The notes under the pieces were generated by a model, which worked only from the letters and a program-made list of their open reading frames with translations, was not told where the DNA came from and ran no database searches. Both the position numbers and the translations under genes were made by a program. Below, in pieces: positions 1-64,000 of a DNA stretch of 64,000 nt. Location: assembly GCF_000177195.2 (NCBI RefSeq), contig NC_015953.1:7254001-7318000 (forward strand). The letters run 5' to 3'. The stretch's first letter is position 1. Every line of letters starts with the position of its first letter. Origin of the DNA: Streptomyces sp. SirexAA-E (GTDB taxonomy: Bacteria; Actinomycetota; Actinomycetes; Streptomycetales; Streptomycetaceae).

Positions 1-307
1 GGGCCGGCACGGTCGCGGTGTTGTCCAGCACGGTCCGGTGGGGGAAGAGGCCGACCTGCTGGATCACATAGCCGATCCGGCGGCGCAACCGCACCGGGTC
101 GACCGTGGAGATGTCCTCGCCGTCCACCAGGATCCGGCCCGACGTCGGCTCGATCAACCGGTTCACCATCATCATCGTGGTGGTCTTCCCGCAGCCCGAC
201 GGGCCGACGAGCGTGACCAGCTCGCCCTTCTCGACCTCGAAGGTCAGCCCGTCGACCGCGCTGGTCCCGTCCGGATAGACCTTGCCGACCTGCTCGAACC
301 GGATCAT
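1..307 (-). CDS. ABC transporter ATPase, ProV/OpuCA type (5' part only)
   Basis: Only the first 102 codons lie in the window; the gene runs off the left edge. The translation begins MIRFEQVGKVYPDG and has a clear Walker A (GPSGCGKTT, about residues 36-44) followed by the RRRIGYVIQQVGLFPH stretch around the Q-loop. That Q-loop wording is typical of ATPases for quaternary amine/osmoprotectant importers (ProV, OpuCA), which energise uptake of glycine betaine, choline or related compounds at the inner face of the membrane. The ATG at 305-307 is the natural start. The gene is divergent from the hydrolase at 413. The substrate cannot be read from this fragment. Confidence 0.85.
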   Translation of the reverse strand, partial: MIRFEQVGKVYPDGTSAVDGLTFEVEKGELVTLVGPSGCGKTTTMMMVNRLIEPTSGRILVDGEDISTVDPVRLRRRIGYVIQQVGLFPHRTVLDNTATVPA

Positions 308-412
308 GTGTGCACGGTAGGAGTCGCCGGAGCCCCGTGCACACGGGCCGGGACCGACCGGGTCACGGCGGTGTGCTGAACTGTCCGGGAACCATCGGAA
401 ACAGGAGCCCCC

Positions 413-1714
413 TTGCACAGCTTTCGCCACCCCGGCCTCGTCCTCACCGACCACCGGTTCACGGTCCCGCTCGACCACGACGACCCGGGCGGCGAGGAGA
501 TCGAGATCTTCGCCCGGGAAGCCGTCGCGGCGTCCAAGGCGGACGAGAGCCTGCCCTGGCTGGTCTACCTGGAGGGCGGCCCCGGATTCGGCGCCCGCCG
601 TTTCGTCGGCACCGAGGCCTGGCTCGGCCGGGCCGTGCAGGAGTTCCGGGTGCTGCTCCTGGACCAGCGCGGGACGGGACTGTCCACCCCGGCCAACCGC
701 CAGACCCTGCCACTGCGCGGCGGCCCCCGCGAGCAGGCCGACTACCTGGCCCACTTCCGTTCGGACAGCATCGTCCGCGACTGCGAGCTGATCCGCCCGC
801 AGCTCACCGGGGGCGCGCCCTGGACCGTCCTCGGGCAGTCCTTCGGCGGCTTCTGTGCCGTCCGCTACCTCTCGGCCGCCCCCGAGGGGCTGGAACAGGT
901 CCTGATCACGGGCGGACTGCCGTCCCTGGACGCGCACGCCGACGACGTCTACCGGGCGGCGTACCCCCGGATCGAACGCAAGGTCGCCGCGCACTACGCC
1001 CACTACCCGCAGGACGTCGAGCGGGCCCGCGCGATCACCGCGTACCTCGCCGAGCACCGCTCCGACAGCGCGGGCCACCGTCTGACCCCCGAGGGCTTCC
1101 AGTCGCTCGGCATCCTGCTGGGCGGCGGCACCGGCAGCCATCAGCTCCACCACCTCCTGGAGAACGCCTTCGTCACCGGGCCGCACGGCACCGAGCTCTC
1201 CGACACCTTCCAGGAGGCCGTGCGGACGGCCACCTCGTTCGCCGGCCACCCGCTGTACGCCCTGATGCACGAGGCGATCTACGGCCAGGGCGAGCGGCCC
1301 ACCGGCTGGTCCGCCGAACGGGTCCGCGCCGAGTTCCCGCAGTTCGACGCCGCCGCCTCACTGGCCGGCCGAGGGCCCGTCCTGTTCACCGGCGAGAGCA
1401 TCCACCCCTGGCACTTCGAGGTCGACCCCGCCCTGCGCCCGCTGCGCGAGACCGCCGAGCTGCTCGCCGCCCGCACCGACTGGCCCGCCCTGTACGACAC
1501 CGCCCGGCTCGCGGCCAACGAGGTGCCCGTCGCCGCGGCCGTCTACCACGACGACATGTACGTGGACACGGGTCACGCGCTGCGCACCGCCGCCTCGATC
1601 CGGGGCCTGCGCACCTGGGTGACCAGCGAGTTCGAGCACGACGGGCTGCGCGCGGGCGGCCCCCGTGTGCTGGACCGGCTGCTCGCCCTCGTGCGGGGCG
1701 AGAGCGACCGGTAG
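413..1714 (+). CDS. alpha/beta hydrolase, prolyl iminopeptidase-like
   Basis: A 433-residue cytoplasmic serine hydrolase of the S33 peptidase-like group. It carries the oxyanion segment GGPG (residues 55-58), DQRGTG (84-89) and the nucleophile elbow GQSFGG (141-146, Ser143), with a helical cap domain after the elbow. These features fit prolyl aminopeptidases, which release N-terminal proline from peptides, but similar proteins act on other amides and esters, so the substrate is open. The start is a TTG preceded by AGGAG at 403-407, five bases upstream; no later ATG or GTG is as well placed. There is no signal peptide. It stands alone, divergent from the ABC ATPase. Confidence 0.85.
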   Translation: MHSFRHPGLVLTDHRFTVPLDHDDPGGEEIEIFAREAVAASKADESLPWLVYLEGGPGFGARRFVGTEAWLGRAVQEFRVLLLDQRGTGLSTPANRQTLPLRGGPREQADYLAHFRSDSIVRDCELIRPQLTGGAPWTVLGQSFGGFCAVRYLSAAPEGLEQVLITGGLPSLDAHADDVYRAAYPRIERKVAAHYAHYPQDVERARAITAYLAEHRSDSAGHRLTPEGFQSLGILLGGGTGSHQLHHLLENAFVTGPHGTELSDTFQEAVRTATSFAGHPLYALMHEAIYGQGERPTGWSAERVRAEFPQFDAAASLAGRGPVLFTGESIHPWHFEVDPALRPLRETAELLAARTDWPALYDTARLAANEVPVAAAVYHDDMYVDTGHALRTAASIRGLRTWVTSEFEHDGLRAGGPRVLDRLLALVRGESDR

Positions 1715-1736
1715 CCGCCTTCGCACCGACGGGGCG

Positions 1737-2309
1737 TCAGCGCTGGAGGGCGTCCAGCGTCGCGTCCAGGTCCGCTTCGGCATGCGGCGCGCGGTTGTAC
1801 GGGAGCCTGGACAGTGCCGCCGCCATGCCGCAGGTGTCGCTCACCGCGGAGTAGACCAGGCCCGCGCCGATGCCCGCCGAGAGCCAGCGCGCGGCGGGCA
1901 GGCGCCGGCCCGCCAGCAGCCCGGCCACCACCAGTGAACCGGCGGCCAGCCGCACCTGGCGCTCCAACGGCCAGGTGGCCCGGGCACCCTCCGGCCGGTC
2001 CAGGCCGTGCCCGTCGCTCTCCCAGGCGGAGGTCCCACCGGCCAGCGTGGTGGCCTCGATGTCGGCGTCGGCGAGGATCTCGCAGGCCCGGGTGGAGCGC
2101 ACGCCGGAGGCGCACACCACCAGCAGGGAACCTCGGGCCGAGGCGGACTTCAGAGCGGGTACCGCCTCCGGGAGGCGGTCGAGCGGGACGTTCAGGGCGC
2201 CGGGCACATGCCCGGAGGCGTACTCGCCGGGCCCCCGCACGTCGATGACGGTGAACTCCTCCAGACGGGCTGCGGCCTGGGCGGGGGAGAGAGTGGCGGG
2301 GCTTGTCAC
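1737..2309 (-). CDS. rhodanese domain fused to DUF2892 membrane domain
   Basis: A 190-residue protein. Residues 8-105 form a rhodanese domain with active-site loop VVCASGVRS (Cys66), which would carry a persulfide and shuttle sulfane sulfur. Residues 117-175 are a DUF2892 domain with two hydrophobic segments and the characteristic DTCGMAAALSRLPYNR ending. This fusion recurs in sulfide/persulfide detoxification loci under CstR/CsoR-family repressors. The GTG start at 2307-2309 has AAGGA a few bases upstream; the longer open frame has no sensible start. The CsoR-like palindrome at 2387-2402 lies 78 bp before the start, so induction by copper or reactive sulfur is inferred. No CsoR/CstR gene is in the window. 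Confidence 0.88.
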   Translation of the reverse strand: MTSPATLSPAQAAARLEEFTVIDVRGPGEYASGHVPGALNVPLDRLPEAVPALKSASARGSLLVVCASGVRSTRACEILADADIEATTLAGGTSAWESDGHGLDRPEGARATWPLERQVRLAAGSLVVAGLLAGRRLPAARWLSAGIGAGLVYSAVSDTCGMAAALSRLPYNRAPHAEADLDATLDALQR

Positions 2310-2386
2310 GAGCGGGTTCCTTTCGTTCGCCGGGGCGGGAGAGGGCCGGAACTCTGCCGTCGGTCCGTCCGCCCCGGACCTGAAGA

Positions 2387-2402
2387 ATACCCCTAGGGGT
2401 AT
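2387..2402. promoter_or_regulatory. CsoR/CstR-like operator, perfect 16-bp palindrome
   Basis: ATACCCCTAGGGGTAT is a perfect 16-bp palindrome between the divergent rhodanese-DUF2892 gene (start 2309) and PIG-L gene (start 2512). G-tract palindromes of the form ATACCCC-n-GGGGTAT are the known operators of CsoR-family repressors, copper-sensing CsoR and persulfide-sensing CstR. Its position suits the leftward gene; a TATTCT hexamer for that strand abuts it. The binding protein is inferred, not seen. Confidence 0.75.
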
Positions 2403-2511
2403 GTCCCCCGGCGGTGGCTCGCGCGTGGCGGCCCGACCGCAGGGTCCTCCGGCTCCCCTGCCCTGATCCGCCTCCGGAATGCGGCACACCCCCCTCGATA
2501 ACCTGCGGGGT

Positions 2512-3243
2512 ATGACACAGCAGCTGGAACCCATGCCCACCGACTGGCAGCGGGCGCTCGCGGTCGTTGCCCACCCCGACGACCTGGAGTACGGCTGCGC
2601 GGCGGCCGTCGCCGGCTGGACAGACGAAGGCCGCGAGGTCACCTACCTCCTCGCGAGCCGCGGAGAGGCAGGGATCGACACCATCGCCCCCCAGGAGTGC
2701 GCCCCCTTGCGGGAGCGGGAACAGCGCGCGAGCGCCGCCGCCGTGGGCGTTGGCACCGTGGAGTTCCTCGACCACCGCGACGGGGTGATCGAATACGGTA
2801 CGGCGCTGCGCCGCGACATCGCGGCGGCCGTCCGCCGCCACCGGCCCGAGCTGGTCATCACCCTCAACCACCGTGACACCTGGGGCGGTGCCACCTGGAA
2901 CACCCCCGACCACCGTGCGGTCGGCCGCGCCACCCTGGACGCCGCGGGTGACGCGGGCAACCGCTGGATCTTCCCCGAGCTGACCGAGCAGGGGCTGGAA
3001 CCGTGGGACGGGGTGCGCTGGGTCGCCGTCGCGGGCACCGACCGGCCCACCCACGCGGTCGACGCGACCGCCGGGTTCGAACGGTCGGTGCGCTCGCTGC
3101 TCTCCCACCGGACGTACATCGAGGTCCTGACGGACGAGGACCCCGAGGCGTACTGCCGGACCCTTCTGACCGGTATGACCGAGGCGGCCGCCGAACGCTT
3201 CGGTGGTCGCCCGGCCGTCACCTTCGAGGTCTTCGCGCGATGA
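2512..3243 (+). CDS. PIG-L family deacetylase (LmbE/MshB-like)
   Basis: A 243-residue zinc-dependent N-deacetylase of the PIG-L/LmbE superfamily. The signature AHPDDLE is at residues 20-26 (His21, Asp23 and Asp24 as metal/catalytic residues) and a second metal-site histidine is in TPDHRAVG. Actinobacterial members deacetylate GlcNAc-inositol or mycothiol conjugates (MshB, Mca) or tailor glycosylated metabolites; this protein is short for MshB, so I keep a family-level call. The ATG at 2512 places AHPDD at the usual distance from the N-terminus; an in-frame ATG at 2479 would add eleven unlikely residues. Divergent from the rhodanese gene and convergent with the membrane genes at 3257-3969. Confidence 0.85.
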   Translation: MTQQLEPMPTDWQRALAVVAHPDDLEYGCAAAVAGWTDEGREVTYLLASRGEAGIDTIAPQECAPLREREQRASAAAVGVGTVEFLDHRDGVIEYGTALRRDIAAAVRRHRPELVITLNHRDTWGGATWNTPDHRAVGRATLDAAGDAGNRWIFPELTEQGLEPWDGVRWVAVAGTDRPTHAVDATAGFERSVRSLLSHRTYIEVLTDEDPEAYCRTLLTGMTEAAAERFGGRPAVTFEVFAR

Positions 3244-3256
3244 CGCCGGGCGGGTG

Positions 3257-3517
3257 TCAGGCCCGCGCGGGAGGCCGCCCGAGCGAACGGAGCGCGAGCA
3301 GCCCGCCCACGCCCGGCAGCAGCGCGCAACCCTTCGCCGCACCGCTCGCGCCGGGCGTGCGGAAGACCAGGACGACCACGAGGAGGTAGGCGCAGCCGTG
3401 CACCGGCCCGGCGAGCGAGGAGACCGCCGGCAGGTGCACCGTCACCAGGTTGGCCAGCAGGACGAGGAGGGACAGGAGCTCGGCGCGAGCCGCGATCCGC
3501 AGCGCACGCACGGTCAT
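3257..3517 (-). CDS. small integral membrane protein, DUF3817-like
   Basis: An 86-residue protein with two or three hydrophobic helices (about residues 14-30, 38-54 and 60-78) and a short basic tail. Size and pattern resemble the actinobacterial DUF3817 membrane proteins, whose function is unknown. The start ATG at 3515-3517 overlaps the stop of the upstream membrane gene (ATGA), so the two are translationally coupled. The family name is a recognition by pattern only. Confidence 0.72.
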   Translation of the reverse strand: MTVRALRIAARAELLSLLVLLANLVTVHLPAVSSLAGPVHGCAYLLVVVLVFRTPGASGAAKGCALLPGVGGLLALRSLGRPPARA

Positions 3518-3969
3518 GCCCCCGTCGTGGAGCCGGGGCGGACGATCATGAGCACGGTGACCGTCGCCCAGAGCAGATTGAACAGGCCGGTGTACATGCC
3601 GAGCCGACGCGTCAGCGCCGGGGCGTCCGGGCCGGTGGCCGACAGCAGTGTGTGCTGGCGCGGCAGGACCAGCAGGGCCAGCACGGCGGCCGCCGACGCG
3701 GTGAGCACCACGGAGGTGATGAGCCAGGCGTCGCCCAGGACTCCGAGACCGCTCGCCGTGGCGAAGCCGAAGACGGGGACGGCGATGCCGACGCCCGCGT
3801 AGACGCGGCAGATGCGGTACAGGGTCTCCAGGACGGCGGTCGCCCGGGCGTCCTGTGGGTGGGCGAGGGCCCGCCGGGCGGCGGGCGGGAACATGCTGGC
3901 CGCCACGGTCACGGGGCCGACGGCGACGATCGCCGCCAGTACGTGCACGGCCAGGAGGAACTTGGTCAC
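3514..3969 (-). CDS. integral membrane protein, DUF2269-like
   Basis: A 151-residue protein with about four transmembrane helices. It opens directly with a hydrophobic segment (MTKFLLAVHVLAAIVAVGP) and has further segments near residues 57-75, 81-101 and 126-143. The His-containing first helix and overall layout resemble DUF2269 and related small four-helix proteins; no enzymatic motif is visible. It forms a two-gene leftward unit with the overlapping gene at 3257-3517. The 300-bp gap upstream separates it from the divergent GlxA-type regulator, a plausible but unproven controller of this pair. Confidence 0.75.
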   Translation of the reverse strand: MTKFLLAVHVLAAIVAVGPVTVAASMFPPAARRALAHPQDARATAVLETLYRICRVYAGVGIAVPVFGFATASGLGVLGDAWLITSVVLTASAAAVLALLVLPRQHTLLSATGPDAPALTRRLGMYTGLFNLLWATVTVLMIVRPGSTTGA

Positions 3970-4261
3970 GGGACAGGACTTTCAGGTCGGGTGGGCGGAG
4001 CGGCACGGAGGTGGCGGCCGGTGCCCGCCGCACGGTCGGGGCGGGCAGCGGTCCCGCGGTGCGCGATGCCGCGTCCATCGGGTCCGGATGCGGCCGCCAC
4101 CGACGCTAAGCGGCTCGCCAGCCCCCGGGGAGTGGCGAAAGTGACAGCTTCCAACGGATTCCCGCCAGGGCCGTCATGGCCCGTCCGACCTGCGCATAGC
4201 CTTGTCCCGCGGCGCCGGGTGCCAGGTCGGGGCCGACGGCCGGATCCGGGCATCTGAGGGG
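3970..4261. other. divergent intergenic region
   Basis: About 290 bp lie between the leftward membrane gene pair and the rightward GlxA-type regulator. I see no coding sequence with convincing codon bias and no tRNA or riboswitch fold. It must hold promoters for both sides; the only distinct element is the palindrome at its right end. Confidence 0.5.
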
Positions 4262-4271
4262 ATGACGTCAT
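4262..4271. promoter_or_regulatory. 10-bp palindrome overlapping the start codon of the GlxA-type regulator
   Basis: ATGACGTCAT is perfectly palindromic and its last three bases are part of the ATG start codon region of the regulator at 4270. A repressor bound here would block translation initiation or early elongation. Autoregulation is only an inference; a 10-bp palindrome can occur by chance. Confidence 0.3.
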
Positions 4272-5265
4272 GCACACCGTGGCCGTACTCGCTCTCGACG
4301 GCGTCATCGCCTTCGACCTGTCGACGCCGGTCGAGGTCTTCGGGCGGGCCCGGCTGCCGGACGGCCGCCCCGCCTACCGGGTGCGGGTCTGCGCCGCCGC
4401 GGCCGAGGTGGACGCGGGCGCGTTCGCCCTGCGCGCTCCGTACGGGCTCGACGCGCTCGCCGACGCCGACACCGTGATCGTCCCCGGCGTCGCCGACCCC
4501 ACCCGACCGGTCCCGCCCGAAATCCTCGAAGGGCTGCGCCGGGCCGCCGCCGCCGGGACCCGCATCGCCTCCGTCTGCGCCGGGGCACTCGTGCTGGCCG
4601 CCACCGGACTGCTCGACGGTCTGCGCGCCACCACCCACTGGGCCGCCGCCGGACTGCTGGCGGCCCGCCACCCGCACGTCGACGTCGACCCCGACGTGCT
4701 GTACGTCGACAACGGCCAGTTCCTCACCTCCGCCGGAGCCGCCGCCGGGCTCGACCTCTGCCTGTACATGATCCGCCGCGACCACGGCTCCGCGGTGGCC
4801 GCCGACGCCGCCCGGCTCTCCGTCATGCCGCTGGAACGCGAGGGCGGCCAGGCCCAGTTCATCGTGCACACCCAGCCACCCGCGCCGGGCGGCGCCGGCC
4901 TCGAACCGCTCCTGCGGTGGCTGGAGGAGAACGCCGGCCGGGAGCTCTGCCTGGACGACATCGCGGACCGGGCCGGCATGAGCACCCGGACCCTGAACCG
5001 CCGATTCCGGGACCAGCTCGGGACCACCCCGCTCCAGTGGCTCCACCGGGCGCGGATCCGCCGGGCCCAGCACCTTCTGGAGACGACGCCGCACTCCGTG
5101 GACCGTATCGCCGGGCAGGTCGGCTTCGGCTCGCCGACCGCCTTCCGGGACCGCTTCAAGCGGGTGGTGGGCACCAGCCCGCACGCGTACCGCCGGGCCT
5201 TCCGGGGCACGGCCGAACGCCCGGAATTGACAAAGCCCTTTGCCGATTCTGCAATGGGCGGATGA
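4270..5265 (+). CDS. GlxA family transcriptional regulator (DJ-1/PfpI plus AraC HTH)
   Basis: A 331-residue regulator. Residues 1-190 form a DJ-1/PfpI-type amidotransferase-like sensor domain with the elbow cysteine in IASVCAGALVLA (Cys103). Residues 211-312 form an AraC-type double helix-turn-helix (ADRAGMSTRTLNRRF and IAGQVGFGSPTAFRDRF). GlxA-type regulators control nitrogen, amino acid or secondary metabolism genes, and the sensor domain binds an unknown effector. The ATG at 4270 is preceded by GAGGGGATG. Its stop overlaps the start of the XRE-cupin regulator (ATGA), so two regulators of different families are co-translated. Confidence 0.9.
   Translation: MHTVAVLALDGVIAFDLSTPVEVFGRARLPDGRPAYRVRVCAAAAEVDAGAFALRAPYGLDALADADTVIVPGVADPTRPVPPEILEGLRRAAAAGTRIASVCAGALVLAATGLLDGLRATTHWAAAGLLAARHPHVDVDPDVLYVDNGQFLTSAGAAAGLDLCLYMIRRDHGSAVAADAARLSVMPLEREGGQAQFIVHTQPPAPGGAGLEPLLRWLEENAGRELCLDDIADRAGMSTRTLNRRFRDQLGTTPLQWLHRARIRRAQHLLETTPHSVDRIAGQVGFGSPTAFRDRFKRVVGTSPHAYRRAFRGTAERPELTKPFADSAMGG
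5227..5254. promoter_or_regulatory. candidate internal promoter/operator before the XRE-cupin gene
   Basis: Just inside the 3' end of the GlxA-type gene lie a TTGACA hexamer (5227-5232), a CAAAG-CC-CTTTG inverted repeat (5231-5242) and a TTGC-n7-GCAA inverted repeat (5240-5254). Clustering of these A/T-richer dyads directly before the XRE-cupin start suggests a site for that regulator, possibly autoregulatory. This is read from sequence only. Confidence 0.4.
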
Positions 5266-5861
5266 AGGAAAAGAGTCAGGAAGACCCCGAGCTCGACGCC
5301 GTACTCACCGGGGTCGGCCCCCGGCTGCGCCGACTGCGCAAGGACCGGGGTGTGACGCTCGCCGCGCTCGCCGAGGCCACCGGCATCTCCGTGTCCACGC
5401 TCTCCCGGCTGGAGTCCGGCGGCCGGCGCCCCAGTCTCGAACTGCTGCTCCCCATCGCCCGCGCCCATGAGGTGCCGCTCGACGACCTGGTGGGGGCGCC
5501 GCCCCCCGGCGACCCGCGGGTCAGGGCCAAGCCCATCGTGCACGGCGGGAAGACGTCGCTCCCGCTGACCGGCAGGCCCGGCGGGCTCCAGGCGTACAAG
5601 GTCGTCCACGAGAAGAAGGACGAGGCGCCCTGTGAACAGCGCACCCATGAGGGATACGAATGGCTCTACGTGCTCTCGGGACGGCTGCGGCTGCGCCTCG
5701 CCGACCACGACCTGGTGCTGGGGCCGGGAGAGGCCGCCGAGTTCGACACCAGGCTGCCGCACTGGTTCGGACCCGCGGGTGACGAGCCGGCGGAATACCT
5801 GAGTCTCTTCGGGCCCCAGGGGGAGCGCATGCACGTGCGGGCCAGGCCGAAGCGGTCCTGA
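5262..5861 (+). CDS. XRE family regulator with C-terminal cupin sensor
   Basis: A 199-residue regulator. Residues 17-75 are a helix-turn-helix of the XRE/Cro type (LAALAEATGISVSTLSRLE), and residues 110-190 are a cupin_2 barrel (HEGYEWLYVLSGRLRLRL, then PGEAAEFDTRLPHWFG). Such proteins bind a small ligand or metal in the cupin and repress nearby metabolic genes. The ATG at 5262 overlaps the preceding stop codon; the open frame extends upstream but only as a shadow of the GlxA-type gene. The next gene starts about 100 bp downstream behind its own inverted repeat, so it is probably a separate unit. Confidence 0.9.
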   Translation: MKEKSQEDPELDAVLTGVGPRLRRLRKDRGVTLAALAEATGISVSTLSRLESGGRRPSLELLLPIARAHEVPLDDLVGAPPPGDPRVRAKPIVHGGKTSLPLTGRPGGLQAYKVVHEKKDEAPCEQRTHEGYEWLYVLSGRLRLRLADHDLVLGPGEAAEFDTRLPHWFGPAGDEPAEYLSLFGPQGERMHVRARPKRS

Positions 5862-5903
5862 ACGCACACCGGCCGACCGCGCCGAAAGTGTTCCCACAGG
5901 AGC

Positions 5904-5920
5904 AAGCGACCGCTTAGTAT
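5904..5920 (+). promoter_or_regulatory. inverted repeat overlapping the promoter of the MDR/acyl-CoA dehydrogenase operon
   Basis: AAGCG-AC-CGCTT (5904-5915) abuts a TAGTAT hexamer (5915-5920) that can serve as a -10 element, about 40 bp before the start at 5963. Dyads with AAGC/GCTT arms are common for TetR-family regulators of acyl-CoA metabolism in actinomycetes. The regulator gene is not in the window. Confidence 0.5.
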
Positions 5921-5962
5921 GCGCCGGAGCAGTGGTAATGCCGACGGTCTTGGAGGCCCCTC

Positions 5963-6931
5963 ATGCAGGCATGGCGAGTGCACCGGAACGGCGAGCCGGG
6001 CGAGGTGATGGTGCTCGAGGAGACGGACCGGCCCACCCCGGGCGCGGGGCAGGTGCTGCTCAAGGTGCGCGCGGCGAACATCAACTTCCCCGACGCGCTG
6101 CTCTGCCGGGGCCAGTACCAGGTCAGGCCCCCGCTCCCGTTCACCCCCGGCGTGGAGATCTGCGGCGAGAGCGAGGACGGCCGCCGGGTGCTCGCCACGC
6201 CGGCCCTGCCCGCGGGCGGACTCGCCCAGTACGTCGTGGCCGACGAGGCGGCACTGCTGCCCGCGCCCGACGCCCTGGACGACGCCGAGGCCGCCGCCCT
6301 GCACATCGGCTACCAGACCGGCTGGTTCGGACTGCACCGCCGGGCCCGCCTCCAGCCGGGGGAGACGCTCCTCGTCCACGCGGCGGCGGGCGGTGTGGGC
6401 AGCGCGGCCGTCCAGCTCGGCAAGGCCGCCGGCGCCACGGTGATCGGAGTCGTCGGCGGACCGGAGAAGGCCGCCATCGCCGGCAGGCTGGGCTGCGACC
6501 TGGTCATCGACCGCCGCAGCGAGGACATCGTCGCGACGGTGAAGGAGGCCACCGGCGGACGCGGCGCGGACGTCGTCTACGACCCCGTCGGCGGGGACGC
6601 CTACGCCAAGTCCGTGAAGTGCATCGCGTTCGAGGGACGGGTGGTGGTCGTCGGCTTCGCGAGCGGGGACATCCCCGCCCCGGGCCTCAACCACGCCCTG
6701 GTGAAGAACTACTCGATCGTCGGCCTCCACTGGGGCCTGTACAACACGAAGGACCCGGCCGCGGTCCGCGCCTGTCACGACGAGCTCACCCGGCTCGCCG
6801 CCCAAGGCGTCGTCAAGCCCCTGGTCAGCGAGCGCGTCCCGATGGCCGAAGCCGCGAACGCCGTCCAGCGGGTCGCCGACGGCACCAGCACCGGACGGAT
6901 CGTCGTCCTGCCGGAAGGAGGTGACCGGTGA
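5963..6931 (+). CDS. zinc-independent MDR oxidoreductase, NADPH:quinone reductase-like
   Basis: A 322-residue medium-chain reductase of the quinone oxidoreductase group. It has the N-terminal GroES-like domain and a Rossmann segment with VHAAAGGVGSAAVQLGKAAGA near residue 140; the catalytic and structural zinc cysteines of alcohol dehydrogenases are absent. Members reduce quinones or alpha,beta-unsaturated carbonyls with NADPH. It is first in a three-gene operon with two acyl-CoA dehydrogenases; its last bases overlap the GTG of the next gene. The context suggests reduction of an enoyl or quinone intermediate during degradation of an acyl-CoA. An inverted repeat at 5904 probably controls the operon. 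Confidence 0.88.
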   Translation: MQAWRVHRNGEPGEVMVLEETDRPTPGAGQVLLKVRAANINFPDALLCRGQYQVRPPLPFTPGVEICGESEDGRRVLATPALPAGGLAQYVVADEAALLPAPDALDDAEAAALHIGYQTGWFGLHRRARLQPGETLLVHAAAGGVGSAAVQLGKAAGATVIGVVGGPEKAAIAGRLGCDLVIDRRSEDIVATVKEATGGRGADVVYDPVGGDAYAKSVKCIAFEGRVVVVGFASGDIPAPGLNHALVKNYSIVGLHWGLYNTKDPAAVRACHDELTRLAAQGVVKPLVSERVPMAEAANAVQRVADGTSTGRIVVLPEGGDR

Positions 6932-8118
6932 GCGCGACGACCGACGCGGCCGACGTCCGCCGGCGCACCCGGGAACTGCTGGCCGCCCATCCGCCGGCCA
7001 CCACCGGGCGCACCGCCTTCCTCCGGGCACGCTTCGACGCAGGACTGGCCTGGGTGCACTACCCCGTCGGTCTCGGCGGTCTCGACGCACCCCGCTCCCT
7101 GCAAGTGGTCGTGGACACCGAACTGGCCGCCGCCCAGGCGCCGGACAACGACCCCCGCCGCATCGGCATCGGTCTCGGCATGGCCGCGCCGACCGTCCTC
7201 GGCTACGGAACCGACGAGCAGAAGCAGCGCTTCCTGCGCCCCCTGTGGGTGGGGGAGGAGGTCTGGTGCCAGCTGTTCAGTGAGCCCGGCGCCGGGTCCG
7301 ACCTCGCGGCGCTCGGCACCCGTGCCGTGCGCGACGGCGACGACTGGGTGGTGGACGGACAGAAGGTGTGGACCTCCAGCGCCCACCTGGCCCGTTGGGC
7401 GATCCTCATCGCCCGTACCGACCCGGACGTCCCCAAGCACCGCGGCATCAGTTACTTCATCTGCGACATGACCGACCCGGGCGTCGAGGTGCGGCCGTTG
7501 CGCCAGATCACCGGCGAGGCCGAGTTCAACGAGGTCTTCCTCACCGGCGTGCGCATCCCCGACAGCAGGCGACTCGGTCCGGTCGGCGAGGGCTGGAAGG
7601 TCGCCCGGACGACCCTGATGAACGAGCGCGTCTCGATCGGCGGTGCCCGCATCCCGCGTGAGGGCGGCATGATCGGCACCGTCGCCAGGACCTGGCGCGA
7701 GCGGCCCGCCCTGCGCACCCACGACCTCCACCAGCGGCTGCTCACCCTCTGGGTGGAGGCCGAGGTCGCCCGCCTCACCGGCGAACGGCTGCGCCAGCAG
7801 CTCGTCGCCGGGCAGCCCGGCCCCGAAGGCTCGGGCATGAAGCTGGCGTTCGCCCGCCTCAACCAGGAGATCAGCGGTCTGGAGGTCGAACTCCTGGGTG
7901 ACGAAGGTCTGTTGTACAGCGACTGGACCATGCGCCGTCCGGAGACCGTTGACTTCACCGGACGCGACGCCGGGTACCGCTATCTGCGCTCCAAGGGCAA
8001 TTCCATCGAGGGCGGCACGAGCGAGATCCTGCTGAACATCGTCGCCGAGCGCGTCCTCGGACTGCCCGCCGAACCGCGCAACGACAAGGACGTCGCCTGG
8101 AAGGACCTCGCCCGATGA
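6928..8118 (+). CDS. acyl-CoA dehydrogenase family protein (first subunit)
   Basis: A 396-residue FAD-dependent acyl-CoA dehydrogenase. Recognisable blocks are CQLFSEPGAGSDLA (FAD/substrate loop), VDGQKVWTSSAHLARW and the C-terminal SIEGGTSEILLN segment. It would introduce the alpha-beta double bond of an acyl-CoA and pass electrons to ETF. It starts with GTG overlapping the preceding stop and ends in ATGA overlap with a second, more divergent family member. Adjacent dehydrogenase pairs often form alpha2-beta2 heterotetramers, as with the actinobacterial FadE pairs for sterol side chains; this one keeps the more canonical C-terminus and is the likelier catalytic subunit. Confidence 0.92.
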   Translation: MSATTDAADVRRRTRELLAAHPPATTGRTAFLRARFDAGLAWVHYPVGLGGLDAPRSLQVVVDTELAAAQAPDNDPRRIGIGLGMAAPTVLGYGTDEQKQRFLRPLWVGEEVWCQLFSEPGAGSDLAALGTRAVRDGDDWVVDGQKVWTSSAHLARWAILIARTDPDVPKHRGISYFICDMTDPGVEVRPLRQITGEAEFNEVFLTGVRIPDSRRLGPVGEGWKVARTTLMNERVSIGGARIPREGGMIGTVARTWRERPALRTHDLHQRLLTLWVEAEVARLTGERLRQQLVAGQPGPEGSGMKLAFARLNQEISGLEVELLGDEGLLYSDWTMRRPETVDFTGRDAGYRYLRSKGNSIEGGTSEILLNIVAERVLGLPAEPRNDKDVAWKDLAR

Positions 8119-9248
8119 GCACACAGACCGGACCCGCGGCACCGCAGGCCCAGGCCCCCGACCTGCTCTACTCCGAGGCTGAGGAGGACCTCCGCTCGGC
8201 GGTCCGGGCGCTGCTCGCCGCCCGGGCCGACGCGCCCACCGTGATCGCCGCCACCGAGTCCGACACGCCGTACGACCAGCAGCTCTGGGAGTCCCTCGCC
8301 GGTGGCATCGGGGCGGCGGGGCTGCTGGTCCCGGAGGAGTTCGGGGGGCAGGGCGCGAGCCACCGTGAGGCCGCCGTGGTGCTGGAGGAGCTGGGCCGCA
8401 GCGTCGCGCCGGCCCCCTATCTGACCAGTGCGGTGGTCGCCACCGAGGTCCTGCTCGCCCTCGACGTGCGGGAGGGCCCGGCGGCCGGGCTCCTCGCGGA
8501 TCTGGCGGCCGGACGCAGGACCGCCGTTCTCGCCCTGCCGTTCGCCACACCCGCCGCCGACGCCACGGCCGCCCTGACCGGAACCCTCGAACGGACGGTG
8601 ACCGGGGTCGCCGACGCGGCGGCGGCCGATGTGCTGCTGGTCCCCACGGCCGAGGGTCTGTACGCGGTGGAGAGCGCCGGTCCGGGCGTCACCGTCGAAC
8701 CGCTCGTCCCGCTCGACCTGACCCGTCCGCTCGCCACGGTCACTCTCGGCGGCGCCTCCGGCGCCCTCCTCGCGGAGTCCGGGCCCGCGGCGACCGCTGT
8801 CGCCCGCGGACTGCTGACCGGCGCCGGACTGCTCGCCTCCGAGCAGCTCGGTCTCGCCGAATGGTGCCTGACCGAGACCGTCCGCCACACCCGCGAACGC
8901 CACCAGTTCAACCGGCCGGTGGGCTCCTTCCAGTCGCTCAAGCACCGGATGGCCCAGCTCTGGCTCGAGGTCGTCTCCGCCCGGGCCGCCGCCCGCAACG
9001 CGGCCGACGCGCTGGCGACCGGCAGCCCCGACGCACCGCTCGCGGTGGCGGTGGCCCAGGCCTACTGCTCGAAGGTCGCGGTCCACGCGGCAGAGGAGTG
9101 CGTCCAGCTGCACGGCGGCATCGGCATGACCTGGGAGCACCCGGCCCACCTCTACCTGAAGCGGGCCAAGGCGGACTCGCTCGCGTACGGGAGCGCGGGG
9201 CGCCACCGGGAGGCCGTCGCCGCGCTGGTGGAGCTGCCCGCCCCGTAG
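8115..9248 (+). CDS. acyl-CoA dehydrogenase family protein (second subunit)
   Basis: A 377-residue acyl-CoA dehydrogenase homologue with an Ala-rich, less conserved middle domain. The C-terminal domain is clear (ERHQFNRPVGSFQSLKHRMA, then VQLHGGIGMTWEHPAHLYLKRAK). It lacks the TSEILLN-like end of its neighbour, matching partner subunits of heteromeric FadE complexes. The ATG at 8115 overlaps the stop of the preceding gene, giving tight coupling. It is the last gene of the operon; a hairpin follows at 9270-9310. The substrate is unknown. Confidence 0.9.
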   Translation: MSTQTGPAAPQAQAPDLLYSEAEEDLRSAVRALLAARADAPTVIAATESDTPYDQQLWESLAGGIGAAGLLVPEEFGGQGASHREAAVVLEELGRSVAPAPYLTSAVVATEVLLALDVREGPAAGLLADLAAGRRTAVLALPFATPAADATAALTGTLERTVTGVADAAAADVLLVPTAEGLYAVESAGPGVTVEPLVPLDLTRPLATVTLGGASGALLAESGPAATAVARGLLTGAGLLASEQLGLAEWCLTETVRHTRERHQFNRPVGSFQSLKHRMAQLWLEVVSARAAARNAADALATGSPDAPLAVAVAQAYCSKVAVHAAEECVQLHGGIGMTWEHPAHLYLKRAKADSLAYGSAGRHREAVAALVELPAP

Positions 9249-9258
9249 CGGCCGTCCG

Positions 9259-9498
9259 TCACCGCGACGGGAGCCGGGGGTACGCCGCCACGAGGCGCGC
9301 CCCCGGCTCCGGCGTGTCCAGGGGTACCTCGACCCGCCGGCCGCCAGGGTCCAGGGCATTCCCGACACACCGGGGCCGGAGCGGGACGCCGTACGGACCG
9401 AACTGCTCGTGGCGGGCGATGACCGTCTCGACACCGACGACCCGACGGCCCCCGAAACGTTCCTGCGCCGCCGGGAACGGCACGGCCGCGATCTCCAC
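9259..9498 (-). CDS. possible small gene or gene remnant, unknown
   Basis: A 79-codon leftward frame starting GTG at 9496-9498. Nearly every third position is G or C, as in real genes here, but I recognise no domain and see no Shine-Dalgarno sequence. Its last codons coincide with the strong hairpin at 9270-9310, which suggests the 3' remnant of a longer gene whose 5' part is lost. It could equally be non-coding sequence with chance bias. It fills the 390-bp stretch between the acyl-CoA dehydrogenase operon and the small membrane gene. Confidence 0.3.
   Translation of the reverse strand: MEIAAVPFPAAQERFGGRRVVGVETVIARHEQFGPYGVPLRPRCVGNALDPGGRRVEVPLDTPEPGARLVAAYPRLPSR
9270..9310. terminator. 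hairpin after the acyl-CoA dehydrogenase operon
   Basis: An 11-bp perfect stem (GGAGCCGGGGG paired with CCCCCGGCTCC) encloses a 19-nt loop, 22 bp after the stop of the second dehydrogenase gene. There is no U tract, which is usual for terminators in high-G+C actinomycetes. Confidence 0.6.
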
Positions 9499-9638
9499 CG
9501 ACCCGCGCGGGAGACGCGTGGCCCGTCACCGTGCGTCAACACCCGTTCGGCGCACGCGCCAGTGCGCCGGACGGCCTCCCCGCTACGCCACACTGGCGGC
9601 CAAATGCCGCAAATTCGGCGCGGCAGAGGAGGCTGGCC

Positions 9639-9833
9639 ATGGTTGTCTCGATCTCGCTCGTGCTGCTTCTGCTGTTCCTCGCAGCGGTTTTCCTGCGGAA
9701 CGGAGGCCTCAAGCTCTCGCACGCGATCGTCTGCGCCATGCTGGGTTTCCTCCTCGCGAGCACGAGCATGGCGCCTACCATCCACGAGGGGATCGCCGCC
9801 ACCGCGGACGTGGTCAGCGGCCTCCACCCCTGA
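9639..9833 (+). CDS. small conserved membrane protein
   Basis: A 64-residue protein with an N-terminal hydrophobic helix (SISLVLLLLFLAAVFL) and a second, weaker one (AIVCAMLGFLLAS), ending in GIAATADVVSGLHP. I recognise it as a small Streptomyces protein of unknown function, not a named family. The ATG at 9639 follows a good AGAGGAGG at 9625-9632; an upstream GTG would add residues of poor composition. It stands alone between a hairpin and a Cys-rich gene. Confidence 0.72.
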   Translation: MVVSISLVLLLLFLAAVFLRNGGLKLSHAIVCAMLGFLLASTSMAPTIHEGIAATADVVSGLHP

Positions 9834-9989
9834 CCCCGCGCACCCAGGAGTGCGCGAAAATGACGGGTGTGCACGGGGCGCACCGCGCCCGGCCGCGCGG
9901 AGCGGTAACGTCGAGCGCGGGGCCCGAGCGGCCCACGTCGACCGGGCGGGGAGCCGAACGTCCCCGCCACGCACCTGGAGAACGCAGCG

Positions 9990-10739
9990 ATGTCATTCCC
10001 GCCCCCCGGACGGCATTCGGGCGCCGCCCACCACGAGTACTGCAACAGCGCCCTGTGCTGCCGCTGCCAGCAGCGCCAGTGGTCGACGAGGCAGGGCGAC
10101 GAGCGTCTCTGCGGGTACTGCGCCTCCTGCTGCCGTGAGTGCGGCCGGGCCCCCGCGCCCCACCTGGACGGCCTCGACGAAGGGCTCTGCGGCGAGTGCC
10201 GCGGCCGTTGCGGCCGTTGCGGGAAGCTCTCCCCCGCGGAAGGTCCCTGTTCGTGCCGCAGGTGGAAGGAGCGCGCCGGCCGCGATCCGGTCGGCTATGT
10301 GCTCCAGGCCCTTCCGCAACCTCTGCTCCAGGCGCTCGGGCACCGCACCCCGCGGTCCGTGCCCGACCTGGTCCACCAGGAGCTCGGCCGCCGCACCGCC
10401 GACCAGCTCCTGGAGCGGGTGGAGCGCCGATGGAACGTCCGCTGGTCCCACGCCCTCCACGAGAAGGACGAGGACGGCCGCCGCCGCTGGGCGCCGGAGG
10501 AGATCGCCGAGGCCCTCGTGGGTCCCGGGCGCTGCACCGAGCCGCAGTGCGAGGACGGATACCTGATCTCCACCGACACCCCGTGCCGGCACTGCATGCA
10601 CCCCACCCACCGCTTCGTCCCGGCGACGGCCGACCGCACCGCCGCCTCCGACCACGCACGGGCAAGTGCCGCCCAGATCAGGCGTGCCCTGGTGGAGGGA
10701 CGCTCGACGAAGCCCGGCAGGCCGAGGCCTCCGCGCTGA
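9990..10739 (+). CDS. Cys-rich multi-zinc-ribbon protein, unknown
   Basis: A 249-residue protein. The first 95 residues contain at least five CxxC or similar knuckles (CCRC, CGYC, CREC, CGEC, CGRC) and a CSC, and a further set lies near the C-terminus (CTEPQC, CRHC, with His nearby). The middle (about 100-185) is helical and free of cysteine. The pattern implies several structural zinc sites, as in RNA- or DNA-binding zinc ribbons, but no named family is evident. The ATG at 9990 follows CTGGAGAACGCAGCG. It is convergent with the HhH gene at 10749. The role is unknown. Confidence 0.72.
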   Translation: MSFPPPGRHSGAAHHEYCNSALCCRCQQRQWSTRQGDERLCGYCASCCRECGRAPAPHLDGLDEGLCGECRGRCGRCGKLSPAEGPCSCRRWKERAGRDPVGYVLQALPQPLLQALGHRTPRSVPDLVHQELGRRTADQLLERVERRWNVRWSHALHEKDEDGRRRWAPEEIAEALVGPGRCTEPQCEDGYLISTDTPCRHCMHPTHRFVPATADRTAASDHARASAAQIRRALVEGRSTKPGRPRPPR

Positions 10740-10748
10740 CCGACCCGC

Positions 10749-11390
10749 TCAGCCGGTTGGACGGACGGAGTCCACGACGTCCTTGTCCAACGCCGCCCGC
10801 ACGAGCGCGGCGGCGAGCACCGCCGGCTCCCGGCCGTCGGCCAGCCGACGCAACCCGGTCGGCGAGGTGGGAAGCCCCAGCCGTTCCGCGCCCTGGAGAG
10901 CCTTCGAGTCGAGATACGGGGCGGCCTCCGGCCACACGGCCTGCACCTCACGCAGGAAGATGTCCGCGCCCGCCGGACCCATCCCCGGGAAGCGCCGGAG
11001 GCCCGAGCGCAGCGCGTCCGTGTCCCCGTCGGCGTCCCCGCGCAGCCGCCGCAGGTCGCCGCCGTACGCGTCGAGCAGCAGCTCGGCGCCGTCGCCCAGC
11101 TGGGTCGCGGTCCGTTCGTCGTACCTGCGGTACCCGCCCTCGCCGAGCGCGTCGACCCGTTGCTGCCAGGTGGCGTCGGCCATCCGGCGCGGCGAGCGCA
11201 TCCCGTGGGAGAAGAGCGCCCGCGCCGACGCCACGGCCACCGAGGCACGGATCCGCGCACTCAACAGGTGGCTGAGCACCAAGAGCTGGTACAGGGGCTG
11301 CGGGGTGTCCCGCAACCGGATTCCCGCCTCCTCGGCGTACGTGGTGCCGTGTTCCTCCAGCAGCGCGTCCAGCGTCTCGCGGCTGCTCAC
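10749..11390 (-). CDS. HhH endonuclease III superfamily-like protein
   Basis: A 213-residue helical protein resembling DNA glycosylases of the endonuclease III/HhH-GPD superfamily: an N-terminal helical part (LLVLSHLLSARIR) and a helix-hairpin-helix (RFPGMGPAGADIFLREV, about residues 140-156). It lacks the catalytic lysine of the usual LPGVGRKTA motif and the four-Cys iron-sulfur loop of classical Nth. A mono-functional glycosylase or non-catalytic DNA-binding role is possible; the substrate is unknown. The GTG start overlaps the stop of the DUF6480-like gene (GTGA), so the two are co-translated. Confidence 0.8.
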   Translation of the reverse strand: MSSRETLDALLEEHGTTYAEEAGIRLRDTPQPLYQLLVLSHLLSARIRASVAVASARALFSHGMRSPRRMADATWQQRVDALGEGGYRRYDERTATQLGDGAELLLDAYGGDLRRLRGDADGDTDALRSGLRRFPGMGPAGADIFLREVQAVWPEAAPYLDSKALQGAERLGLPTSPTGLRRLADGREPAVLAAALVRAALDKDVVDSVRPTG

Positions 11391-11605
11391 GTGAACCCGA
11401 AGACGCGGGCCACGAAGTAGCCGGCGACGATCAGCGAGCCGAACAGCACCAAGGCCGCCCAGAAGACGGGATGCTCCCAGATGCCGCCGTCCGCGCGTTC
11501 GACGTGCGCCTCGCTGATGGAGCCCTCGGCCGGAGGTGTCTCGCCCGGGGGAGTGAGTCCGCGCCTGAGGGGCGGTGTGATCGGGGTGGTGGGTGAGATA
11601 GCCAT
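11387..11605 (-). CDS. DUF6480-like single-pass membrane protein
   Basis: A 72-residue protein: a Pro-rich N-terminus with PGETPPAEGSISEAH, the hallmark of DUF6480 proteins, then one transmembrane helix (FWAALVLFGSLIVAGYFVA, about 49-67). Function unknown. It is the first gene of a two-gene leftward unit with the HhH protein and is divergent from the membrane transporter-like gene at 11733. The ATG at 11603-11605 follows GGAGG on the minus strand. Confidence 0.75.
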   Translation of the reverse strand: MAISPTTPITPPLRRGLTPPGETPPAEGSISEAHVERADGGIWEHPVFWAALVLFGSLIVAGYFVARVFGFT

Positions 11606-11732
11606 ACCTCCACCATCCTCCTGAACCGCCTCGTCCGCATCGCAGGTGCGCGAGGCGCGTGCGCGTACGTCCGTACGGAGTTTGACCGGCCGAGATGCGG
11701 TGGGGTCGCGCGGATCGGGGCACGGTCAAGGA

Positions 11733-12965
11733 ATGCCTGGAGTATCCGCCCCCGTCGTCAAACTCGTACAACGCACCACCGAGCCGGCCGCGGCGCAGGT
11801 GCTGAGATCCACCACCGCGGCCGTCATCTCGTTCGTGGTGGCCGAGTGGGCCCTGCCCGATCCGCACCCGGCGCCACTGACCGCGCCCCTCACCGCCCTG
11901 CTCGTCGTGCAGGTGACCCTCTACGCGACCCTCACCACGGGGATCCGACGAGTCAACGCGGTCGTCGTCGGCGTACTGATCGCCAGTGGGTTCAGCTCCC
12001 TGGTAGGGCTGAGCTGGTGGAGCCTGGGCCTGACGATCTTCACCTCGCTGCTCATCGGGCGCCTCGTCAGGGTCAACGAGTTCGTGCCGGAGGTGGCCAT
12101 CAGCGCGATGCTCGTCCTCGGCGTCTCCCAGGTCGCCGACACCGCCTTGGAGCGGGTGTACGAAACGCTCATCGGTGCGGGGGTCGGACTGCTGTTCAAT
12201 CTCCTGTTCGCGCCGCCGGTCTGGGTCCAGACGGCCGGTGCCTCCATCGGCGGTCTCGGGAAGCGGATGGGGAGGATGTTCCAGGCGCTGGGTGAGGAGA
12301 TCGAGGGCAACCAGCCGGTCGGGGAGGCCGCCGCACGTCTGCACGAGGCCCGGCGGCTGGACCACGACATCGTGGAGGTCGACGCCTCGCTGCGGCAGGC
12401 CGAGGAGAGCCTGACGCTCAATCCCCGTGTCCGCCAGCGGGTACTGCACCGGGTGGTCCTGCGGACCGGACTCGACACGCTGGAGATCTGCGCCGTGGTG
12501 CTGCGGGTGCTGACCCGCACCCTGACCGACCTGGCCAAGGCGCGTACCGAGGAGGAGCTCTTCCCGCAGGACGTGGCCGTGTCCTTGCGGGAACTGTTCG
12601 GCCACATGTCCGACGCCGTCGAGGGCTTCGCGGTGATGATCACGACCCCGATCGCCGCGAGCGGCGAGGAGGCCGAGGAACGGCTCGCCGAAGCTCTCGT
12701 CCGCAGCCGCGAGACACGCGACCGGGTGGCCGACCTGCTGCTGGAGGACGTGCAGGAACACCCCAGGCAGTGGCAGCTCCACGGGGCCCTGCTCGCCGAG
12801 GTGGACCGCATCCTGGACGAACTCGACATCGACAAGCGAACCGAACGCATCTTCGAGGAGCTCGACCGCCGTTCGGCGCAGTTGCACGAGCGCCACCCGC
12901 GCCTGCAGGCCGCGCTGCGCCGGCTGCGCGGGGCGACGCGGAGCCGGCCGCGGACCGAGGGCTGA
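11733..12965 (+). CDS. aromatic acid exporter-like (FUSC/ArAE family) membrane protein
   Basis: A 410-residue protein. The first 170 residues have about six closely spaced hydrophobic helices (from STTAAVISFVVAEWAL through IGAGVGLLFNLLFAPP); the remainder is a long helical cytoplasmic domain rich in Leu, Arg and Glu. This is the half-size layout of the FUSC/ArAE efflux family, which exports aromatic acids and similar compounds. The ATG at 11733 was preferred to an upstream GTG that would add a disordered basic leader. A perfect 15-bp bidirectional terminator follows. It shares the family with the 617-residue protein at 59567-61420 but is not a copy of it. Confidence 0.82.
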   Translation: MPGVSAPVVKLVQRTTEPAAAQVLRSTTAAVISFVVAEWALPDPHPAPLTAPLTALLVVQVTLYATLTTGIRRVNAVVVGVLIASGFSSLVGLSWWSLGLTIFTSLLIGRLVRVNEFVPEVAISAMLVLGVSQVADTALERVYETLIGAGVGLLFNLLFAPPVWVQTAGASIGGLGKRMGRMFQALGEEIEGNQPVGEAAARLHEARRLDHDIVEVDASLRQAEESLTLNPRVRQRVLHRVVLRTGLDTLEICAVVLRVLTRTLTDLAKARTEEELFPQDVAVSLRELFGHMSDAVEGFAVMITTPIAASGEEAEERLAEALVRSRETRDRVADLLLEDVQEHPRQWQLHGALLAEVDRILDELDIDKRTERIFEELDRRSAQLHERHPRLQAALRRLRGATRSRPRTEG

Positions 12966-12970
12966 GGGAA

Positions 12971-13004
12971 CCGGACGCGGCCGCGACGACGCGGCCGCGT
13001 CCGG
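12971..13004. terminator. bidirectional terminator, perfect 15-bp stem
   Basis: CCGGACGCGGCCGCG pairs perfectly with CGCGGCCGCGTCCGG around a 4-nt loop (ACGA). It sits in the 43-bp gap between convergent genes and can serve both strands. Confidence 0.85.
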
Positions 13005-13008
13005 ACGG

Positions 13009-14625
13009 TCAGGGGGAGGAGTGCTCGGGGGGCCGGGCGAGGGCGCGCTGCACCCGCGGCACGAGCCCCCGCCGATGACCTCGCAGCGCCGCCCGCGCCG
13101 CGTTGGCGCCGGGAGCACCGTGCACGCCCCCGCCGGGATGCGCTGCGGCCGAAGCGAGGAACAGCCCCTTCAGCGGAGTCTCCGGTCGCCCCGCGCCCGG
13201 TGTCGGCCGGAACACCAGCTGCTGGTGGAGTGCGGTCGTCCCGCCGTTGATCGCCCCGGCCCGGAGATTGGCGTCCATGTTCTCCATCGTCGTGGGGGAC
13301 AGGACACGGCGGGCCTTGACACGGGCCCGGAAGCCGGGGGCGATCCGTTCGACCTGGGCCTCCACCCGGTCGGCCATCGCTTCCTCCTCCCGCCGGTCCC
13401 AGGACCCGGTCAGGCCGTCGTCCCCCGCGTCACCCCGGACCCGGCCGGGCACATGGGTGTACGCCCACGCCGACTCGGTACCCGCCGGGGAGCGGGTGCG
13501 GTCGGCGGTGGTCATCTGCCCGAACAGCGCGAACGGGCGGTCGGGCACCTGTCCCATGGAGAGCTGCGAGGCGAACCGGGTGAGCGCGTCGACCCCGTCC
13601 GCGACGTGCACGGTTCCGGCGGAGGCCGCCCCCTCGGCGGACCAGGGCACCGGCCCGTCCAGCGCCCAGTCGACCTTGAAGGTGGCGAAGTCCCACTGGA
13701 ACCTGCGCAGGTCCGCCAGGAGCTGGCCGGGCAGGTGCCGCTGATCGACCAGCTCGCCGTACAAGGCGGGAGCGGACACGTCGGCCAGCACGGCCCGGTG
13801 TGCGGGCACGGTCTCCCCGCCGGCGGTGCGTACGGCCACGGCCCGGTCGCCGCGTACGACGACTCCGGTCACCCGCTCACCGCACCGCAGCGTCCCGCCG
13901 CGGCTCTCCAGCCTCCGCACCAGCGCGGACGAGAGCTCCCCGGAACCGCCGAGCGGGACCGGGAAGCCGTACGTCTGGCCGAGCATCGTCATCAGCCAGC
14001 CGAACCCCCCGCTGCCCGCGGCCTCCGGCGCCAGGTCCGCGTGCAGGGCGTTGCCGGCGAGCAGCAGCCGCCCGCCCTCCCCGGCGAACTCCTCCTCGCC
14101 CAGCCGCCGCACCGGCAGCAGCATGGTCCGGGCCAGACGCAGACCGCCCGCTCCTCGCACGGCGGCGGCGAGCCGCGCTCCGGCGCGCACCGGCGGGAAC
14201 GGAGTGAACAGCGCGTCAAGCAGCGGGGCCCGCACCTTCTCCCAGACGTCGACCTGGGCCCGCCACGCATCGCCGTCCCCTGGGGCGAACGCCTCCAGGG
14301 ACCGCGCGGTCTCCTCGACGTTCCGGCTCAGCACGGCGCACCGGCCGTCGAGCAGCGGATGGGCCAGCACCTGGGGCGCGTGGCTCCACCGCAGCCCGTG
14401 CTCGTGCAGGCGCAGCCCGGCGAGTACGGGCGAGGCGGCGGCCAGCGGATAGAACGCACTGAACACGTCGCTGACGTACGCCGGATCGACCCCCCGGTCA
14501 TGGCGTACGGCGCCACCGGGGACGTCCTGTGCCTCCAGGACCTCCACGCTCCAGCCCGCGTCGGCCAGGAGGTTGGCCGCGACCAGCCCGTTGGGCCCCG
14601 CTCCGATCACCACGGCATCCGGCAC
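13009..14625 (-). CDS. FAD-dependent oxidoreductase, phytoene desaturase-like
   Basis: A 538-residue flavoprotein. It opens with a dinucleotide-binding fold (VVIGAGPNGLVAANLLADAGWSVEVLEA) and ends with a second FAD-contact segment (PLKGLFLASAAAHPGGGVHG), the arrangement of the CrtI/PYROXD2 group of amine-oxidase-fold enzymes. Members desaturate carotenoids or oxidise other hydrophobic substrates; no phytoene synthase or other carotenoid gene is nearby, so CrtI function is not supported. The SRPBCC gene upstream ends three bases before this start, so both are in one leftward unit, perhaps acting on a shared lipophilic ligand. Confidence 0.88.
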   Translation of the reverse strand: MPDAVVIGAGPNGLVAANLLADAGWSVEVLEAQDVPGGAVRHDRGVDPAYVSDVFSAFYPLAAASPVLAGLRLHEHGLRWSHAPQVLAHPLLDGRCAVLSRNVEETARSLEAFAPGDGDAWRAQVDVWEKVRAPLLDALFTPFPPVRAGARLAAAVRGAGGLRLARTMLLPVRRLGEEEFAGEGGRLLLAGNALHADLAPEAAGSGGFGWLMTMLGQTYGFPVPLGGSGELSSALVRRLESRGGTLRCGERVTGVVVRGDRAVAVRTAGGETVPAHRAVLADVSAPALYGELVDQRHLPGQLLADLRRFQWDFATFKVDWALDGPVPWSAEGAASAGTVHVADGVDALTRFASQLSMGQVPDRPFALFGQMTTADRTRSPAGTESAWAYTHVPGRVRGDAGDDGLTGSWDRREEEAMADRVEAQVERIAPGFRARVKARRVLSPTTMENMDANLRAGAINGGTTALHQQLVFRPTPGAGRPETPLKGLFLASAAAHPGGGVHGAPGANAARAALRGHRRGLVPRVQRALARPPEHSSP

Positions 14626-14628
14626 GGC

Positions 14629-15066
14629 TCAACACCCCCCGGTTTCGCAATACTTGGCCAGCCGGTTCAGCATGGCCCGGTGACGCAGCTGGATGACCGC
14701 GTCCACGGCGACGTTGTGCAGCGCCGCCCCCGCGCCCCGCAGGGGGTGTTCGTCGACGAGGAGCAGGGTGTTCTCGCCCCAGGGGCGGACCTCGAAGGCG
14801 ACCCTCGCGGTGCCCAGGTGCCCGCTGTCCACCTCGAGTTCCAGGATCCGGGGTGGTTCGCAGCGGCGGACGACCGTCTTGTTGTGGAGCTCGTAGGGTC
14901 CGATCCGCACCGTGTAGACGAGGGTCGAACCGACCTCGGGCCACCGGCCGTCCGCGGGCTCGGACTCCGAGGGACCGACGACCCAGTGCTCGTAACTGTC
15001 ACCGTCGGAAAGGACCGCCCAGACGGCCTCCGGGCTCTTCCTGATCAGCTTCTGCCGTACAGCCAT
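14629..15066 (-). CDS. SRPBCC (START-like) lipid/polyketide-binding protein
   Basis: A 145-residue protein of the START/Bet v1-like helix-grip fold. It starts MAVRQKLIRKSPEAVWAVLSDGDSYEHWVVG, the usual SRPBCC opening, and continues with antiparallel strands to a long C-terminal helix (ALHNVAVDAVIQLRHRAMLNRL). The fold forms a hydrophobic cavity for lipids or polyketides; no catalytic residue can be named. It lies three bases before the FAD oxidoreductase gene in the same leftward unit. The ATG at 15064-15066 follows a GGAGCC on the minus strand. Confidence 0.85.
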   Translation of the reverse strand: MAVRQKLIRKSPEAVWAVLSDGDSYEHWVVGPSESEPADGRWPEVGSTLVYTVRIGPYELHNKTVVRRCEPPRILELEVDSGHLGTARVAFEVRPWGENTLLLVDEHPLRGAGAALHNVAVDAVIQLRHRAMLNRLAKYCETGGC

Positions 15067-15166
15067 GGGCTCCTCCGGCTTCGGGCGGCGGGGCGGATGC
15101 CTCCCGCGCCTGCCAGCGTAGGACGGCCCGCCGGGACCGGCGCGCCGTGGTGGGAGAGGGGGTGCG

Positions 15167-15832
15167 CTACTCCGTCCGGGCGAACGGACTGCTGTCGAGG
15201 CGGGCCAGCAGATCGGCCACGTCCTGGTAGACCGCCACCGCTCCGGCCTCCTCCAGGTCGCTGCGGCAGATACCGCCCGAGAGCACGGCGACGGCCGGTA
15301 CCCCGGCCCGTGTCGCCGCCCGCATGTCCCACACGGAGTCGCCCACGAACACGGCCTCGGCGGCGGAACAGCCCGCGATGTCCAACGCGTTCTCCACGGG
15401 TTCCGGCGCGGGTTTGCCTTCGGAGACGTCGTCCGAACTCGCCGTGCCCGCGATGACGTCGTCCGCGTCGACGGCGGCCCGCAGCGCGTCCAGCTCGCCC
15501 CCGCTCGCGGATGTCGCCAGCACGATGCGCCGACCGCGTCCCGCCAGGGCGCGCAACAGGTCCCCGGCGCCCTCGAAGGCGGCCAGCCGGTCGAAGTAGG
15601 TGGCGTACAGGGTCTTGTGCGCGGCGCCGATCCGCTCGACCTCCTCCTCGTCCACGTCCGCACCGAGGAGATGGGTGATGAGGTCGCCGGAACCCAGCCC
15701 GATGGCCTGGTGGATGTCACGCATCGCCACCCGGTGCCCCGCCTGGCGGAAGGCTTCCCACCAGCAGGTGACATGGAGGTGATTCGTGTCGGCGAGGGTG
15801 CCGTCGACGTCGAACAGGGCCGCGTGCGGCAT
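15167..15832 (-). CDS. HAD family phosphatase
   Basis: A 221-residue haloacid dehalogenase-type hydrolase with motif I DVDGTLAD (Asp8 nucleophile, Asp10), motif II LATSAS, motif III lysine in SEGKPAPEP and motif IV VGDSVWDMRAA. The helical cap is of the C1 type found in phosphoglycolate/beta-phosphoglucomutase relatives. It dephosphorylates a small metabolite that cannot be named from sequence. The ATG at 15830-15832 puts motif I at the N-terminus as expected. It lies between an SDR and an SRPBCC gene in a leftward run with gaps of about 35 and 100 bp. Confidence 0.9.
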   Translation of the reverse strand: MPHAALFDVDGTLADTNHLHVTCWWEAFRQAGHRVAMRDIHQAIGLGSGDLITHLLGADVDEEEVERIGAAHKTLYATYFDRLAAFEGAGDLLRALAGRGRRIVLATSASGGELDALRAAVDADDVIAGTASSDDVSEGKPAPEPVENALDIAGCSAAEAVFVGDSVWDMRAATRAGVPAVAVLSGGICRSDLEEAGAVAVYQDVADLLARLDSSPFARTE

Positions 15833-15867
15833 GTGGTTCCGCCTTCCGTCTCTCTGCTGGTGCCGGC

Positions 15868-16758
15868 TCAGGGAAGCGGCGTGCCGCCGGTGGCGTTCAT
15901 GATCTCGCCGGTGATGTAACTCGCCCGGGAGGAGGCGAGGAACACGTACGCGGGAGCCAGCTCGGCCGGCTGGGCCGGACGTCCGAGGGGGCTCTGCTTC
16001 CCGAACTCCGTGGTGTCGGGCATGGTCGCCGGGATGAGGGGGGTCCACACCGGGCCCGGGGCGACGGCGTTCACCCGGATGCCGTCCGAGGCGAGCGTCT
16101 GCGCGAGCCCCTGCGTGAACGTGACGATGGCGCCCTTCGTCATCGCGTAGTCCAGCAGGTGCGGACTCGGCTTGTAGGCCTGCACCGAGGTGGTGTTGAT
16201 GATGGAGCCACCGGACGGGATGTGCGGCAGCCCCATCTTGCACAGCCAGAACATCCCGTACAGGTTCGTGTGGACGACCCGGTCGAACTGTTCGGTGGAG
16301 ATGGCCGCGATGCCCTCCGGCCGGGACATCTGGTACGCGGCGTTGTTGACCAGGACATCGATCCGCCCGAACTCCGACACGGCCCTCTCCACCAGGGCAC
16401 GGCACTCCCGCTCGTCCCGGATGTCACACGTCACGGGCACCGCGCGCCTGCCCGCCGACTCGATCAGCCGCGTCGTCTCCTGCGCGTCCTCCTCCTCGTC
16501 GGGCAGGTGGCTGAACAGGACGTCCGCGCCCTCGCGGGCGTAGGCCAGCGCCACGGCCCGGCCGATGCCGGAGTCGCCACCGGTGATCACGGCCCGGCGG
16601 CCGTCGAGCAGCCCGCTGCCCCGGTAGCTGTCCTCACCGTGATCGGGTCGCGGGTCCATCGCTTCCGTCCGGCCCGGCGGATCCTGTTCCTGACCGGGGA
16701 AGTCGGGCCGGGGGTGTGCGGTCGTCGGATCGTTCGGCCGTCCGGCTTCGTTCGGCAT
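15868..16758 (-). CDS. SDR family oxidoreductase (YghA/general-stress type)
   Basis: A 296-residue short-chain dehydrogenase with an N-terminal extension containing PRPDFPGQEQDPPG and MDPRPDHGE, typical of the YghA/GsiB-like SDR branch. The cofactor motif is ITGGDSGIGRAVA (about residues 50-62), the NNAA structural motif follows, and the active site is Ser in INTTSVQAY plus Tyr in DYAMTKGA. These enzymes reduce aldehydes or ketones with NAD(P)H and are often stress-induced. The upstream ATG is chosen because the extension is conserved in the family; it overlaps the 3' part of the CDGSH gene by 125 bp in another frame. Confidence 0.9.
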   Translation of the reverse strand: MPNEAGRPNDPTTAHPRPDFPGQEQDPPGRTEAMDPRPDHGEDSYRGSGLLDGRRAVITGGDSGIGRAVALAYAREGADVLFSHLPDEEEDAQETTRLIESAGRRAVPVTCDIRDERECRALVERAVSEFGRIDVLVNNAAYQMSRPEGIAAISTEQFDRVVHTNLYGMFWLCKMGLPHIPSGGSIINTTSVQAYKPSPHLLDYAMTKGAIVTFTQGLAQTLASDGIRVNAVAPGPVWTPLIPATMPDTTEFGKQSPLGRPAQPAELAPAYVFLASSRASYITGEIMNATGGTPLP

Positions 16759-16969
16759 CGCTGTTCTCCTCACGCTGGGTACGTCGTCGGTGGCTGGTGT
16801 CGCACCACGGGTACATCCGGCTCCGCCGGCAGGTGCACAGGGCCACGACGAACCGGTCCGAGACGGCCACCCGACCGTCGGCACACACGACCTCCACCGG
16901 TCCTTCGACCAGTAGCGGCCCTTCGTCGGCCAGTTGGATCCGACGAGGCCGTTCAGGGCTGTTCGGCAC
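16634..16969 (-). CDS. CDGSH iron-sulfur domain protein
   Basis: A 111-residue frame. Residues 1-64 contain the CDGSH-type 2Fe-2S binding signature as CTCRRSRMYPWCDTSH (three Cys and one His ligand). The tail after residue 65 is Arg/Ser/Asp-rich and disordered, and overlaps the first 125 bp of the SDR gene in another frame. Either the tail is real, giving an unusually long overlap, or translation rarely passes that point. Such proteins handle 2Fe-2S clusters or redox sensing. The start overlaps the end of the upstream methyltransferase gene by 17 bp, a pairing I recognise from other Streptomyces. Confidence 0.82.
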   Translation of the reverse strand: MPNSPERPRRIQLADEGPLLVEGPVEVVCADGRVAVSDRFVVALCTCRRSRMYPWCDTSHRRRTQREENSDAERSRTAERSDDRTPPARLPRSGTGSAGPDGSDGPATRSR

Positions 16970-17639
16970 GGATGACCACCAGCTCCTCGGTCGTGTCGGC
17001 CTCGTCCATCAGCCCCGTCTCCCTCAGCCACCGCAGCCGGGACCGCAGGACGGGGCCCAGCGGCACACGGGCGCGTTCGGTGACTTCGGCGAGCAGCCCG
17101 GCCTCCGACAGCCGGCGCACCGTCGTGCCGCTGTCGCACAGGCCGGAGTGGACCATCAGCAGACGGCCGCCCGGGCGCAGGGCCGCCGGAGCCGCCTCGC
17201 AGACACGGTCCAGGACCGCCCGTCCGTCGCAGCCCGCGTCCCAGGCCCGTGCGGCGCCGTGTGCGGGGAGCCTGCCGAGCGGGGAGGGGACGTAGGGCGG
17301 GTTGCAGATGACCAGGTCGTAGGACCTGCCGGGCAGGGCCGAGAGCAGATCACTGCGGTGCACGCTGATCCGCCGCCTGCGGATCAGCGCGTTCAGCCGC
17401 GCGGTCATCACCGCCCGCCGGGCGACGTCCACGGCCGTGACGCGCGCGCCGCGTTGCGCGGCGTGCAGGGCGAGCGCCCCGCTGCCGGTCCCGAGGTCCA
17501 GGACGTCGGTGCCCGGCCCGATCTCCTCGCGGTTCACGGCCGCCATCAGCAGGTGTGTGTCGTGCTGGGGTGCGTAGACGCCGGGCAGGGTCACCAGCCG
17601 GGCCGGACGGGTTGATTCCTCGATCACTTCTGCGGACAT
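16953..17639 (-). CDS. HemK/MTQ2-type class I methyltransferase
   Basis: A 228-residue SAM-dependent methyltransferase with motif I VLDLGTGSGALAL and motif IV NPPYVPSP. The NPPY tetrad marks N-methylation of glutamine amide or adenine; the short HemK2-like size and absence of the PrmC N-terminal helical domain suggest a protein glutamine or unknown amine target rather than release factors. The ATG at 17637-17639 is well placed (MSAEVIEE). It overlaps the CDGSH gene by 17 bp, so the two are probably co-translated and may cooperate in stress physiology (inference). Confidence 0.87.
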   Translation of the reverse strand: MSAEVIEESTRPARLVTLPGVYAPQHDTHLLMAAVNREEIGPGTDVLDLGTGSGALALHAAQRGARVTAVDVARRAVMTARLNALIRRRRISVHRSDLLSALPGRSYDLVICNPPYVPSPLGRLPAHGAARAWDAGCDGRAVLDRVCEAAPAALRPGGRLLMVHSGLCDSGTTVRRLSEAGLLAEVTERARVPLGPVLRSRLRWLRETGLMDEADTTEELVVIRAEQP

Positions 17640-17730
17640 CCGCTACTCCTCGCGACGGGTGGGTGCACACGTCTGGTTCAAGACTCCGCCGGACCGGGTC
17701 CGGCCACCACTTCCGGGGTGCCCTCGGCGG

Positions 17731-18693
17731 TCAGGCCCGCCAGTCGGCCAGCAGGCGGTCGCCCAACCGGTCCTCCACGAAGGCGGTCGCCGTCACGCCG
17801 AACGCGATGTCGGGCGCCAGTTCGGGTTCCTGTTCGAGCAGCCCGCCGACGACCTCACGGCGCACCACCTGCTCGTGCACGGCGTCCGCCTCGACGTGTT
17901 CGGTGTAGAAGAACTCCGCCGCGGGCCCCGCCCCCGTCCGCTTCATGGCCCGGGCCAGGCGCCGGGAAGCGGGCGAGGAGGTGATCTCGACGGCGGCGAA
18001 GTGGCCCACGAGCGCACCGCGCAGCCGCCGGTGCAGACCGAACAGCGACATCAGATTGACCAGCGCCAGCATCGGGGCGCAGCCCTCGTCGAGATACCGG
18101 CCGTAGGTGGCGTCCAGGCCCAGATCGGACATCAGGTCCGCGAACAGCTGCGCGTGGACGCGGTCGGCCCGTCCAGCCCCGAACTCGTCGTACTCGATCG
18201 CCGCCATCCCCGCCTTGGCCCGCCCGCTCAGCCTCGGCAGCACCCAGGCATGCGGATCGGCCTCCTTGAGGTGGTACAGGGAACGCTGGACGGCGTACGC
18301 GCGCAGGTGCCGCAGCTCGCCCCGCTCCTGAAGGAACCACGACACCCCGGTCCCGTGCACCGGCTCCACCTGCAGATCCGCCAGTACGTCGTCCAGCGGC
18401 TCCGTCGTCGTGGCGTCACGCCGCAGGGCATCGAGGAAGCGCTGCTCCAGCGCCGCGCGTACGGCGAGCAGCGGCGGGTCCCATTCCAGCTCCGGCCGCA
18501 CACCGGCGAAACCCCGGTAGTGCAGCTCGTAACACACATAGAGCGCGAGCTGGAGGTCGTCGCCGTAGGGATCGGCGTCCCGGGCCTCGGCGGGATCGGG
18601 CAGAGCTCCGTCACCCCGCAGGTAGGCGATCACACCTGCGGAGAGTGCTCCGCGCTCCTTCGGAAGGGAAGGGCCGTTGGGTTCATCGGACAT
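17731..18693 (-). CDS. iron-containing redox enzyme, haem-oxygenase-like diiron fold
   Basis: A 320-residue helical protein of the iron-containing redox enzyme/HDO-like group. Likely metal ligands occur in YVCYELHYRGF (Glu, His), in IEYDEFGAGRADRVH (Glu, His) and in EFFYTEHVEADAVHE (Glu/His, Asp/His), the three-helix pattern of haem-oxygenase-like diiron enzymes. Characterised members cleave C-N or C-C bonds of amino- and fatty-acid-derived substrates with oxygen. The start at 18691-18693 (MSDEPNG) follows GGCAGGAG; an in-frame ATG 42 bp upstream is worse placed. No biosynthetic partner is adjacent, so the substrate is unknown. Confidence 0.83.
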   Translation of the reverse strand: MSDEPNGPSLPKERGALSAGVIAYLRGDGALPDPAEARDADPYGDDLQLALYVCYELHYRGFAGVRPELEWDPPLLAVRAALEQRFLDALRRDATTTEPLDDVLADLQVEPVHGTGVSWFLQERGELRHLRAYAVQRSLYHLKEADPHAWVLPRLSGRAKAGMAAIEYDEFGAGRADRVHAQLFADLMSDLGLDATYGRYLDEGCAPMLALVNLMSLFGLHRRLRGALVGHFAAVEITSSPASRRLARAMKRTGAGPAAEFFYTEHVEADAVHEQVVRREVVGGLLEQEPELAPDIAFGVTATAFVEDRLGDRLLADWRA

Positions 18694-18786
18694 GGGCCAC
18701 TCCTGCCCCGTGAACTGCGGAAACCACACAGGCATCGGGACCGACTCTACGCCGGTGGCCGGGAGCGGGCCCTTCGGAGCGAATCT

Positions 18787-19806
18787 CTACGACACCGCCT
18801 TGTCCCGGGTCCAGGCCAGCAGCCGGTCCGCGGTCCATGTGGTGATGACCCGTTCCGCCGGGACGTCGCATTCCTCGGCCCGCGCACAGCCGTAGACCTG
18901 CCAGTCCAGCTGCCCCGGGGCGTGCGCGTCGGTGTCGATCGAGAAGAGAGCCCCGGCGGAGAGCGCCTGTCGGATGAGCGTGCGCGGCGGGTCGAGCCGC
19001 TCGGGCCGGCAGTTGATCTCCACCGCGGTCCCCGACCGGGCGCACGCGGCGAACACCTCGTCCGCGTCGAACTGCGATTCCGGACGCCCCCGCCCGCTCA
19101 CCAGCCGCCCGGTGCAGTGGCCGAGGATGTCCGCGTGCGGATCGCGCACGGCGGCGAGCAGTCGTTTCGTCATCTGCGCCCGGTCCATGCGCAGCTTCGA
19201 GTGGACGGAGACGACGACCACGTCAAGGCGTTCCAGGAGTTCGGGTTCCTGGTCCAGCGACCCGTCCAGGTTGATGTCGCACTCGATCCCCGTGAGCAGA
19301 CGGAACGGTGCCCACCGCTCGTTCAGCTCCGCCACGACGTCCAGCTGACGGCGCAGCCTCTCGGGCGACAGCCCGTTCGCGACCGTCAGCCGGGGGGAGT
19401 GGTCGGTGAGAACCGTCCACGCGTGACCGAGCTCCGCCGCCGCCCTGCCCATCTCCTCGATCGGGCTCCCCCCGTCCGACCAGTCGGAGTGTGTGTGGCA
19501 GTCACCGCGCAGCGCGGCCAGCAACGACTCACCCCCCTGGGCGAGCGGCGTAGACGCTTCCCGCTCCAGCCGCTCCAGGTACCGCGGTGTCGCCCCGGAC
19601 GCCGCTTCCCGGATCACCTCCGCGGTGCGCGGACCGATCCCCCGTACCGCCTCCAGCGAACCGTGCGCCACCCGGTCCGCGAGCTCGCCGTCGCCCATCT
19701 CCTCGACGGCGGCCGCGGCCGTGCGGAACGCCTTCACCCGGTACGTGGCCGCCTGTGCCCGCTCCAGCAGGAAAGCGATACGCCGCAGCGCCGTGACGGA
19801 GTCCAC
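18787..19806 (-). CDS. PHP domain protein with PolX-like HhH N-terminus
   Basis: A 339-residue protein. Residues 1-90 resemble the helix-hairpin-helix region of family X DNA polymerases (YRVKAFRTAAAAVEEM, then VRGIGPRTAEVIREAASG). Residues 100-339 form a PHP metallohydrolase with metal-binding motifs DCHTHSDWSDGG, TDHS, GIECDINLDGS, VSVHSK, GHCTGR and DTDAHAP. The nucleotidyl-transferase palm of PolX is absent, leaving HhH plus PHP. It probably acts as a metal-dependent phosphatase or nuclease, perhaps on DNA ends. The gene is two bases from the downstream end of the unknown gene at 19809-20252. Confidence 0.85.
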   Translation of the reverse strand: MDSVTALRRIAFLLERAQAATYRVKAFRTAAAAVEEMGDGELADRVAHGSLEAVRGIGPRTAEVIREAASGATPRYLERLEREASTPLAQGGESLLAALRGDCHTHSDWSDGGSPIEEMGRAAAELGHAWTVLTDHSPRLTVANGLSPERLRRQLDVVAELNERWAPFRLLTGIECDINLDGSLDQEPELLERLDVVVVSVHSKLRMDRAQMTKRLLAAVRDPHADILGHCTGRLVSGRGRPESQFDADEVFAACARSGTAVEINCRPERLDPPRTLIRQALSAGALFSIDTDAHAPGQLDWQVYGCARAEECDVPAERVITTWTADRLLAWTRDKAVS

Positions 19807-19808
19807 CG

Positions 19809-20252
19809 TCAGGGCCGGGAGGTGTGGTCGGGGTGCCCGTGGGTCCGCCGGGCCTCCTTCATCTCGGCCTCGTACAGATGCCGCCGCCCTGCCACGAGAT
19901 CCCGCCGCACCCCGGCCTCCACATCCACGAACGGTTGGTAGTAGGTCGAGTTGTACGCCTCCACGACCTGATAGGTCCAGCAGCCCGGAATGACGTTGCG
20001 GCCCAGGATCTCGTGCTGCACCAGGTCCGCCTGGCCCGCGTGCCCGGCCATGCGGAGGAGCTCCACGGCCCGGTCCAGCGCCAGGTCGGCGTGGCCCGTC
20101 AGTTGATGGAACGCGTACAGGTGGCCCCTGGCCCGCTCCACCGTCTCCAGCGCCTCCGTCAACGCGCCGACGGCCTCCACGGTGGTGTCGCCGACCCCCG
20201 GCGGGCGCTCGTGTCCGGCCCCGGCCCCGCTCTCGTCACGTGTCTCAGCCAT
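19809..20252 (-). CDS. conserved hypothetical protein
   Basis: A 147-residue soluble protein, mostly helical, with a conserved-looking core (LVQHEILGRNVIPGCWTYQVVEAYNSTYYQPF) rich in Trp, Tyr and His. I recognise it as a common actinomycete protein without assigned function. The ATG at 20250-20252 is the only reasonable start. It ends two bases before the PHP gene and is divergent from the gas vesicle operon, so its promoter shares the 130-bp region with gvpO. A role in gas vesicle formation is not implied by sequence. Confidence 0.7.
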   Translation of the reverse strand: MAETRDESGAGAGHERPPGVGDTTVEAVGALTEALETVERARGHLYAFHQLTGHADLALDRAVELLRMAGHAGQADLVQHEILGRNVIPGCWTYQVVEAYNSTYYQPFVDVEAGVRRDLVAGRRHLYEAEMKEARRTHGHPDHTSRP

Positions 20253-20382
20253 GCCTACGACTGTGCACCCGGCGAAGGGCGATCGCGTCCCGCCGACGGG
20301 CCGAAGGGGTGAGCGGCGCCCACCGCGGTCGGTCGGGTCCGCTCGAGATGCGCGGAACCCAGCCGTCACCAGACTGGATCCC

Positions 20383-20703
20383 ATGGCAGAGAAAACACGC
20401 GCCCGCACCGGGCACGCGAAGAAGGTGGCCCCCTCCCGCCGCCCGTCCCGGCAAGGCCCCGAACACGCCGCCCGTGCGGCCTGCCAGAGCCTGGAAAAGC
20501 TCATCGGCCACCACACGGAGGGCGTCTCCTCGGTGCGGCGCGGCGAGGACGGCTGGCATGTCGTGGTGGACGTGCTCGAAGTCCCGCGTATCCCGGACAC
20601 CACCAGCCTCCTCGCGTCCTACGAGGTGCAGCTGGACGGGGACGGTGAGCTCCTGGAGTACAGCAGGGTCCGCCGGTACCGGCGCGGCGCCGCCGACGAG
20701 TGA
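20383..20703 (+). CDS. gvpO: gas vesicle protein GvpO
   Basis: A 106-residue protein, first in the gas vesicle operon. The C-terminal half (SLEKLIGHHTEGVSSVRRGEDGWHVVVDVLEVPRIPDTTSLLASYEV) matches the GvpO family, a small protein conserved in actinobacterial and haloarchaeal gas vesicle clusters and needed for vesicle formation; in haloarchaea it has been linked to gvp expression. The N-terminus is basic and Ala-rich. The ATG at 20383 was chosen; the frame upstream is a shadow of the divergent gene. GvpA begins 36 bp downstream. Confidence 0.9.
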   Translation: MAEKTRARTGHAKKVAPSRRPSRQGPEHAARAACQSLEKLIGHHTEGVSSVRRGEDGWHVVVDVLEVPRIPDTTSLLASYEVQLDGDGELLEYSRVRRYRRGAADE

Positions 20704-20739
20704 TCCCTGCCGTCGCCCCATCTTCCGGAAGGACGCTCC

Positions 20740-21198
20740 ATGACCCCGACCATGTATGCCGACGAAGTCGTCCCGTGCGCTCCGAGGGCCGGCACCCTCT
20801 ACGACGTTCTCGAACTCATCCTCGACCGGGGCATGGTCATCGATGTGTTCATCCGGGTTTCGTTGGTAGGCATCGAGATCCTCAAGATAGACGCCCGCAT
20901 CGTGGTGGCGAGTGTCGACACCTATCTGCGTTTCGCCGAGGCGTGCAACCGCCTCGACCTGGAGCAGGACTCGCGCAGCACGACCGTCCCCGAGCTGTTC
21001 GGCGGGGGCGCCGCCAGGGCCGTCGGCAAGCGGAAGGTGCGCAAGGCCGCCGAGTCCGTCGGTGACACCGTCCGCAGCGTCGTCGGCGCCGGTGACGAGG
21101 CCGACGAAGACGCCGACGAGCAGGAGGAACGGCCCAGGAAGCGCCGGGCACCGGCCCGCCAAGGCACGGCTGCCAAGCGCCGCCGCGTGGAGGCGTGA
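20740..21198 (+). CDS. gvpA: gas vesicle structural protein GvpA with long charged tail
   Basis: A 152-residue GvpA-family protein. Residues 17-75 are the conserved amphipathic shell domain (LYDVLELILDRGMVIDVFIRVSLVGIEILKIDARIVVASVDTYLRFAE), which assembles the ribbed wall of the gas vesicle. Residues 76-152 form an unusual extension ending in an acid run (DEADEDADEQEE) and a basic run (RKRR, KRRR); canonical GvpA is about 70-80 residues. The ATG at 20740 follows GGAAGGACGCTCC. It is second in the operon and the probable main shell protein, though GvpJ and GvpS are paralogues. Confidence 0.92.
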   Translation: MTPTMYADEVVPCAPRAGTLYDVLELILDRGMVIDVFIRVSLVGIEILKIDARIVVASVDTYLRFAEACNRLDLEQDSRSTTVPELFGGGAARAVGKRKVRKAAESVGDTVRSVVGAGDEADEDADEQEERPRKRRAPARQGTAAKRRRVEA

Positions 21199-21201
21199 GG
21201 C

Positions 21202-21951
21202 GTGGCCGCCGGCGGAGTCTACGTCTACGCGATCATCCCCTCGGGCCGGCCGCTCCCGTCCGAGGCCGTAGGGGTGGGCGCCCCGCCCGCTCCGCTGCGG
21301 CTGCTCAGCGAAGGCCCGGTCGCCGCTGTGGTGAGTGAAGCACCGCCACAACTACGGGCCAAACGCCGGGACCTGATGGCACATCAGGAATTGCTCGTAC
21401 GCCTCACGGACACCCGTCCGGTGCTGCCCATGCGATTCGGGGTGGTGGCGCCGGACGAGGAGACGGTGCGCGGTGAGCTGACTGGAGCGAGGAAGAGCCA
21501 CCTCGCCGCTCTACGGCACCTCTCCGACGGTGTCGAGATCAACCTCAAGGCCCTCCCGTCGCAGGACGCGCTCGCCGCCGTCGTCGCCGAGGAGAAGCAG
21601 GTGCGGAGGCTGCGGGACGAGGTACGCCGCCGCCCCGGTTACGAGGCGAACGTCCGGCTGGGCGAGGCCGTCGCCGCCGCGCTCGCACGCAGAGCGGCGG
21701 AGGCCGGACAGAAGATCCTGCACGCGCTCACACCGCTGGCCCGCGAGGTCGTGCCTGGGCCCGAGGTCCAGGGGTGCGCGCTGAACGTGTCCTTCCTCGT
21801 CGACCGGCACGCCGGCGACCACTTCAGGACAGAGGCACAGAAGCTCGCGGATTCGCATCGCGGGCACGTCGAGCTGCGTATCGCCGGGCCGCTGCCCTGC
21901 TACAGCTTCGTCACCCCGAAGCGCGTACGGACACCAGCGGCGGGTGCCTGA
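21202..21951 (+). CDS. gvpF: gas vesicle assembly protein GvpF
   Basis: A 249-residue protein of the GvpL/GvpF family with the typical opening GVYVYAIIPSG and the middle block RPVLPMRFGVVAPDEETV. GvpF binds GvpA and is thought to keep shell monomers soluble and assist nucleation. It starts with GTG three bases after the gvpA stop. A paralogue (GvpL) is encoded at 24745-25581; the two share the N-terminal alpha/beta domain and the closing block (SFLVDR, SFVTP). Confidence 0.92.
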   Translation: MAAGGVYVYAIIPSGRPLPSEAVGVGAPPAPLRLLSEGPVAAVVSEAPPQLRAKRRDLMAHQELLVRLTDTRPVLPMRFGVVAPDEETVRGELTGARKSHLAALRHLSDGVEINLKALPSQDALAAVVAEEKQVRRLRDEVRRRPGYEANVRLGEAVAAALARRAAEAGQKILHALTPLAREVVPGPEVQGCALNVSFLVDRHAGDHFRTEAQKLADSHRGHVELRIAGPLPCYSFVTPKRVRTPAAGA

Positions 21952-21952
21952 C

Positions 21953-22225
21953 ATGGGACTGATCAGCGGCATCCTCCTGCTTCCCCTCGCGCCCGTCAGA
22001 GGCGTGGCGTGGGTGGCCGAGAAGGTGAACGACTGCGCAGACCGGGAGCTGTACGACCCGGGCGCACTCAGGGCGCAACTCGTCGCCCTCAACCAGGAGT
22101 TCGAGAGTGGAAACGTCAGCGCGGAGGAGTTCGAGCGGGAAGAGGAGGAGCTGCTCGAAAGGCTGCACGTCGCCCAGCTCCGCTCCGCTGCCCGCGGGCG
22201 CTCCGCACCGAACGAACGAAGGTGA
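21953..22225 (+). CDS. gvpG: gas vesicle protein GvpG
   Basis: A 90-residue protein matching Gvp[26 protein letters not shown], followed by a charged helical stretch ([26 protein letters not shown]). GvpG is a small accessory protein required for early vesicle assembly, interacting with GvpF/L and GvpA. The ATG at 21953 lies one base after the gvpF stop; an in-frame GTG nine bases upstream is inside gvpF and less likely. Confidence 0.92.
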
Positions 22226-22233
22226 CTGGACTC

Positions 22234-23214
22234 ATGGAAGATCAGACCAAGGTGACGCTGGCGGCCGCGGTGGTCGGCGGATACGTGCTGGGCCGCACCA
22301 AGAAAGGTCGGATGGCCCTCACCCTCGCGACCTATCTGGCGGGCAGGCGGTTCGGCCTGGAGCCGCGTCAGCTCGCCGCCGAGGGAATGCGCAGGCTCGG
22401 GGAGATGCCGCAGTTCGCCGCCTTGCAGGAGCAGCTGAAGGGCGAGGTGCTCGACACCGGCCGCAAGGCGCTGACCGCGGCGGCCGATCGTGGCATGAAC
22501 TCACTGGCCGAGGCCCTCAGTGACCGTACGGCCCGGCTCTCCGGCGGGGGCGAGGAGGACGAAGAGGAGCCGGAGGAGGGCGAGGACGAGGAGTCGGAGG
22601 ACGAGGACGAGGAGTACGAGGAGGAAGACGAGCCTGAGGGGGAGGAAGAGCCGGAAGAGGAGGGGGAGGGAGAGGGCGAGGAGGAAGAGGGGCCCGAGGA
22701 AGAGCCCGAGGAAGAGGACGAGGACGAGGAGGAGCCGGACGAGGACGAGGAAGAGGAGCCGAAGAAGCCGGAGTCACGCCGGCGCTCGGGCTCGGAGCCC
22801 TCCGGCGAATCCGAAGACCGTGGTGCGCGAGGACGGAAGTCACCCGCGAAGAAGGCGCCCTCGGCCGAGAAGGGCGCGGCTGAGAAGGCCGCGGCCAAGA
22901 AACCGCCCGCGAAGAAGGCCCCCGCCAAGAAGACGGCGCAGAAGGCACCTGCGGAGAAGAGGACTGCGGCCCGGAAGCAGGCGGCCAAGAAGGCTCCCGC
23001 CAAGAAGGCTCCCGCCAAGAAGGCTCCCGCCAAGAAGGCCCCTGCGAAGAAGGCCCCCGCGAAGAAGGCCCCCGCGAAGAAAACCCCTGCCAAGAAGGCC
23101 CCTGCGAAGAAGGCGGCCCCCACAAAGAAGTCCGCGGCCAAGAAGACCTCTTCGGCCAAGAAGTCGACGTCATCCAAGCGAGCAGCGTCCAAGCGCTCCG
23201 AACGCCGGAGGTAG
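22234..23214 (+). CDS. gvpY: gas vesicle cluster protein GvpY, acidic then histone H1-like
   Basis: A 326-residue protein at the position of GvpY in Streptomyces clusters. Residues 1-100 are a folded, mildly hydrophobic domain ([23 protein letters not shown]). Residues 106-177 are almost only Glu and Asp, and residues 203-326 are Lys/Ala/Pro-rich with tandem KKAPA units, like the tails of bacterial and eukaryotic histone H1-like proteins. The opposed charges make it a polyampholyte. How it serves vesicle formation is not established; charge-mediated interaction with GvpZ or the GvpA tail is inference. The ATG at 22234 is the operon-consistent start, eight bases after gvpG. Confidence 0.85.
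22987..23106 (+). repeat. 15-bp tandem repeat encoding KKAPA units in gvpY
   Basis: Eight consecutive 15-bp units, starting AAGAAGGCTCCCGCC, run without spacers; the first three are identical or nearly so and later ones diverge at synonymous sites (GCC/GCT, CCC/CCT, GCC/GCG), with one AAAACC variant at 23077-23091. It encodes the lysine-rich tail of GvpY. Being in frame and spacer-free, it is coding repeat, not a CRISPR array. Confidence 0.9.
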
Positions 23215-23220
23215 TCAGTC

Positions 23221-24385
<1,165 letters not shown>

Positions 24386-24393
<8 letters not shown>

Positions 24394-24748
24394 CTCGGCC
24401 TACCTCACGGAGCCCGCCCACGCGGTCCCCGGACCGCCGGCCTCCAATCTCGCCGACATCCTCGAACGTGTCCTGGACAAGGGCATCGTCATCGCCGGTG
24501 ACATCAAGATCGACCTGCTCGACATCGAGCTGCTCACCATTCGGCTACGCCTGTTCGTGGCGTCCGTCGACACGGCGAAGAAGGCCGGCATCGACTGGTG
24601 GGAGACCGACCCGGCGCTGAGTTCCCACGCCGCCCGCAATGCCCTCCAGGACGAGAACCGTGAACTGCGCGAGCGCCTGGCGGTGTTCGAGGAGAGGCAC
24701 ACGGACGCCGTACCGGACCTGATGGAGAAGGGGAGACGAACCACATGA
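24386..24748 (+). CDS. gvpJ: gas vesicle protein GvpJ (minor GvpA paralogue)
   Basis: A 120-residue GvpA-family protein. The shell-type domain is NLADILERVLDKGIVIAGDIKIDLLDIELLTIRLRLFVASVDTAKKAGIDWWE, followed by a coiled-coil-like tail (LQDENRELRERLAVFEERH). GvpJ is a minor paralogue thought to form the tips or to nucleate vesicles. The GTG at 24386 is seven bases after AGGAGG (24373-24378); a GTG at 24380 is too close. It overlaps gvpZ by eight bases and gvpL by four. Confidence 0.9.
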
Positions 24749-25581
24749 CGCAGCGGGGCGCCGAACCTTCATCGTCCGACGTCGACGCCGTCTACGTCTT
24801 CGCCGTCTGCGGCACACGCACCCCGGTGGGTGTCGAGGGCCTGCCGGGGGTCCCCGGCGGTGACGCCGTAGGAACTCTGCCGTTCGGCGAGCTGACCGCC
24901 GTCGTCCAGACCGTCCGGGCCGCGGATTTCACCGAGGAAGCCTGGCAGGCCCGGCTGTCAGACCGACAGCAACTCGAGCGGTACGCGCGCGCGCACCACC
25001 ACGTCGTCTCGGCAGCCGCAGTGGCCGGACCCGTGGTGCCCTTGCCGCTGGCCACCCTTTACCACGACGAGCAGCGGGCCCGTTCGGCGCTTGCCGCCGA
25101 GACGGCGCGCTTTCGCGCAGCCCTGGAGCGGACCGCGGACCACGCCGAGTGGGGCGTCAAGGTCTATTCGACCGGTTCCGGAGGCGCGGACAGACCGGAT
25201 CCTCCCTCCGGCCCGGCCGTGATCACCGGTCGTCCCGCCGAGCGGACCAGCCGTCCCGCTCCGGGAGCGGGTCTCGCCTACCTGGAACGCAAGCGGGGGC
25301 TGCGGGCGGAACGGGAGCAGCGGCAGGACGCCGCGATCCGTGCCGCCGAGACGGTGGACGCGGAGTTCCAGAAGGTCGCCGCCGCGGCTCGCAGACTGCG
25401 GTCACACGCCCCCGAGCTCGCCGGGGACCGCCGGGTGCAGGTCCTCAACGCGACCTATCTGGTGGCGAAGGACAGAACGGACGAACTCGGCAGGCTGGCC
25501 CGCACGCTCGAGGAGAGCACCGGGGCGCAGGTCGAACTGTCCGGCCCCTGGGTGCCGTACTCCTTCGTGGGCGAGGGGTAG
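24745..25581 (+). CDS. gvpL: gas vesicle protein GvpL (GvpF paralogue)
   Basis: A 278-residue GvpL/GvpF-family protein: AVYVFAVCGTRTP opening, VPLPLATLYHDEQRARSAL in the middle, a Pro-rich insert around residues 145-175 (absent from GvpF) and the closing ELSGPWVPYSFVG. Family members interact with each other and with GvpA to start assembly. The ATG at 24745 overlaps the gvpJ stop codon (ATGA). It is followed by gvpS after three bases. Confidence 0.9.
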   Translation: MTQRGAEPSSSDVDAVYVFAVCGTRTPVGVEGLPGVPGGDAVGTLPFGELTAVVQTVRAADFTEEAWQARLSDRQQLERYARAHHHVVSAAAVAGPVVPLPLATLYHDEQRARSALAAETARFRAALERTADHAEWGVKVYSTGSGGADRPDPPSGPAVITGRPAERTSRPAPGAGLAYLERKRGLRAEREQRQDAAIRAAETVDAEFQKVAAAARRLRSHAPELAGDRRVQVLNATYLVAKDRTDELGRLARTLEESTGAQVELSGPWVPYSFVGEG

Positions 25582-25584
25582 ACG

Positions 25585-25812
25585 ATGGACCGCGACATCG
25601 TCCCCTGGGACAACCCGGAGCCCCTCACCGGCCCCATCGGGGTGCCGCTGGTCGATCTGCTCGACCGGGTCCTGGCGACCGGTGTGGTGGTCAGCGGCGA
25701 TCTGGTGATCGCCATCGCGGACGTACCGCTCGTACGGCTCTCGCTCCACGCACTGCTGTCGTCGGTCAGCGAGCGCATCCCCGCACCGTGGGCGGACGGA
25801 GGCCCCTTGTGA
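25585..25812 (+). CDS. gvpS: gas vesicle protein GvpS (short GvpA-family protein)
   Basis: A 75-residue GvpA-family protein: VPLVDLLDRVLATGVVVSGDLVIAIADVPLVRLSLHALLSSV is the shell-type domain without a tail. It is the third GvpA-type protein of the cluster and by position is GvpS, a minor component. The ATG at 25585 follows GAGGGGTAGACG; the stop overlaps the GTG of gvpK (GTGA). Confidence 0.88.
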   Translation: MDRDIVPWDNPEPLTGPIGVPLVDLLDRVLATGVVVSGDLVIAIADVPLVRLSLHALLSSVSERIPAPWADGGPL

Positions 25813-26090
25813 CAACGCCCTCCCGACTCGACGTGGACCGGGAAGAGCTCGGACGGGATCTGGTCGCCCTGGTCCTGACCGTGGTGGAGCTCCTGCGTCA
25901 GCTGATGGAGCGTCAGGCCATCCGCCGTATCGACCAAGGCGATCTCACCGACCAGCAGGTCGACGAGATCGGGACCACGCTCATGCTGCTCGACCAGCGG
26001 ATGGCCGAACTGTGTGAGCAGCACGGAGTGCGTCCGGAAGACCTCAACCTCGACCTCGGCCCCCTGGGGACCCTGTTGCCGCGAGACTGA
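25809..26090 (+). CDS. gvpK: gas vesicle protein GvpK
   Basis: A 93-residue helical protein matching GvpK: LDVDREELGRDLVALVLTVVELLRQLMERQAIRRI, then LMLLDQRMAELCEQHG and EDLNLDLGPLG. GvpK is an essential accessory protein of unknown mechanism. It starts with GTG overlapping the gvpS stop and is the last gene of the ten-gene operon; a 17-bp hairpin follows at 26131. The cluster lacks gvpN and gvpC, as in other Streptomyces. Confidence 0.92.
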   Translation: MTTPSRLDVDREELGRDLVALVLTVVELLRQLMERQAIRRIDQGDLTDQQVDEIGTTLMLLDQRMAELCEQHGVRPEDLNLDLGPLGTLLPRD

Positions 26091-26130
26091 CGGCCGACAG
26101 CGGCATGTCCGTCCCGTCGTGGCGGCGCTT

Positions 26131-26171
26131 CCGCCACACCGCACGGCGACGACGGCCGTGCCGTGTGGCGG
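26131..26171 (+). terminator. terminator of the gas vesicle operon
   Basis: A 17-bp stem with a single mismatch (arms at 26131-26147 and 26155-26171, 7-nt loop GACGACG) begins 40 bp after gvpK. No U tract follows. Its length and place make it the likely end of the gvp transcript. Confidence 0.8.
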
Positions 26172-26298
26172 GCGCTCGCCCCGAAACCGGCGCGCGGGCA
26201 CCGGCGCAGGGGGAACAGTATCCCGGGCCGCGTGGGCACAACGGGACTATCCTCGTAAATACCCTTGGATTGCTGAGGGTGTACAGGTGGAGGAAGTC

Positions 26299-26454
26299 AT
26301 GATCATTGTTGGAGCGATCCTCCTCGTCATCGGCCTGGTGGCCGGTATCGGCTTTCTGTGGACGATCGGCATCATTCTGTTGGTCATCGGGGCCGCCTTG
26401 TGGCTCCTGGGCACCCTGGGGCACGCGATCGGAGGCCGTCGGCACTACTGGTGA
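26299..26454 (+). CDS. DUF6131-like small membrane protein
   Basis: A 51-residue protein consisting of two hydrophobic helices (IIVGAILLVIGLVAGI, LWTIGIILLVIGAALWLLG) and the tail HAIGGRRHYW, the signature of DUF6131. Function unknown; such proteins are common and often stress-induced in Streptomyces. The ATG at 26299 follows GGAGGAAGTC at about 26289-26298. An AT-richer upstream stretch (26253-26280) probably holds its promoter. Confidence 0.82.
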   Translation: MIIVGAILLVIGLVAGIGFLWTIGIILLVIGAALWLLGTLGHAIGGRRHYW

Positions 26455-26518
26455 CCGTCGGGCCGCGCGGCGCCGGGAAGTTTGACACGCGCGTGAGGGG
26501 GGCAAAGCCCAGATGGCG

Positions 26519-26532
26519 CGGGAGCGCTCCCA
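26519..26532 (+). promoter_or_regulatory. CebR-like operator upstream of the AA10 gene
   Basis: The 12-bp perfect palindrome GGGAGCGCTCCC at 26520-26531 with flanks gives CGGGAGCGCTCCCA, one base from the CebR box TGGGAGCGCTCCCA. CebR is the cellobiose-sensing LacI-family repressor of cellulose-degradation genes in Streptomyces. It is 41 bp before the start codon; a TTGACA hexamer lies at 26482-26487. The operator fits induction of this oxidase by cello-oligosaccharides. Confidence 0.72.
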
Positions 26533-26572
26533 CGCCGGTGATTCCCCCCACTCCGAGAGTTGGAGATCGCGC

Positions 26573-27241
26573 ATGAATTGTCATGATCGCATCAACTTAC
26601 GCGGCTGGACGACACGGCTGAGCGGTCTGTTCGTCGCCGCCGTGCTCTGTCTGCTCCCGTGGACGGGCACGGCCGAGGCCCACGGCTCGGTCGTCGACCC
26701 CGCGTCCCGCAACTACGGCTGCTGGCTCCGCTGGGGCAGCGACTTCCAGAACCCCGCCATGGCGCAGGAAGACCCCATGTGCTGGCAGGCATGGCAGGCC
26801 GACCCGAACGCCATGTGGAACTGGAACGGCCTGTACCGCAACGAGTCCGCCGGCAACTTCCCGGCAGTGATCCCCGACGGGCAGCTGTGCAGCGGCGGCC
26901 GGACCGAGGGCGGCCGGTACAACGCGCTGGACACCGTGGGCGCCTGGCAGGCCACGGACATCACGGACGACTTCACCGTGAGGCTGGAGGACCAGGCCAG
27001 CCACGGCGCCGACTACTTCCGGGTGTACGTCACCGAGCAGGGCTTCGACCCCACTGCTCAGCCCCTGACCTGGGGCGCACTCGACCTGGTGGCGGAGACC
27101 GGACGTTACGGTCCCAGTACGAGCTACGAGATCCCCGTGAGTACGTCGGGGTACACCGGCCGCCATGTCGTCTACACGATCTGGCAGGCCTCGCACATGG
27201 ACCAGACGTACTTCCTGTGCAGTGACGTGAACTTCGGCTGA
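26573..27241 (+). CDS. AA10 lytic polysaccharide monooxygenase (LPMO10B-type)
   Basis: A 222-residue secreted protein. A signal peptide with hydrophobic core LSGLFVAAVLCLLPW ends at AEA, leaving His37 as the N-terminal residue of HGSVVDPASRNYGCW. His37 and His134 (QASHGADYF) form the copper histidine brace. It is a single-domain AA10 enzyme close to S. coelicolor LPMO10B, which oxidatively cleaves cellulose and chitin; no carbohydrate-binding module follows. Codon 9 is TTA (26597-26599), the leucine codon read by bldA tRNA, so translation may be confined to differentiating cells. A CebR-like box lies upstream. Confidence 0.93.
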   Translation: MNCHDRINLRGWTTRLSGLFVAAVLCLLPWTGTAEAHGSVVDPASRNYGCWLRWGSDFQNPAMAQEDPMCWQAWQADPNAMWNWNGLYRNESAGNFPAVIPDGQLCSGGRTEGGRYNALDTVGAWQATDITDDFTVRLEDQASHGADYFRVYVTEQGFDPTAQPLTWGALDLVAETGRYGPSTSYEIPVSTSGYTGRHVVYTIWQASHMDQTYFLCSDVNFG

Positions 27242-27363
27242 ACCGCGCGGTCCCGTCCTTCCGCCGGCCCACGTTGATCGATTGGCGGGGTGGTCGGGCG
27301 GGACCTACCGTCGGATGAGCGGAAAAACACCCTTCCCCTCATCCGCGGAATCGCGTGCATGCC

Positions 27364-29031
27364 ATGACCGAATCCCACGCGGCATCCCAGAAGACCGCCG
27401 GAAGCCCGGAGCGGGGCCACGGCAAGGGTATGACGCTGCTCGTCATCGCCTCGTGCCAGCTGATGGTGGTCCTCGACGTCACCATCGTGAACATCGCCCT
27501 GCCGCACATGCAGAGAGCCCTGGGGTTCTCGACCGAGAACCTGTCCTGGGTGGTCAACGCCTACACCCTGACGTTCGGCGGTCTGCTCCTGCTCGGCGGA
27601 CGGCTGGGGGACATCCTCGGGCGCCGGAGAGTCTTCATCTTCGGAGTCCTGCTCTTCGTGTTCGCCTCACTGCTCGGCGGACTCTCCCAGGAATCCTGGC
27701 AGTTGCTCGCGGCGCGGGCCCTCCAAGGAGTCGGCGGCGCGATCGCGTCCCCGACGGCCCTCTCGCTGATCACCACCAACTTCCGGGAAGGCCCCGAGCG
27801 GAACAAGGCGTTCGGGGTGTTCGCCGCCGTGTCGGCGGGCGGCAGTGCGATCGGCCTGCTGGCGGGCGGGCTGCTCGTGGAGTGGCTCGACTGGCGCTGG
27901 GTCCTGTTCGTCAACGTGCCCATCGGACTGCTGATCGCTCTGGCGACGCCGCGCTACATCCGAGAGTCCGAACGCCACCCGGGACACTTCGACCTCCTGG
28001 GCGCCCTCACGTCCACGCTCGGCATGGTGCTGCTGGTCTACGGGTTCATCCGCGCGTCCGAGGACGGCTGGAGCGATCTATTGACCGTCGCGGCCTTCGC
28101 CGGGTCCGTGGTCTTCCTCGCCCTCTTCCTCATGGTGGAGCGCCGGTCGAAGCAACCCATCACGCCCCTGCGGATGTTCCGTGACCGCAATCGCGCCGGC
28201 GCCTACGGGATGATGCTGAGCCTCGCCGCGGCGATGTTCGGGATGTTCTTCTTCCTCACCCTGTTCGTGCAGAACGTCCTGGACTTCAGCCCGTTGCGTG
28301 CAGGCCTCGCCTTCCTGCCCGTGAGTGTGGTCATCGCCGTCAGCGCGGGCTTCGCCTCACGGCTGCTGCCGAGGTGGGGACCGAAACCCTTCATGGTGAC
28401 GGGTGCGCTCCTGGTCGCGGGAGGACTCGCGTGGCTCTCGCGCACCGATGTCCACAGCTCGTACGCCGGGAGCATCCTGGGGCCGATCCTGGTCTTCGGA
28501 ACCGGTATGGGCATGCAGTTCGTGTCGTTGACCCTGATGGCCGTCTCGGGCGTGGCGCCCCGGGAGGCGGGCGCGGCGTCCGGAGTCCTCAACGCCACTC
28601 AGCAGGTGGGCGGTTCCCTCGGGCTGTCGATCCTGGTCACCGTGTTCGGCACGGCCAGCCGCAACGAGGCCACCGACCAGATCCCCCGGTTCCTGTCCGA
28701 GGCGACTCCGGCGCAACAGCTGCGATTCCGCCGGACCGGGCAGCTCCCGCCCCCGTGGAGTGACCAGGTGCTCGCCTCGGGGGTCTCTACCGCCTTCGTC
28801 GTCTCCGTCGTCTTCGCGGTCGTCGCCGCCCTGGTCGCCCTCTTCGTCGTCCAGGTGCGCGCCTCGGACCTGGAACGTCTGCGGGGCGGAGCCGTGAAGC
28901 CGGCGGCCGAGCAGGCCACGGCCGAACGCCCGCAGGAGACCCCTGGTGCGGCCGGGCCGGGCGGCTCGAGGTCCGCCGGTGATGCCCCGGGGGGTGACCA
29001 GGGCGGCGGGAAGGAGCCGCCGGGGTCGTGA
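27364..29031 (+). CDS. MFS drug:proton antiporter, DHA2 (14-TM) family
   Basis: A 555-residue membrane transporter. Motif C-type wording (VVLDVTIVNIALPHMQRALG) in helix 1, motif A (GGRLGDILGRRRVF) between helices 2 and 3, and about fourteen hydrophobic segments identify the EmrB/QacA branch, which exports drugs or metabolites using the proton gradient. The C-terminal 60 residues are a Gly/Pro/Ala-rich cytoplasmic tail. The ATG at 27364 (MTESHAAS) is preferred to the GTG nine bases upstream. It is convergent with the decarboxylase; no biosynthetic cluster is nearby to suggest the substrate. Confidence 0.92.
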   Translation: MTESHAASQKTAGSPERGHGKGMTLLVIASCQLMVVLDVTIVNIALPHMQRALGFSTENLSWVVNAYTLTFGGLLLLGGRLGDILGRRRVFIFGVLLFVFASLLGGLSQESWQLLAARALQGVGGAIASPTALSLITTNFREGPERNKAFGVFAAVSAGGSAIGLLAGGLLVEWLDWRWVLFVNVPIGLLIALATPRYIRESERHPGHFDLLGALTSTLGMVLLVYGFIRASEDGWSDLLTVAAFAGSVVFLALFLMVERRSKQPITPLRMFRDRNRAGAYGMMLSLAAAMFGMFFFLTLFVQNVLDFSPLRAGLAFLPVSVVIAVSAGFASRLLPRWGPKPFMVTGALLVAGGLAWLSRTDVHSSYAGSILGPILVFGTGMGMQFVSLTLMAVSGVAPREAGAASGVLNATQQVGGSLGLSILVTVFGTASRNEATDQIPRFLSEATPAQQLRFRRTGQLPPPWSDQVLASGVSTAFVVSVVFAVVAALVALFVVQVRASDLERLRGGAVKPAAEQATAERPQETPGAAGPGGSRSAGDAPGGDQGGGKEPPGS

Positions 29032-29044
29032 CGGTGACCGGGTC

Positions 29045-30526
29045 TCAGGGGCCTTCGCCGTCGGCGCAGACCCGGACCGTACGCAGCAGGGGGTCGGCGG
29101 GGTCCGGGACGTTCATCCCGGCCTCGATGCCCGTACGCAGGTAGTCCAGGACCGGCTCGGTCAGCCGCTCGCCGGGCAGGACCGCCGGGATGCCCGGCGG
29201 ATAGGGGGTCATCATCTCCGCGGCGACCCGCCCCACGGCCTCCTCGACGGGGACGTCCTCGGTGGCCGAGAAGTAGGCGTCGCGCGGCAGGCACACCTGG
29301 GGCTGCCGCAGCTCTGCGGGGGAGGGGATCACCATCTCCGGGCCGGGGCCGAGCGTGTGCGCGGTGCGGGCGAGGTCGCGCAGGGCCGTCAGGAGACGTC
29401 CGGCCGTCTCCGCGTCGTCGGCGTGGGTGAGCTGTGCGCTGATCCGGCGGTGGTCGACCAGATGCAGGTCGATGTGGTGGTTCTCGCGCAGCCAGTCGGC
29501 CGCCCGGAACCCGGACGTCCCGAGACCGGTGATGTCGACGACGACCGGCAGCGGGTCGAACTCCGCCCCGGTGCCGGGCCCGCAGAAGTCGGCGCGGTCG
29601 TTGACGTGCATGCCGTCGATGTCCTCGATCTCCTGCCGCACCCGGGACGCGAGATCCAGCGCCTCGGCCAGCAGGTCACGGCCGTCCGACACCATCTGGC
29701 GGCGCCAGCCGTCGATCCCGGCGTACAGCAGCACGGAGGGGCTCGTGGTGCCCAGCAGATCCGCGCGCGAGGCCAGCGTGTCATGGTCGACGAGGTCGCC
29801 CTGGAGGTGGAACACCGACCCCTGCTCCAGGCCGCTTCCCATCTTGTGGATGCTGGTGACGCAGACGTCCGCTCCCGCGTCCATGGCCCAGGACGGCAGG
29901 TCGGGGTGGAAGGGCAGATGTGCTCCCCACGCCTCGTCGACGACCAGAGGACGGCCACGTCGGTGACACACCTCGGCGATGGCGGCCAGGTCGGCGGCGG
30001 AACCGTACGGGGTGGGGCTCGTCACCAGGGCGCCCCGGGCGTCGGGGTGCTCCTGGAACGCCCTCTCGAACGCTTCCGCCGACGGCGGGTGGGCGAGGTG
30101 ACGTCCGGCGTCCCACTGCGGGTCGATCCAGACCGGCTCGATCCCCGACAGGATCAGCCCCGCCACCACCGACTTGTGCGCGTCCCGGCCGATCAGGAGC
30201 TTCTCCCCGTGCCAGGCCACACTGAGCATCGCGGCCTTGACGGAGAGAGAGCTGCCGCAGGTGGAGAAGAAGGTGTGCTCCGCGTGGACGGCGTCCGCCA
30301 TCAGGTCCTCGGCCCGCTGAAGGACTCCGGACCGCGTCCTGCGGTCGTCCAGGCCGCCACTGGCCAGCACATCGCCGAGGAACACCGCGTCACCGAGGAC
30401 GGCGCGCACCTCCGGCGCGGCTCCCCGGGCGTGTTTGTGCCCCGGCGGCGAGAAGCCGAGCTGCTTCGCGTCCTGGTAAGCGGCGAGTGCGTCCAGTACG
30501 GGCGCTTGCGTGTGATCCATGCGCAT
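29045..30526 (-). CDS. Orn/Lys/Arg decarboxylase-like PLP enzyme
   Basis: A 493-residue fold-type I PLP enzyme of the Orn/Lys/Arg decarboxylase class. Residues 1-40 begin DALAAYQDAKQLGFSPPGHKHARG, followed by HTFFSTCGSSLSVKAA (cofactor loop) and the Schiff-base lysine in VCVTSIHKMGSGLEQGS; the C-terminal domain contains PYPPGIPAVLPGE. It would form cadaverine, putrescine or agmatine from the amino acid. It lacks the response-regulator-like N-domain of large enterobacterial forms, as in SpeA/YaaO-type enzymes. The ATG at 30524-30526 has AAGG nearby upstream. Probably cytosolic and monocistronic. Confidence 0.88.
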   Translation of the reverse strand: MRMDHTQAPVLDALAAYQDAKQLGFSPPGHKHARGAAPEVRAVLGDAVFLGDVLASGGLDDRRTRSGVLQRAEDLMADAVHAEHTFFSTCGSSLSVKAAMLSVAWHGEKLLIGRDAHKSVVAGLILSGIEPVWIDPQWDAGRHLAHPPSAEAFERAFQEHPDARGALVTSPTPYGSAADLAAIAEVCHRRGRPLVVDEAWGAHLPFHPDLPSWAMDAGADVCVTSIHKMGSGLEQGSVFHLQGDLVDHDTLASRADLLGTTSPSVLLYAGIDGWRRQMVSDGRDLLAEALDLASRVRQEIEDIDGMHVNDRADFCGPGTGAEFDPLPVVVDITGLGTSGFRAADWLRENHHIDLHLVDHRRISAQLTHADDAETAGRLLTALRDLARTAHTLGPGPEMVIPSPAELRQPQVCLPRDAYFSATEDVPVEEAVGRVAAEMMTPYPPGIPAVLPGERLTEPVLDYLRTGIEAGMNVPDPADPLLRTVRVCADGEGP

Positions 30527-30567
30527 GTGCGACGCCTTCCCCCGACGCCCCCCGGCCAATCAGGGCG

Positions 30568-31149
30568 TCAGAGCAGGTTCACCAGGCGTATGTAGCGCAC
30601 CCAGTCCCAGTTCACCCCCGGGTCGGTGTGGTCGCTGCCGGGGACCTCGTGGTGGCCGATGATGTGGGCGCGGTCCTTGGGCAGACCGTGCCGGTCGCAG
30701 ACGTCCGCCGTGAGCCTGGCCGACTGCTCGTACATGGCGTGGGTGAAGAACGAGGGCTGGTCCACCCAGCCCTCGTGCTCGATACCGATGCTGCGGGTGT
30801 TGTAGTCCCAGTTCCCGGCGTGCCAGGCGACGTCCTTCTCGCGCACGCACTGGGCGACGTACCCGTCTCCCGAGCGCACCACGTAATGGGCGGACACCTG
30901 CTTGGCCGGGTTCTTGAAGATGTTCACCGTGTCCGTGAACGTCTCCTGGGCGACATGGATGACGACGAAGTCGACCGGGTAGACGGAAGGCCGGTCCGAC
31001 ACCGTGTAGTTGGAGGTGGACGCCGGGGCCGAGTGCGCCAGGGCGTAGTCCGTCCCGGCCGTGGGGGCGGCCACGGCGCGGACCGAGGCGGGTAACAGCG
31101 CCCCGGTGGCCGCGACCGCGGCGCCCTGAAGGATTCTCCTGCGGTTCAT
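30568..31149 (-). CDS. Tat-exported N-acetylmuramoyl-L-alanine amidase
   Basis: A 193-residue amidase_2 (T7 lysozyme-like) protein. The N-terminus MNRRRILQGAAVAATGALLP is a twin-arginine signal. The mature part has zinc ligands in VVIHVAQE and in the C-terminal HIIGHHEVPGSDHTDPG, and HYVVRSGDGYVAQCVREKDVAWHAGN is typical of the fold. It cleaves the bond between muramic acid and L-alanine in peptidoglycan outside the cell. The ATG at 31147-31149 follows AGGAGCACCG; a GTG/ATG farther up is unsupported. It lies close to the decarboxylase gene on the same strand with a 41-bp gap. Confidence 0.9.
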   Translation of the reverse strand: MNRRRILQGAAVAATGALLPASVRAVAAPTAGTDYALAHSAPASTSNYTVSDRPSVYPVDFVVIHVAQETFTDTVNIFKNPAKQVSAHYVVRSGDGYVAQCVREKDVAWHAGNWDYNTRSIGIEHEGWVDQPSFFTHAMYEQSARLTADVCDRHGLPKDRAHIIGHHEVPGSDHTDPGVNWDWVRYIRLVNLL

Positions 31150-31333
31150 CGGTGCTCCTGACATGGGAGGGCGACCGTGGTCGCGTCTGCGGCAGCGTGT
31201 CCGTACTCCGGACCGCGTCGTCCGGTTCCGGGCCGCCCCACCGTACGGCCGTGACGCGGTCGGCGGAAGACACCGACGGCCGCCGGGCCCGCGCATTGCC
31301 GCGGAGCCCGGCATTCCGGTCGGGGCCGGCCTG

Positions 31334-32632
31334 TCAGGCGTCCGCCGCCGGATCGGCCGGTACGCCGGCCAGCGCGGCCGCCGGATCGTCGTCCGCCGGC
31401 CCGGCCGGGACCCAACGGCCACGCTCCTTGCGGTAGGGCCACCAGCGGCCGTCCCGTCCGTACCGCAGTTGCGCGTCGGCACCCATCAGCGTCCAGCGGT
31501 TGTGCGCCGGCCTCAGCGGCGGGGCCTCGCCGTCGTCCCAGGCGGCGGCGATATCCGCCCGGGCCCGCGCGAGCTCCTGCGGGCCGGGCGTCCACTCCTC
31601 GTCGTACACGGCCAGCGCCGCGGTCCCGCCGTACCGCCAGGCCGACACCGCGGCGTCGAGGTCGGCGCGCTGCCGCCCCGAGGCGGCGGCGATGCGGGCC
31701 AGGACGTGGTGGCCGGGCCGGGTCGCCGCGGCCAGCCGCACCGCGTCCTGGTCCGCGGTCAGCTCCGCGGCGGGCGCACGCAGCGTGTGCCCGTCGGACA
31801 GGGCGTCGACCAGCATCGCGAAGGCGCGTACCGCGCTGTCGGCCGCCAGCACTTCCAGCGCCGCAGGGTCCACATCGGCCCCCGGACCGGTCTCCGTGTC
31901 CAGCGACGGTGGAGGGCCCGGCGCCTGGGGAAGCGGAGGCGGGGCGGGCAGCGGCGGCAGGATGTCCCGGGCGGCGAAGGCCTCGTCCGCCCGGACACCG
32001 GCCGGCGGACCTGCGGGCATCGCCCGGTCCTCCTCCTGGGGAACACGGACGGCCCGGGCGGCGGTGCGCGCCTGCAACTCGTCGAGCAGCCGCCGCTCCG
32101 ACCGGCCACGCACCAGCAGCAGGACGAACGGATCCTGGTCCAGCAGCCGCGCCACCTGGTAGCACAGAGCTCCCGAATGAGGGCAGTGGTCCCATGCCTC
32201 GCAGCCGCACTCGGGCTCGAGGTCCCCGATCCCGGGCAGCAGATGGACCCCGGCCGCCGCCGCGTCCTCCACCAGGTGGGTGGGCATCTCCCGGTCGAGC
32301 AACGCAGCGATGTGCCCGGACCGTTCGGACGCCATGTCCAGAAACCGGTCCCACTCCTCCTCGCTCAGCCGCTGGAGCAGCACATCGCTCCGGTACGCCG
32401 TCGAGTCGGGGTCCTGCACGATGGCGGTGATCCGGCCGGGCCGGACCGAGACCGCGCCCACCCGGCCCTCCCGGGCCAGCCTGCGGCCCTGCTTGAGCTG
32501 CCGGCCGTCCAGTGCGGTTCCCTCCAGCGCCTCCAGCCACGCCCGTCCCCACCACGAGGACGCGAAGCCCCGCCCCCGGGCGGGGGGCATCGCCGCGAAC
32601 GTGCGCTCCGGCTCGTCACTCGTGTCGTTCAT
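31334..32632 (-). CDS. SWIM zinc finger protein
   Basis: A 432-residue protein with the SWIM motif CGC-n5-CPH (CxC-xn-CxH) at about residues 138-150, a putative zinc module for DNA or protein contacts. The opening (RGFASSWWGRAWLEALEG) is conserved in the actinobacterial SWIM proteins that accompany SNF2 helicases; the remainder is low in recognisable domains, with a Pro-rich linker near residues 225-245. Its ATG overlaps the stop of the SNF2 gene (ATGA), so both are translated from one leftward mRNA, and they likely act as one nucleic-acid-remodelling pair. Confidence 0.9.
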   Translation of the reverse strand: MNDTSDEPERTFAAMPPARGRGFASSWWGRAWLEALEGTALDGRQLKQGRRLAREGRVGAVSVRPGRITAIVQDPDSTAYRSDVLLQRLSEEEWDRFLDMASERSGHIAALLDREMPTHLVEDAAAAGVHLLPGIGDLEPECGCEAWDHCPHSGALCYQVARLLDQDPFVLLLVRGRSERRLLDELQARTAARAVRVPQEEDRAMPAGPPAGVRADEAFAARDILPPLPAPPPLPQAPGPPPSLDTETGPGADVDPAALEVLAADSAVRAFAMLVDALSDGHTLRAPAAELTADQDAVRLAAATRPGHHVLARIAAASGRQRADLDAAVSAWRYGGTAALAVYDEEWTPGPQELARARADIAAAWDDGEAPPLRPAHNRWTLMGADAQLRYGRDGRWWPYRKERGRWVPAGPADDDPAAALAGVPADPAADA

Positions 32633-35502
32633 CGTGCGCCCCCTCGCAGCTCGACCAGGTCGGCCAGCTCCGCGTCCGTCAGTTCCGTCAGCGCGCTCTC
32701 GCCCCCACCGAGCACGGCGTCCGCGAGTCCCTGCTTGCGTGCCAGCATCCCGGCGATCCGGTCCTCGATGGTTCCCTCCGCGATCAGCCGGTGCACCTGG
32801 ACCGGCTGTGTCTGACCGATCCGGTACGCCCGGTCGGTGGCCTGGGCCTCGACCGCCGGGTTCCACCAGCGGTCGAAGTGCACCACATGACCGGCCCGGG
32901 TCAGGTTGAGCCCCGTGCCCGCTGCCTTCAGGGAGAGCAGGAACACCGGGGCATCGCCTGCCTGGAAGCGGTTCACCATGGCCTCCCGTTCGGCGACCGG
33001 TGTGCCTCCGTGAAGGAACTGGGTCCGTACCCCGCGTACGGCCAGGTGCTGCTCCAACAGCCGCCCCATCCGCACGTACTGGGTGAACACCAGGACGCTC
33101 GCGCCCTCGGCCAGGATCGTGTCGAGCAGCTCGTCCAGCAGCTCGACCTTGCCCGACCGGTCAGCGATCCGGGGCTCCTCCTCCTTGAGGTACTGCGCCG
33201 GGTGGTTGCAGATCTGCTTGAGCGCGGTCAGCAGCTTCACGACGAGCCCGCGGCGAGCGAAACCGTCCGCGCCGGAGATCTCGGCCATCGTCTCGCGTAC
33301 CACCGCCTCGTACAGGCCCGTCTGCTCCGGGGTGAGGGAGACCGCGCGGTCCGTCTCCGTCTTGGGCGGCAGCTCCGGGGCGATCCCCGGGTCCGACTTG
33401 CGGCGGCGGAGCAGGAACGGGCGGACCAGCGAGGCCAGTCGCGCGGCGGCGGCCGGGTCGTCGCCGCCCTCCACCACGCTCGCGTACCGGGTGCGGAAGG
33501 TCCCCAGACGGCCGAGCAGCCCGGGGGTGGTCCAGTCGAGGATCGCCCACAGCTCGGAGAGGTTGTTCTCCACGGGGGTGCCGGTGAGCGCGACCCGCGC
33601 CCGCCCGCCGATCGTTCGCAGCTGTTTCGCGGTGGCCGAGTGCGGGTTCTTGACGTGCTGCGCCTCGTCCGCGACGACAAGGCCCCAGGGTGTCCGCGCG
33701 AGCCGGGCCGCGTCCAGCCGCATGGTGCCGTACGTGGTGAGGACGAACTCGCCGTCCGCGATGTCCTCCAGGGTGCGGGACGCGCCGTGGAAGCGGCGTA
33801 CGGGTGTCCCGGGGGCGAACTTCTCGATCTCCCGCTGCCAGTGGCCAATCAGAGACGTCGGGCAGACCACGAGGGTCGGGCCCGCTGCCGACTCGACGCC
33901 TTGGCGGTGCAGATGCAGGGCGATCAGGGTGATGGTCTTGCCGAGCCCCATGTCGTCCGCGAGGCAGCCGCCGAGCCCCAGCGACGTCATGGTGTGCAGC
34001 CAGTTCAGCCCGCGCAGCTGGTAGTCGCGCAGGTCCGCGGCGAGCGCCGGGGGCTGGCCCACCGTCTGCCCCTCCCCGGACTCCGGGTCGGCGATGCGGG
34101 AGCGCAGCTGTTCCAGCCAGCCGGTCGCGGCCACCTCCACCCGCCGCCCGTCCACATCGGTGGTGCCGGTGAGCACGGCCCCCAGGGCGTCGACGGGGGT
34201 GACCTTGCGGTCCCGTGCCCGCTGGGCGCGGCGGGCCTCCTCCGGGTCGATCAGGACCCACTGGTCGCGCAGCCGCACCAGCGGCCTGCCCGCCTCGGCG
34301 AGCCGGTCGAGCTCCTCGCGGCTGAGCTTGTGGTCGCCGAGCGCGAACCACCAGTCGAAGGCGAGCAGCGCGTCCGCCGACAGGAAGGAAGGCCCCTGGG
34401 AGCCGTCGTGGCGCGCGCTTCCCCTGCCCCCGGCCTCGTCCGGCTCGTCGGCAGGGCCGATCACGGCACGCGCGGTGAGCGTCCTGGCCAGTTCCCTGGG
34501 CCAGTGGACCTGCACACCCGTCGCGGCGAGTGCCCGCGCGGCAGGGCCGAGCAGTTCCGCGATCTCCTCGTCGGCCGGTTCCACGGCGTCCGGCACCGCG
34601 GCCGACAGCAGCGGAGCCAGCGGCGGCCAGGCCCTCGCGGCCCGGCGAAGGGCCAGCAGGGCGTCCATCCTGGCCCGGGGGCCGAACAGCGGAGCCGCGG
34701 GGGAGTGGTCGTCCCAGACGTCAGCCGCGTCGGCGACCAGTGTGGGGTCCTGGACGCTGTGGATCTGCAGCACGGCACGGAACGCGGCGCCGTCCTCCTC
34801 CAGGGGCGTGAGGCCGGACACCTCGACGCGCAGCGACAGCCGTACGCCCGCGTCGTGGCCCGCCGCCACATCGGTGGCCCACGGCCGCAGCGCGGGCAGG
34901 TGCTGCGGTGCCGCGACCGCGTACGCCGGCCCCCCGGTGACCCGGGCGGCACCGGGGGACCTCGGCAACCCGTCGGCGACCGCGTCCACGAAGGACCGCA
35001 GTACGGACTCCGGCAGGGGCAGCAGGACCGGATCCGCCGTCGCGTCGAGCGGCACCGCGTGGGCGGTCGGCGGCATCGACGCCGCCAGGACTCGGACACG
35101 CTCCAGGTCGTCCGCCGTCAGCGGGCCGACGCGCCACGCGTCGTGGGCGTCGGGGCTCAGCCCCGGGAGCAGCAGCCCGCGTGCGGCGAACTGCAGGGCC
35201 ATGAGCGCCGCGGTACCCCAGAAGGCGGTCGCGGGGGAGGCGTCCGGGTGCGTGCGGGCCCGCGTCAGGACGGGCAGCGCGGCACCCGGGGACATCAGCA
35301 ACGCTGTTACTGTGCGGGGGCGGGCGTCGCCGCCGACGACGGTCAGCTCGTGCGTGCTGCCCGGACCATGAGGCGGAGAGCCGCCGTCCGTGTCCCAGAA
35401 GGCGACCAGACCCGTCCGCGTCGGATCCGCGGGCAGGAATACCGCGGAGTAGCGGGCCAGTTCGTCGATCTCGGCGAGCGTTGCCGCGGGAAACGTGTGC
35501 AC
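32629..35502 (-). CDS. SNF2-family DEAD-like helicase with SNF2-associated N-domain
   Basis: A 957-residue SF2 translocase. Residues 1-470 are the poorly conserved SNF2-helicase-associated region. The ATPase starts near residue 490 (LRDYQLRGLNWLHTM) with Walker A DDMGLGKT about 520, DEAQ box VVADEAQHVKN near 610 and helicase-C motifs LVFTQYVRMG, LLSLKAAGTGLNL and RAYRIGQTQPV. It uses ATP to move on double-stranded DNA; bacterial members are linked to transcription recycling or repair. It starts with GTG and overlaps the SWIM gene. A TGACTAGTCA palindrome sits just upstream. Confidence 0.92.
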   Translation of the reverse strand: MHTFPAATLAEIDELARYSAVFLPADPTRTGLVAFWDTDGGSPPHGPGSTHELTVVGGDARPRTVTALLMSPGAALPVLTRARTHPDASPATAFWGTAALMALQFAARGLLLPGLSPDAHDAWRVGPLTADDLERVRVLAASMPPTAHAVPLDATADPVLLPLPESVLRSFVDAVADGLPRSPGAARVTGGPAYAVAAPQHLPALRPWATDVAAGHDAGVRLSLRVEVSGLTPLEEDGAAFRAVLQIHSVQDPTLVADAADVWDDHSPAAPLFGPRARMDALLALRRAARAWPPLAPLLSAAVPDAVEPADEEIAELLGPAARALAATGVQVHWPRELARTLTARAVIGPADEPDEAGGRGSARHDGSQGPSFLSADALLAFDWWFALGDHKLSREELDRLAEAGRPLVRLRDQWVLIDPEEARRAQRARDRKVTPVDALGAVLTGTTDVDGRRVEVAATGWLEQLRSRIADPESGEGQTVGQPPALAADLRDYQLRGLNWLHTMTSLGLGGCLADDMGLGKTITLIALHLHRQGVESAAGPTLVVCPTSLIGHWQREIEKFAPGTPVRRFHGASRTLEDIADGEFVLTTYGTMRLDAARLARTPWGLVVADEAQHVKNPHSATAKQLRTIGGRARVALTGTPVENNLSELWAILDWTTPGLLGRLGTFRTRYASVVEGGDDPAAAARLASLVRPFLLRRRKSDPGIAPELPPKTETDRAVSLTPEQTGLYEAVVRETMAEISGADGFARRGLVVKLLTALKQICNHPAQYLKEEEPRIADRSGKVELLDELLDTILAEGASVLVFTQYVRMGRLLEQHLAVRGVRTQFLHGGTPVAEREAMVNRFQAGDAPVFLLSLKAAGTGLNLTRAGHVVHFDRWWNPAVEAQATDRAYRIGQTQPVQVHRLIAEGTIEDRIAGMLARKQGLADAVLGGGESALTELTDAELADLVELRGGAR

Positions 35503-35525
35503 AGCGATATCGCATTCCTCAAATT

Positions 35526-35535
35526 TGACTAGTCA
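35526..35535. promoter_or_regulatory. TGACTAGTCA palindrome upstream of the SNF2 gene
   Basis: A perfect 10-bp palindrome, 24 bp before the SNF2 start, within an unusually A/T-rich patch for this genome (35519-35536). It lies where a promoter or operator for the SNF2-SWIM unit would be. The binding protein is unknown. Confidence 0.4.
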
Positions 35536-35638
35536 GGGTCGAGGGCGCCGAGGGTACCTCACCGGTGGCCCAGGTGTGGAGAAACGCGGGATGTATCCGT
35601 CGCTCCTCGCCCTGGGTTCAGTCGGCACCACCTCGGAG

Positions 35639-35656
35639 AGGGGGGTTGTCCCCCCT
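35639..35656. promoter_or_regulatory. G-tract hairpin in the desaturase upstream region
   Basis: AGGGGGG-TTGT-CCCCCCT, a perfect 7-bp stem with 4-nt loop, about 93 bp before the desaturase start. It might act as an operator or 5'-leader hairpin, or be incidental. Confidence 0.3.
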
Positions 35657-35748
35657 ACGAACGGGGCGGAAGTGCCATGGTGGGACCCCGGTCGCTGTCC
35701 GTACGTTTGACCAGGCCAGCCCCCGTTGCCCAGAAGACCGGAGACGCC

Positions 35749-36810
35749 ATGCCCCAGGCAGTAACCACCGTCGCACAACTCCCACGCGACGGAGTGGAGA
35801 ACCCGGGGCGCCCCGCGTCCTTGGGAAGTGATTTCGCCCCGCTCCTGAGGACCGTGAAGGGGCAGGGCCTCCTGGAACGCCGCACCGGCTGGTACGCCCT
35901 GAGCATCGCCGCCAACCTGGCCGCCCTGGCAGGGGTCGTCACCGCGATGGTGTTCGTCGGGGACACCTGGTGGAACCTGTTGTCGGCCCTGCCGCTGGCC
36001 CTGTGGTGGGCCCGGACGGCCTTCGTCAGCCACGACGCGGGCCACTCCCAGATAACCGGCGGCCGCACGGCGGCCCGCACCATCGGGCTCCTCCACGCCA
36101 ACGTCCTCCTGGGGATGAACGAGGCCTGGTGGAACGACAAGCACGTACGCCACCACGCCAACCCCAACCACATCGACAAGGACCCCGACGTCGGGGTCGG
36201 CGCCCTCGTGTGGACCCAGAAGCAGGCCGCCCAGCGGGAGGGCTTCGCCCGCTGGCTCACCCGCAACCAGGCGCGGCTCTTCTTCCCGATGCTGCTCCTC
36301 GAAGGCATCGCGCTGAAGATCTACGGCTTCCAGTACCTGCGCCGCCAGCCCCTCCGTGAAAGCCTGCTCTCCGGCTTTCTGCTGGTCGCCCACATCGGGC
36401 TGTACGCGACCCTGCTGCTCACCGTGATGTCGCCCGGCAAGGCGGTCGTGTTCGCCCTCGTCCACCACGCGCTGTTCGGCCTCCACCTGGGCATGGCCTT
36501 CGCACCGAACCACAAGGGCATGGAGATGCCCGACCCGGACGGCGACCGCTGGGGCCATCTGCAGAGGCAGGTCCTCACCTCGCGCAACGTACGCGGTGCG
36601 GTGCTCACCGACTGGTTCCTGGGGGGCCTCAACTACCAGATCGAGCACCACCTCTTCCCGAGCATGCCCCGTCCCCACCTGCGACTGGCCCAGCCCCTGG
36701 TGAAGGCCCACTGCGCGGAGATCGGGATGCCGTACACGGAGACCGGTCTGATCGAGTCCTACCGCCAGGCACTGCGGCACATGCACGACGTCGGTGAACC
36801 GCTGCGGTAG
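35749..36810 (+). CDS. membrane fatty acid (acyl-lipid/acyl-CoA) desaturase
   Basis: A 353-residue integral membrane diiron desaturase. The three histidine boxes are HDAGH (95-99), HVRHH (132-136) and QIEHH near residue 305, with hydrophobic segments between them. It inserts a double bond in fatty acyl chains of membrane lipids, adjusting fluidity, and needs an electron donor (ferredoxin or flavodoxin) not seen here. The ATG at 35749 follows CCGGAGACGCC; a GTG/ATG 72 bp upstream is less supported. It is followed by a small membrane protein gene after 87 bp. Confidence 0.92.
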   Translation: MPQAVTTVAQLPRDGVENPGRPASLGSDFAPLLRTVKGQGLLERRTGWYALSIAANLAALAGVVTAMVFVGDTWWNLLSALPLALWWARTAFVSHDAGHSQITGGRTAARTIGLLHANVLLGMNEAWWNDKHVRHHANPNHIDKDPDVGVGALVWTQKQAAQREGFARWLTRNQARLFFPMLLLEGIALKIYGFQYLRRQPLRESLLSGFLLVAHIGLYATLLLTVMSPGKAVVFALVHHALFGLHLGMAFAPNHKGMEMPDPDGDRWGHLQRQVLTSRNVRGAVLTDWFLGGLNYQIEHHLFPSMPRPHLRLAQPLVKAHCAEIGMPYTETGLIESYRQALRHMHDVGEPLR

Positions 36811-36897
36811 AAGCCGGGCAGGGGCCGTGGAACCGGCGGACGTGTCCAGGCGTTGTCATCTACAGGAGCGGCTCCGGCCGCGGAGGAGGCACGGATC

Positions 36898-37080
36898 ATG
36901 TCGAACGGTGCAAAGATCGCCATCGGGGGAGTCGTCGCGGCAGTCGTCCTGATTCCGTTCATCGGATTCTGGTGGTCGCTGCTGGTCCTCGTCGGAGTGC
37001 CCGCCGTGGGATACCTGATGCTCGACCCGTCCCAGCGGCGCAGGCTCCGCAGGATCAACCGCAGGGAGATAGGGCGCTGA
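36898..37080 (+). CDS. small hydrophobic membrane protein
   Basis: A 60-residue protein with two hydrophobic segments (IAIGGVVAAVVLIPFIGF, LLVLVGVPAVGYLML) and a basic tail (QRRRLRRINRREIG). No family assigned. The ATG at 36898 follows GGAGGAGGCACGG. It follows the desaturase on the same strand; co-transcription is possible but not shown. A hairpin at 37180-37207 lies before the convergent gene. Confidence 0.72.
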   Translation: MSNGAKIAIGGVVAAVVLIPFIGFWWSLLVLVGVPAVGYLMLDPSQRRRLRRINRREIGR

Positions 37081-37179
37081 CCGGCACGGTCACCGCCCGG
37101 TGAGCCGGGCCGGCGCGTGGGAGTTCGCTCCGGCGCCGGGGCGGTGGCCGAGGTGACCGACTGTCTCGCCTCCCTAGCT

Positions 37180-37207
37180 GCCCGGCGGAGCGGGCGTCCC
37201 GCCGGGC
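37180..37207. terminator. hairpin between convergent genes
   Basis: GCCCGGCGG pairs with CCGCCGGGC (9 bp, 10-nt loop) 100 bp past the small membrane gene and 13 bp before the end of the leftward gene at 37220. It can act on either strand. Confidence 0.6.
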
Positions 37208-37219
37208 CGGAAGCGCCTC

Positions 37220-38128
37220 TCAGCTCAGAGGCCGGACGGCCAACTCGTCGAGCGACCGGAGCAGCCCGGGCAGTTCCGGACCACGGCCGACCGGCAGGAC
37301 CTCCCCTGGTTCCTCGTCCAGCAGCACGAAGGCGATGTCGTCGGTCCTGGCGACCAGCGACCAGCCGGGACCGTCGGCCCGCAGGGTCCTGGCACCGCCC
37401 GGGGCGAAGGCCGAGCGTACCCGGCCGGGCGGGGGCGGTTCGGTGACGTATGCGCGGGCCTCGGCGAGCGCCCTGCGGACGCCGGGGTGAGGCCCGGAAG
37501 TACGCCTCTTGTCGCCGCCCGGCGACTCCCCGGGCGGCGTCCCGGCCGAGCGCCCCTGGTCCGGAGAAGTGTCAGGGTCGGGGGAGGACGTGGACGCTCC
37601 TGAGACCGGAGCCGACCCCTGGGCGAATTCGCTCTCCGCGATCTGCCCGCGCCACGTGGCCCACTGGGAGGCGACCTCGTCGGCGCCCAGGCGGCGCTGT
37701 GCCGGGCCCCACAGTGCCGGGTCCGGCGGTGTCAGCGGCGCGGGCCCCTCGGCCCCGGGCTCGGGGGACGGATCGTGCGGCTCGGGCACGCCCGGCGCGG
37801 CGACCGCCAGCGACAGCGGCCAGCCGGGCAGCGCGCTCACCACCGAACCGCCGTCGGGGGAGAGGTCGTACTCCATGCCGCAGTCCCAGGAGGCGATGGC
37901 GACGGCTACCAGCGACACGTCATCGACCACCACGGTCCACCGGGCGCCGCCGCCGTCCTGGCCGAGCACGAGACCGTACCCCTCGGCGTACGGCTCGAGC
38001 CCCAGCACGGAGCACGCGGCCACGTAGTCGTCCCCCAGCACGCCCGGGAACTGGGCGGGGGTCAGCAGTACCGCGGTCAGCACGTACAGCGCGTCGTCGT
38101 CGGCGACCGTGTCGTCCGTCCCGGCCAC
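37220..38128 (-). CDS. hypothetical protein with long Pro/Ser/Gly-rich linker
   Basis: A 302-residue protein. The N-terminal 125 residues look folded (ALYVLTAVLLTPAQFPGVLGDDYVAACSVLGLEPYAEGYGLVLG) and the C-terminal 70 residues look like another small domain (GWSLVARTDDIAFVLLDEEPGEVLPVGRG), joined by a low-complexity linker rich in Pro, Ser, Asp and Gly. It is common in Streptomyces but I cannot assign a function. The GTG at 38126-38128 follows GGAGGGTGCT on the minus strand. Divergent from the MpaB-like oxygenase gene. Confidence 0.7.
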   Translation of the reverse strand: MAGTDDTVADDDALYVLTAVLLTPAQFPGVLGDDYVAACSVLGLEPYAEGYGLVLGQDGGGARWTVVVDDVSLVAVAIASWDCGMEYDLSPDGGSVVSALPGWPLSLAVAAPGVPEPHDPSPEPGAEGPAPLTPPDPALWGPAQRRLGADEVASQWATWRGQIAESEFAQGSAPVSGASTSSPDPDTSPDQGRSAGTPPGESPGGDKRRTSGPHPGVRRALAEARAYVTEPPPPGRVRSAFAPGGARTLRADGPGWSLVARTDDIAFVLLDEEPGEVLPVGRGPELPGLLRSLDELAVRPLS

Positions 38129-38352
38129 AGCACCCTCCTCGTCCGTCGTCCGCTTCGTCCCTCGCCGCTCGGTCGCGTCGGCGCACCTTAACCACTCGGT
38201 AACCTCGCCGTCGAGGCCCTGACAACTGGTCACCTACGGTGAGGTGCCGCCGTTGTCCGTGCCCCCGGGCACGCCGGAAGAGCCGTCGTGCCGTGGTGTC
38301 CGGAAGCCCGGCGCCAGTAGGGTTGGACGTTCCGGCCGACGAGGGGACGAGC

Positions 38353-39258
38353 ATGGTGACGCGGTACGACAGGCTCAAGCAGATCCAGAGACTCGACCCG
38401 GAGCGGGACTTCCTGGAGATCTACCGGCTCACCGTCACGTACGAGTTCCCGTGGGACATCACCCGCGCTCTCGAATTCGCCCTGTACCGCACCTATGCCG
38501 TCCCCAGCATCGGCCGACTCCTGGCGCAGACGGCGGAACTGACGGAACGTCCACAGAAGCGGTACGACGACACCGCACTCCTCCTCGACGCCGTCGTCGA
38601 GCACGGCTTCGACAGCGAGATGGGCCGCACGGCGATCCGGCGGATCAACCGGATGCACCGCAGCTACGACATCAGCAACGACGACATGCGCTACGTGCTG
38701 TGCACCTTCGTGGTCACCCCCAAGCGCTGGCTCGACGCCTACGGCTGGCGCAAGCTCTCCGACCACGAACTGCGGGCCTTCGCCGCGTACTACCGCGCCC
38801 TCGGCGCGCACATGGGTATCAGCGACGTGCCGCAGACGTACGGCGACTTCGAACGCACCCTCGACTCCTACGAGGCCGAGAACTTCGGCTGGGACCAAGG
38901 GGGTCGCCAGGTCTCCGACGCCACCTTCGCCCTCATGGGCTCCTGGTACCCGGCCGCGCTCGCCCCCGTCGTACGCAAGGCGGGCCTCGCCCTGCTCGAC
39001 GACTCGCTGCTGCGCGCCTTCCGTTACGAGCGACCCGGACCCGTCGCCCGTGGGCTGACCCGCGGTGTCCTGCGCCTGCGAGGCCGTGCGGTGCGACTGC
39101 TGCCGCCCCGGACCACCGCCCACTACGCCCGCCAGAACCCCGAGATCAAGGGCTATCCCGACGGGTACGACATCGCCGGACTCGGCACGTTCCCCACCCC
39201 CGGGGCCCGCGGCTGCCCGGTCCCGCACGGCCGGCCTGTCGGTACCCCGGGCGAGTGA
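38353..39258 (+). CDS. MpaB/DUF2236 family oxygenase
   Basis: A 301-residue helical protein of the DUF2236/MpaB family, related to rubber latex-clearing proteins. The typical pattern EIYRLTVTYEFPWDITRALEFALYRTYAVPSI and RRINRMHRSYDISNDDMRYVLCTFV carries the His ligands of a haem b group (for example in INRMHRSY). Members act as oxygenases in fungal and bacterial pathways; the substrate here is unknown. The ATG at 38353 (MVTRYDR) was chosen over an upstream start that would add a basic leader lying in the intergenic region. Confidence 0.85.
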   Translation: MVTRYDRLKQIQRLDPERDFLEIYRLTVTYEFPWDITRALEFALYRTYAVPSIGRLLAQTAELTERPQKRYDDTALLLDAVVEHGFDSEMGRTAIRRINRMHRSYDISNDDMRYVLCTFVVTPKRWLDAYGWRKLSDHELRAFAAYYRALGAHMGISDVPQTYGDFERTLDSYEAENFGWDQGGRQVSDATFALMGSWYPAALAPVVRKAGLALLDDSLLRAFRYERPGPVARGLTRGVLRLRGRAVRLLPPRTTAHYARQNPEIKGYPDGYDIAGLGTFPTPGARGCPVPHGRPVGTPGE

Positions 39259-39308
39259 CCTCGAAAGCCGTGGGTCCGGCCCGCCGCCGGAGGTCCTGAC
39301 CGCGCGCC

Positions 39309-39908
39309 TCAGGAGTCCCGGACGGCGAGGACCAGGTAGCGGTCGTCCTCGTCGGCGAACGACCGGACCCGCCACCCCGAACGCGCGAACAACGGGGTGA
39401 GGTTGGGCTCCGCCCGCAGGTCGTCGTCGGTGAGAGGGCGACCGTGGCGAGCGGCCAGAGCCGCTCGGCCGACCGGGTGGAACAGGGCCAGCAGGCCTCC
39501 CGGGCGTACCACCCGGGCGACTTCGCACAGGTCCTCCGCCGGGCGCGCGAGATGCGAGAGCAGCCCGGCCGCGAACACCGCGTCGAGTACCGCGTCACGC
39601 AGCGGCAGCCGCGCGGCATCGGCCAGCAGGAGCGCTCCGTCCGAGTCCCGGCCGGCCCGTACCGCGGCATCGATCATCGCGGGTGTCAGGTCGGCCCCGA
39701 GCACCGTTCCTCCGGCGCCCACGGCCGCGCGCAGAGCCGGCAAGGCGCGCCCCGTCCCGCAGCCGATGTCGAGCACGGCGTCCCCGGGGCGCAGTCCCAG
39801 AGCGGACACAGCCGTGGCGAAGGCGGGCCCGTCCCCGGGGAAGCGGCTGTCCCAGCCCGGGGCCCGCGCGGAGAAGAATTCCTGGACCTGCCTACGTGTG
39901 TCGGCCAT
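39309..39908 (-). CDS. class I SAM-dependent methyltransferase
   Basis: A 199-residue methyltransferase with motif I VLDIGCGTGRALPAL, GADLTPAMID and VRPGGLLALFHPVG. The N-terminal FFSARAPGWDSRFPGDGPAF is common in the small UbiE-like group that methylates small molecules. The acceptor cannot be inferred. The ATG at 39906-39908 precedes that sequence directly; upstream codons belong to a spurious extension. Convergent with the MpaB-like gene (50-bp gap), divergent from the GH43 gene. Confidence 0.85.
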   Translation of the reverse strand: MADTRRQVQEFFSARAPGWDSRFPGDGPAFATAVSALGLRPGDAVLDIGCGTGRALPALRAAVGAGGTVLGADLTPAMIDAAVRAGRDSDGALLLADAARLPLRDAVLDAVFAAGLLSHLARPAEDLCEVARVVRPGGLLALFHPVGRAALAARHGRPLTDDDLRAEPNLTPLFARSGWRVRSFADEDDRYLVLAVRDS

Positions 39909-40164
39909 ACGGCCATGATCGCGTACCGGGGCGTGGCCCTGTCGCCACCCCTCCGGAGTATTGACATGTCCCGCGCACATCGCAATGCTGGGAGAGCGCT
40001 CTTCCATCGATGTAAAGCCGGTAAGTCTCGGTCGTGGTCCGGGAGTTCCCGGCGGCCTGGGTCGCCCCCCACAGCGTCCTCCGACGCGATCCCGGCCTGA
40101 CGCCCTCCCCTCCGGCCCCTCGTCGGCGCGGCGTCGAAGCGGAGGCCGAGCACGGAGCGGGACC

Positions 40165-41235
40165 ATGAACCTTGTCCGTCGTCTTTCCGGTGTCGCCGTC
40201 CTCGCCCTGACCGGTGTGCTCGTCGCGGTGACGACCCTGCTCGCCGCGGGGCCCGCACGGGCGGACCGGACAGGCCTGCGGGCGGCGGACCCGAGCGTCA
40301 TCCGGGTGGGGGAGACCTATGTCGCGGTGCAGTCGACCGGTGGGGGCATCGCCGTGCGGCAGGCTCCGTCGACGGCCGCCCTGGCCTCGGCGCCCGCCCG
40401 GCAGGTCTGGTCGGACACCCGCGGCCTCGGCGAGGTCTGGGCGCCGGAGATCGTGAGGGACGGCGGCCGGTACCACATCTACTTCTCGGCCGGCGTGGGA
40501 GCGGCCCACCGGATGTACGTGATCAGCTCCGCCGCCCCGGACAGCGGGTACACCGCCGAGACCAAGCTCGCGCTGCCGGACGACAAGTGGGCCATCGACG
40601 GGACCCTGTTCACCTTCGAGGGGCAGCGCTGGTTCGTCTGGTCGGGATGGGCGGGCGAGACGAACGTCGAGCAGAACCTCTACATCACCCGGATGAGCAG
40701 TCCCACCACGCCGACCGGCGCGCGGTACGTCATCTCGCAGCCCCGGGAGAGCTGGGAGCGGGTGGTGGGCGACCCCTTCATCAACGAGGGACCCGAGGCC
40801 GTCAAGGACCCGAACGGGCAGCTGCACATCACGTACTCGGCCAACGGCAGCTGGAGCGACCGGTACTGCCTGGCCGACCTGAGGCTGCGGTCCGGCGGCG
40901 ACCCGACGTACGTGTGGGACTGGTACAAGTCGAACGGCTGCCTCTTCGGGTCCGACCGCGCGACGATGATGCCCGGCTGGGACCCGACGCTGCACGTCGA
41001 CGGCCCCGGCCACCACAGCATGGTCCTGCTCGACGGCGACATCGCCACGAGTCCGCCCGCCGGCCCGGCGTTTCCCCTGATGTTCCACGGAGTCCCGAAG
41101 GGGACGCCGTACGCGTGGGAGAACCGGTACTGGTACACCGGGACGTTCTGCTGGTGGGGTGACACCACCTACAGCCGGGCGAACGTTCCCGGTCCGGACA
41201 CCGACACCGGCTGGAGTCTGAAGTTCTTCGAGTAG
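40165..41235 (+). CDS. secreted glycoside hydrolase, GH43 family
   Basis: A 356-residue secreted glycosidase. A signal peptide (hydrophobic SGVAVLALTGVLVAVTTLLA, cleavage after ARA near residue 33) precedes a five-bladed beta-propeller. Candidate catalytic residues are Asp in RAADPSVIRVG (base), Asp in WAIDGTLF (pKa modulator) and Glu in FINEGPEAVKD (acid), the ADPSV/APEI pattern of GH43. The family includes alpha-L-arabinofuranosidases and beta-xylosidases; the closest subtype is uncertain. The ATG at 40165 follows CGGAGCGGGACC. A strong hairpin follows its stop. Confidence 0.88.
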   Translation: MNLVRRLSGVAVLALTGVLVAVTTLLAAGPARADRTGLRAADPSVIRVGETYVAVQSTGGGIAVRQAPSTAALASAPARQVWSDTRGLGEVWAPEIVRDGGRYHIYFSAGVGAAHRMYVISSAAPDSGYTAETKLALPDDKWAIDGTLFTFEGQRWFVWSGWAGETNVEQNLYITRMSSPTTPTGARYVISQPRESWERVVGDPFINEGPEAVKDPNGQLHITYSANGSWSDRYCLADLRLRSGGDPTYVWDWYKSNGCLFGSDRATMMPGWDPTLHVDGPGHHSMVLLDGDIATSPPAGPAFPLMFHGVPKGTPYAWENRYWYTGTFCWWGDTTYSRANVPGPDTDTGWSLKFFE

Positions 41236-41243
41236 CGGGCGGT

Positions 41244-41274
41244 GAAGCGGTCCGCGCCGCGCACGGACCGCTTC
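41244..41274. terminator. terminator after the GH43 gene
   Basis: GAAGCGGTCCG pairs with CGGACCGCTTC (11 bp, 9-nt loop), eight bases past the GH43 stop codon and between convergent genes. Confidence 0.75.
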
Positions 41275-41350
41275 CCGGCGGCGTCCGCCGTGCTGCCCGG
41301 TGGACGCGCGGCGACAGTCACGGAGTCTCCCTCACCGCACCGTCGTAACG

Positions 41351-41373
41351 CCCGCATACATCCGGTATGCGGG
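41351..41373. other. hairpin in the GH43-PPOX intergenic region
   Basis: CCCGCATAC-ATCCG-GTATGCGGG is a perfect 9-bp stem with 5-nt loop, in the middle of the 233-bp gap between two convergent genes. It may be the terminator of the leftward PPOX gene or a separate element. Nothing else in this gap is recognisable. Confidence 0.5.
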
Positions 41374-41468
41374 GCGGTCGCTCTGTCCTGCGATGCCCCG
41401 GCGCCCGAAAAGCCGGTCCCTGGCTGTGAGGCCGCGCCGCCGGTCCGCCGGGCCGTGCGCAACCGCCC

Positions 41469-41897
41469 TCAGTCGGCGACGTCCGCCATCGCGAGCACCT
41501 TGTCGACGTGTACGCGTACGAGGAGCTCCCCGGCCACACCGTTGCGTGCCCCGAACTCCGCGGCCGCCTCCTGGCCCATGTACCGCGACGCGATTGCGGT
41601 CGCCCACTCACGGACCTCGCCGAGGTCCTCGCTGAGCTCCGCGCGCCCTTGGACCACGGCGTAGGCGAACGGCGGGCGGTCGTCGTCCACGCAGATCGAC
41701 AGTCGGCCGTCGCGGGCGAGATTGCGGCCCTTCACGGTCTCCTTGCCGGTGTTGAAGACCAGATCGTCCCCGTCGAGCAGAAACCAGACGGGGGCGATGT
41801 GGGGGCTGCCGTCCGCCCGCACGGTCGCCACCTTGCCGGTGCGGGTCCCCTCCGAGAGGAACGCCCGCCATTCGTCCTGAGTCATGTGGTGTGCCAT
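41469..41897 (-). CDS. PPOX class F420-dependent oxidoreductase-like protein
   Basis: A 142-residue split-barrel flavin-type protein. The sequence GKVATVRADGSPHIAPVWFLLDGDDLVFNTGKETVKGRNLARDGRLSICVDDDRPPFAYAVVQG is characteristic of the F420-binding PPOX (pyridoxamine oxidase-like) family of actinomycetes, which use F420 to reduce small molecules or bind related cofactors. The ATG at 41895-41897 is preferred; an ATG 12 bp inside is also possible. A palindrome at 41976-41996 stands between it and the divergent roadblock gene. Confidence 0.88.
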   Translation of the reverse strand: MAHHMTQDEWRAFLSEGTRTGKVATVRADGSPHIAPVWFLLDGDDLVFNTGKETVKGRNLARDGRLSICVDDDRPPFAYAVVQGRAELSEDLGEVREWATAIASRYMGQEAAAEFGARNGVAGELLVRVHVDKVLAMADVAD

Positions 41898-41975
41898 GGG
41901 CCCATCCTCGGGCGCGGACGGCCGTGGCGCGAAGCGACGCCCCGATGACCGGTAGGCGCTTGCCCGTGGCGATTG

Positions 41976-41996
41976 CGTGCGCAAGGCTTGCGCACG
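41976..41996. promoter_or_regulatory. 21-bp operator-like palindrome between divergent genes
   Basis: CGTGCGCAAG-G-CTTGCGCACG is a perfect palindrome with 10-bp arms and a one-base centre, 79 bp from the PPOX start and 35 bp from the roadblock start. The length and central location between divergent genes indicate a regulator site; TTGCG arms occur for several winged-helix (MarR/PadR-type) repressors. The regulator is not in the window. Confidence 0.6.
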
Positions 41997-42030
41997 ACGT
42001 GGGGAACGGACGAACGGGGAGGACGCGTAC

Positions 42031-42441
42031 ATGGCGCTGGACCGGGGACTTGACTGGCTCCTTGACGATCTCACCACCCGGGTGGAGTACATACGGCACG
42101 CGCTCGTCCTGTCGAACGACGGGCTGGTGACCGGCGCGAGTACCGGCCTGGCCCGCGAGGACGCGGAGCATCTGGCGGCCGTCTCGTCCGGGCTGCAGAG
42201 CCTGGCCAGAGGATCGGGGCGGCACTTCGGTGCGGGACGCGCACGCCAGACCATGGTGGAGTTCGACGAGGCGATGCTCTTCGTCACCGCCGCGGGCGAC
42301 GGCAGCTGCCTGTGCGTGCTGAGTGCGGCGGAGGCCGACGTCGGCCAGGTCGCCTACGAGATGACGCTGATGGTCAACCGCGTGGGGGAGCACCTCGGCG
42401 TGACCGACCGGCAGAGCGCCGAGCACTTCGGCCGCCCCTGA
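42031..42441 (+). CDS. roadblock/LC7 domain protein
   Basis: A 136-residue protein of the roadblock/LC7 (MglB-like) family: LDWLLDDLTTRVEYIRHALVLSNDGLVTGAS, then RQTMVEFDEAMLFVTAAGDGSCLCVLSAAEADVGQVAYEMTLMVNRVG. In Streptomyces such proteins usually sit in conservons with a sensor kinase, a DUF742 protein and a Ras-like GTPase and regulate the GTPase. None of those partners is adjacent, so this is an orphan. The ATG at 42031 follows GGGGAGGACGCGTAC. Confidence 0.9.
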   Translation: MALDRGLDWLLDDLTTRVEYIRHALVLSNDGLVTGASTGLAREDAEHLAAVSSGLQSLARGSGRHFGAGRARQTMVEFDEAMLFVTAAGDGSCLCVLSAAEADVGQVAYEMTLMVNRVGEHLGVTDRQSAEHFGRP

Positions 42442-42520
42442 CGCACACGTCTGCGACCTGCGGATTCGCCTCGATCCGAGGAGTTGTCCACAGGCTTGCC
42501 GCGGCTATCGCCGTCCGGAC

Positions 42521-42540
42521 TACTCTGATCACAGAGAGTA
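42521..42540. promoter_or_regulatory. A/T-rich dyad upstream of the DUF6397 gene
   Basis: TACTCT and AGAGTA form an inverted repeat (arms 42521-42526 and 42535-42540), with a nested CTCTG/CAGAG pair. It sits 24 bp before the DUF6397 start in a locally A/T-rich patch and could be a promoter/operator. Weak evidence. Confidence 0.35.
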
Positions 42541-42564
42541 TCCGACCTGACGGGGAAGACAGCC

Positions 42565-43587
42565 ATGACCGCTTCGCAAGCCACCACCTGTGGGCGCACC
42601 ACCCTGACGCATCCCGGCAAGTCCCGCCCCGACGGCGGCGGGAGCACGGACGGCGTGAGGGGTACGGTCGCCACCGGACGAGCCGCACAGGAACTCGAAC
42701 TGAAGCGCGGAGAATTCGACCTCGCCGTCCTCCTCGGCCTGATCGGTACCGAGGAATCTCCGGGCGGCGGGGTTCCGAGGGTCCGCCGGGCGGAGATCGA
42801 CCGGCTCCGCACCACGGCAGGGTTCCCCGAGTCCCTGCGGGACAAGATGCGTACGGCGGGTACGGCCGAGGCGGCCTCCCTGCTCGGCATCAGCCCCGTC
42901 CGGTTCACCGGACTGGCACGGATCGGCTGTGTCGCACCGGTCGCCTTCTACCTGAACCGCTACCGGGCGGTGGTCTGGCTGTACCTCGTGGAGGAGCTCA
43001 CCGGATTCGCGGCCAGAGAACCGGAGCTGCTCACCGGCAGGGCCCCGGCCGGGATGCGGACCATGCTGGAGGCCGGCAGAGACCTGCGGGCGCGAAACTG
43101 GCGTGCGCGCAGGACGGACCGGCTGCTGGGCCGGACGGCTGACCCATGGGTGCGGGCCGCCGTGCAGGCGGCGGCCCTTGACCCCGTCCAGCTCGCCGAG
43201 GTGGTGGACGACCCCTACGAGCGGGCCTACCTCGCCCGGATGCGACCCGCCGCCGGATTCGGGCGCCCGGGCTCCGTGTCCGGCAGGGAGGCGATGGAGC
43301 AGCTGATGCTGGCCGACGAACCGGACGAGATCCTGTGGTGCCGGGTCAACCTGGCCATGGAGCTGGACCGCGCTCGGGAGTCCCGGGCCGCCCCGCGCCC
43401 GGGTGGCGTCGGCGAACCGTACGGGGCGGCCTCGGTGACCGCCGGTCAGCTCGTGGTGCCGGGCCGGCCGTCCGACGGTGCGGTCGGCCGGGGACCGGGG
43501 CGCGGCACCGCTCCGCGACGCCGACGCCCAGGGCTCCGGCTGCTCACCCGGCTCGTCGGGGGCCGGCCACGCGACCGCGCCCGCTGA
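42565..43587 (+). CDS. DUF6397-like protein
   Basis: A 340-residue protein. The N-terminal and central regions contain helix-turn-helix-like segments (ELELKRGEFDLAVLLGLIG; GTAEAASLLGISPVRFTGLARIG; YLNRYRAVVWLYLVEELTGFAA), while the C-terminal 75 residues are Arg/Pro/Gly-rich and disordered. I recognise this as the Streptomyces DUF6397 family, function unknown; the HTH-like segments suggest DNA binding (inference). The ATG at 42565 follows GGGGAAGACAGCC. Confidence 0.75.
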   Translation: MTASQATTCGRTTLTHPGKSRPDGGGSTDGVRGTVATGRAAQELELKRGEFDLAVLLGLIGTEESPGGGVPRVRRAEIDRLRTTAGFPESLRDKMRTAGTAEAASLLGISPVRFTGLARIGCVAPVAFYLNRYRAVVWLYLVEELTGFAAREPELLTGRAPAGMRTMLEAGRDLRARNWRARRTDRLLGRTADPWVRAAVQAAALDPVQLAEVVDDPYERAYLARMRPAAGFGRPGSVSGREAMEQLMLADEPDEILWCRVNLAMELDRARESRAAPRPGGVGEPYGAASVTAGQLVVPGRPSDGAVGRGPGRGTAPRRRRPGLRLLTRLVGGRPRDRAR

Positions 43588-43629
43588 GCCCAACCGTAAA
43601 TCCCTTGCGAACGGCCACGCAGGGGCATC

Positions 43630-44130
43630 ATGTTGGCGTCCATGTTGATCAGAGAAGCCACCCAGGACGACTGGCCTGCCATCTGGCCCTTCTTCCGGGA
43701 CATCGTCCGCGCCGGGGAGACCTTCACCTACCCCCTGCGGCTCGGGAAGGACGATGCGCGTGGCTGGTGGCTCGTCCCCGAGCCGAGCCGTGTGGTCGTC
43801 GCGGTCGATGACACGGGCACCGTCCTCGGCACCGCCAAGATGAACCGCAACCACATGGGCAACGGCTCGCACATCGCCAGCGCCAGCTACATGGTGGACC
43901 CCGACCACTCGGGTCGCGGCGTGGGCCGGGCGCTGTGCGAGTACACCGTGAAGTGGGCCCGTGCGCAGGGGTACCGCGCCATGCAGTTCAACGCCGTCGT
44001 GGAGACCAACACCCGTGCCGTGGGGCTCTACCGCTCACTCGGCTTCGAGGTGCTGGGCACCCTGCCCGAAGGTTTCAAGCACCCCACACACGGCTATGTC
44101 GGACTGCACATCATGCACAAGGCGCTCTGA
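43630..44130 (+). CDS. GNAT family N-acetyltransferase
   Basis: A 166-residue acetyltransferase. The acetyl-CoA-binding motif A is YMVDPDHSGRGVGRALCEYTVKWARAQG (R/Q-x-x-G-x-G/A as SGRGVGRAL), preceded by strands with GTAKMNRNH and followed by AVETNTRAVGLYRSLGFEVLGTLPEGF. It resembles small-molecule acetyltransferases such as phosphinothricin-type enzymes; the acceptor is unknown. The ATG at 43630 has AGGGG upstream; a second ATG twelve bases inside is possible. Confidence 0.88.
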   Translation: MLASMLIREATQDDWPAIWPFFRDIVRAGETFTYPLRLGKDDARGWWLVPEPSRVVVAVDDTGTVLGTAKMNRNHMGNGSHIASASYMVDPDHSGRGVGRALCEYTVKWARAQGYRAMQFNAVVETNTRAVGLYRSLGFEVLGTLPEGFKHPTHGYVGLHIMHKAL

Positions 44131-44374
44131 GAGCCGTCTTCGGACCTTCATGCCCCCGCGACGTCCTCATGCCAGCGGCACCTTCCGGCCATCTTCGGGC
44201 CGCGGGGCCGCGCGCCGCCGGAAGTCTGGGTGTCCGTCATGTCGTAAGTCGGGGTGTTCTGCGGCTGGTTGGTCCCGACGGAGGCGCCCGGGGCGGGTGG
44301 GGTCCCGGGGAGCGGGGGCAGTACTGTGCGCTCCACCGCCATCTGGGCGGTGAATCCGTACGGAGGAAGAATCC

Positions 44375-45025
44375 ATGACCATACCCAGGAGATCGCGGCG
44401 TGGCGCGGGCGTGTTCGCGGCCGCCGCGGTTGCCGGCCTGGCAGGCGGAATCGTGTTCGCCTCACCGGCCGCAGCTCATACCCCCACCTGGGCCGTGACC
44501 TGCACCGAAGTGACGCTCAACCTCACGGCTTACTCGGCCTCCGCCGAGAACGAGGTGACCGTCTCCATCGAGGGCGGTGACGAGCTGCTTCCCACCACGA
44601 AGTTCGGTCGGGAGTACCGCACCCAGACGCCTCTCAAGCTGCCGCCGCACGACAAGGAACTGACCGTCAGCCTCGTCGTCAAGGCGGGCGACAGCGACCG
44701 GTACTCGTTCAAGGGCACCAAGACGTCCCCGGTGTGCGACGAGAACCTCCCTCCGTCCGAGGAGCCGTCCTCCCCGGCCCCCAGCACGGAGCCCCCGGCG
44801 ACCGAGCCTCCGGCGACCGAGACGCCCGAGCCGAGCGCCACGCCGAGTGAGACCGCCTCGGAGGCCGCACCCGCCCCGGCCGAGCCCAGCACCGGCGAGG
44901 GCGACCTGGCCGAGACCGGCTCCTCGTCGGCCACGCCCGTCATCGGCGGAGCCGCAGTAGCGGTCCTGCTCGCGGGCGCCGGCATCCTGTGGTCCGTCCG
45001 CAAGCGCCGCGCCACACAGCACTGA
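44375..45025 (+). CDS. sortase-anchored wall protein with LAETG signal
   Basis: A 216-residue exported protein. A signal peptide (RRSRRGAGVFAAAAVAGLAGGIVFASPAAA) is cleaved near residue 34. An extracellular domain of about 85 residues follows with two cysteines (VTCTEVTLNL, SPVCDEN), then a Pro/Thr/Glu/Ser-rich stalk, and the C-terminal LAETG (178-182), hydrophobic helix and RKRR tail. LAXTG is the class E sortase signal of Streptomyces, so the protein is covalently linked to peptidoglycan. Function unknown. The ATG at 44375 follows GGAGGAAGAATCC. Confidence 0.87.
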   Translation: MTIPRRSRRGAGVFAAAAVAGLAGGIVFASPAAAHTPTWAVTCTEVTLNLTAYSASAENEVTVSIEGGDELLPTTKFGREYRTQTPLKLPPHDKELTVSLVVKAGDSDRYSFKGTKTSPVCDENLPPSEEPSSPAPSTEPPATEPPATETPEPSATPSETASEAAPAPAEPSTGEGDLAETGSSSATPVIGGAAVAVLLAGAGILWSVRKRRATQH

Positions 45026-45070
45026 CGTCACGGCACACCGGCCGGCCGGGCACATGACGGCAGGCCGTGA

Positions 45071-45108
45071 GGGGGCGTACCGCATCACATGGGATGCGGT
45101 ACGCCCCC
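45071..45108. terminator. strong hairpin, 16-bp stem
   Basis: GGGGGCGTACCGCATC pairs perfectly with GATGCGGTACGCCCCC around the loop ACATGG, 45 bp after the wall-protein stop. It overlaps the 3' end of the remnant frame on the opposite strand. Confidence 0.85.
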
Positions 45109-45396
45109 GTCGCGTTCCCCCCTGGCCTGCCGCCCCGGCACCGGGCCGATCTCGCACCGCACGGCCTTGCCCTCCCCACGCGGTTCGACGCCCCACCGTG
45201 CGGTGACCGCGTCGAGCAGCGGCAGACCGCGTCCGGACGTCGACGTCTCGCCGGGAGCACACCGTCGCGGCCGGACACCGGAACGGTCCTGGACCGACAG
45301 TCGGATACGCCGCACCGGCTCCGGCAGGACCTCCGGCGTACCCGGCTCCGGGAGGCCGGGACGGGCATCGCAGAATGGCCCACGGAGACCACCCAC
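45085..45396 (-). pseudogene. remnant of an anti-sigma-type HATPase_c (RsbW-like) gene
   Basis: A leftward frame of 103 codons whose middle reads VRRIRLSVQDRSGVRPRR and TSGRGLPLLDAVTARWGVEP, the G-box half (GRGLPLLD) and C-terminus of the stand-alone RsbW-like ATP-binding proteins so frequent in Streptomyces. The N-box helix with the conserved Asn that precedes it in intact proteins (about 130-150 residues) is missing; the upstream DNA belongs to the divergent enoyl-CoA hydratase gene. It is therefore a truncated 3' remnant, not a working kinase. A frameshift cannot be excluded without comparison. Confidence 0.65.
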
Positions 45397-45416
45397 GGCT
45401 GACCGGAGCGCACCAC

Positions 45417-46481
45417 ATGAACGACGACGAGTCCGTCCTGCTGCACACCGAGGGCCACACCCTGCACATCACCCTCAACCGCCCCAGGGCACTGAACGCC
45501 CTCACCCACACCATGGTCCGGAGCATCGACGAGGCCCTCACCCAGGCCGAGGCCGACGCCTCGGTCGTCGCCGTCGTGATCAGCGGCGCCGGCGAACGAG
45601 GACTCTGCGCGGGAGGCGACATCCGCTCGATCTACCAGGACGCCCGTGCGGGCCGGCGCGCCTCCGTGGACTTCTGGCGCGACGAGTACCTGCTGAACGC
45701 GCGGATCGCCCGGTTCCCCAAGCCGTACGTGGCGCTCATGGACGGCATCGTGATGGGCGGCGGCGTCGGCGTCTCGGCCCACGGTGACGTCCGCGTCGTC
45801 ACCGAACGCTCCCGCGTCGCCATGCCCGAGACCGGCATCGGCTTCGTCCCCGACGTCGGCGGCACCCATCTGCTCGGCGCCGCGCCCGGGGAGCTCGGTA
45901 CCCACCTCGCCCTCACCGGCAGGCCGGTGAACGCCGCCGACGCCCTCGCGTGCGGGCTCGCCGACCACTTCGTCCCCTCCGCCCGGCTGTCCGACCTCGT
46001 CGAGGCGCTCTCCCGGTGCACCGCACCCGCGGATGTGCCGGAGACGGTCCGGCGGTACGGGGGTACGGCACCCGCCCCGGAACTCGCGGAGCACCGCGCG
46101 TGGATCGACGACTGCTACGCCGCGGACACGGTCGAGGAGATCATCGACCGGCTCGCACACACCGGGTTGCCGGCGGCCGAGGAGACCGCGCGCTCACTCC
46201 GGACCCTGTCACCCACCTCGCTCAAGGTCACCCTCGAAGCCGTGCGCCGGGCCCGGCGGCTCGGAGGGCTGGAAGCGGCACTGGACCAGGAGTTCCGCGT
46301 CTCCTGCCGCGCCTTCGAGGGCCACGACCTGGTGGAAGGGGTGCGGGCCCGCATCATCGACAAGGACCGTGCCCCCAAATGGAACCCCGCGCAGCTCGGT
46401 GACGTCACCGAGGCCGATGTCGCCCGTCACTTCGAACCGCTCGGAGCGGGAGAACTCGGTCTGCACGCCGCCGCCTCCTGA
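45417..46481 (+). CDS. enoyl-CoA hydratase/isomerase family, HIBYL-CoA hydrolase-like
   Basis: A 354-residue crotonase-fold protein, longer than simple enoyl-CoA hydratases. Oxyanion-hole segments are GAGERGLCAGGDIRSIY and VALMDGIVMGGGVGVSAHGDVRVV; MPETGIGFVPDVGGTHLL and the long C-terminal part (LTSLKVTLEAVRRAR-like, FRVSCRAFEGHDLVEGVRARIIDKDRAPKW) match 3-hydroxyisobutyryl-CoA hydrolases, which act in valine breakdown. The ATG at 45417 follows CGGAGCGCACC; an earlier in-frame ATG adds a remnant-like leader. It is the only intact gene rightward of the remnant and stands before the leftward rhamnose operon. Confidence 0.88.
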   Translation: MNDDESVLLHTEGHTLHITLNRPRALNALTHTMVRSIDEALTQAEADASVVAVVISGAGERGLCAGGDIRSIYQDARAGRRASVDFWRDEYLLNARIARFPKPYVALMDGIVMGGGVGVSAHGDVRVVTERSRVAMPETGIGFVPDVGGTHLLGAAPGELGTHLALTGRPVNAADALACGLADHFVPSARLSDLVEALSRCTAPADVPETVRRYGGTAPAPELAEHRAWIDDCYAADTVEEIIDRLAHTGLPAAEETARSLRTLSPTSLKVTLEAVRRARRLGGLEAALDQEFRVSCRAFEGHDLVEGVRARIIDKDRAPKWNPAQLGDVTEADVARHFEPLGAGELGLHAAAS

Positions 46482-46530
46482 CCCTGCCGTGAGGCGTCAT
46501 CGCAGGGAGGCGGCGCGGGTGCCGGAGTGC

Positions 46531-48015
46531 TCAGCCCCGTGCCGCCTCCAGGCGTTCCGCCGCCCGGTCCCAGGCACCCAGGTCTCCCCGGGGCGCGTAG
46601 TGGCGCAACTCCTGCGTGGAGGCGACCAGCCGACGCAGGCCGCCGAGGTCGCCCACCAGCCCGTGGGCCCGGGCCTGCAGCAGGACATTGCCGAGCGCGG
46701 TCGCCTCGGCGGGCCCGGCGGTGACCGGCAGACCGGTCGCATCCGCGGTCCACCGGCACAGCAGTTCGTTGCGCGAGCCACCCCCGACCAGATGGACGTG
46801 GGTCAGCTCGCGGCCCGCCAGTGCCGCCGCCCGGCGCAGCGTCCTTCGATGGGCCAGCGCCAGGCTCTCCAGCACACACCGCACATACCCTCCCGGCCCG
46901 TCCGGCACCGCCTGACCCGTACGGGCCAGCACCGAGTCGATCCGCGACGGCATGTCCCCCGGGGCCAGGAACACCGGATCGTCGGGATCGACCACCGCGG
47001 CGAACGGCCGTGCGCGCGCCGCCTCCGCGAGCAGTGCGCCGAGGCCGGGGGAGTGCCCCTGCCGGGCCCAGGTGCGACGGCACTCCTCCAGGAGCCACAT
47101 CCCCATGATGTTACGGAGATAGCGGACGGTACCGTCCACCCCGCGCTCGTTGGTGAAGTTCGCGGCACGTGACTCCTCGGTCAGCACCGGGGCGTCCAGC
47201 TCCAGACCCGCCAACGACCAGGTGCCGCACGACACGTAGGCGAAACCGGGCTCCCGCGCCGGCACCGCGGCGACGGCGGACGCGGTGTCGTGCGAGGCGA
47301 CCGTCGTCACCGGCGTGTCCGGGGCGAGACCGGTGAAGTCGGCGGCCTGCGCCAGCAGGGTCCCCGCCCGGGAACCCGGTTCCCGCAGCGCCGGGAAGAG
47401 CGTGCGCTCCAGCCCCAGCCGGCCGATCAGCGCGTCGGACCAGCGTCCGGCCCGTGTGTCGAACAGGCCCGTGGTCGACGCGTTGGTCACCTCCGCCCCC
47501 ACCGTCCCGGTCAGCCAGTACACCAGCAGATCGGGCATGAGCAGCAGCGTCCGTGCCGCCCCCCACTGCGCCGTGGAGCGATGGGCGGCCAACTGGAAGA
47601 CGGTGTTGAAGGGCAGGTGCTGGAGCCCGGTGACCTCGTACAGCTCGCGGGCGCCGACACCGGCCAGCACCTGCGCGGCGGCCGGGCCGTTGCGGTCGTC
47701 GCGATAGTGGAACGGCATACCGAGCAACGCCCCGTCCGCGTCCAGCAGACCGTAGTCCACCGCCCAGGTGTCGATGCCGACAGAGGCGACGGGCCCGCTC
47801 CGCGCCGCCGCGCGCAGACCGTCCAGCATCCCCTGGTACAGCGCGAGCACGTCCCAGCGGAGGCCGTCCGGGAGCCGCACCGGGACGTTGGCGAAGCGGT
47901 GCGCCTCGGTCAGGACCAGCTCGCCGGGACCGACCCTGCCCGTGATGACCCGCCCGCTGGTGGCACCGAGGTCCACCGCGGCGAACACCGGGTCCTCTCG
48001 TGAAGTCGCAGACAT
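46531..48015 (-). CDS. rhaB: rhamnulokinase
   Basis: A 494-residue FGGY-type sugar kinase. N-terminal phosphate motif AVDLGATSGRVI, SVGIDTWAVDYGLLD, the Asp-containing VASHDTASAVAAVP, and the C-terminal THVHLVGGGSRNELLCRWTADATGLPV are typical of rhamnulokinase, which phosphorylates L-rhamnulose at C1 with ATP. It is the last gene of the leftward rhamnose operon, downstream of the bifunctional aldolase gene with a 77-bp gap. The ATG at 48013-48015 is the natural start. Confidence 0.93.
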   Translation of the reverse strand: MSATSREDPVFAAVDLGATSGRVITGRVGPGELVLTEAHRFANVPVRLPDGLRWDVLALYQGMLDGLRAAARSGPVASVGIDTWAVDYGLLDADGALLGMPFHYRDDRNGPAAAQVLAGVGARELYEVTGLQHLPFNTVFQLAAHRSTAQWGAARTLLLMPDLLVYWLTGTVGAEVTNASTTGLFDTRAGRWSDALIGRLGLERTLFPALREPGSRAGTLLAQAADFTGLAPDTPVTTVASHDTASAVAAVPAREPGFAYVSCGTWSLAGLELDAPVLTEESRAANFTNERGVDGTVRYLRNIMGMWLLEECRRTWARQGHSPGLGALLAEAARARPFAAVVDPDDPVFLAPGDMPSRIDSVLARTGQAVPDGPGGYVRCVLESLALAHRRTLRRAAALAGRELTHVHLVGGGSRNELLCRWTADATGLPVTAGPAEATALGNVLLQARAHGLVGDLGGLRRLVASTQELRHYAPRGDLGAWDRAAERLEAARG

Positions 48016-48092
48016 GAGAACTCATCCGTTCAGGCGGCGCCGTCCTGGGAAGCGGTCCGGTGAACCGCGTCCGGGGGCGGCGCCACGTGCGC

Positions 48093-50138
48093 TCAGCGCA
48101 GGAAGGCCGCCGCCACACCGGCGTCGACGGGGATGTGGAGGCCCGTGGTGTGGGTCAGGTCGCCACCGGTCAGCGCGAACACTGCGTTGGCGACGTGCTC
48201 GGGCAGCACCTCACGCTTGAGGAGCGTGCGCTGGGCGTAGAACTCGCCGAGCTTCTCCTCCTCGATGCCGTACGTCGCCGCGCGCTGGGCGCCCCACCCC
48301 GCGGCGAAGATCCCCGAACCCCGCACCACACCGTCCGGGTTGACACCGTTGACCCGGATACCGTGCTCACCGAGCTCGGCGGCGAGGAGCCGCACCTGGT
48401 GCGCCTGGTCGGCCTTGGTCGCCGAGTACGCGATGTTGTTCGGGCCCGCGAACACGGCGTTCTTGGAGGTGATGTAGACGATGTCACCGCCGAGCCCCTG
48501 TGCCCGCATCATCCGTGCCGCCTCCCGCGACACCAGGAAGGAACCGCGCGCCATGATGTCGTGCTGGAGGTCCCAGTCCTCGGCCGTGGTCTCCAGCAAC
48601 GGCTTGGAGATGGAGATCCCCGCGTTGTTCACGACGAGGTCCACCCCGCCGAATGCGAGCGCGGCGGCCTTGAACGCGTCGACGATCTGCTCCTCGCCGG
48701 TCACGTCCACGGTCACGGCGACGGCCTTGTCGGGTCCGCCGAGCTCCTCGGCGACGGCCGCCGCGCTCTCGCCGTTCAGGTCCGCGACGACGACACAGGC
48801 CCCCTCCGCGACGAGCCGCCGCGCCACGGCCCTGCCGATGCCCGAGCCCGCACCGGTGACCAGCGCGACCCTGGTGGCCAGGGCCTTCGGCGGAGGCATC
48901 CTGCGGAGCTTGGCCTCCTCCAGCTCCCAGTACTCGATGCGGAACTTCTCCGCCTCCTCGATCGGCGCGTACGAGGACACCGCCTCGGCACCCCGCATCA
49001 CGTTGATCGCGTTGAGGTAGAACTCTCCGGCGACCCGCGCCGTCTGCTTGTCCTTGCCGAAGGAGAACATGCCGACCCCCGGTACCAGCACCACGGCCGG
49101 GTCCGCCCCGCGCATCGGGGGAGAGTCAGGGAGGGCGTGCCGTTCGTAGTAGGCGCGGTAAGCCCGGCGGTACTCCTCGTGGAGCACCCCGAGCCGGTCG
49201 GTCACCTCGTCCAGCGGCGCGTCGGACGGCAGGTCCAGGACCAGCGGGCGGATCTTCGTACGGAGGAAGTGGTCCGGACAGGACGTCCCCAGGGCGGCGA
49301 GACGGGGGTGCCCGGAGCGGGAGAGGAAGTCCAGCACCGGTTCAGCGTCGGTGAAGTGTCCCACCTGCGGGCGGTCCGTGGACGCCAGGGCGCGGATCAC
49401 CGGTGCGAGCGCCGCGGCCCTCTCCCGCCGCGCCTCCTCGGCCAGCGGCTCCCGGCCGGGCAGCACGGCGCCGAACGGCTCCGCCCTGCCGTGTTCGGTC
49501 AGGAAGGTCTCGGCGGTGCGGATCATCCACAGCGCGTTGCGCTCGCACTCCTCGGAGGTGTCCCCCCAGGCGGTGATGCCGTGACCGCCGAGGATCACCC
49601 CGACCGCCCGCGGGTTGGCCTCCTTGACGGCGGCGATGTCGAGCCCGAGCTGGAATCCCGGCCGGCGCCAGCTCACCCAGGCCACCTTGTCACCGAAGCA
49701 CTCGGCCGTGAGCTTCTCGCCGTCCGCCGCACAGGCCAGTGCGATGCCGGAGTCCGGATGCAGATGGTCCACGTGGGCCGCCCCGACCAGGGCGTGCATC
49801 GCGGTGTCGATCGAGGGGGCGGCACCCCCCTTGCCGTGCAGGCAGTAGTCGAACGCGGAGACCATCTCGTCCTCGCGGTCCACCCCCGCGTAGACGTCCT
49901 TGAGCGCGCGCACCCGGTCCAGCCGGAGCACCGCGAGCCCCGCCTCGGTGAGGGTGCCGAGGTCGCCTCCCGACCCCTTGACCCAGAGGAGCTCGGTCTC
50001 GCCTCCGGTGACGGGGTCCCTCTCCGTCGCCTTGGCGGAGGTGTTGCCACCGGCGTAATTGGTGTTGCGCGGATCGGCGCCGATCCGGTGCGCGCGCTCC
50101 AGGAGGGCGGCGACCTCGGCGTGCGTCGCGGACGTCAT
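48093..50138 (-). CDS. bifunctional rhamnulose-1-phosphate aldolase/lactaldehyde dehydrogenase
   Basis: A 681-residue fusion. Residues 1-430 form a class II aldolase domain (NYAGGNTSAKATERDPVTG; HVDHLHPDSGIAL metal ligands), which splits L-rhamnulose 1-phosphate to dihydroxyacetone phosphate and L-lactaldehyde. Residues 440-681 form an SDR domain (LVTGAGSGIGRAVARRL; catalytic Tyr in AYSATKADQ) that oxidises or reduces the lactaldehyde. This RhaEW-type fusion is known from bacteria lacking separate RhaD. It lies between rhaI and rhaB and starts with ATG at 50136-50138; an ATG nearby upstream is absent. Confidence 0.93.
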   Translation of the reverse strand: MTSATHAEVAALLERAHRIGADPRNTNYAGGNTSAKATERDPVTGGETELLWVKGSGGDLGTLTEAGLAVLRLDRVRALKDVYAGVDREDEMVSAFDYCLHGKGGAAPSIDTAMHALVGAAHVDHLHPDSGIALACAADGEKLTAECFGDKVAWVSWRRPGFQLGLDIAAVKEANPRAVGVILGGHGITAWGDTSEECERNALWMIRTAETFLTEHGRAEPFGAVLPGREPLAEEARRERAAALAPVIRALASTDRPQVGHFTDAEPVLDFLSRSGHPRLAALGTSCPDHFLRTKIRPLVLDLPSDAPLDEVTDRLGVLHEEYRRAYRAYYERHALPDSPPMRGADPAVVLVPGVGMFSFGKDKQTARVAGEFYLNAINVMRGAEAVSSYAPIEEAEKFRIEYWELEEAKLRRMPPPKALATRVALVTGAGSGIGRAVARRLVAEGACVVVADLNGESAAAVAEELGGPDKAVAVTVDVTGEEQIVDAFKAAALAFGGVDLVVNNAGISISKPLLETTAEDWDLQHDIMARGSFLVSREAARMMRAQGLGGDIVYITSKNAVFAGPNNIAYSATKADQAHQVRLLAAELGEHGIRVNGVNPDGVVRGSGIFAAGWGAQRAATYGIEEEKLGEFYAQRTLLKREVLPEHVANAVFALTGGDLTHTTGLHIPVDAGVAAAFLR

Positions 50139-50216
50139 GAGGGTTCCTTCGCGGGACGGGGACGGGGGCGGGGGCGGGAAGGGGCGGGACGCGCGGGGTG
50201 AACGGGGGAGGGGCGT

Positions 50217-51383
50217 TCAGGCACCCCAGCCGGCCTGCTCGCCGCCGACCCGGTCCGCGGCGATGCGCTCCTGGTTGCCCGAGGCGAGATAGGCGCCGAA
50301 CGGGTCGCGGTCCAGGCCGATCTCCTCGCGTACCTCGGCGAGCAGCGGTCGCACATCGGTGTTGTAGGCGTCCATCAGCACGCCGTTGGCGGCGAGGACG
50401 TCTCCGGAGCGCTGGGCGGCGGCCAGTGCGTCGGCGTCGATCAGCAGGGCCTTGGCGGTCGCCTCCTGCACGTTGGTGACCGAGCGGATGACCGCCGGGA
50501 TCTTGGCCTCGATGTTGTGGCACTGGTCGAGCATGAAGTTGACGCCGGTACGTGCCTCCAGCCCGCCGCCCGCGACCACCTCGTGCATGATGCGGAACAG
50601 CTGGAACGGGTCGGCGGCGCCTGCCATCAGGTCGTCGTCGGCGTAGAAACGCGAATTGAAGTCGAAGGCGCCCAGCTTCCCCTCGCGGAGCAGGAACGCC
50701 ACGATGAACTCGATGTTGGTCCCAGGTGCGTGGTGACCGGTGTCCACCACCACCTTGGCCTTGGGGCCGAGCTTGAGGCAGTGGGCGTAGGAGGTGCCCC
50801 AGTCCGGGACGTCGGTGGTGTAGAACGCAGGCTCGAAGAGCTTGTACTCCAACAGCATCCGCTGGTCGTCGCCGAGCCGTTCGTAGACCTCCGCCAAGGC
50901 CTCGGCCAGCCGGTCCTGACGCCCCGTGATGCTGTCCTGGCCCGGGTAGTTGGTGCCGTCCGAGAACCACAGCTTGAGGTCCGGGGAACCGGTGGCGTCC
51001 ATGATGTCGACGCACTCCAGCAGGTGGTCGACGGCCTTGCGCCGCACAGTGGGGTCCGGGTGGGTCACCGAGCCGAGCTTGAAGTCGTCGTCCTGGAAGA
51101 CGTTGGAGTTGATCGTGCCGATCCGCAGTCCGAGGTCCCGCGCGTGCCGGGTCAGCGCCGGATAGTCCTCGACCCTGTCCCACGGGATGTGCAGCGACAC
51201 CTTCGGGGCGACACCGGTGTACCTGTGGACCTGCGCGGCGTCCGCCAGTTTCTCGTACGGGTCCCTGGGTACGCCGGCCTGCGCGAACACCTTGAACCGC
51301 GTCCCCGAGTTGCCGTAGCCCCAGGACGGGGTCTCGATGACCTGCGACTTCAGAGCCGCCTTGACGGCCGACACATCAGACAT
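50217..51383 (-). CDS. rhaI: L-rhamnose isomerase
   Basis: A 388-residue xylose-isomerase-fold enzyme of the RhaI (non-E. coli RhaA) type, converting L-rhamnose to L-rhamnulose. Metal and substrate residues appear in SLHIPWD, LWFSDGTNYPGQ, EYKLFEPAFYTTDVPDW, DTGHHAPGTNIE, AFDFNSRFYADDDL and DQCHNIE. The ATG at 51381-51383 follows GAGGTGTTC; a GTG six bases upstream is less likely. First gene of the rhamnose operon, behind a TTGACG-N17-TAGCGT promoter flanked by LacI-type operators. Confidence 0.94.
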   Translation of the reverse strand: MSDVSAVKAALKSQVIETPSWGYGNSGTRFKVFAQAGVPRDPYEKLADAAQVHRYTGVAPKVSLHIPWDRVEDYPALTRHARDLGLRIGTINSNVFQDDDFKLGSVTHPDPTVRRKAVDHLLECVDIMDATGSPDLKLWFSDGTNYPGQDSITGRQDRLAEALAEVYERLGDDQRMLLEYKLFEPAFYTTDVPDWGTSYAHCLKLGPKAKVVVDTGHHAPGTNIEFIVAFLLREGKLGAFDFNSRFYADDDLMAGAADPFQLFRIMHEVVAGGGLEARTGVNFMLDQCHNIEAKIPAVIRSVTNVQEATAKALLIDADALAAAQRSGDVLAANGVLMDAYNTDVRPLLAEVREEIGLDRDPFGAYLASGNQERIAADRVGGEQAGWGA

Positions 51384-51452
51384 GAACACCTCGTGATCAG
51401 AGCCGTCCGGCGACCGGTCGCGATCGAGGACGTGAGCTGCGTGAACGGGAGC

Positions 51453-51542
51453 ATGAATCGTTTCATCCGGGACGTACGCTAGGTTTCGTCAGCATGTCCG
51501 TCAAGCCGCTGGCCAAGTTTCCGCAGGATTTGAATCAATTCA
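51453..51542 (-). promoter_or_regulatory. rhamnose operon promoter with two LacI-type operators
   Basis: On the minus strand TTGACG (51499-51504) and TAGCGT (51476-51481) are separated by 17 bp, a good housekeeping promoter for rhaI. Operator 1, ATGAATCGTTTCAT (51453-51466, palindromic except for the T/T pair beside the central CG), covers the start of transcription. Operator 2, TGAATCAATTCA (51531-51542), lies upstream of the -35. Both share TGAA/TTCA arms of the LacI-family type. The spacing of about 78 bp between centres would permit looping. The repressor gene is not in the window. Confidence 0.72.
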
Positions 51543-51692
51543 CCGAGGCGTGCGAAAACACCGGTGACCTCGGACCGGGGCGAGGGGGCGCCTCCCGGCA
51601 GCACGCCGCGACCGCGGCGGGCGCTGCCGGGATCCGAGCGGCCGCCTAACCACCCCCCCGGTAACCGGTGCCGCCGCGGTCACGCGCCGGAC

Positions 51693-51920
51693 TCAGCGGC
51701 CCGGCGCCGCCGCACCCGGTACGAGCGTCCGCACCAGGGCGAACAACCGGTCCTCGTTCCCCGCGAGGCCCGCGCGTCCCAGGGCCTCGTCGGCCTCCTC
51801 GATCGGCGAGGCCAGCAGCGGCATGTACAACGGCGCGTCGGCCGGATCCGCGAGCACCGCGCGGGTCGCCTCCAGTAACCGCACGTACGCCTGGGCCGCG
51901 ATCACTTCGTCATGGCGCAT
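51693..51920 (-). CDS. small conserved hypothetical protein
   Basis: A 75-residue helical protein (IAAQAYVRLLEATRAVLADPADAPLYMPLLASPIEEADEALGRAGLAGNEDRLFALVRTLV), without Cys or a recognisable motif. I cannot name it. The ATG at 51918-51920 is the only start that gives a protein without a disordered leader. It is downstream of the gene at 52006-52497 on the same strand with an 85-bp gap, and its stop is 170-200 bp from the rhamnose promoter. Confidence 0.6.
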   Translation of the reverse strand: MRHDEVIAAQAYVRLLEATRAVLADPADAPLYMPLLASPIEEADEALGRAGLAGNEDRLFALVRTLVPGAAAPGR

Positions 51921-52005
51921 CTCAGCATCTCCCGGTCGAAGGTGTCGGACCGTCAAGCATCCCCCAGCGGTCTGACAATGCCCCGTGAACGGTACGGAGA
52001 GCGGC

Positions 52006-52497
52006 TCAACGCCCCCGCGCACGCCCTGTTCCGGCCGGGGGCTCGACCTCGAGGAAGCGCCGTCGCTTCGGGCCCCGGTACAGCAACGGCGTCCAGCCCG
52101 CCGCCCGCAGTACCGTGAGACACCGGCCCAAGGCCTCCTCCTCGTCGTGCGCCGCCCCGCTTCCCGGCGGACCGGCCCACTCCACCCGCACCGAGCCGGG
52201 CGCCTCGCCCGCGCACACGCGGTACCCGGCGGCCGTGCGCTCACCGGACGGCCCGGTCGCCGACGCGGGAATCCCCGCCGCCTCCAGGGCGAGCGCCACC
52301 GCACGCACCGGCCTGTGCAACTCCCACTCGGCCGGCACGCCTTCGGGGTCCGGATGCCCCGCCCGGGTGAGCCGCCGGATCTGCAACAGCCCCTCGAACG
52401 CCGTCCGCACCGCCGCGGCCCGCTTCTCGGGCGGCTCCGACAGCGGCGGGCCGTCCCCGGTGGACGGCTCGAACGACGCCTCCCGCGAGTCGTCCAC
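52006..52497 (-). CDS. conserved hypothetical protein
   Basis: A 163-residue soluble protein: an N-terminal acidic/Ser-rich leader, a helical RAAAVRTAFEGLLQIRRLTRAG segment, then an alpha/beta portion (RPVRAVALALEAAGIPASATG; GYRVCAGEAPGSVRVEWAGPPG; CLTVLRAAGWTPLLYRGPKRRRFLEV). It is reminiscent of small Streptomyces proteins without assigned role. The GTG at 52495-52497 follows AGGAT; an ATG one base out of frame is not used. Divergent from the pentapeptide gene at 52628. Confidence 0.62.
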   Translation of the reverse strand: MDDSREASFEPSTGDGPPLSEPPEKRAAAVRTAFEGLLQIRRLTRAGHPDPEGVPAEWELHRPVRAVALALEAAGIPASATGPSGERTAAGYRVCAGEAPGSVRVEWAGPPGSGAAHDEEEALGRCLTVLRAAGWTPLLYRGPKRRRFLEVEPPAGTGRARGR

Positions 52498-52627
52498 ATC
52501 CTGTCCCCTCGCCGGTCCGGTACTCCGCCTCCCAGTCTGCGCCGGCCCACTGACAGCGACCGGAACACAGGCACGGCGACCGCCCGATAGGGTTTGCCTC
52601 CAGCGACGCACCCGGAGGAACCAGCAC

Positions 52628-53497
52628 GTGCCCGACACCGACCCGACAGTGCCCGCCATCGAGCGGGCGGATCTGCGAGCCGACTGCGCGAACTGCTTCG
52701 GGCTGTGCTGTGTCGCGCTGACCCTGACCGCGTCGGCGGACTTCGCCGTCGACAAGGACGCGGGTACGCCGTGCCGCAACCTTCGGGACGACTTCCGCTG
52801 CGGCATCCACACCCGGCTCAGGACGGAAGGGTTCCCCGGGTGCACGGTGTACGACTGCTTCGGCGCGGGTCAGAAGATCTCCCAGCACACCTACCAGGGC
52901 GAGGACTGGCGGCGCCGGCCGGACACCGCCCGGCAGATGTTCCGGGCCTTCCCGGTGATGCGGCAGCTCCACGAACTGCTCTGGTACCTCACCGAAGCCC
53001 TCACCCTGCCCGCCGCCGTACCCCTCCGCCCCCAGCTGCGCGCCGCACTCGCGACCACCGAAGCCCTCACCTCGTCCCCGGCCGGGGAACTCGCGGAACT
53101 GGACGTGTCGGCACACCGCGAGCGGATCGCCGCGCTGCTGCTGCGTGCCAGTGAGCTCGTCCGTGCCGGCGGCCACCGTCGCAAGAAGCGCAACCACCGG
53201 GGGGCCGATCTCATCGGCGCCCGGCTGCGCGGCGCCGACCTGCGGGGCGCCGACCTGCGTGGTGCCTTCCTGATCGCGGCGGACCTGCGCGGCGCCGACC
53301 TGCGGCTGGCCGACGTCATCGGCGCCGACTTCCGGGACGCCGAACTGTCCGGCGCCGACCTCACCGACGCCCTCTTCCTCACCCAGGCCCAGCTGAACGC
53401 GGCGAAGGGCGACACCGGCACCAGGCTCCCCGGGGCGCTGACCCGGCCCTCGCACTGGGCGGGCGTCCGGGGAGACGGTGGCGCCGGAAAGGCCTGA
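52628..53497 (+). CDS. Cys-cluster domain fused to pentapeptide repeats
   Basis: A 289-residue protein. Residues 15-75 contain a Cys-rich module (CANCFGLCC, then PCRNL, RCGIH, GCTVYDCFG) like the CxxCxxxCC putative metal-binding domain. Residues 190-260 form a run of A(D/N)LXX pentapeptides (GADLIGARLRGADLRGADLRGA), which fold into a right-handed quadrilateral beta-helix. The middle is helical. Pentapeptide proteins can mimic DNA and protect gyrase, but this is not specific; the fusion suggests a metal-sensing or scaffold role (inference). The GTG at 52628 follows GGAGGAACCAGCAC. Confidence 0.85.
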   Translation: MPDTDPTVPAIERADLRADCANCFGLCCVALTLTASADFAVDKDAGTPCRNLRDDFRCGIHTRLRTEGFPGCTVYDCFGAGQKISQHTYQGEDWRRRPDTARQMFRAFPVMRQLHELLWYLTEALTLPAAVPLRPQLRAALATTEALTSSPAGELAELDVSAHRERIAALLLRASELVRAGGHRRKKRNHRGADLIGARLRGADLRGADLRGAFLIAADLRGADLRLADVIGADFRDAELSGADLTDALFLTQAQLNAAKGDTGTRLPGALTRPSHWAGVRGDGGAGKA

Positions 53498-53506
53498 CGC
53501 CCCGGG

Positions 53507-54037
53507 TCAGCCGTCCGTCGCAGGCCGGCCCCCGCTCTCCGCCTCCTCCAGCGCCGCCTTGAGCCGCTCCAGCGTCGTACGGATGTTGCCCCGCTGGAAC
53601 TCCGCGAACGTGCGGCCGCGCGTCGCGACCCGGTCGAACGCGTTGGCGAGGACGTCCGGCCACGTCCGGCGGTCGTCGGTCCACGTCTCGGTGACCCGGG
53701 TGCCGCCGTCGGCCTCCTCGAAGCGGTACTCCCACTGGGCGATGGCGCCCCGGAGCCGAGGCTGCCGGGCACCGATCGCGTGTACCCGGAAGGCGAACCG
53801 CACACCCGGGTCGGCGGCGGTCACCGTGCACCTCGTGGTCCAGCGGAAGGCGCCGCGCTTGTTGCGGCCCTCGAAGACCATGCCGACGTGCGTCTCCCGC
53901 TGACCGCCGAGCACCCGTGCCCCCTGGTTCTCCGGGCTCCAGCGCCCCATCGCGGTGGGATCGCTGACGTGTTCGTAGACGACCGACGGAGCTGCGTCGA
54001 TCAGAATGCTGTCCGAGACGGACATGGTGCGCGGCAT
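53507..54037 (-). CDS. SRPBCC family protein
   Basis: A 176-residue START-like protein: MSVSDSILIDAAPSVVYEHVSDPTAMGRWSPEN is the usual opening, followed by strands and a C-terminal helix (NAFDRVATRGRTFAEFQRGNIRTTLERLKAALEEAE). It binds a hydrophobic ligand; no catalytic motif is visible. The ATG at 54035-54037 follows GGGAGTGACCCCG. It is divergent from the radical SAM gene with a 155-bp gap, so they may share a promoter region and perhaps a pathway. Ends nine bases before the convergent pentapeptide gene stop. Confidence 0.85.
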   Translation of the reverse strand: MPRTMSVSDSILIDAAPSVVYEHVSDPTAMGRWSPENQGARVLGGQRETHVGMVFEGRNKRGAFRWTTRCTVTAADPGVRFAFRVHAIGARQPRLRGAIAQWEYRFEEADGGTRVTETWTDDRRTWPDVLANAFDRVATRGRTFAEFQRGNIRTTLERLKAALEEAESGGRPATDG

Positions 54038-54192
54038 CGGGGTCACTCCCTGTCCACGCCCGGACCGGCCCCGACGGGAATCGGGCGGGCAGGCCGGACG
54101 GATCACGTGCGAACGGTTGACGGTGCTGGTTCGTTGGACAGTGTGGCGTACACGCAGGAGTGTCCAGCACACCGGACCAGAGGAGCCCGCAC

Positions 54193-55569
54193 ATGGCACG
54201 TCCCACCGAGACCGGCCCCGCCCGCACCGCCCGTGCGGGCACGGGCGACCGCACGCGCCTGGTCGAAGGACTCATGGAGCGGTATCCGCACGTGCCACGT
54301 GAAGCGGTGATCAAGGAAGACCTGCTGCGCGGGGGTATGGCCTTCGACGAGTCCGCGCTGAGCGACAACGAGCACGGGGACGTCAAGCCGAAGTCGTACT
54401 TCATCTTCTCCTTCGACCACGGCACCCTGCCGGAGCTGGGCGCTGCCGCGCTGCGCCGGCCCCCCGAGGAGATCGTCCTCACCGGTGGCTCCTACGACCT
54501 GCGCCGCACGGTGGTGTCGGTGCGGGTCAACCCCGCCTCGCCGTACCGGGTGGCGGCCGGGGAGGACGGGGTCCTCGGCCTGTACCTCGACGGGGTGCGG
54601 ATCTGCGACGTCGGCCTGCCTCCGATGCCGGACTACTACCGCCACACCCTGGACAACGGCAAGTCCGTGATGGAGGTGGCGCCCACCATCCAGTGGGGCT
54701 ACCTGGTCTATCTCACGGTCTTCCGGGTCTGCCAGTACTTCGGCGCCAAGGAGGAGTGCCAGTACTGCGACATCAACCACAACTGGCGCCAGCACAAGGC
54801 GGCGGGCCGCCCCTACACGGGCGTGAAGGACGTCGAGGAGGTCCTGGAGGCCCTCGCGATCATCGACCGCCACGACACGGCGAGGACGACCACGGCCTAC
54901 ACCCTCACCGGCGGGGCGATCACCTCGCACATCCAGGGCCGTGACGAGGCGGACTTCTACGGTCAGTACGCCAAGGCGATCGAGGAGCGCTTCCCCGGCC
55001 GGTGGATCGGCAAGGTCGTCGCCCAGGCGCTGCCCAAGGCCGACGTCCAGCGTTTCCACGACTACGGCGTGCAGATCTATCACCCCAACTACGAGGTGTG
55101 GGACCGCAGGCTGTTCGAGCTGTACTGCCCGGGCAAGGAGCGCTACGTCGGCCGCGACGAGTGGCACCGCCGCATCCTCGACTCCGCGGACGTCTTCGGC
55201 GCCCGCAACGTCATCCCCAACTTCGTCGCCGGTGTGGAGATGGCCCAGCCCGCCGGCTTCACCACCGTCGACGAGGCCATCGCCTCCACGACAGAAGGCC
55301 TGAGGTTCTTCATGTCGAACGGCATCACACCGCGCTTCACCACCTGGTGTCCCGAACCCACCACGCCGCTCGGCAGGACCAACCCCGACGGGGCACCGCT
55401 CGAATACCACATCAGGCTGCTCGACGCCTACCGCTCCACCATGGAGGAGTACGGGCTGTCCTCGCCCCCCGGTTACGGTCCTGCCGGCCCCGGGCGCGCG
55501 GTGTTCTCCGTCAGCTCCTTCATGGACAGCCTCGCCCCCGGGACGCCTGCGGCTTCCGGGCGCCCTTGA
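54193..55569 (+). CDS. radical SAM protein with non-canonical CX8CX2C cluster motif
   Basis: A 458-residue protein. The only plausible SAM-binding 4Fe-4S ligands are Cys180, Cys189 and Cys192 in CQYFGAKEECQYC, a CX8CX2C spacing instead of the canonical CX3CX2C. The remaining landmarks of a radical SAM barrel follow in order: LTGGAIT (about 238-244), IYHPNYEVWD (295-304), VIPNFVAGVE (340-349) and the final CPEPTTPLG strand. The N-terminal 150 residues are not a recognised domain. The ATG at 54193 follows GAGGAG; an earlier GTG is less likely. Divergent from an SRPBCC gene. Substrate unknown. Confidence 0.8.
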   Translation: MARPTETGPARTARAGTGDRTRLVEGLMERYPHVPREAVIKEDLLRGGMAFDESALSDNEHGDVKPKSYFIFSFDHGTLPELGAAALRRPPEEIVLTGGSYDLRRTVVSVRVNPASPYRVAAGEDGVLGLYLDGVRICDVGLPPMPDYYRHTLDNGKSVMEVAPTIQWGYLVYLTVFRVCQYFGAKEECQYCDINHNWRQHKAAGRPYTGVKDVEEVLEALAIIDRHDTARTTTAYTLTGGAITSHIQGRDEADFYGQYAKAIEERFPGRWIGKVVAQALPKADVQRFHDYGVQIYHPNYEVWDRRLFELYCPGKERYVGRDEWHRRILDSADVFGARNVIPNFVAGVEMAQPAGFTTVDEAIASTTEGLRFFMSNGITPRFTTWCPEPTTPLGRTNPDGAPLEYHIRLLDAYRSTMEEYGLSSPPGYGPAGPGRAVFSVSSFMDSLAPGTPAASGRP

Positions 55570-55596
55570 CTTGGAGCCCGCTCGAAATGATGGAAT
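55566..55596 (+). promoter_or_regulatory. MerR-type promoter at the end of the radical SAM gene
   Basis: TTGACT (55566-55571) and TGGAAT (55591-55596) are separated by 19 bp, the over-long spacer bound by MerR-family activators, and the spacer contains the imperfect dyad TTGGAGC-n2-GCTCGAA. The -35 overlaps the radical SAM stop codon. Downstream only a 28-codon frame (55587-55673) exists before a terminator, so the promoter has no evident target gene. A MerR gene is not in the window. Confidence 0.45.
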
Positions 55597-55676
55597 CCCC
55601 GGCGTGCCCGCAGTCGTCGCGGAGCACGGACGTCGACACCGTGGTGGTCCGGCCGGTCGGCCAACCCGTCTGACGC

Positions 55677-55716
55677 CGGGCGCCCGGGGCACGGCACGTG
55701 ACGCCCCGGGCGCCCG
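55677..55716. terminator. terminator, 14-bp stem
   Basis: CGGGCGCCCGGGGC (55677-55690) pairs with GCCCCGGGCGCCCG (55703-55716), 12-nt loop. It lies after the radical SAM gene and the short frame behind the MerR-type promoter. Confidence 0.8.
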
Positions 55717-55754
55717 CCCGCCCGATCGCGCGCCGGAAGCGGCCTGCGACAGGG

Positions 55755-55803
55755 CCACCGGGCCCCGTGCGGCTGTCTCGGCGCGGTCGCACGGGCCCGG
55801 TGG
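55755..55803. terminator. second terminator, for the leftward F420-reductase-type gene
   Basis: A 16-bp stem with one bulged C (arms 55755-55771 and 55788-55803, 16-nt loop), 13 bp past the stop of the leftward gene at 55816. Together with the preceding hairpin it insulates two convergent units. Confidence 0.75.
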
Positions 55804-55815
55804 CCGGTGGAACGG

Positions 55816-56475
55816 TCAGGCGCGCCACTCCGCGGTCCGTTCCCGCGACGCCTTGGCCAGTGCCTCGGCGATGGCGTCCGCGTCACCCCGGTTGCCGTAC
55901 ACGGGCGTCCCCGGCTGCTGGCGCCACGACTCGTCCAGACCGCCCGCGTCCACGGTGTCGAAGCCCAGCTCGTCGATGAGTTCGCGTACGACCTGCTTGG
56001 CGGCCGCGTCGTCGCCCGCGACCGGGAGGGCCTGCCTGCCGGCCGTCCCCCGGGGGAGCCCCTTGTCGAGGATGTCCTGGGCATACGTCCCGTTGAACGC
56101 CTTGACCACCGGATGACCGATCCGCTGTTCGGTCCACCGGCTCTCCGTCAGTCCTTCCTCGATCGCGGCGATCCGGCCGTCACGCTGCTGCGGGTAGTAG
56201 TTGCCCGTGTCGATGACGGCGACGCCCTCCGCCGCCCGGTCGAAGAGCCCCGACGGCAGGTCGGGGACGGCCTTGAGGGGGACCGTCACCACGACGACCT
56301 GAGCGCCGTCGGCGGCACGGTCCGCGGTGACCGGGGTGGCGCCCGTCTCCTCGGCCAGGTCCTTGAGCGTGTGGGGGCCGCGCGAATTGGCTACGGACAC
56401 GTCATGACCCAGCGCGCTGAGACGCCGGGTGAGATTGCCGCCGATGTTGCCCGCCCCGATGATGCCGATCTTCAT
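55816..56475 (-). CDS. NADPH-dependent F420 reductase-like protein
   Basis: A 219-residue dinucleotide-binding protein starting KIGIIGAGNIGGNLTRRLSALGHDVSVANSRG, the glycine-rich motif and GHDV signature of the F420H2:NADP oxidoreductase (Npd/Fno) and YrpB-like family. VVVVTVPLKAVPDLP and AFNGTYAQDI(L) follow as expected. It would transfer hydride between NADPH and F420 or another acceptor; many members have unproven substrates. The ATG at 56473-56475 is chosen. Divergent from the GH25 gene. Confidence 0.85.
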   Translation of the reverse strand: MKIGIIGAGNIGGNLTRRLSALGHDVSVANSRGPHTLKDLAEETGATPVTADRAADGAQVVVVTVPLKAVPDLPSGLFDRAAEGVAVIDTGNYYPQQRDGRIAAIEEGLTESRWTEQRIGHPVVKAFNGTYAQDILDKGLPRGTAGRQALPVAGDDAAAKQVVRELIDELGFDTVDAGGLDESWRQQPGTPVYGNRGDADAIAEALAKASRERTAEWRA

Positions 56476-56660
56476 GGATCCGACCTTCCGGTACCGAATG
56501 CGTTGGGTAAAGGCTCTCGCCGGATCACCAACTCCGCTCGCGCGGTGACTATTCCGGGGTGGAGAAACGGTTCTGTTGTGTGCGTGCGGATGGCTGCCGA
56601 CCACGCGGGCACATATGGGACAGCGAACGGAATCACAGTGCTCAGTCGGAGGTGGTGCCC

Positions 56661-57212
56661 GTGCTGCACGGCATCGATGTCAGTTCCCACCAGACGGACT
56701 TCGACACGGACGGGGTGGACTTCGTCTTCATCAAGGCCACCGAGGGCCGCTCCTATGTCAATCCGAAACTCGACGGGCAGGTCAAACGCGCCAGGGACGC
56801 GGGCTGCGTCGTCGGCTTCTACCACTTCCTGTGGCCGGGGGACGCGAAGGACCAGGCGAAGTACTTCGTCTCCCGGACTCCGGAGAAGGCGGGTGACCTC
56901 CTCGCGGCCGACTGGGAACAGACCGGTGACGGCACATGGGCGAGCAGCAAGGACAAGGACCGCTTCATCCGCGAGGTGAAACGGCTGCGGCCCCACCACC
57001 GCGTGCTGCTCTACTGCAACCGCACCTTCTGGCGGACCCACGACACGTCCTCGTACGCGGGAGACGGGCTCTGGATCGCCGACTACGTGTCCAAGGGCAA
57101 ACCGCGCATCGAGGCGCCCTGGCGCATCCACCAGTACACCGACAGCCCGCTCGACAAGAACGTGGCCGACTTCTCCTCGAAACAGGCGATGCGCGACTGG
57201 GCCGAGGACTGA
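56661..57212 (+). CDS. GH25 lysozyme-like muramidase
   Basis: A 183-residue GH25 muramidase: [13 protein letters not shown] (catalytic Asp region), [27 protein letters not shown] and [14 protein letters not shown] (Asp/Glu dyad, the catalytic Glu) followed by [17 protein letters not shown]. It cuts the MurNAc-GlcNAc bond of peptidoglycan. There is no signal peptide, so export or lysis-associated release is unclear. The GTG at 56661 lies seven bases after GGAGGT (56648-56653); an upstream GTG at 56655 is too close. It is on the same strand as the cytochrome oxidase gene, 157 bp before it. Confidence 0.88.
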
Positions 57213-57369
57213 GGAGGGGCGTCAACACGCGGGCGGCCGGCATCGGCCAATGGAGTGTCCTTTGCCAGCCACGGGTGCGGAGTCCTCGGAGATGTCGCGC
57301 GGTAGTGCCGTGGGGGAGTCCATCCTGGTCGGCGAGTCAGCAACGGCCGTCGACCGAAGGAGTGCCGCA

Positions 57370-59100
57370 GTGACGACGAGGGGCCCCTCAGAATCGGTGG
57401 AAGCCGATGACGCCTACCAGGACGAGATGCCCGTTCGGGCGAGGCAGCCGGGGAACGTGGTCATCAAGTGGCTCACCACCACCGACCACAAGACGATCGG
57501 GACGCTCTACCTGTCCACGTCGTTCGCGTTCTTCCTTCTCGGCGGTGTACTGGCCCTCGTGATGCGCGCCGAGCTGGCCCGCCCCGGCACGCAGATCGTG
57601 TCGAACGAGCAGTTCAACCAGGCGTTCACGATCCACGGCACGATCATGCTGCTGATGTTCGCGACGCCGCTGTTCAACGGCTTCGCGAACTGGATCATGC
57701 CGCTCCAGATCGGCGCGCCCGACGTGGCGTTCCCGCGGCTGAACATGTTCGCCTACTGGCTGTACCTCTTCGGCTCGCTCATCGCGGTGGCCGGCTTCCT
57801 CACCCCGCAGGGTGCGGCCGACTTCGGCTGGTTCGCCTACTCCCCGCTCACCGACGTCGTCCACTCGCCCGGCGTCGGAAGCGACCTGTGGATCATGGGT
57901 CTGGCCTTCTCCGGCTTCGGCACGATCCTCGGCTCGGTCAACTTCATCACCACGATCATCTGCATGCGCGCCCCCGGCATGACGATGTTCCGCATGCCGA
58001 TCTTCACCTGGAACGTGCTGCTGACCGGTGTCCTGGTCCTGCTCGCCTTCCCCGTCCTGGCCGGCGCGCTGCTCGCGCTGGAGGTCGACCGTAAGTTCGG
58101 CGCACACATCTTCGACGCGTCGAACGGCGGCGCATTGCTGTGGCAACACCTCTTCTGGTTCTTCGGTCACCCGGAGGTGTACATCATCGCGCTGCCGTTC
58201 TTCGGAATCGTCTCGGAGATCATTCCGGTCTTCAGCCGGAAGCCGATCTTCGGTTATGTGGGTCTCATCAGTGCCACGATCGCCATCGCCGGTCTTTCCG
58301 TGACCGTCTGGGCGCACCACATGTATGTGACGGGCGGGGTACTCCTACCGTTCTTCTCGTTCATGACCTTCCTGATCGCGGTACCGACCGGTGTGAAGTT
58401 CTTCAACTGGATCGGCACGATGTGGAAGGGGTCGTTGTCCTTCGAGACACCGATGCTCTGGTCCGTCGGCTTCCTGGTCACCTTCCTCTTCGGTGGTCTG
58501 ACCGGCGTGATCCTGGCCTCGCCGCCGCTCGACTTCCAGGTGTCCGACTCGTACTTCGTCGTGGCGCACTTCCACTACGTGGTGTTCGGCACCGTGGTCT
58601 TCGCGATGTTCGCCGGATTCCACTTCTGGTGGCCGAAGTTCACCGGCAAGATGCTGGACGAGCGGCTCGGCAAGATGACCTTCTGGACGCTGTTCGTGGG
58701 CTTCCACGGCACGTTCCTCGTACAGCACTGGCTGGGCGCCGAAGGCATGCCCCGCCGATACGCGGACTACCTGGCCGCCGACGGCTTCACCGCACTGAAC
58801 ACCGTCTCCTCGATCTCCTCGTTCCTGCTCGGCCTGTCGATGCTCCCCTTCCTGTACAACGTGTGGAAGACCGGCAAGTACGGCAAGAAGGTCGAGGTGG
58901 ACGACCCGTGGGGCTACGGCCGTTCGCTCGAATGGGCGACGTCCTGCCCGCCCCCGCGGCACAACTTCCTCACGCTGCCGCGCATCCGCTCGGAATCCCC
59001 CGCGTTCGATCTGCACTACCCCTCGGTTCGCGCCCTCGACGACGCGGCCACCCGCCCGCACGAGTCCGTGACGGTGGCCCCCGGGGACAAGCAGGCGTGA
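57370..59100 (+). CDS. ctaD: cytochrome c oxidase subunit I
   Basis: A 576-residue haem-copper oxidase subunit with twelve hydrophobic helices. Haem a ligand in [15 protein letters not shown], CuB ligands HPEVY and the HH pair in [13 protein letters not shown], and the second haem ligands in [11 protein letters not shown] are present, as are [14 protein letters not shown] and the C-terminal [21 protein letters not shown] of actinobacterial CtaD. It accepts electrons from cytochrome c and reduces O2 with proton pumping. The GTG at 57370 is seven bases after GAAGGAG and gives the family's usual length; upstream ATGs would add about 40 spurious residues. CtaC, CtaE and CtaF are absent, so this is an orphan copy. 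Confidence 0.94.
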
Positions 59101-59140
59101 GATCCGAGCCGGGACGACGGACCCAGGAGAGGAGGACTGC

Positions 59141-59482
59141 GTGAAACCCGACAACGAGAGTGCCCGCGGCCTGGCCCAGGTGGAGGGCTATCTGCTCTGG
59201 AACGCCGAGGTCGAGGAGGCCCGCCGCCGGGCGGGCCGCTTCACCGAACAGCTGCCCTGGCTCACCACCGCCCAGCGTGAGGACGTCGAACGCGTCTACG
59301 TGAAGGACCGGGTTGACCTCTGCCGGGAGTCGCTCACCAGGATCGCCGACCGTGCCGTCGAACTGCGGGGCGAATACACCGAGCGCTACGAACGGCTCAG
59401 GGCCCGCTGCGTGGCGGCCTCCGTCCTGACCGTCGGAGCGGTGAGCGGCACCTGCACCGCCCTCACCCTGATCAGCCGCTGA
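59141..59482 (+). CDS. small helical protein after ctaD, C-terminal TM
   Basis: A 113-residue protein, helical and charged (VEEARRRAGRFTEQLPWLTTAQREDVERVYVKDRVDLCRESLTRIADRAVELRGEYTERYERLRARC), ending in a single hydrophobic helix (VAASVLTVGAVSGTCTALTLI). I recognise it as a common companion of orphan ctaD genes in Streptomyces, without function. GTG start at 59141 after AGGAGAGGAGG. Probably co-transcribed with ctaD (40-bp gap); a perfect hairpin follows. Confidence 0.75.
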   Translation: MKPDNESARGLAQVEGYLLWNAEVEEARRRAGRFTEQLPWLTTAQREDVERVYVKDRVDLCRESLTRIADRAVELRGEYTERYERLRARCVAASVLTVGAVSGTCTALTLISR

Positions 59483-59486
59483 CCGT

Positions 59487-59526
59487 CGCCCCGGGGCACT
59501 CGGAAGCCGTCCGTGGCCCCGGGGCG
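59487..59526. terminator. terminator after the ctaD unit
   Basis: CGCCCCGGGGC (59487-59497) pairs with GCCCCGGGGCG (59516-59526), 11-bp perfect stem, 18-nt loop. It separates the ctaD unit from the convergent FUSC gene. Confidence 0.75.
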
Positions 59527-59566
59527 GCCGTGCACCTCGCCGCCCCCGGGGGCGTGTCGGCCGGCC

Positions 59567-61420
59567 TCATCCGGCCGGCACGGCGAGGCGGACCGCCGCG
59601 CGGGCCCGGTCGAGCTCGGACAGCTGCGCGGCGAGCCGCTCCGCGTGCGACGCGGGCAACCGAGCGGACCGGTGGTCCAGCTCCACCGCGCAAGCCGTCG
59701 TCGTGTCGACGAGCCGTTCCACGGCACATGCCACGCCCTCGGCACCCGCCGAGTGCCGCGCCACCGCGGGCAGCTCCGCGGCCGACACCTCGATCGCCGT
59801 TCGGGCCGCGGCCAGCGAACGGTAGGCGTCACGCCGCAGCTCGCCCCGGCCCGTGTCGTCCCCCGGGGCGTTCAGCACATGCCCCAGGTAGCGGTGCGCG
59901 GCCGCCACCGCCACGTCCAGAGCCGCCCGTACGCGGTGGCCGCGCCGACCGGGCAACGGAAGATGGCCCACCAGCAGCACCGTCGCACAGGCCAGCAGCG
60001 ACTCCACGACCCGCCCCCAGGTGGCGGAAGGCTCCCCGCCCAGCACGACCAGGCTCAGCACGAGGACGGTCACGACCGCCGTCTGCACCGCGAAGTGACG
60101 GGTGGCCACCGGCAGCAGGGCCCCGCACAGCACGACCGCCCCGGCCGGCAGCACCGAACCGGCCGGCAACAGCACCAGCACGGCGAAGACCGCCGCACCC
60201 GCCACCGTGCCCGCCGCCCGGCACAGCACCCGGGACGCCAACGGCCCCAGATCCGGCTTGACCAGGAACACGGTGGTCGCCGGCAGCCAGTACCAGTGCG
60301 TGTGGTGCAGCCACTGAGCCACGAACGTACTCGCCGCACAGCACACCGCGACCCGCAGGCCGTACTCCCGCCCCGCGGCGCTCAGGGCCCCGGCCGGCAG
60401 CGAGATGTGACCGGGCGTCCGGTGCGGACGACGTATCACCCCCGACGGGCGGTCGAAGACCGCGGCGGCACCCAGCAGCGCGTCGTCCAGGGCGCGCAGC
60501 CCGGCATCCGTACGCGCCGGGGCGGGCAGCGCCCCGCAGGGGCCGCCCGCGCGGACAGCGTCCGCAAGCCTGCGCGGCCCTTCCACGACCCGGTCCGGCA
60601 ACGGGGCACCCGCCCACGCCAGCGCGGTCGCCGCCTCCGCCAGCGGGAAGGCCGCCGCATACCGCGCGTGCAGCCGCCGTTCCGCCGCGGAGCTCGCGTG
60701 GCGCCGCAACCAAGGGCCCGACAGCGCGTCCTGCGCCCGGTCCAGGGCGGCGCTCAGCGCCGACCGCGCACCCAGAGCCCCCGGGCCGCCCGCCGCCCCC
60801 AGCAGACGGCCGACCGCCTCGTACACCGCGGCGACCGCCTCGCGCTCCCCGTCGAGCCGGAACGGGCCCGTGCCCCGCCGCCCCGGGGACGGCAGCACCA
60901 GACGGATCAGCAGCAGCCAGCCCGCACCGGCAAGGAAGAGCAGCGCGCGCACCGGGCCCGGGTCGGGTGACGGCATGCCCGCCCCTATCACGGCGGCGAC
61001 CAGCACCTGGGTACCGCACGCCGAGGCGACCGGCCCCGTCGAGCTCACCGCCCCGGCGGCCAGCCCCAGCACCCCGAACACCAGCGGAAGCAGCAGCAGG
61101 GAACGGCCGGGCCCGGCCGCCGCGGCGAGCAGGGAGCCGAACAGCAGACCCGCACCACCGGCCAGCGCCGGAGCACCCAGCCGGGCGACCGCCGCGCGCC
61201 TGCCGCCCGGACGGTCGTTGATGCCGGCCAGCATCGCACCCAGCGCGGCGGGGACACCCGACGCCGGGCGGTCGGCGGCCACCGCCACCAGCAGGGGCAG
61301 CGAGGCCAGGGCCCCGCGCAGCACCGCGTTCCACGGAACAGGGCCGCGCTGGGCCCGCAGTACATGAGCGAGCCACGGGGGAGGGGAAGGCAGGGCTGTG
61401 AGGAAAGCGGGTGGTGGCAC
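59567..61420 (-). CDS. FUSC family membrane protein
   Basis: A 617-residue protein with two blocks of hydrophobic helices: N-terminal about residues 30-165 (ASLPLLVAVAA, LAGGAGLLFGSLLAAAAG, LGLAAGAVSS) and a C-terminal block around 350-480 (LRVAVCCAASTFVAQWL, VAGAAVFAVLVLLPAGSVLPAGAVVLCGALLP, VTVLVLSLVVLGG), with helical cytoplasmic segments. This duplicated layout is the full-length FUSC/YccS form, proposed to export aromatic or toxic compounds. The GTG at 61418-61420 is chosen. Convergent with the ctaD unit, divergent from nothing on the other side as it precedes the sigma factor on the same strand by 144 bp. Confidence 0.82.
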   Translation of the reverse strand: MPPPAFLTALPSPPPWLAHVLRAQRGPVPWNAVLRGALASLPLLVAVAADRPASGVPAALGAMLAGINDRPGGRRAAVARLGAPALAGGAGLLFGSLLAAAAGPGRSLLLLPLVFGVLGLAAGAVSSTGPVASACGTQVLVAAVIGAGMPSPDPGPVRALLFLAGAGWLLLIRLVLPSPGRRGTGPFRLDGEREAVAAVYEAVGRLLGAAGGPGALGARSALSAALDRAQDALSGPWLRRHASSAAERRLHARYAAAFPLAEAATALAWAGAPLPDRVVEGPRRLADAVRAGGPCGALPAPARTDAGLRALDDALLGAAAVFDRPSGVIRRPHRTPGHISLPAGALSAAGREYGLRVAVCCAASTFVAQWLHHTHWYWLPATTVFLVKPDLGPLASRVLCRAAGTVAGAAVFAVLVLLPAGSVLPAGAVVLCGALLPVATRHFAVQTAVVTVLVLSLVVLGGEPSATWGRVVESLLACATVLLVGHLPLPGRRGHRVRAALDVAVAAAHRYLGHVLNAPGDDTGRGELRRDAYRSLAAARTAIEVSAAELPAVARHSAGAEGVACAVERLVDTTTACAVELDHRSARLPASHAERLAAQLSELDRARAAVRLAVPAG

Positions 61421-61564
61421 CGGGCTCCCGTCCGCGCAGGGAAGTCGTCTTCTCGCCGGCGGACGCCTTCGGCCTGTGGGCGTGGCCCCAGCCTAGTCCC
61501 CGTACATGGAGGCAGTGCTACCCGATCATTTCCGCCGCGTGACGGTCCGGCCGGTCCGGTCCGG

Positions 61565-63148
61565 TCACAGGGCGGCACCGAAGTTCTGGGTCCAGACCGG
61601 GCCACCGGAGGAGTCCTGCCTGCCCACACCGATCTCCTTGAACGCGCAGTTGAGGATGTTCGCGCGGTGGCCGGGGCTGTTCATCCAGGACTCCATCACC
61701 GCGGCCGGGGTGGTCTGCCCCTTCGCGATGTTCTCTCCGTACGTGCTCCAGCGGTACCCGGCCGCGGTGATGCGGTCCCCGGGGTCGGTGCCGTCCGGCG
61801 AGGTGTGCGAGAAGTAGTCCCGTTCCGCCATGTCCGCCGAGTGCCGGGAAGCCGCCGTGTCCAGAAGGCTGTTACCACTCACCGGCTCGCAGCCCTCCTT
61901 GGCACGCTCGGAGTTGACCAGCGCCGTGACCTCCTCGGCCACCGAGGCGGGAGCCTGCTTCGTGGGCGAGGGTACCGATGGGGCCGACGGCCGGGAGGAC
62001 GGCGGCCGCCTCGTCGGGGTCGCCTCGGGTGTGGGGGAGGCGCTGCGGGACCTCGGCGGGGACGCACTCGGCGACGGGGAGGCGGACGTGGGCGCCGGTG
62101 ACGGCGAGGCCGAGGCGGAGATCGACGGGGACACGGGCGGGGCCGCCGCGTCCGCCGGGCCGGCGAGGGACTCCACGGCCGAGGCCGGGCCCTCGTCCGT
62201 GTCGTCCGTGTAGAGGTGCACCGCCGTACCGCCGCCGCCCAGCGTCCCGACCGCGACCAGCGCGGCCACCACGGTGTTCCGGCGGCGCCGGCGTGCCCGG
62301 CCCCGGCGCCGCTCGGCCCGGCCGGGACCGGAGGTGTGCGTCACGTCGGACACCGGGAGGAAGTCCGCCGGCCGGACGGACGCCGACGCCACGGGCGGAA
62401 CCAGGACGAGACCCGCGAGCAGGCCCTCCGCGGGGACCAGGCCGGACCGGTGTCCGGAACAGACCGTGCAGTCCCGGGCGTGACGGGCCAGGCGCTTGCG
62501 CCAGAGCGCCGACGGAACGCCGTCCCAGGAAGCGGTGAGGTCCTCCAGCAGGACACAGCGTGGATGCGCCGCCAGCGCCCGCACCACCACACGTGACGCG
62601 TCCAGCTGCGCCTTCATCCGCTGCACCCGCACCGCGGTGTGCTGCGGGGACAGCTCCAGCGCTCGGGCGACCTCGTTGCGGGTCAGTTCCCCGGCAGTCT
62701 CCAGCCACCACAGCGACAGCAGGTCGCGGTCGTCGTCGTCCAGCCACCGGGTGGCCTCGGCGGTCTCACGGCGCTGTCCCGTCAGACCGAGCCGGACGAT
62801 GGTCAGCTCGACGAAGTCGGCCGACGGATCGACCACGTCCTGCGCCTCCGGTATCCGGTCGGCGGATATCTCGCCGGTCCGGCGCTCACGCCAGTGACGG
62901 CGTATCTCGTTCATCGTGATGGCCACGAACCAGGACCGGAAGCTCTCCGGGGCGCGCAGGCCGGGCAGCCCCCGGAGCATGCGCAGCACACTCTCCTGCA
63001 CCACGTCGTCGACGTCCGCGTGACCGTTCAGCGCCCGGCCGACGATGTTGTAGGCCAGCGGAAGGTACGACGAGACAAGCCGCTCCTGGGCCTGCTCGTC
63101 CCCCTGCTGCGCCGCCTTGATCAACGCCGTCTCGCGTGTCTCGCCCAT
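61565..63148 (-). CDS. ECF sigma factor fused to membrane-anchored CAP/SCP domain
   Basis: A 527-residue fusion. Residues 12-85 are sigma region 2 (LVSSYLPLAYNIVGRALNGHADVDDVVQESVLRML), and 125-185 a region 4-like HTH (RNEVARALELSPQHTAVRVQRMKAQL). Residues 223-230 (HARDCTVC) are an HxxxCxxC zinc anti-sigma-like motif. A transmembrane helix spans 291-312 after a run of Arg, then an 85-residue Ser/Pro stalk and a CAP/SCP domain (403-527, VAEEVTALVNSERAKEGCEP...SPGHRANILN) outside the cell. ECF groups with membrane tails are known in actinobacteria; sensor-to-sigma coupling is inferred. Start ATG at 63146-63148. Confidence 0.85.
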   Translation of the reverse strand: MGETRETALIKAAQQGDEQAQERLVSSYLPLAYNIVGRALNGHADVDDVVQESVLRMLRGLPGLRAPESFRSWFVAITMNEIRRHWRERRTGEISADRIPEAQDVVDPSADFVELTIVRLGLTGQRRETAEATRWLDDDDRDLLSLWWLETAGELTRNEVARALELSPQHTAVRVQRMKAQLDASRVVVRALAAHPRCVLLEDLTASWDGVPSALWRKRLARHARDCTVCSGHRSGLVPAEGLLAGLVLVPPVASASVRPADFLPVSDVTHTSGPGRAERRRGRARRRRRNTVVAALVAVGTLGGGGTAVHLYTDDTDEGPASAVESLAGPADAAAPPVSPSISASASPSPAPTSASPSPSASPPRSRSASPTPEATPTRRPPSSRPSAPSVPSPTKQAPASVAEEVTALVNSERAKEGCEPVSGNSLLDTAASRHSADMAERDYFSHTSPDGTDPGDRITAAGYRWSTYGENIAKGQTTPAAVMESWMNSPGHRANILNCAFKEIGVGRQDSSGGPVWTQNFGAAL

Positions 63149-63282
63149 GCTGTGCTCACTCTTCCGGGGTCCTGTTCCGTCACTTCCCACACTCGGGAGA
63201 CGTGGTGCGGCGGGGACGATAACAGGAATCGGCCGGGTCACCACCGGTCAGGCCCGGGGAGCATCGAGGCGGGCGACGCGCC

Positions 63283-63316
63283 GGAGCCCGTGGCAGCGGT
63301 CGCTGCCACGGGCTCC
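63283..63316. other. perfect hairpin upstream of the sigma factor gene
   Basis: GGAGCCCGTGGCAGCG pairs perfectly with CGCTGCCACGGGCTCC (16 bp, two-base centre). It is between the sigma-CAP gene and the MT0933-like gene on the same strand and could be a terminator of the latter or a 5'-leader element of the former. Confidence 0.55.
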
Positions 63317-63331
63317 GCACGCGGGAAAGGC

Positions 63332-63363
63332 GGCACCCGGCGGCCCAGGTGCCGCCGGGTGCC
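63332..63363 (-). terminator. terminator of the MT0933-like gene
   Basis: GGCACCCGGCGGC (63332-63344) pairs with GCCGCCGGGTGCC (63351-63363), 13-bp stem, 6-nt loop, nine bases beyond the stop of the leftward gene at 63372. Confidence 0.75.
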
Positions 63364-63371
63364 ACGCGGTC

Positions 63372-63566
63372 TCAGGAACGCGGTCGCCTGTCCTGGTCCC
63401 CGTCCGCACCGAACTGCTGCTTGAGCTTGTCCTGACCGGTCTTGACCTGCTTGCCGTACTTGCCGTGCGTCCGGTCGTCGACCATGTCACCGGCCTTGTC
63501 GACGCCCTTCCCGGCCTTGTCCTCATGGCCCTTGAGCATGCTCTTGATCTTGTCCATCGCGGACAT
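63372..63566 (-). CDS. MT0933-like small protein (annotated antitoxin family)
   Basis: A 64-residue, very hydrophilic helical protein: MDKIKSMLKGHEDKAGKGVDKAGDMVDDRTHGKYGKQVKTGQDKLKQQFG. It matches the small Streptomyces proteins usually labelled antitoxin (MT0933-like, related in composition to CsbD). No toxin partner is adjacent, so an antitoxin role is not supported. The ATG at 63564-63566 follows GGAGGACATCC. A hairpin terminator follows. Upstream lies a small rightward frame and the divergent promoter region. Confidence 0.75.
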   Translation of the reverse strand: MSAMDKIKSMLKGHEDKAGKGVDKAGDMVDDRTHGKYGKQVKTGQDKLKQQFGADGDQDRRPRS

Positions 63567-63709
63567 GGATGTCCTCCTCGGCTCGGCGTCCCCCTCAGTC
63601 CAGGGTCACCGCACACGGCCGACTCCGCATCCGCGCCCGGCCCCTTCCGCGGAAGGGATGTGTGAAGGGCGTCCGGATGGGCAGATACCGCATGACACAG
63701 GAGGGGGTG

Positions 63710-63811
63710 GTGGCCATGGGCCGCATCCAGATCGTCCGACGTCCGCAGCCTCCCACGGGGCCGCCTCCGCTCGACCTGCGCACACCGTCGGGACGTCCCC
63801 TGCCGTACTGA
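63710..63811 (+). CDS. possible small peptide, Pro-rich
   Basis: A 33-codon frame (GTG at 63710 or ATG at 63716) encoding MGRIQIVRRPQPPTGPPPLDLRTPSGRPLPY. It is preceded by AGGAGG at 63699-63704, five bases before the GTG and eleven before the ATG, and followed after about 25 bp by a strong hairpin, which together suggest a genuine transcript. No homologue can be named by eye. It is too short to be convincing from coding statistics. Confidence 0.4.
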   Translation: MAMGRIQIVRRPQPPTGPPPLDLRTPSGRPLPY

Positions 63812-63836
63812 GTCCACGGCGACCAGCACCCACGAG

Positions 63837-63896
63837 ACGGCCCCGCGGGCCGGTCCCGGCCCCGTCCAGCCGGGCCGGGGCAGCCCGCGGGGCCGT
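63837..63896 (+). terminator. strong nested hairpin
   Basis: ACGGCCCCGCGGGC (63837-63850) pairs with GCCCGCGGGGCCGT (63883-63896); an inner CCCGGCCCCG/CCGGGG pair stabilises the loop. It lies 26 bp after the Pro-rich peptide frame. Confidence 0.7.
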
Positions 63897-63964
63897 GTGG
63901 CCGTGTGGCCGGTGGCGCACGGGCCCTGGGGAGGACCGCCCCGCGGAGCGTAAGCTCGGTGGAC

Positions 63965-64000
63965 ATGATCGATCACTCGGCGCACGCCCCGTCGGCCGTC
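63965..64000 (+). CDS. start of a gene running off the right edge
   Basis: ATG at 63965 opens a frame of twelve codons (MIDHSAHAPSAV) that continues beyond the window with G/C-biased codons. A GGTGG lies 6 bp upstream and a strong terminator precedes it, so a new unit probably starts here. Too little sequence is visible to name the product. Confidence 0.4.
   Translation, partial: MIDHSAHAPSAV

Follow-up and report, generated by a model that had tools for sequence, protein, structure and literature searches.

A radical SAM protein of the NF045502 family with CX8CX2C cysteine spacing in Streptomyces: conservation, operons of related clades and predicted chemistry

Among described radical SAM enzymes, lipoyl synthase, biotin synthase and HydE hold their cluster in a CX3CX2C motif, and LipA and BioB additionally bear auxiliary clusters, with lipoyl synthase displaying an N-terminal auxiliary-cluster motif of the form CX4CX5C. 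By comparison with a structural model, these enzymes possess a barrel fold like that of the Streptomyces protein described here, with which they share 9-18% identity in structural alignments. A second described system, the MSMEG_0568/NitD radical SAM protein of the Nit1C type, is related in sequence to our protein across both the N-terminal part and the barrel and likewise has a non-canonical first loop between its cluster cysteines. In one study, the Nit1C-type gene is the third of seven in a nitrilase cluster and the related radical SAM genes are grouped beside COG2516, a set of biotin-synthase-related proteins (PMC1199592); another names it NitD, within a gene cluster for cyanide assimilation (PMC10138600). 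Much undiscovered chemistry lies in the large pool of radical SAM enzymes whose functions are open. A literature search on CX8CX2C radical SAM proteins, on NF045502/TIGR04043 and on the operons described below returned, among the papers listed, nothing evidently devoted to the family or to those operons, with subscription papers lying mostly outside its scope; the two papers matching the spacing itself concerned DNA polymerase D and an NMR study of Fe-S biogenesis, and nothing came up for MSMEG_0568 or for a stand-alone Streptomyces enzyme. The new element presented here is the operon contexts of three related clades, one associated with a TPP riboswitch and two, labelled 'met' and 'cys', with sulfur metabolism genes.

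The gene, its family and its cysteines

The window analysed is a 64-kb stretch of DNA (64,000 nucleotides, positions 7254001-7318000) from the single-contig genome of Streptomyces sp. SirexAA-E (7414440 bases). The radical SAM gene (54193..55569, +) is a single open frame of 458 amino acids beginning with ATG, and a probable ribosome-binding site, GAGGAG (54180..54185, +), is predicted from the sequence 7 bases 5' of the start codon. The gene lies about 105 kb from the chromosome end and is the sole match in a search of its own genome. The protein has six cysteines (138, 180, 189, 192, 312 and 386), and its only CX2C falls within Cys180-X8-Cys189-X2-Cys192; we looked for CX3CX2C in the 458 residues and found none, which bears out a preliminary description of this DNA that had reported the unusual spacing. 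The CX8CX2C pattern appears in 12 of 20000 shuffles of the protein's letters.

The protein scores 163.7 bits against the NCBIfam model NF045502, 'variant_rSAM' (cut-off 125), with residues 40-395 aligned to positions 7-335 of the 357-position profile. This model is an uncharacterised, domain-level one covering several clades with differing operons, and members elsewhere in the family score higher, for instance 363 bits for L109 of the 'met' clade and 389 bits for the place in G710. The Pfam Radical_SAM model (PF04055) reaches 16.1 bits, below its gathering score of 29.5; a model built on canonical spacing may fit lengthened cysteine loops poorly. Against TIGR04043, which describes MSMEG_0568/NitD, the score is 22.9 bits for a cut-off of 303.7. 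The NitD clade is further distinguished by a C-terminal CX2CX2C, whereas our protein has no cysteine after 386, and its first loop ranges from 5 to 9 residues, whereas that of our clade is fixed at 8. Pfam searches of 6 of the 15 genes called at 45-64 kb of the window, the immediate neighbours included, recovered no nitrilase, GNAT or AIR synthase. Models of LipS2 and LipA give weak matches in 6 of 8 related proteins, and none in the target, its relative from family f3 of the same order or the sister clade. Searching solved structures with the family profile yielded four weak matches, the best being biotin synthase 8vcw at 3.4e-06; the corresponding phmmer search gave a single chance-level match (E 0.58), and the PHROGs (phage) and PADLOC (defence) models gave none. 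The protein scores above the cut-off of NF045502 and shares with that family the CX8CX2C spacing. The suggestion that it represents an under-studied radical SAM subgroup is supported, and its motif and N-terminal region are conserved. Annotators already cover the group as NF045502; it is a member of a known, little-studied family, apparently uncharacterised and ordinary in kind.

The three-cysteine cluster motif conserved across radical SAM enzymes is present here with CX8CX2C spacing. The codons of Cys180 (54730..54732, +), Cys189 (54757..54759, +) and Cys192 (54766..54768, +) specify the presumed first, second and third [4Fe-4S] ligands, which are invariant both in all 35 sequences of the close alignment (83-96% identity, the target among them) and in 21 of 21 sequences of a diverse family alignment. 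The residues invariant in the latter are G48, G156, C180, C189, C192, E219, G241, G292, E301, D304, P313, K315, F335, V340, G347 and G377, with P313 and K315 belonging to a CPGK motif. Of the barrel landmarks named in the preliminary description, G241 (in TGG) and E301/D304 (in EVWD) are thus invariant in the diverse alignment, and NFVAG and CPEPTTPLG are features of the clade. Values of dN/dS against five relatives (0.085-0.203) indicate purifying selection.

Outside the triad, only Cys312 and Cys386 are conserved. Cys312 of CPGK (55126..55128, +) occurs in 35 of 35 close sequences, in 12 of the 21 diverse ones and in 117 of 123 members of the Streptomycetales clade (the remaining six being unmatched by the search pattern), and is also found in the sister and 'met' clades. 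Cys386 of TTWCPEPT (55348..55350, +) is clade-specific: it was found in 122 of 123 clade members, with one sequence again unmatched by the search pattern, and is replaced by R or S in all 13 sequences of other clades in the 21-sequence alignment. Its restriction to the Streptomycetales clade suggests a changed active site. The sole N-terminal cysteine, Cys138, is kept in 2 of 35 close sequences, and the N-terminal CX4CX5C of lipoyl synthase is absent from the protein.

A loop of 8 residues is found in 123 of 123 distinct members of the Streptomycetales clade (141 before rows with identical C-termini were merged), and also in 7 of 7 'met'-labelled rows, 7 of 7 'cys'-labelled rows and four sister-clade proteins; for L187 and L182 the 'met' and 'cys' labels denote the nearest reference only. 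The 26 rows nearest the Nit1C type vary, with 8 residues in 12, 6 in 6, 5 in 3, 9 in 2 and 3 in 3. The three CX3CX2C rows, labelled 'nit' (L202, L204 and L222), score below the NF045502 cut-off and probably lie outside the family. These counts exclude frames shorter than 150 aa (the remnant in G022 and L026-L028) as well as L153 (CX8CX2C by eye, 76 bits), L203 and L205, which were too weak for classing; one row of the f43 group was counted as 12 because its upstream read-through contains an earlier, spurious match to the pattern, its true spacing being 8. Relatives passing the cut-off therefore have a first loop of 5, 6, 8 or 9 residues. A further study gives CX5CX2C for HmdB, to which an exception previously cited as 'HmdA-type' corresponds, and CX14CX2C for QueE, whose cluster site it describes as canonical except for the extension of one loop (PMC4389238). 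The first loop being elastic within the family, spacing alone provides no argument for new chemistry, and the earlier proposal that it signals an unusual reaction is not supported; more generally, the length of a cysteine loop alone should not be taken as a sign of odd chemistry.

The N-terminal region (residues 20-165; 54250..54687, +) is conserved, and a Pfam search of the approximately 150 N-terminal residues matched no family. Its identity in the close alignment is 86-92%, against 87-98% for segments of residues 166-420, and 44-57% relative to family f3. Thus, both the spacing and the N-terminal region proved conserved in the clade once a family alignment was built. Parts of the region align across all related clades, with what looks, from the sequences, like a clade-specific insert at about residues 61-105. 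Hence, the 'unknown N-terminal domain' of the preliminary description is indeed without a Pfam family, but is a feature of the family and not a private domain.

Operons of related clades

Overall identity between the target and other clades is 20-28%. A maximum-likelihood tree of 40 sequences places a clade of two f43 genomes beside the Streptomycetales clade (support 97/93), and a second tree of 31 sequences, in which two new f22 members joined 29 sequences of the first and the long branches L187 and L182 were omitted, recovers the same sister join (99/97); a long-branch warning attaches to this join in both trees. Residues 301-360 are 58% identical between the target and the sister clade, against 20-33% with other clades outside the order, which lends the placement some independent support. 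The sister proteins share the CX8CX2C spacing of the target, but have Arg in place of Cys386 and at most 28% overall identity to it.

In all four sister genomes (the yield of a search through 197 genomes of that class, counting the two from which it started) the operon has the order TPP riboswitch, YkoF, YkoE, double EcfA, EcfT, radical SAM gene and an unknown last region of approximately 110-200 aa. This last region has a frame of its own in the f43 pair, and in the f22 pair it shares a single open frame with the radical SAM part. The operons lie at L145:7445-13381 and L146:7306-13102 (both -) and, with radical SAM and unknown region in one frame, at L230:6745-12385 (-) and L231:4555-10366 (+). 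In Bacillus, YkoFEDC is an ECF system for thiamin precursors. Whereas the sister clade is linked to transport genes, the window of the target gene has no TPP riboswitch, and a search of the 64-kb window with Rfam at gathering thresholds gave no match. The three TPP riboswitch matches of its own genome, at 1.72, 3.75 and 5.35 Mb, of which only the first is above the gathering score, are at least 1.9 Mb away from the radical SAM gene (about 7.31 Mb). YkoE (PF09819) occurs in 0 of 41 relatives of the target genome, in a search whose controls recovered it in B. subtilis and C. glutamicum.

Two further clades are embedded in sulfur metabolism. In the 'met' clade, 5 of 6 loci have O-acetylhomoserine sulfhydrylase, CBS and cystathionine gamma-synthase/lyase genes next to the one for the radical SAM protein (the methionine/transsulfuration genes being present in L150, L151, L152, L207 and L211, and not in L206), and MetX and MetW are additionally present in 4 of 6. 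In the 'cys' clade (L147, L148, L149, L208, L209 and L210), the downstream region of all 6 loci codes for a DASS anion symporter, Usp, cysteine synthase and a JAB-like stretch, the JAB match in L148 lying on the coding strand of a region read otherwise in the open-reading-frame list. ATP sulfurylase is encoded directly upstream in 4 of 4 loci with upstream sequence (L147, L149, L208 and L209, the copy in L209 being cut off), and further upstream TusA, APS reductase, Rrf2, a MoeB-like protein and sulfite reductase are encoded in 3 of 3 loci where the sequence allows. ThiS was confirmed in L147, which we take to resemble a carrier-protein cysteine pathway. In five loci of related clades, Rfam at gathering thresholds found only a tRNA; it found nothing in L029, L157, L158 and L094 and, in L139, an M-box riboswitch at a distance of several kb from the radical SAM gene. 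None of the neighbours of the sister, 'met' and 'cys' clades is conserved with the Streptomyces gene. As for conserved neighbours across genomes, which the preliminary description proposed to look for, the Streptomyces loci supply none, but these three related clades have informative operons.

Two observations concern more distant relatives. A tblastn search of a plasmid collection with a 'met' protein gave distant matches on 471 plasmids, 369 of them from Klebsiella, and 37 of 40 among the matches listed are annotated as MSMEG_0568 family, which suggests a mobile Nit1C-like cluster on those plasmids. On an Agrobacterium plasmid (L187:4459-7861), NUDIX and GalE genes accompany a radical SAM pair, of which one member has a weak B12-binding domain and the other is a distant CX8CX2C relative.

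Predicted fold and proposed chemistry

The AlphaFold2 model, built on the 35 close sequences, is of low confidence (mean pLDDT 58.6, pTM 0.67). The ten-residue blocks of 211-310 and 321-380 have pLDDT of at least 69; regions below 50 include residues 44-116, 178-209, which comprise the motif loop and make it unreliable, and 384-393, the segment of Cys386. The model contains the partial or full (beta/alpha) barrel broadly expected of radical SAM enzymes, at residues of about 166-420 (54688..55452, +). Its best VIA match is the M. tuberculosis lipoyl synthase 5exj (Z 15.3, 247 aligned residues, rmsd 3.3, 11% identity); after the lipoyl synthases follow HydE, HydG, NifB, biotin synthase, PylB, MqnE, ThiH and NosL and, lower down, PFL activase, GDGT-MAS, Elp3, RimO, RlmN and MoaA. 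In Foldseek, the top match is MiaB, which acts on tRNA (E 2.2e-07), ahead of LIAS and others. On this modelling, the fold class is likely a lipoyl/biotin-synthase-like barrel, and the first rank of MiaB in Foldseek, along with PFL activase, RlmN and RimO in VIA, leaves the kind of substrate unfixed.

We propose that the protein would function as a stand-alone radical SAM enzyme of NF045502 (COG2516-like) with such a barrel. C180, C189 and C192 would hold a [4Fe-4S] cluster through the lengthened first loop, SAM would be bound at the fourth iron and split to a 5'-deoxyadenosyl radical, and this radical would abstract a hydrogen from the substrate, a small metabolite being likelier than a protein or RNA. 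The substrate would then probably be rearranged, cleaved or oxidised, sulfur insertion from a sacrificial cluster being less probable, since no auxiliary-cluster motif is conserved. Cys386 could serve to donate a hydrogen or to contact the substrate. Judging by the operons of the related clades, the substrate may connect to thiamin (its pyrimidine moiety or breakdown products) or to sulfur amino acids.

The components of this proposal differ in strength. Radical SAM chemistry is predicted with high confidence. A small-molecule substrate is the choice we lean towards, at a level lowered in view of the two top-ranking structures: the substrate of lipoyl synthase is a chain bound to protein, and that of MiaB is tRNA. 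That the Streptomyces clade is itself connected to thiamin or sulfur is a guess by analogy, doubtful enough that we keep it as a lead, because YkoE is absent from the relatives, the TPP riboswitches are distant, no sulfur-related neighbour is conserved and Cys386 is clade-specific. We assign a probability of roughly 0.42 to the joint reading, namely that a small molecule undergoes radical SAM chemistry, the thiamin or sulfur link serving as a lead. As the sister clade's riboswitch names a vitamin, substrate discovery can be directed instead of being a blind screen. An unlikely extension would have the Streptomyces clade and its sister constitute a new radical SAM type that remodels thiamin-like pyrimidines or thiazoles, with Cys386 quenching the radical; if true, this could amount to salvage of damaged thiamin or to disarming the thiamin antimetabolites of competitors in the soil.

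Distribution, neighbours in Streptomyces and alternative readings

The sampling of relatives covered Actinomycetota together with collections of plasmids and viruses, and control genomes showed the family also in one cyanobacterium and two archaea. Of 41 related genomes, including that of the target, 26 have a match: 15 of the 25 same-genus genomes have a full-length gene and another has a remnant, and 10 of the 14 genomes of family f3 have a match of 56-59% identity. The remnant (G022:C37:22918-23265) lacks most of the middle of the gene, the cluster motif included. Among 394 genomes drawn evenly from the class (E 1e-8), 27 match, comprising 25 of 40 same-genus genomes (at least 83% identity) and two further matches at 28-29% identity that belong to other clades. 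In G451, a partial second copy lies behind an intact one. A scan over the contigs of 84,980 species yielded at least 594 pattern matches, of which at least 587 encode relatives; the best 80 of these are 79 Streptomyces loci and one from Kitasatospora. A plasmid search (E 1e-5) detected the gene on two linear Streptomyces plasmids, and two scans of viral contigs, queried with relatives of the target protein, found no relative. Within the order, the gene is thus accessory yet strongly conserved. As it is well conserved and a single genomic match, its deletion should be straightforward in many Streptomyces.

For the neighbourhood we called genes in 101 stretches, 89 with the clade's gene and 12 loci of other clades, using a script based on Streptomyces codon usage; being closely related, the 89 loci do not count as independent observations. 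The commonest companion, in 47 of the 89, is a CBM_2-domain protein encoded downstream on the same strand (as the next gene in 46, two genes further in one), and 46 loci have an arabinonolactone-oxidase-like gene at a distance of at most six genes. The flanks in family f3 of the same order are quite different. We considered and rejected these two genes as functional partners: they change elsewhere, and their presence is read as synteny. The lack of a conserved partner implies that the enzyme works by itself or together with genes located elsewhere. When the upstream regions of about a third of the loci were read by eye, a short GCATACCGTGAGGAGT stretch was found to be recurrent in part of the genus.

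These patterns bear on an alternative that we consider a serious possibility, though short of even odds, in which the enzyme serves accessory or specialised Streptomyces metabolism on a substrate outside thiamin and sulfur, the substrate having changed on entry into the order. The patchy presence within the genus in both samplings, the location towards the chromosome end and on linear plasmids, the variable neighbours and the clade-specific Cys386 and C-terminus are all consistent with it. However, comparison of gene neighbours revealed no conserved neighbouring cluster, and the identity of 83-96% in the close alignment would be unexpected of a cluster tailoring enzyme.

An improbable alternative is a sulfur-inserting enzyme resembling lipoyl or biotin synthase. 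LipA and BioB do provide the best VIA matches and the weak profile matches of related clades, and relatives reside in sulfur operons; against this, the conserved cysteines beyond the triad amount to Cys312 and Cys386, which leaves no auxiliary-cluster motif, and the Streptomyces clade itself is devoid of sulfur-operon neighbours. Still less probable is a loss of catalysis with the cysteines serving another metal: the sub-threshold Pfam Radical_SAM score would agree with such a loss, but the triad, G241, E301/D304 and P313/K315 are invariant in 21 of 21 sequences and the gene is under purifying selection.

The preliminary description had also taken a divergently oriented SRPBCC gene (53507..54046, -) as a hint of a lipophilic partner. 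This Polyketide_cyc2 gene is real (PF10604, 73.8 bits), and divergent neighbours of this type occur in the window and on one plasmid, but an SRPBCC cluster is near the radical SAM gene in only 13 of the 89 loci, so that joint action on a lipophilic substrate is hardly credible; we rejected it as a partner and place it outside any system with the radical SAM gene. Beside the SRPBCC gene, positions 52631-53497 (+) encode a pentapeptide-repeat protein with a cysteine-rich N-terminal part (CANCFGLCC and further cysteines).
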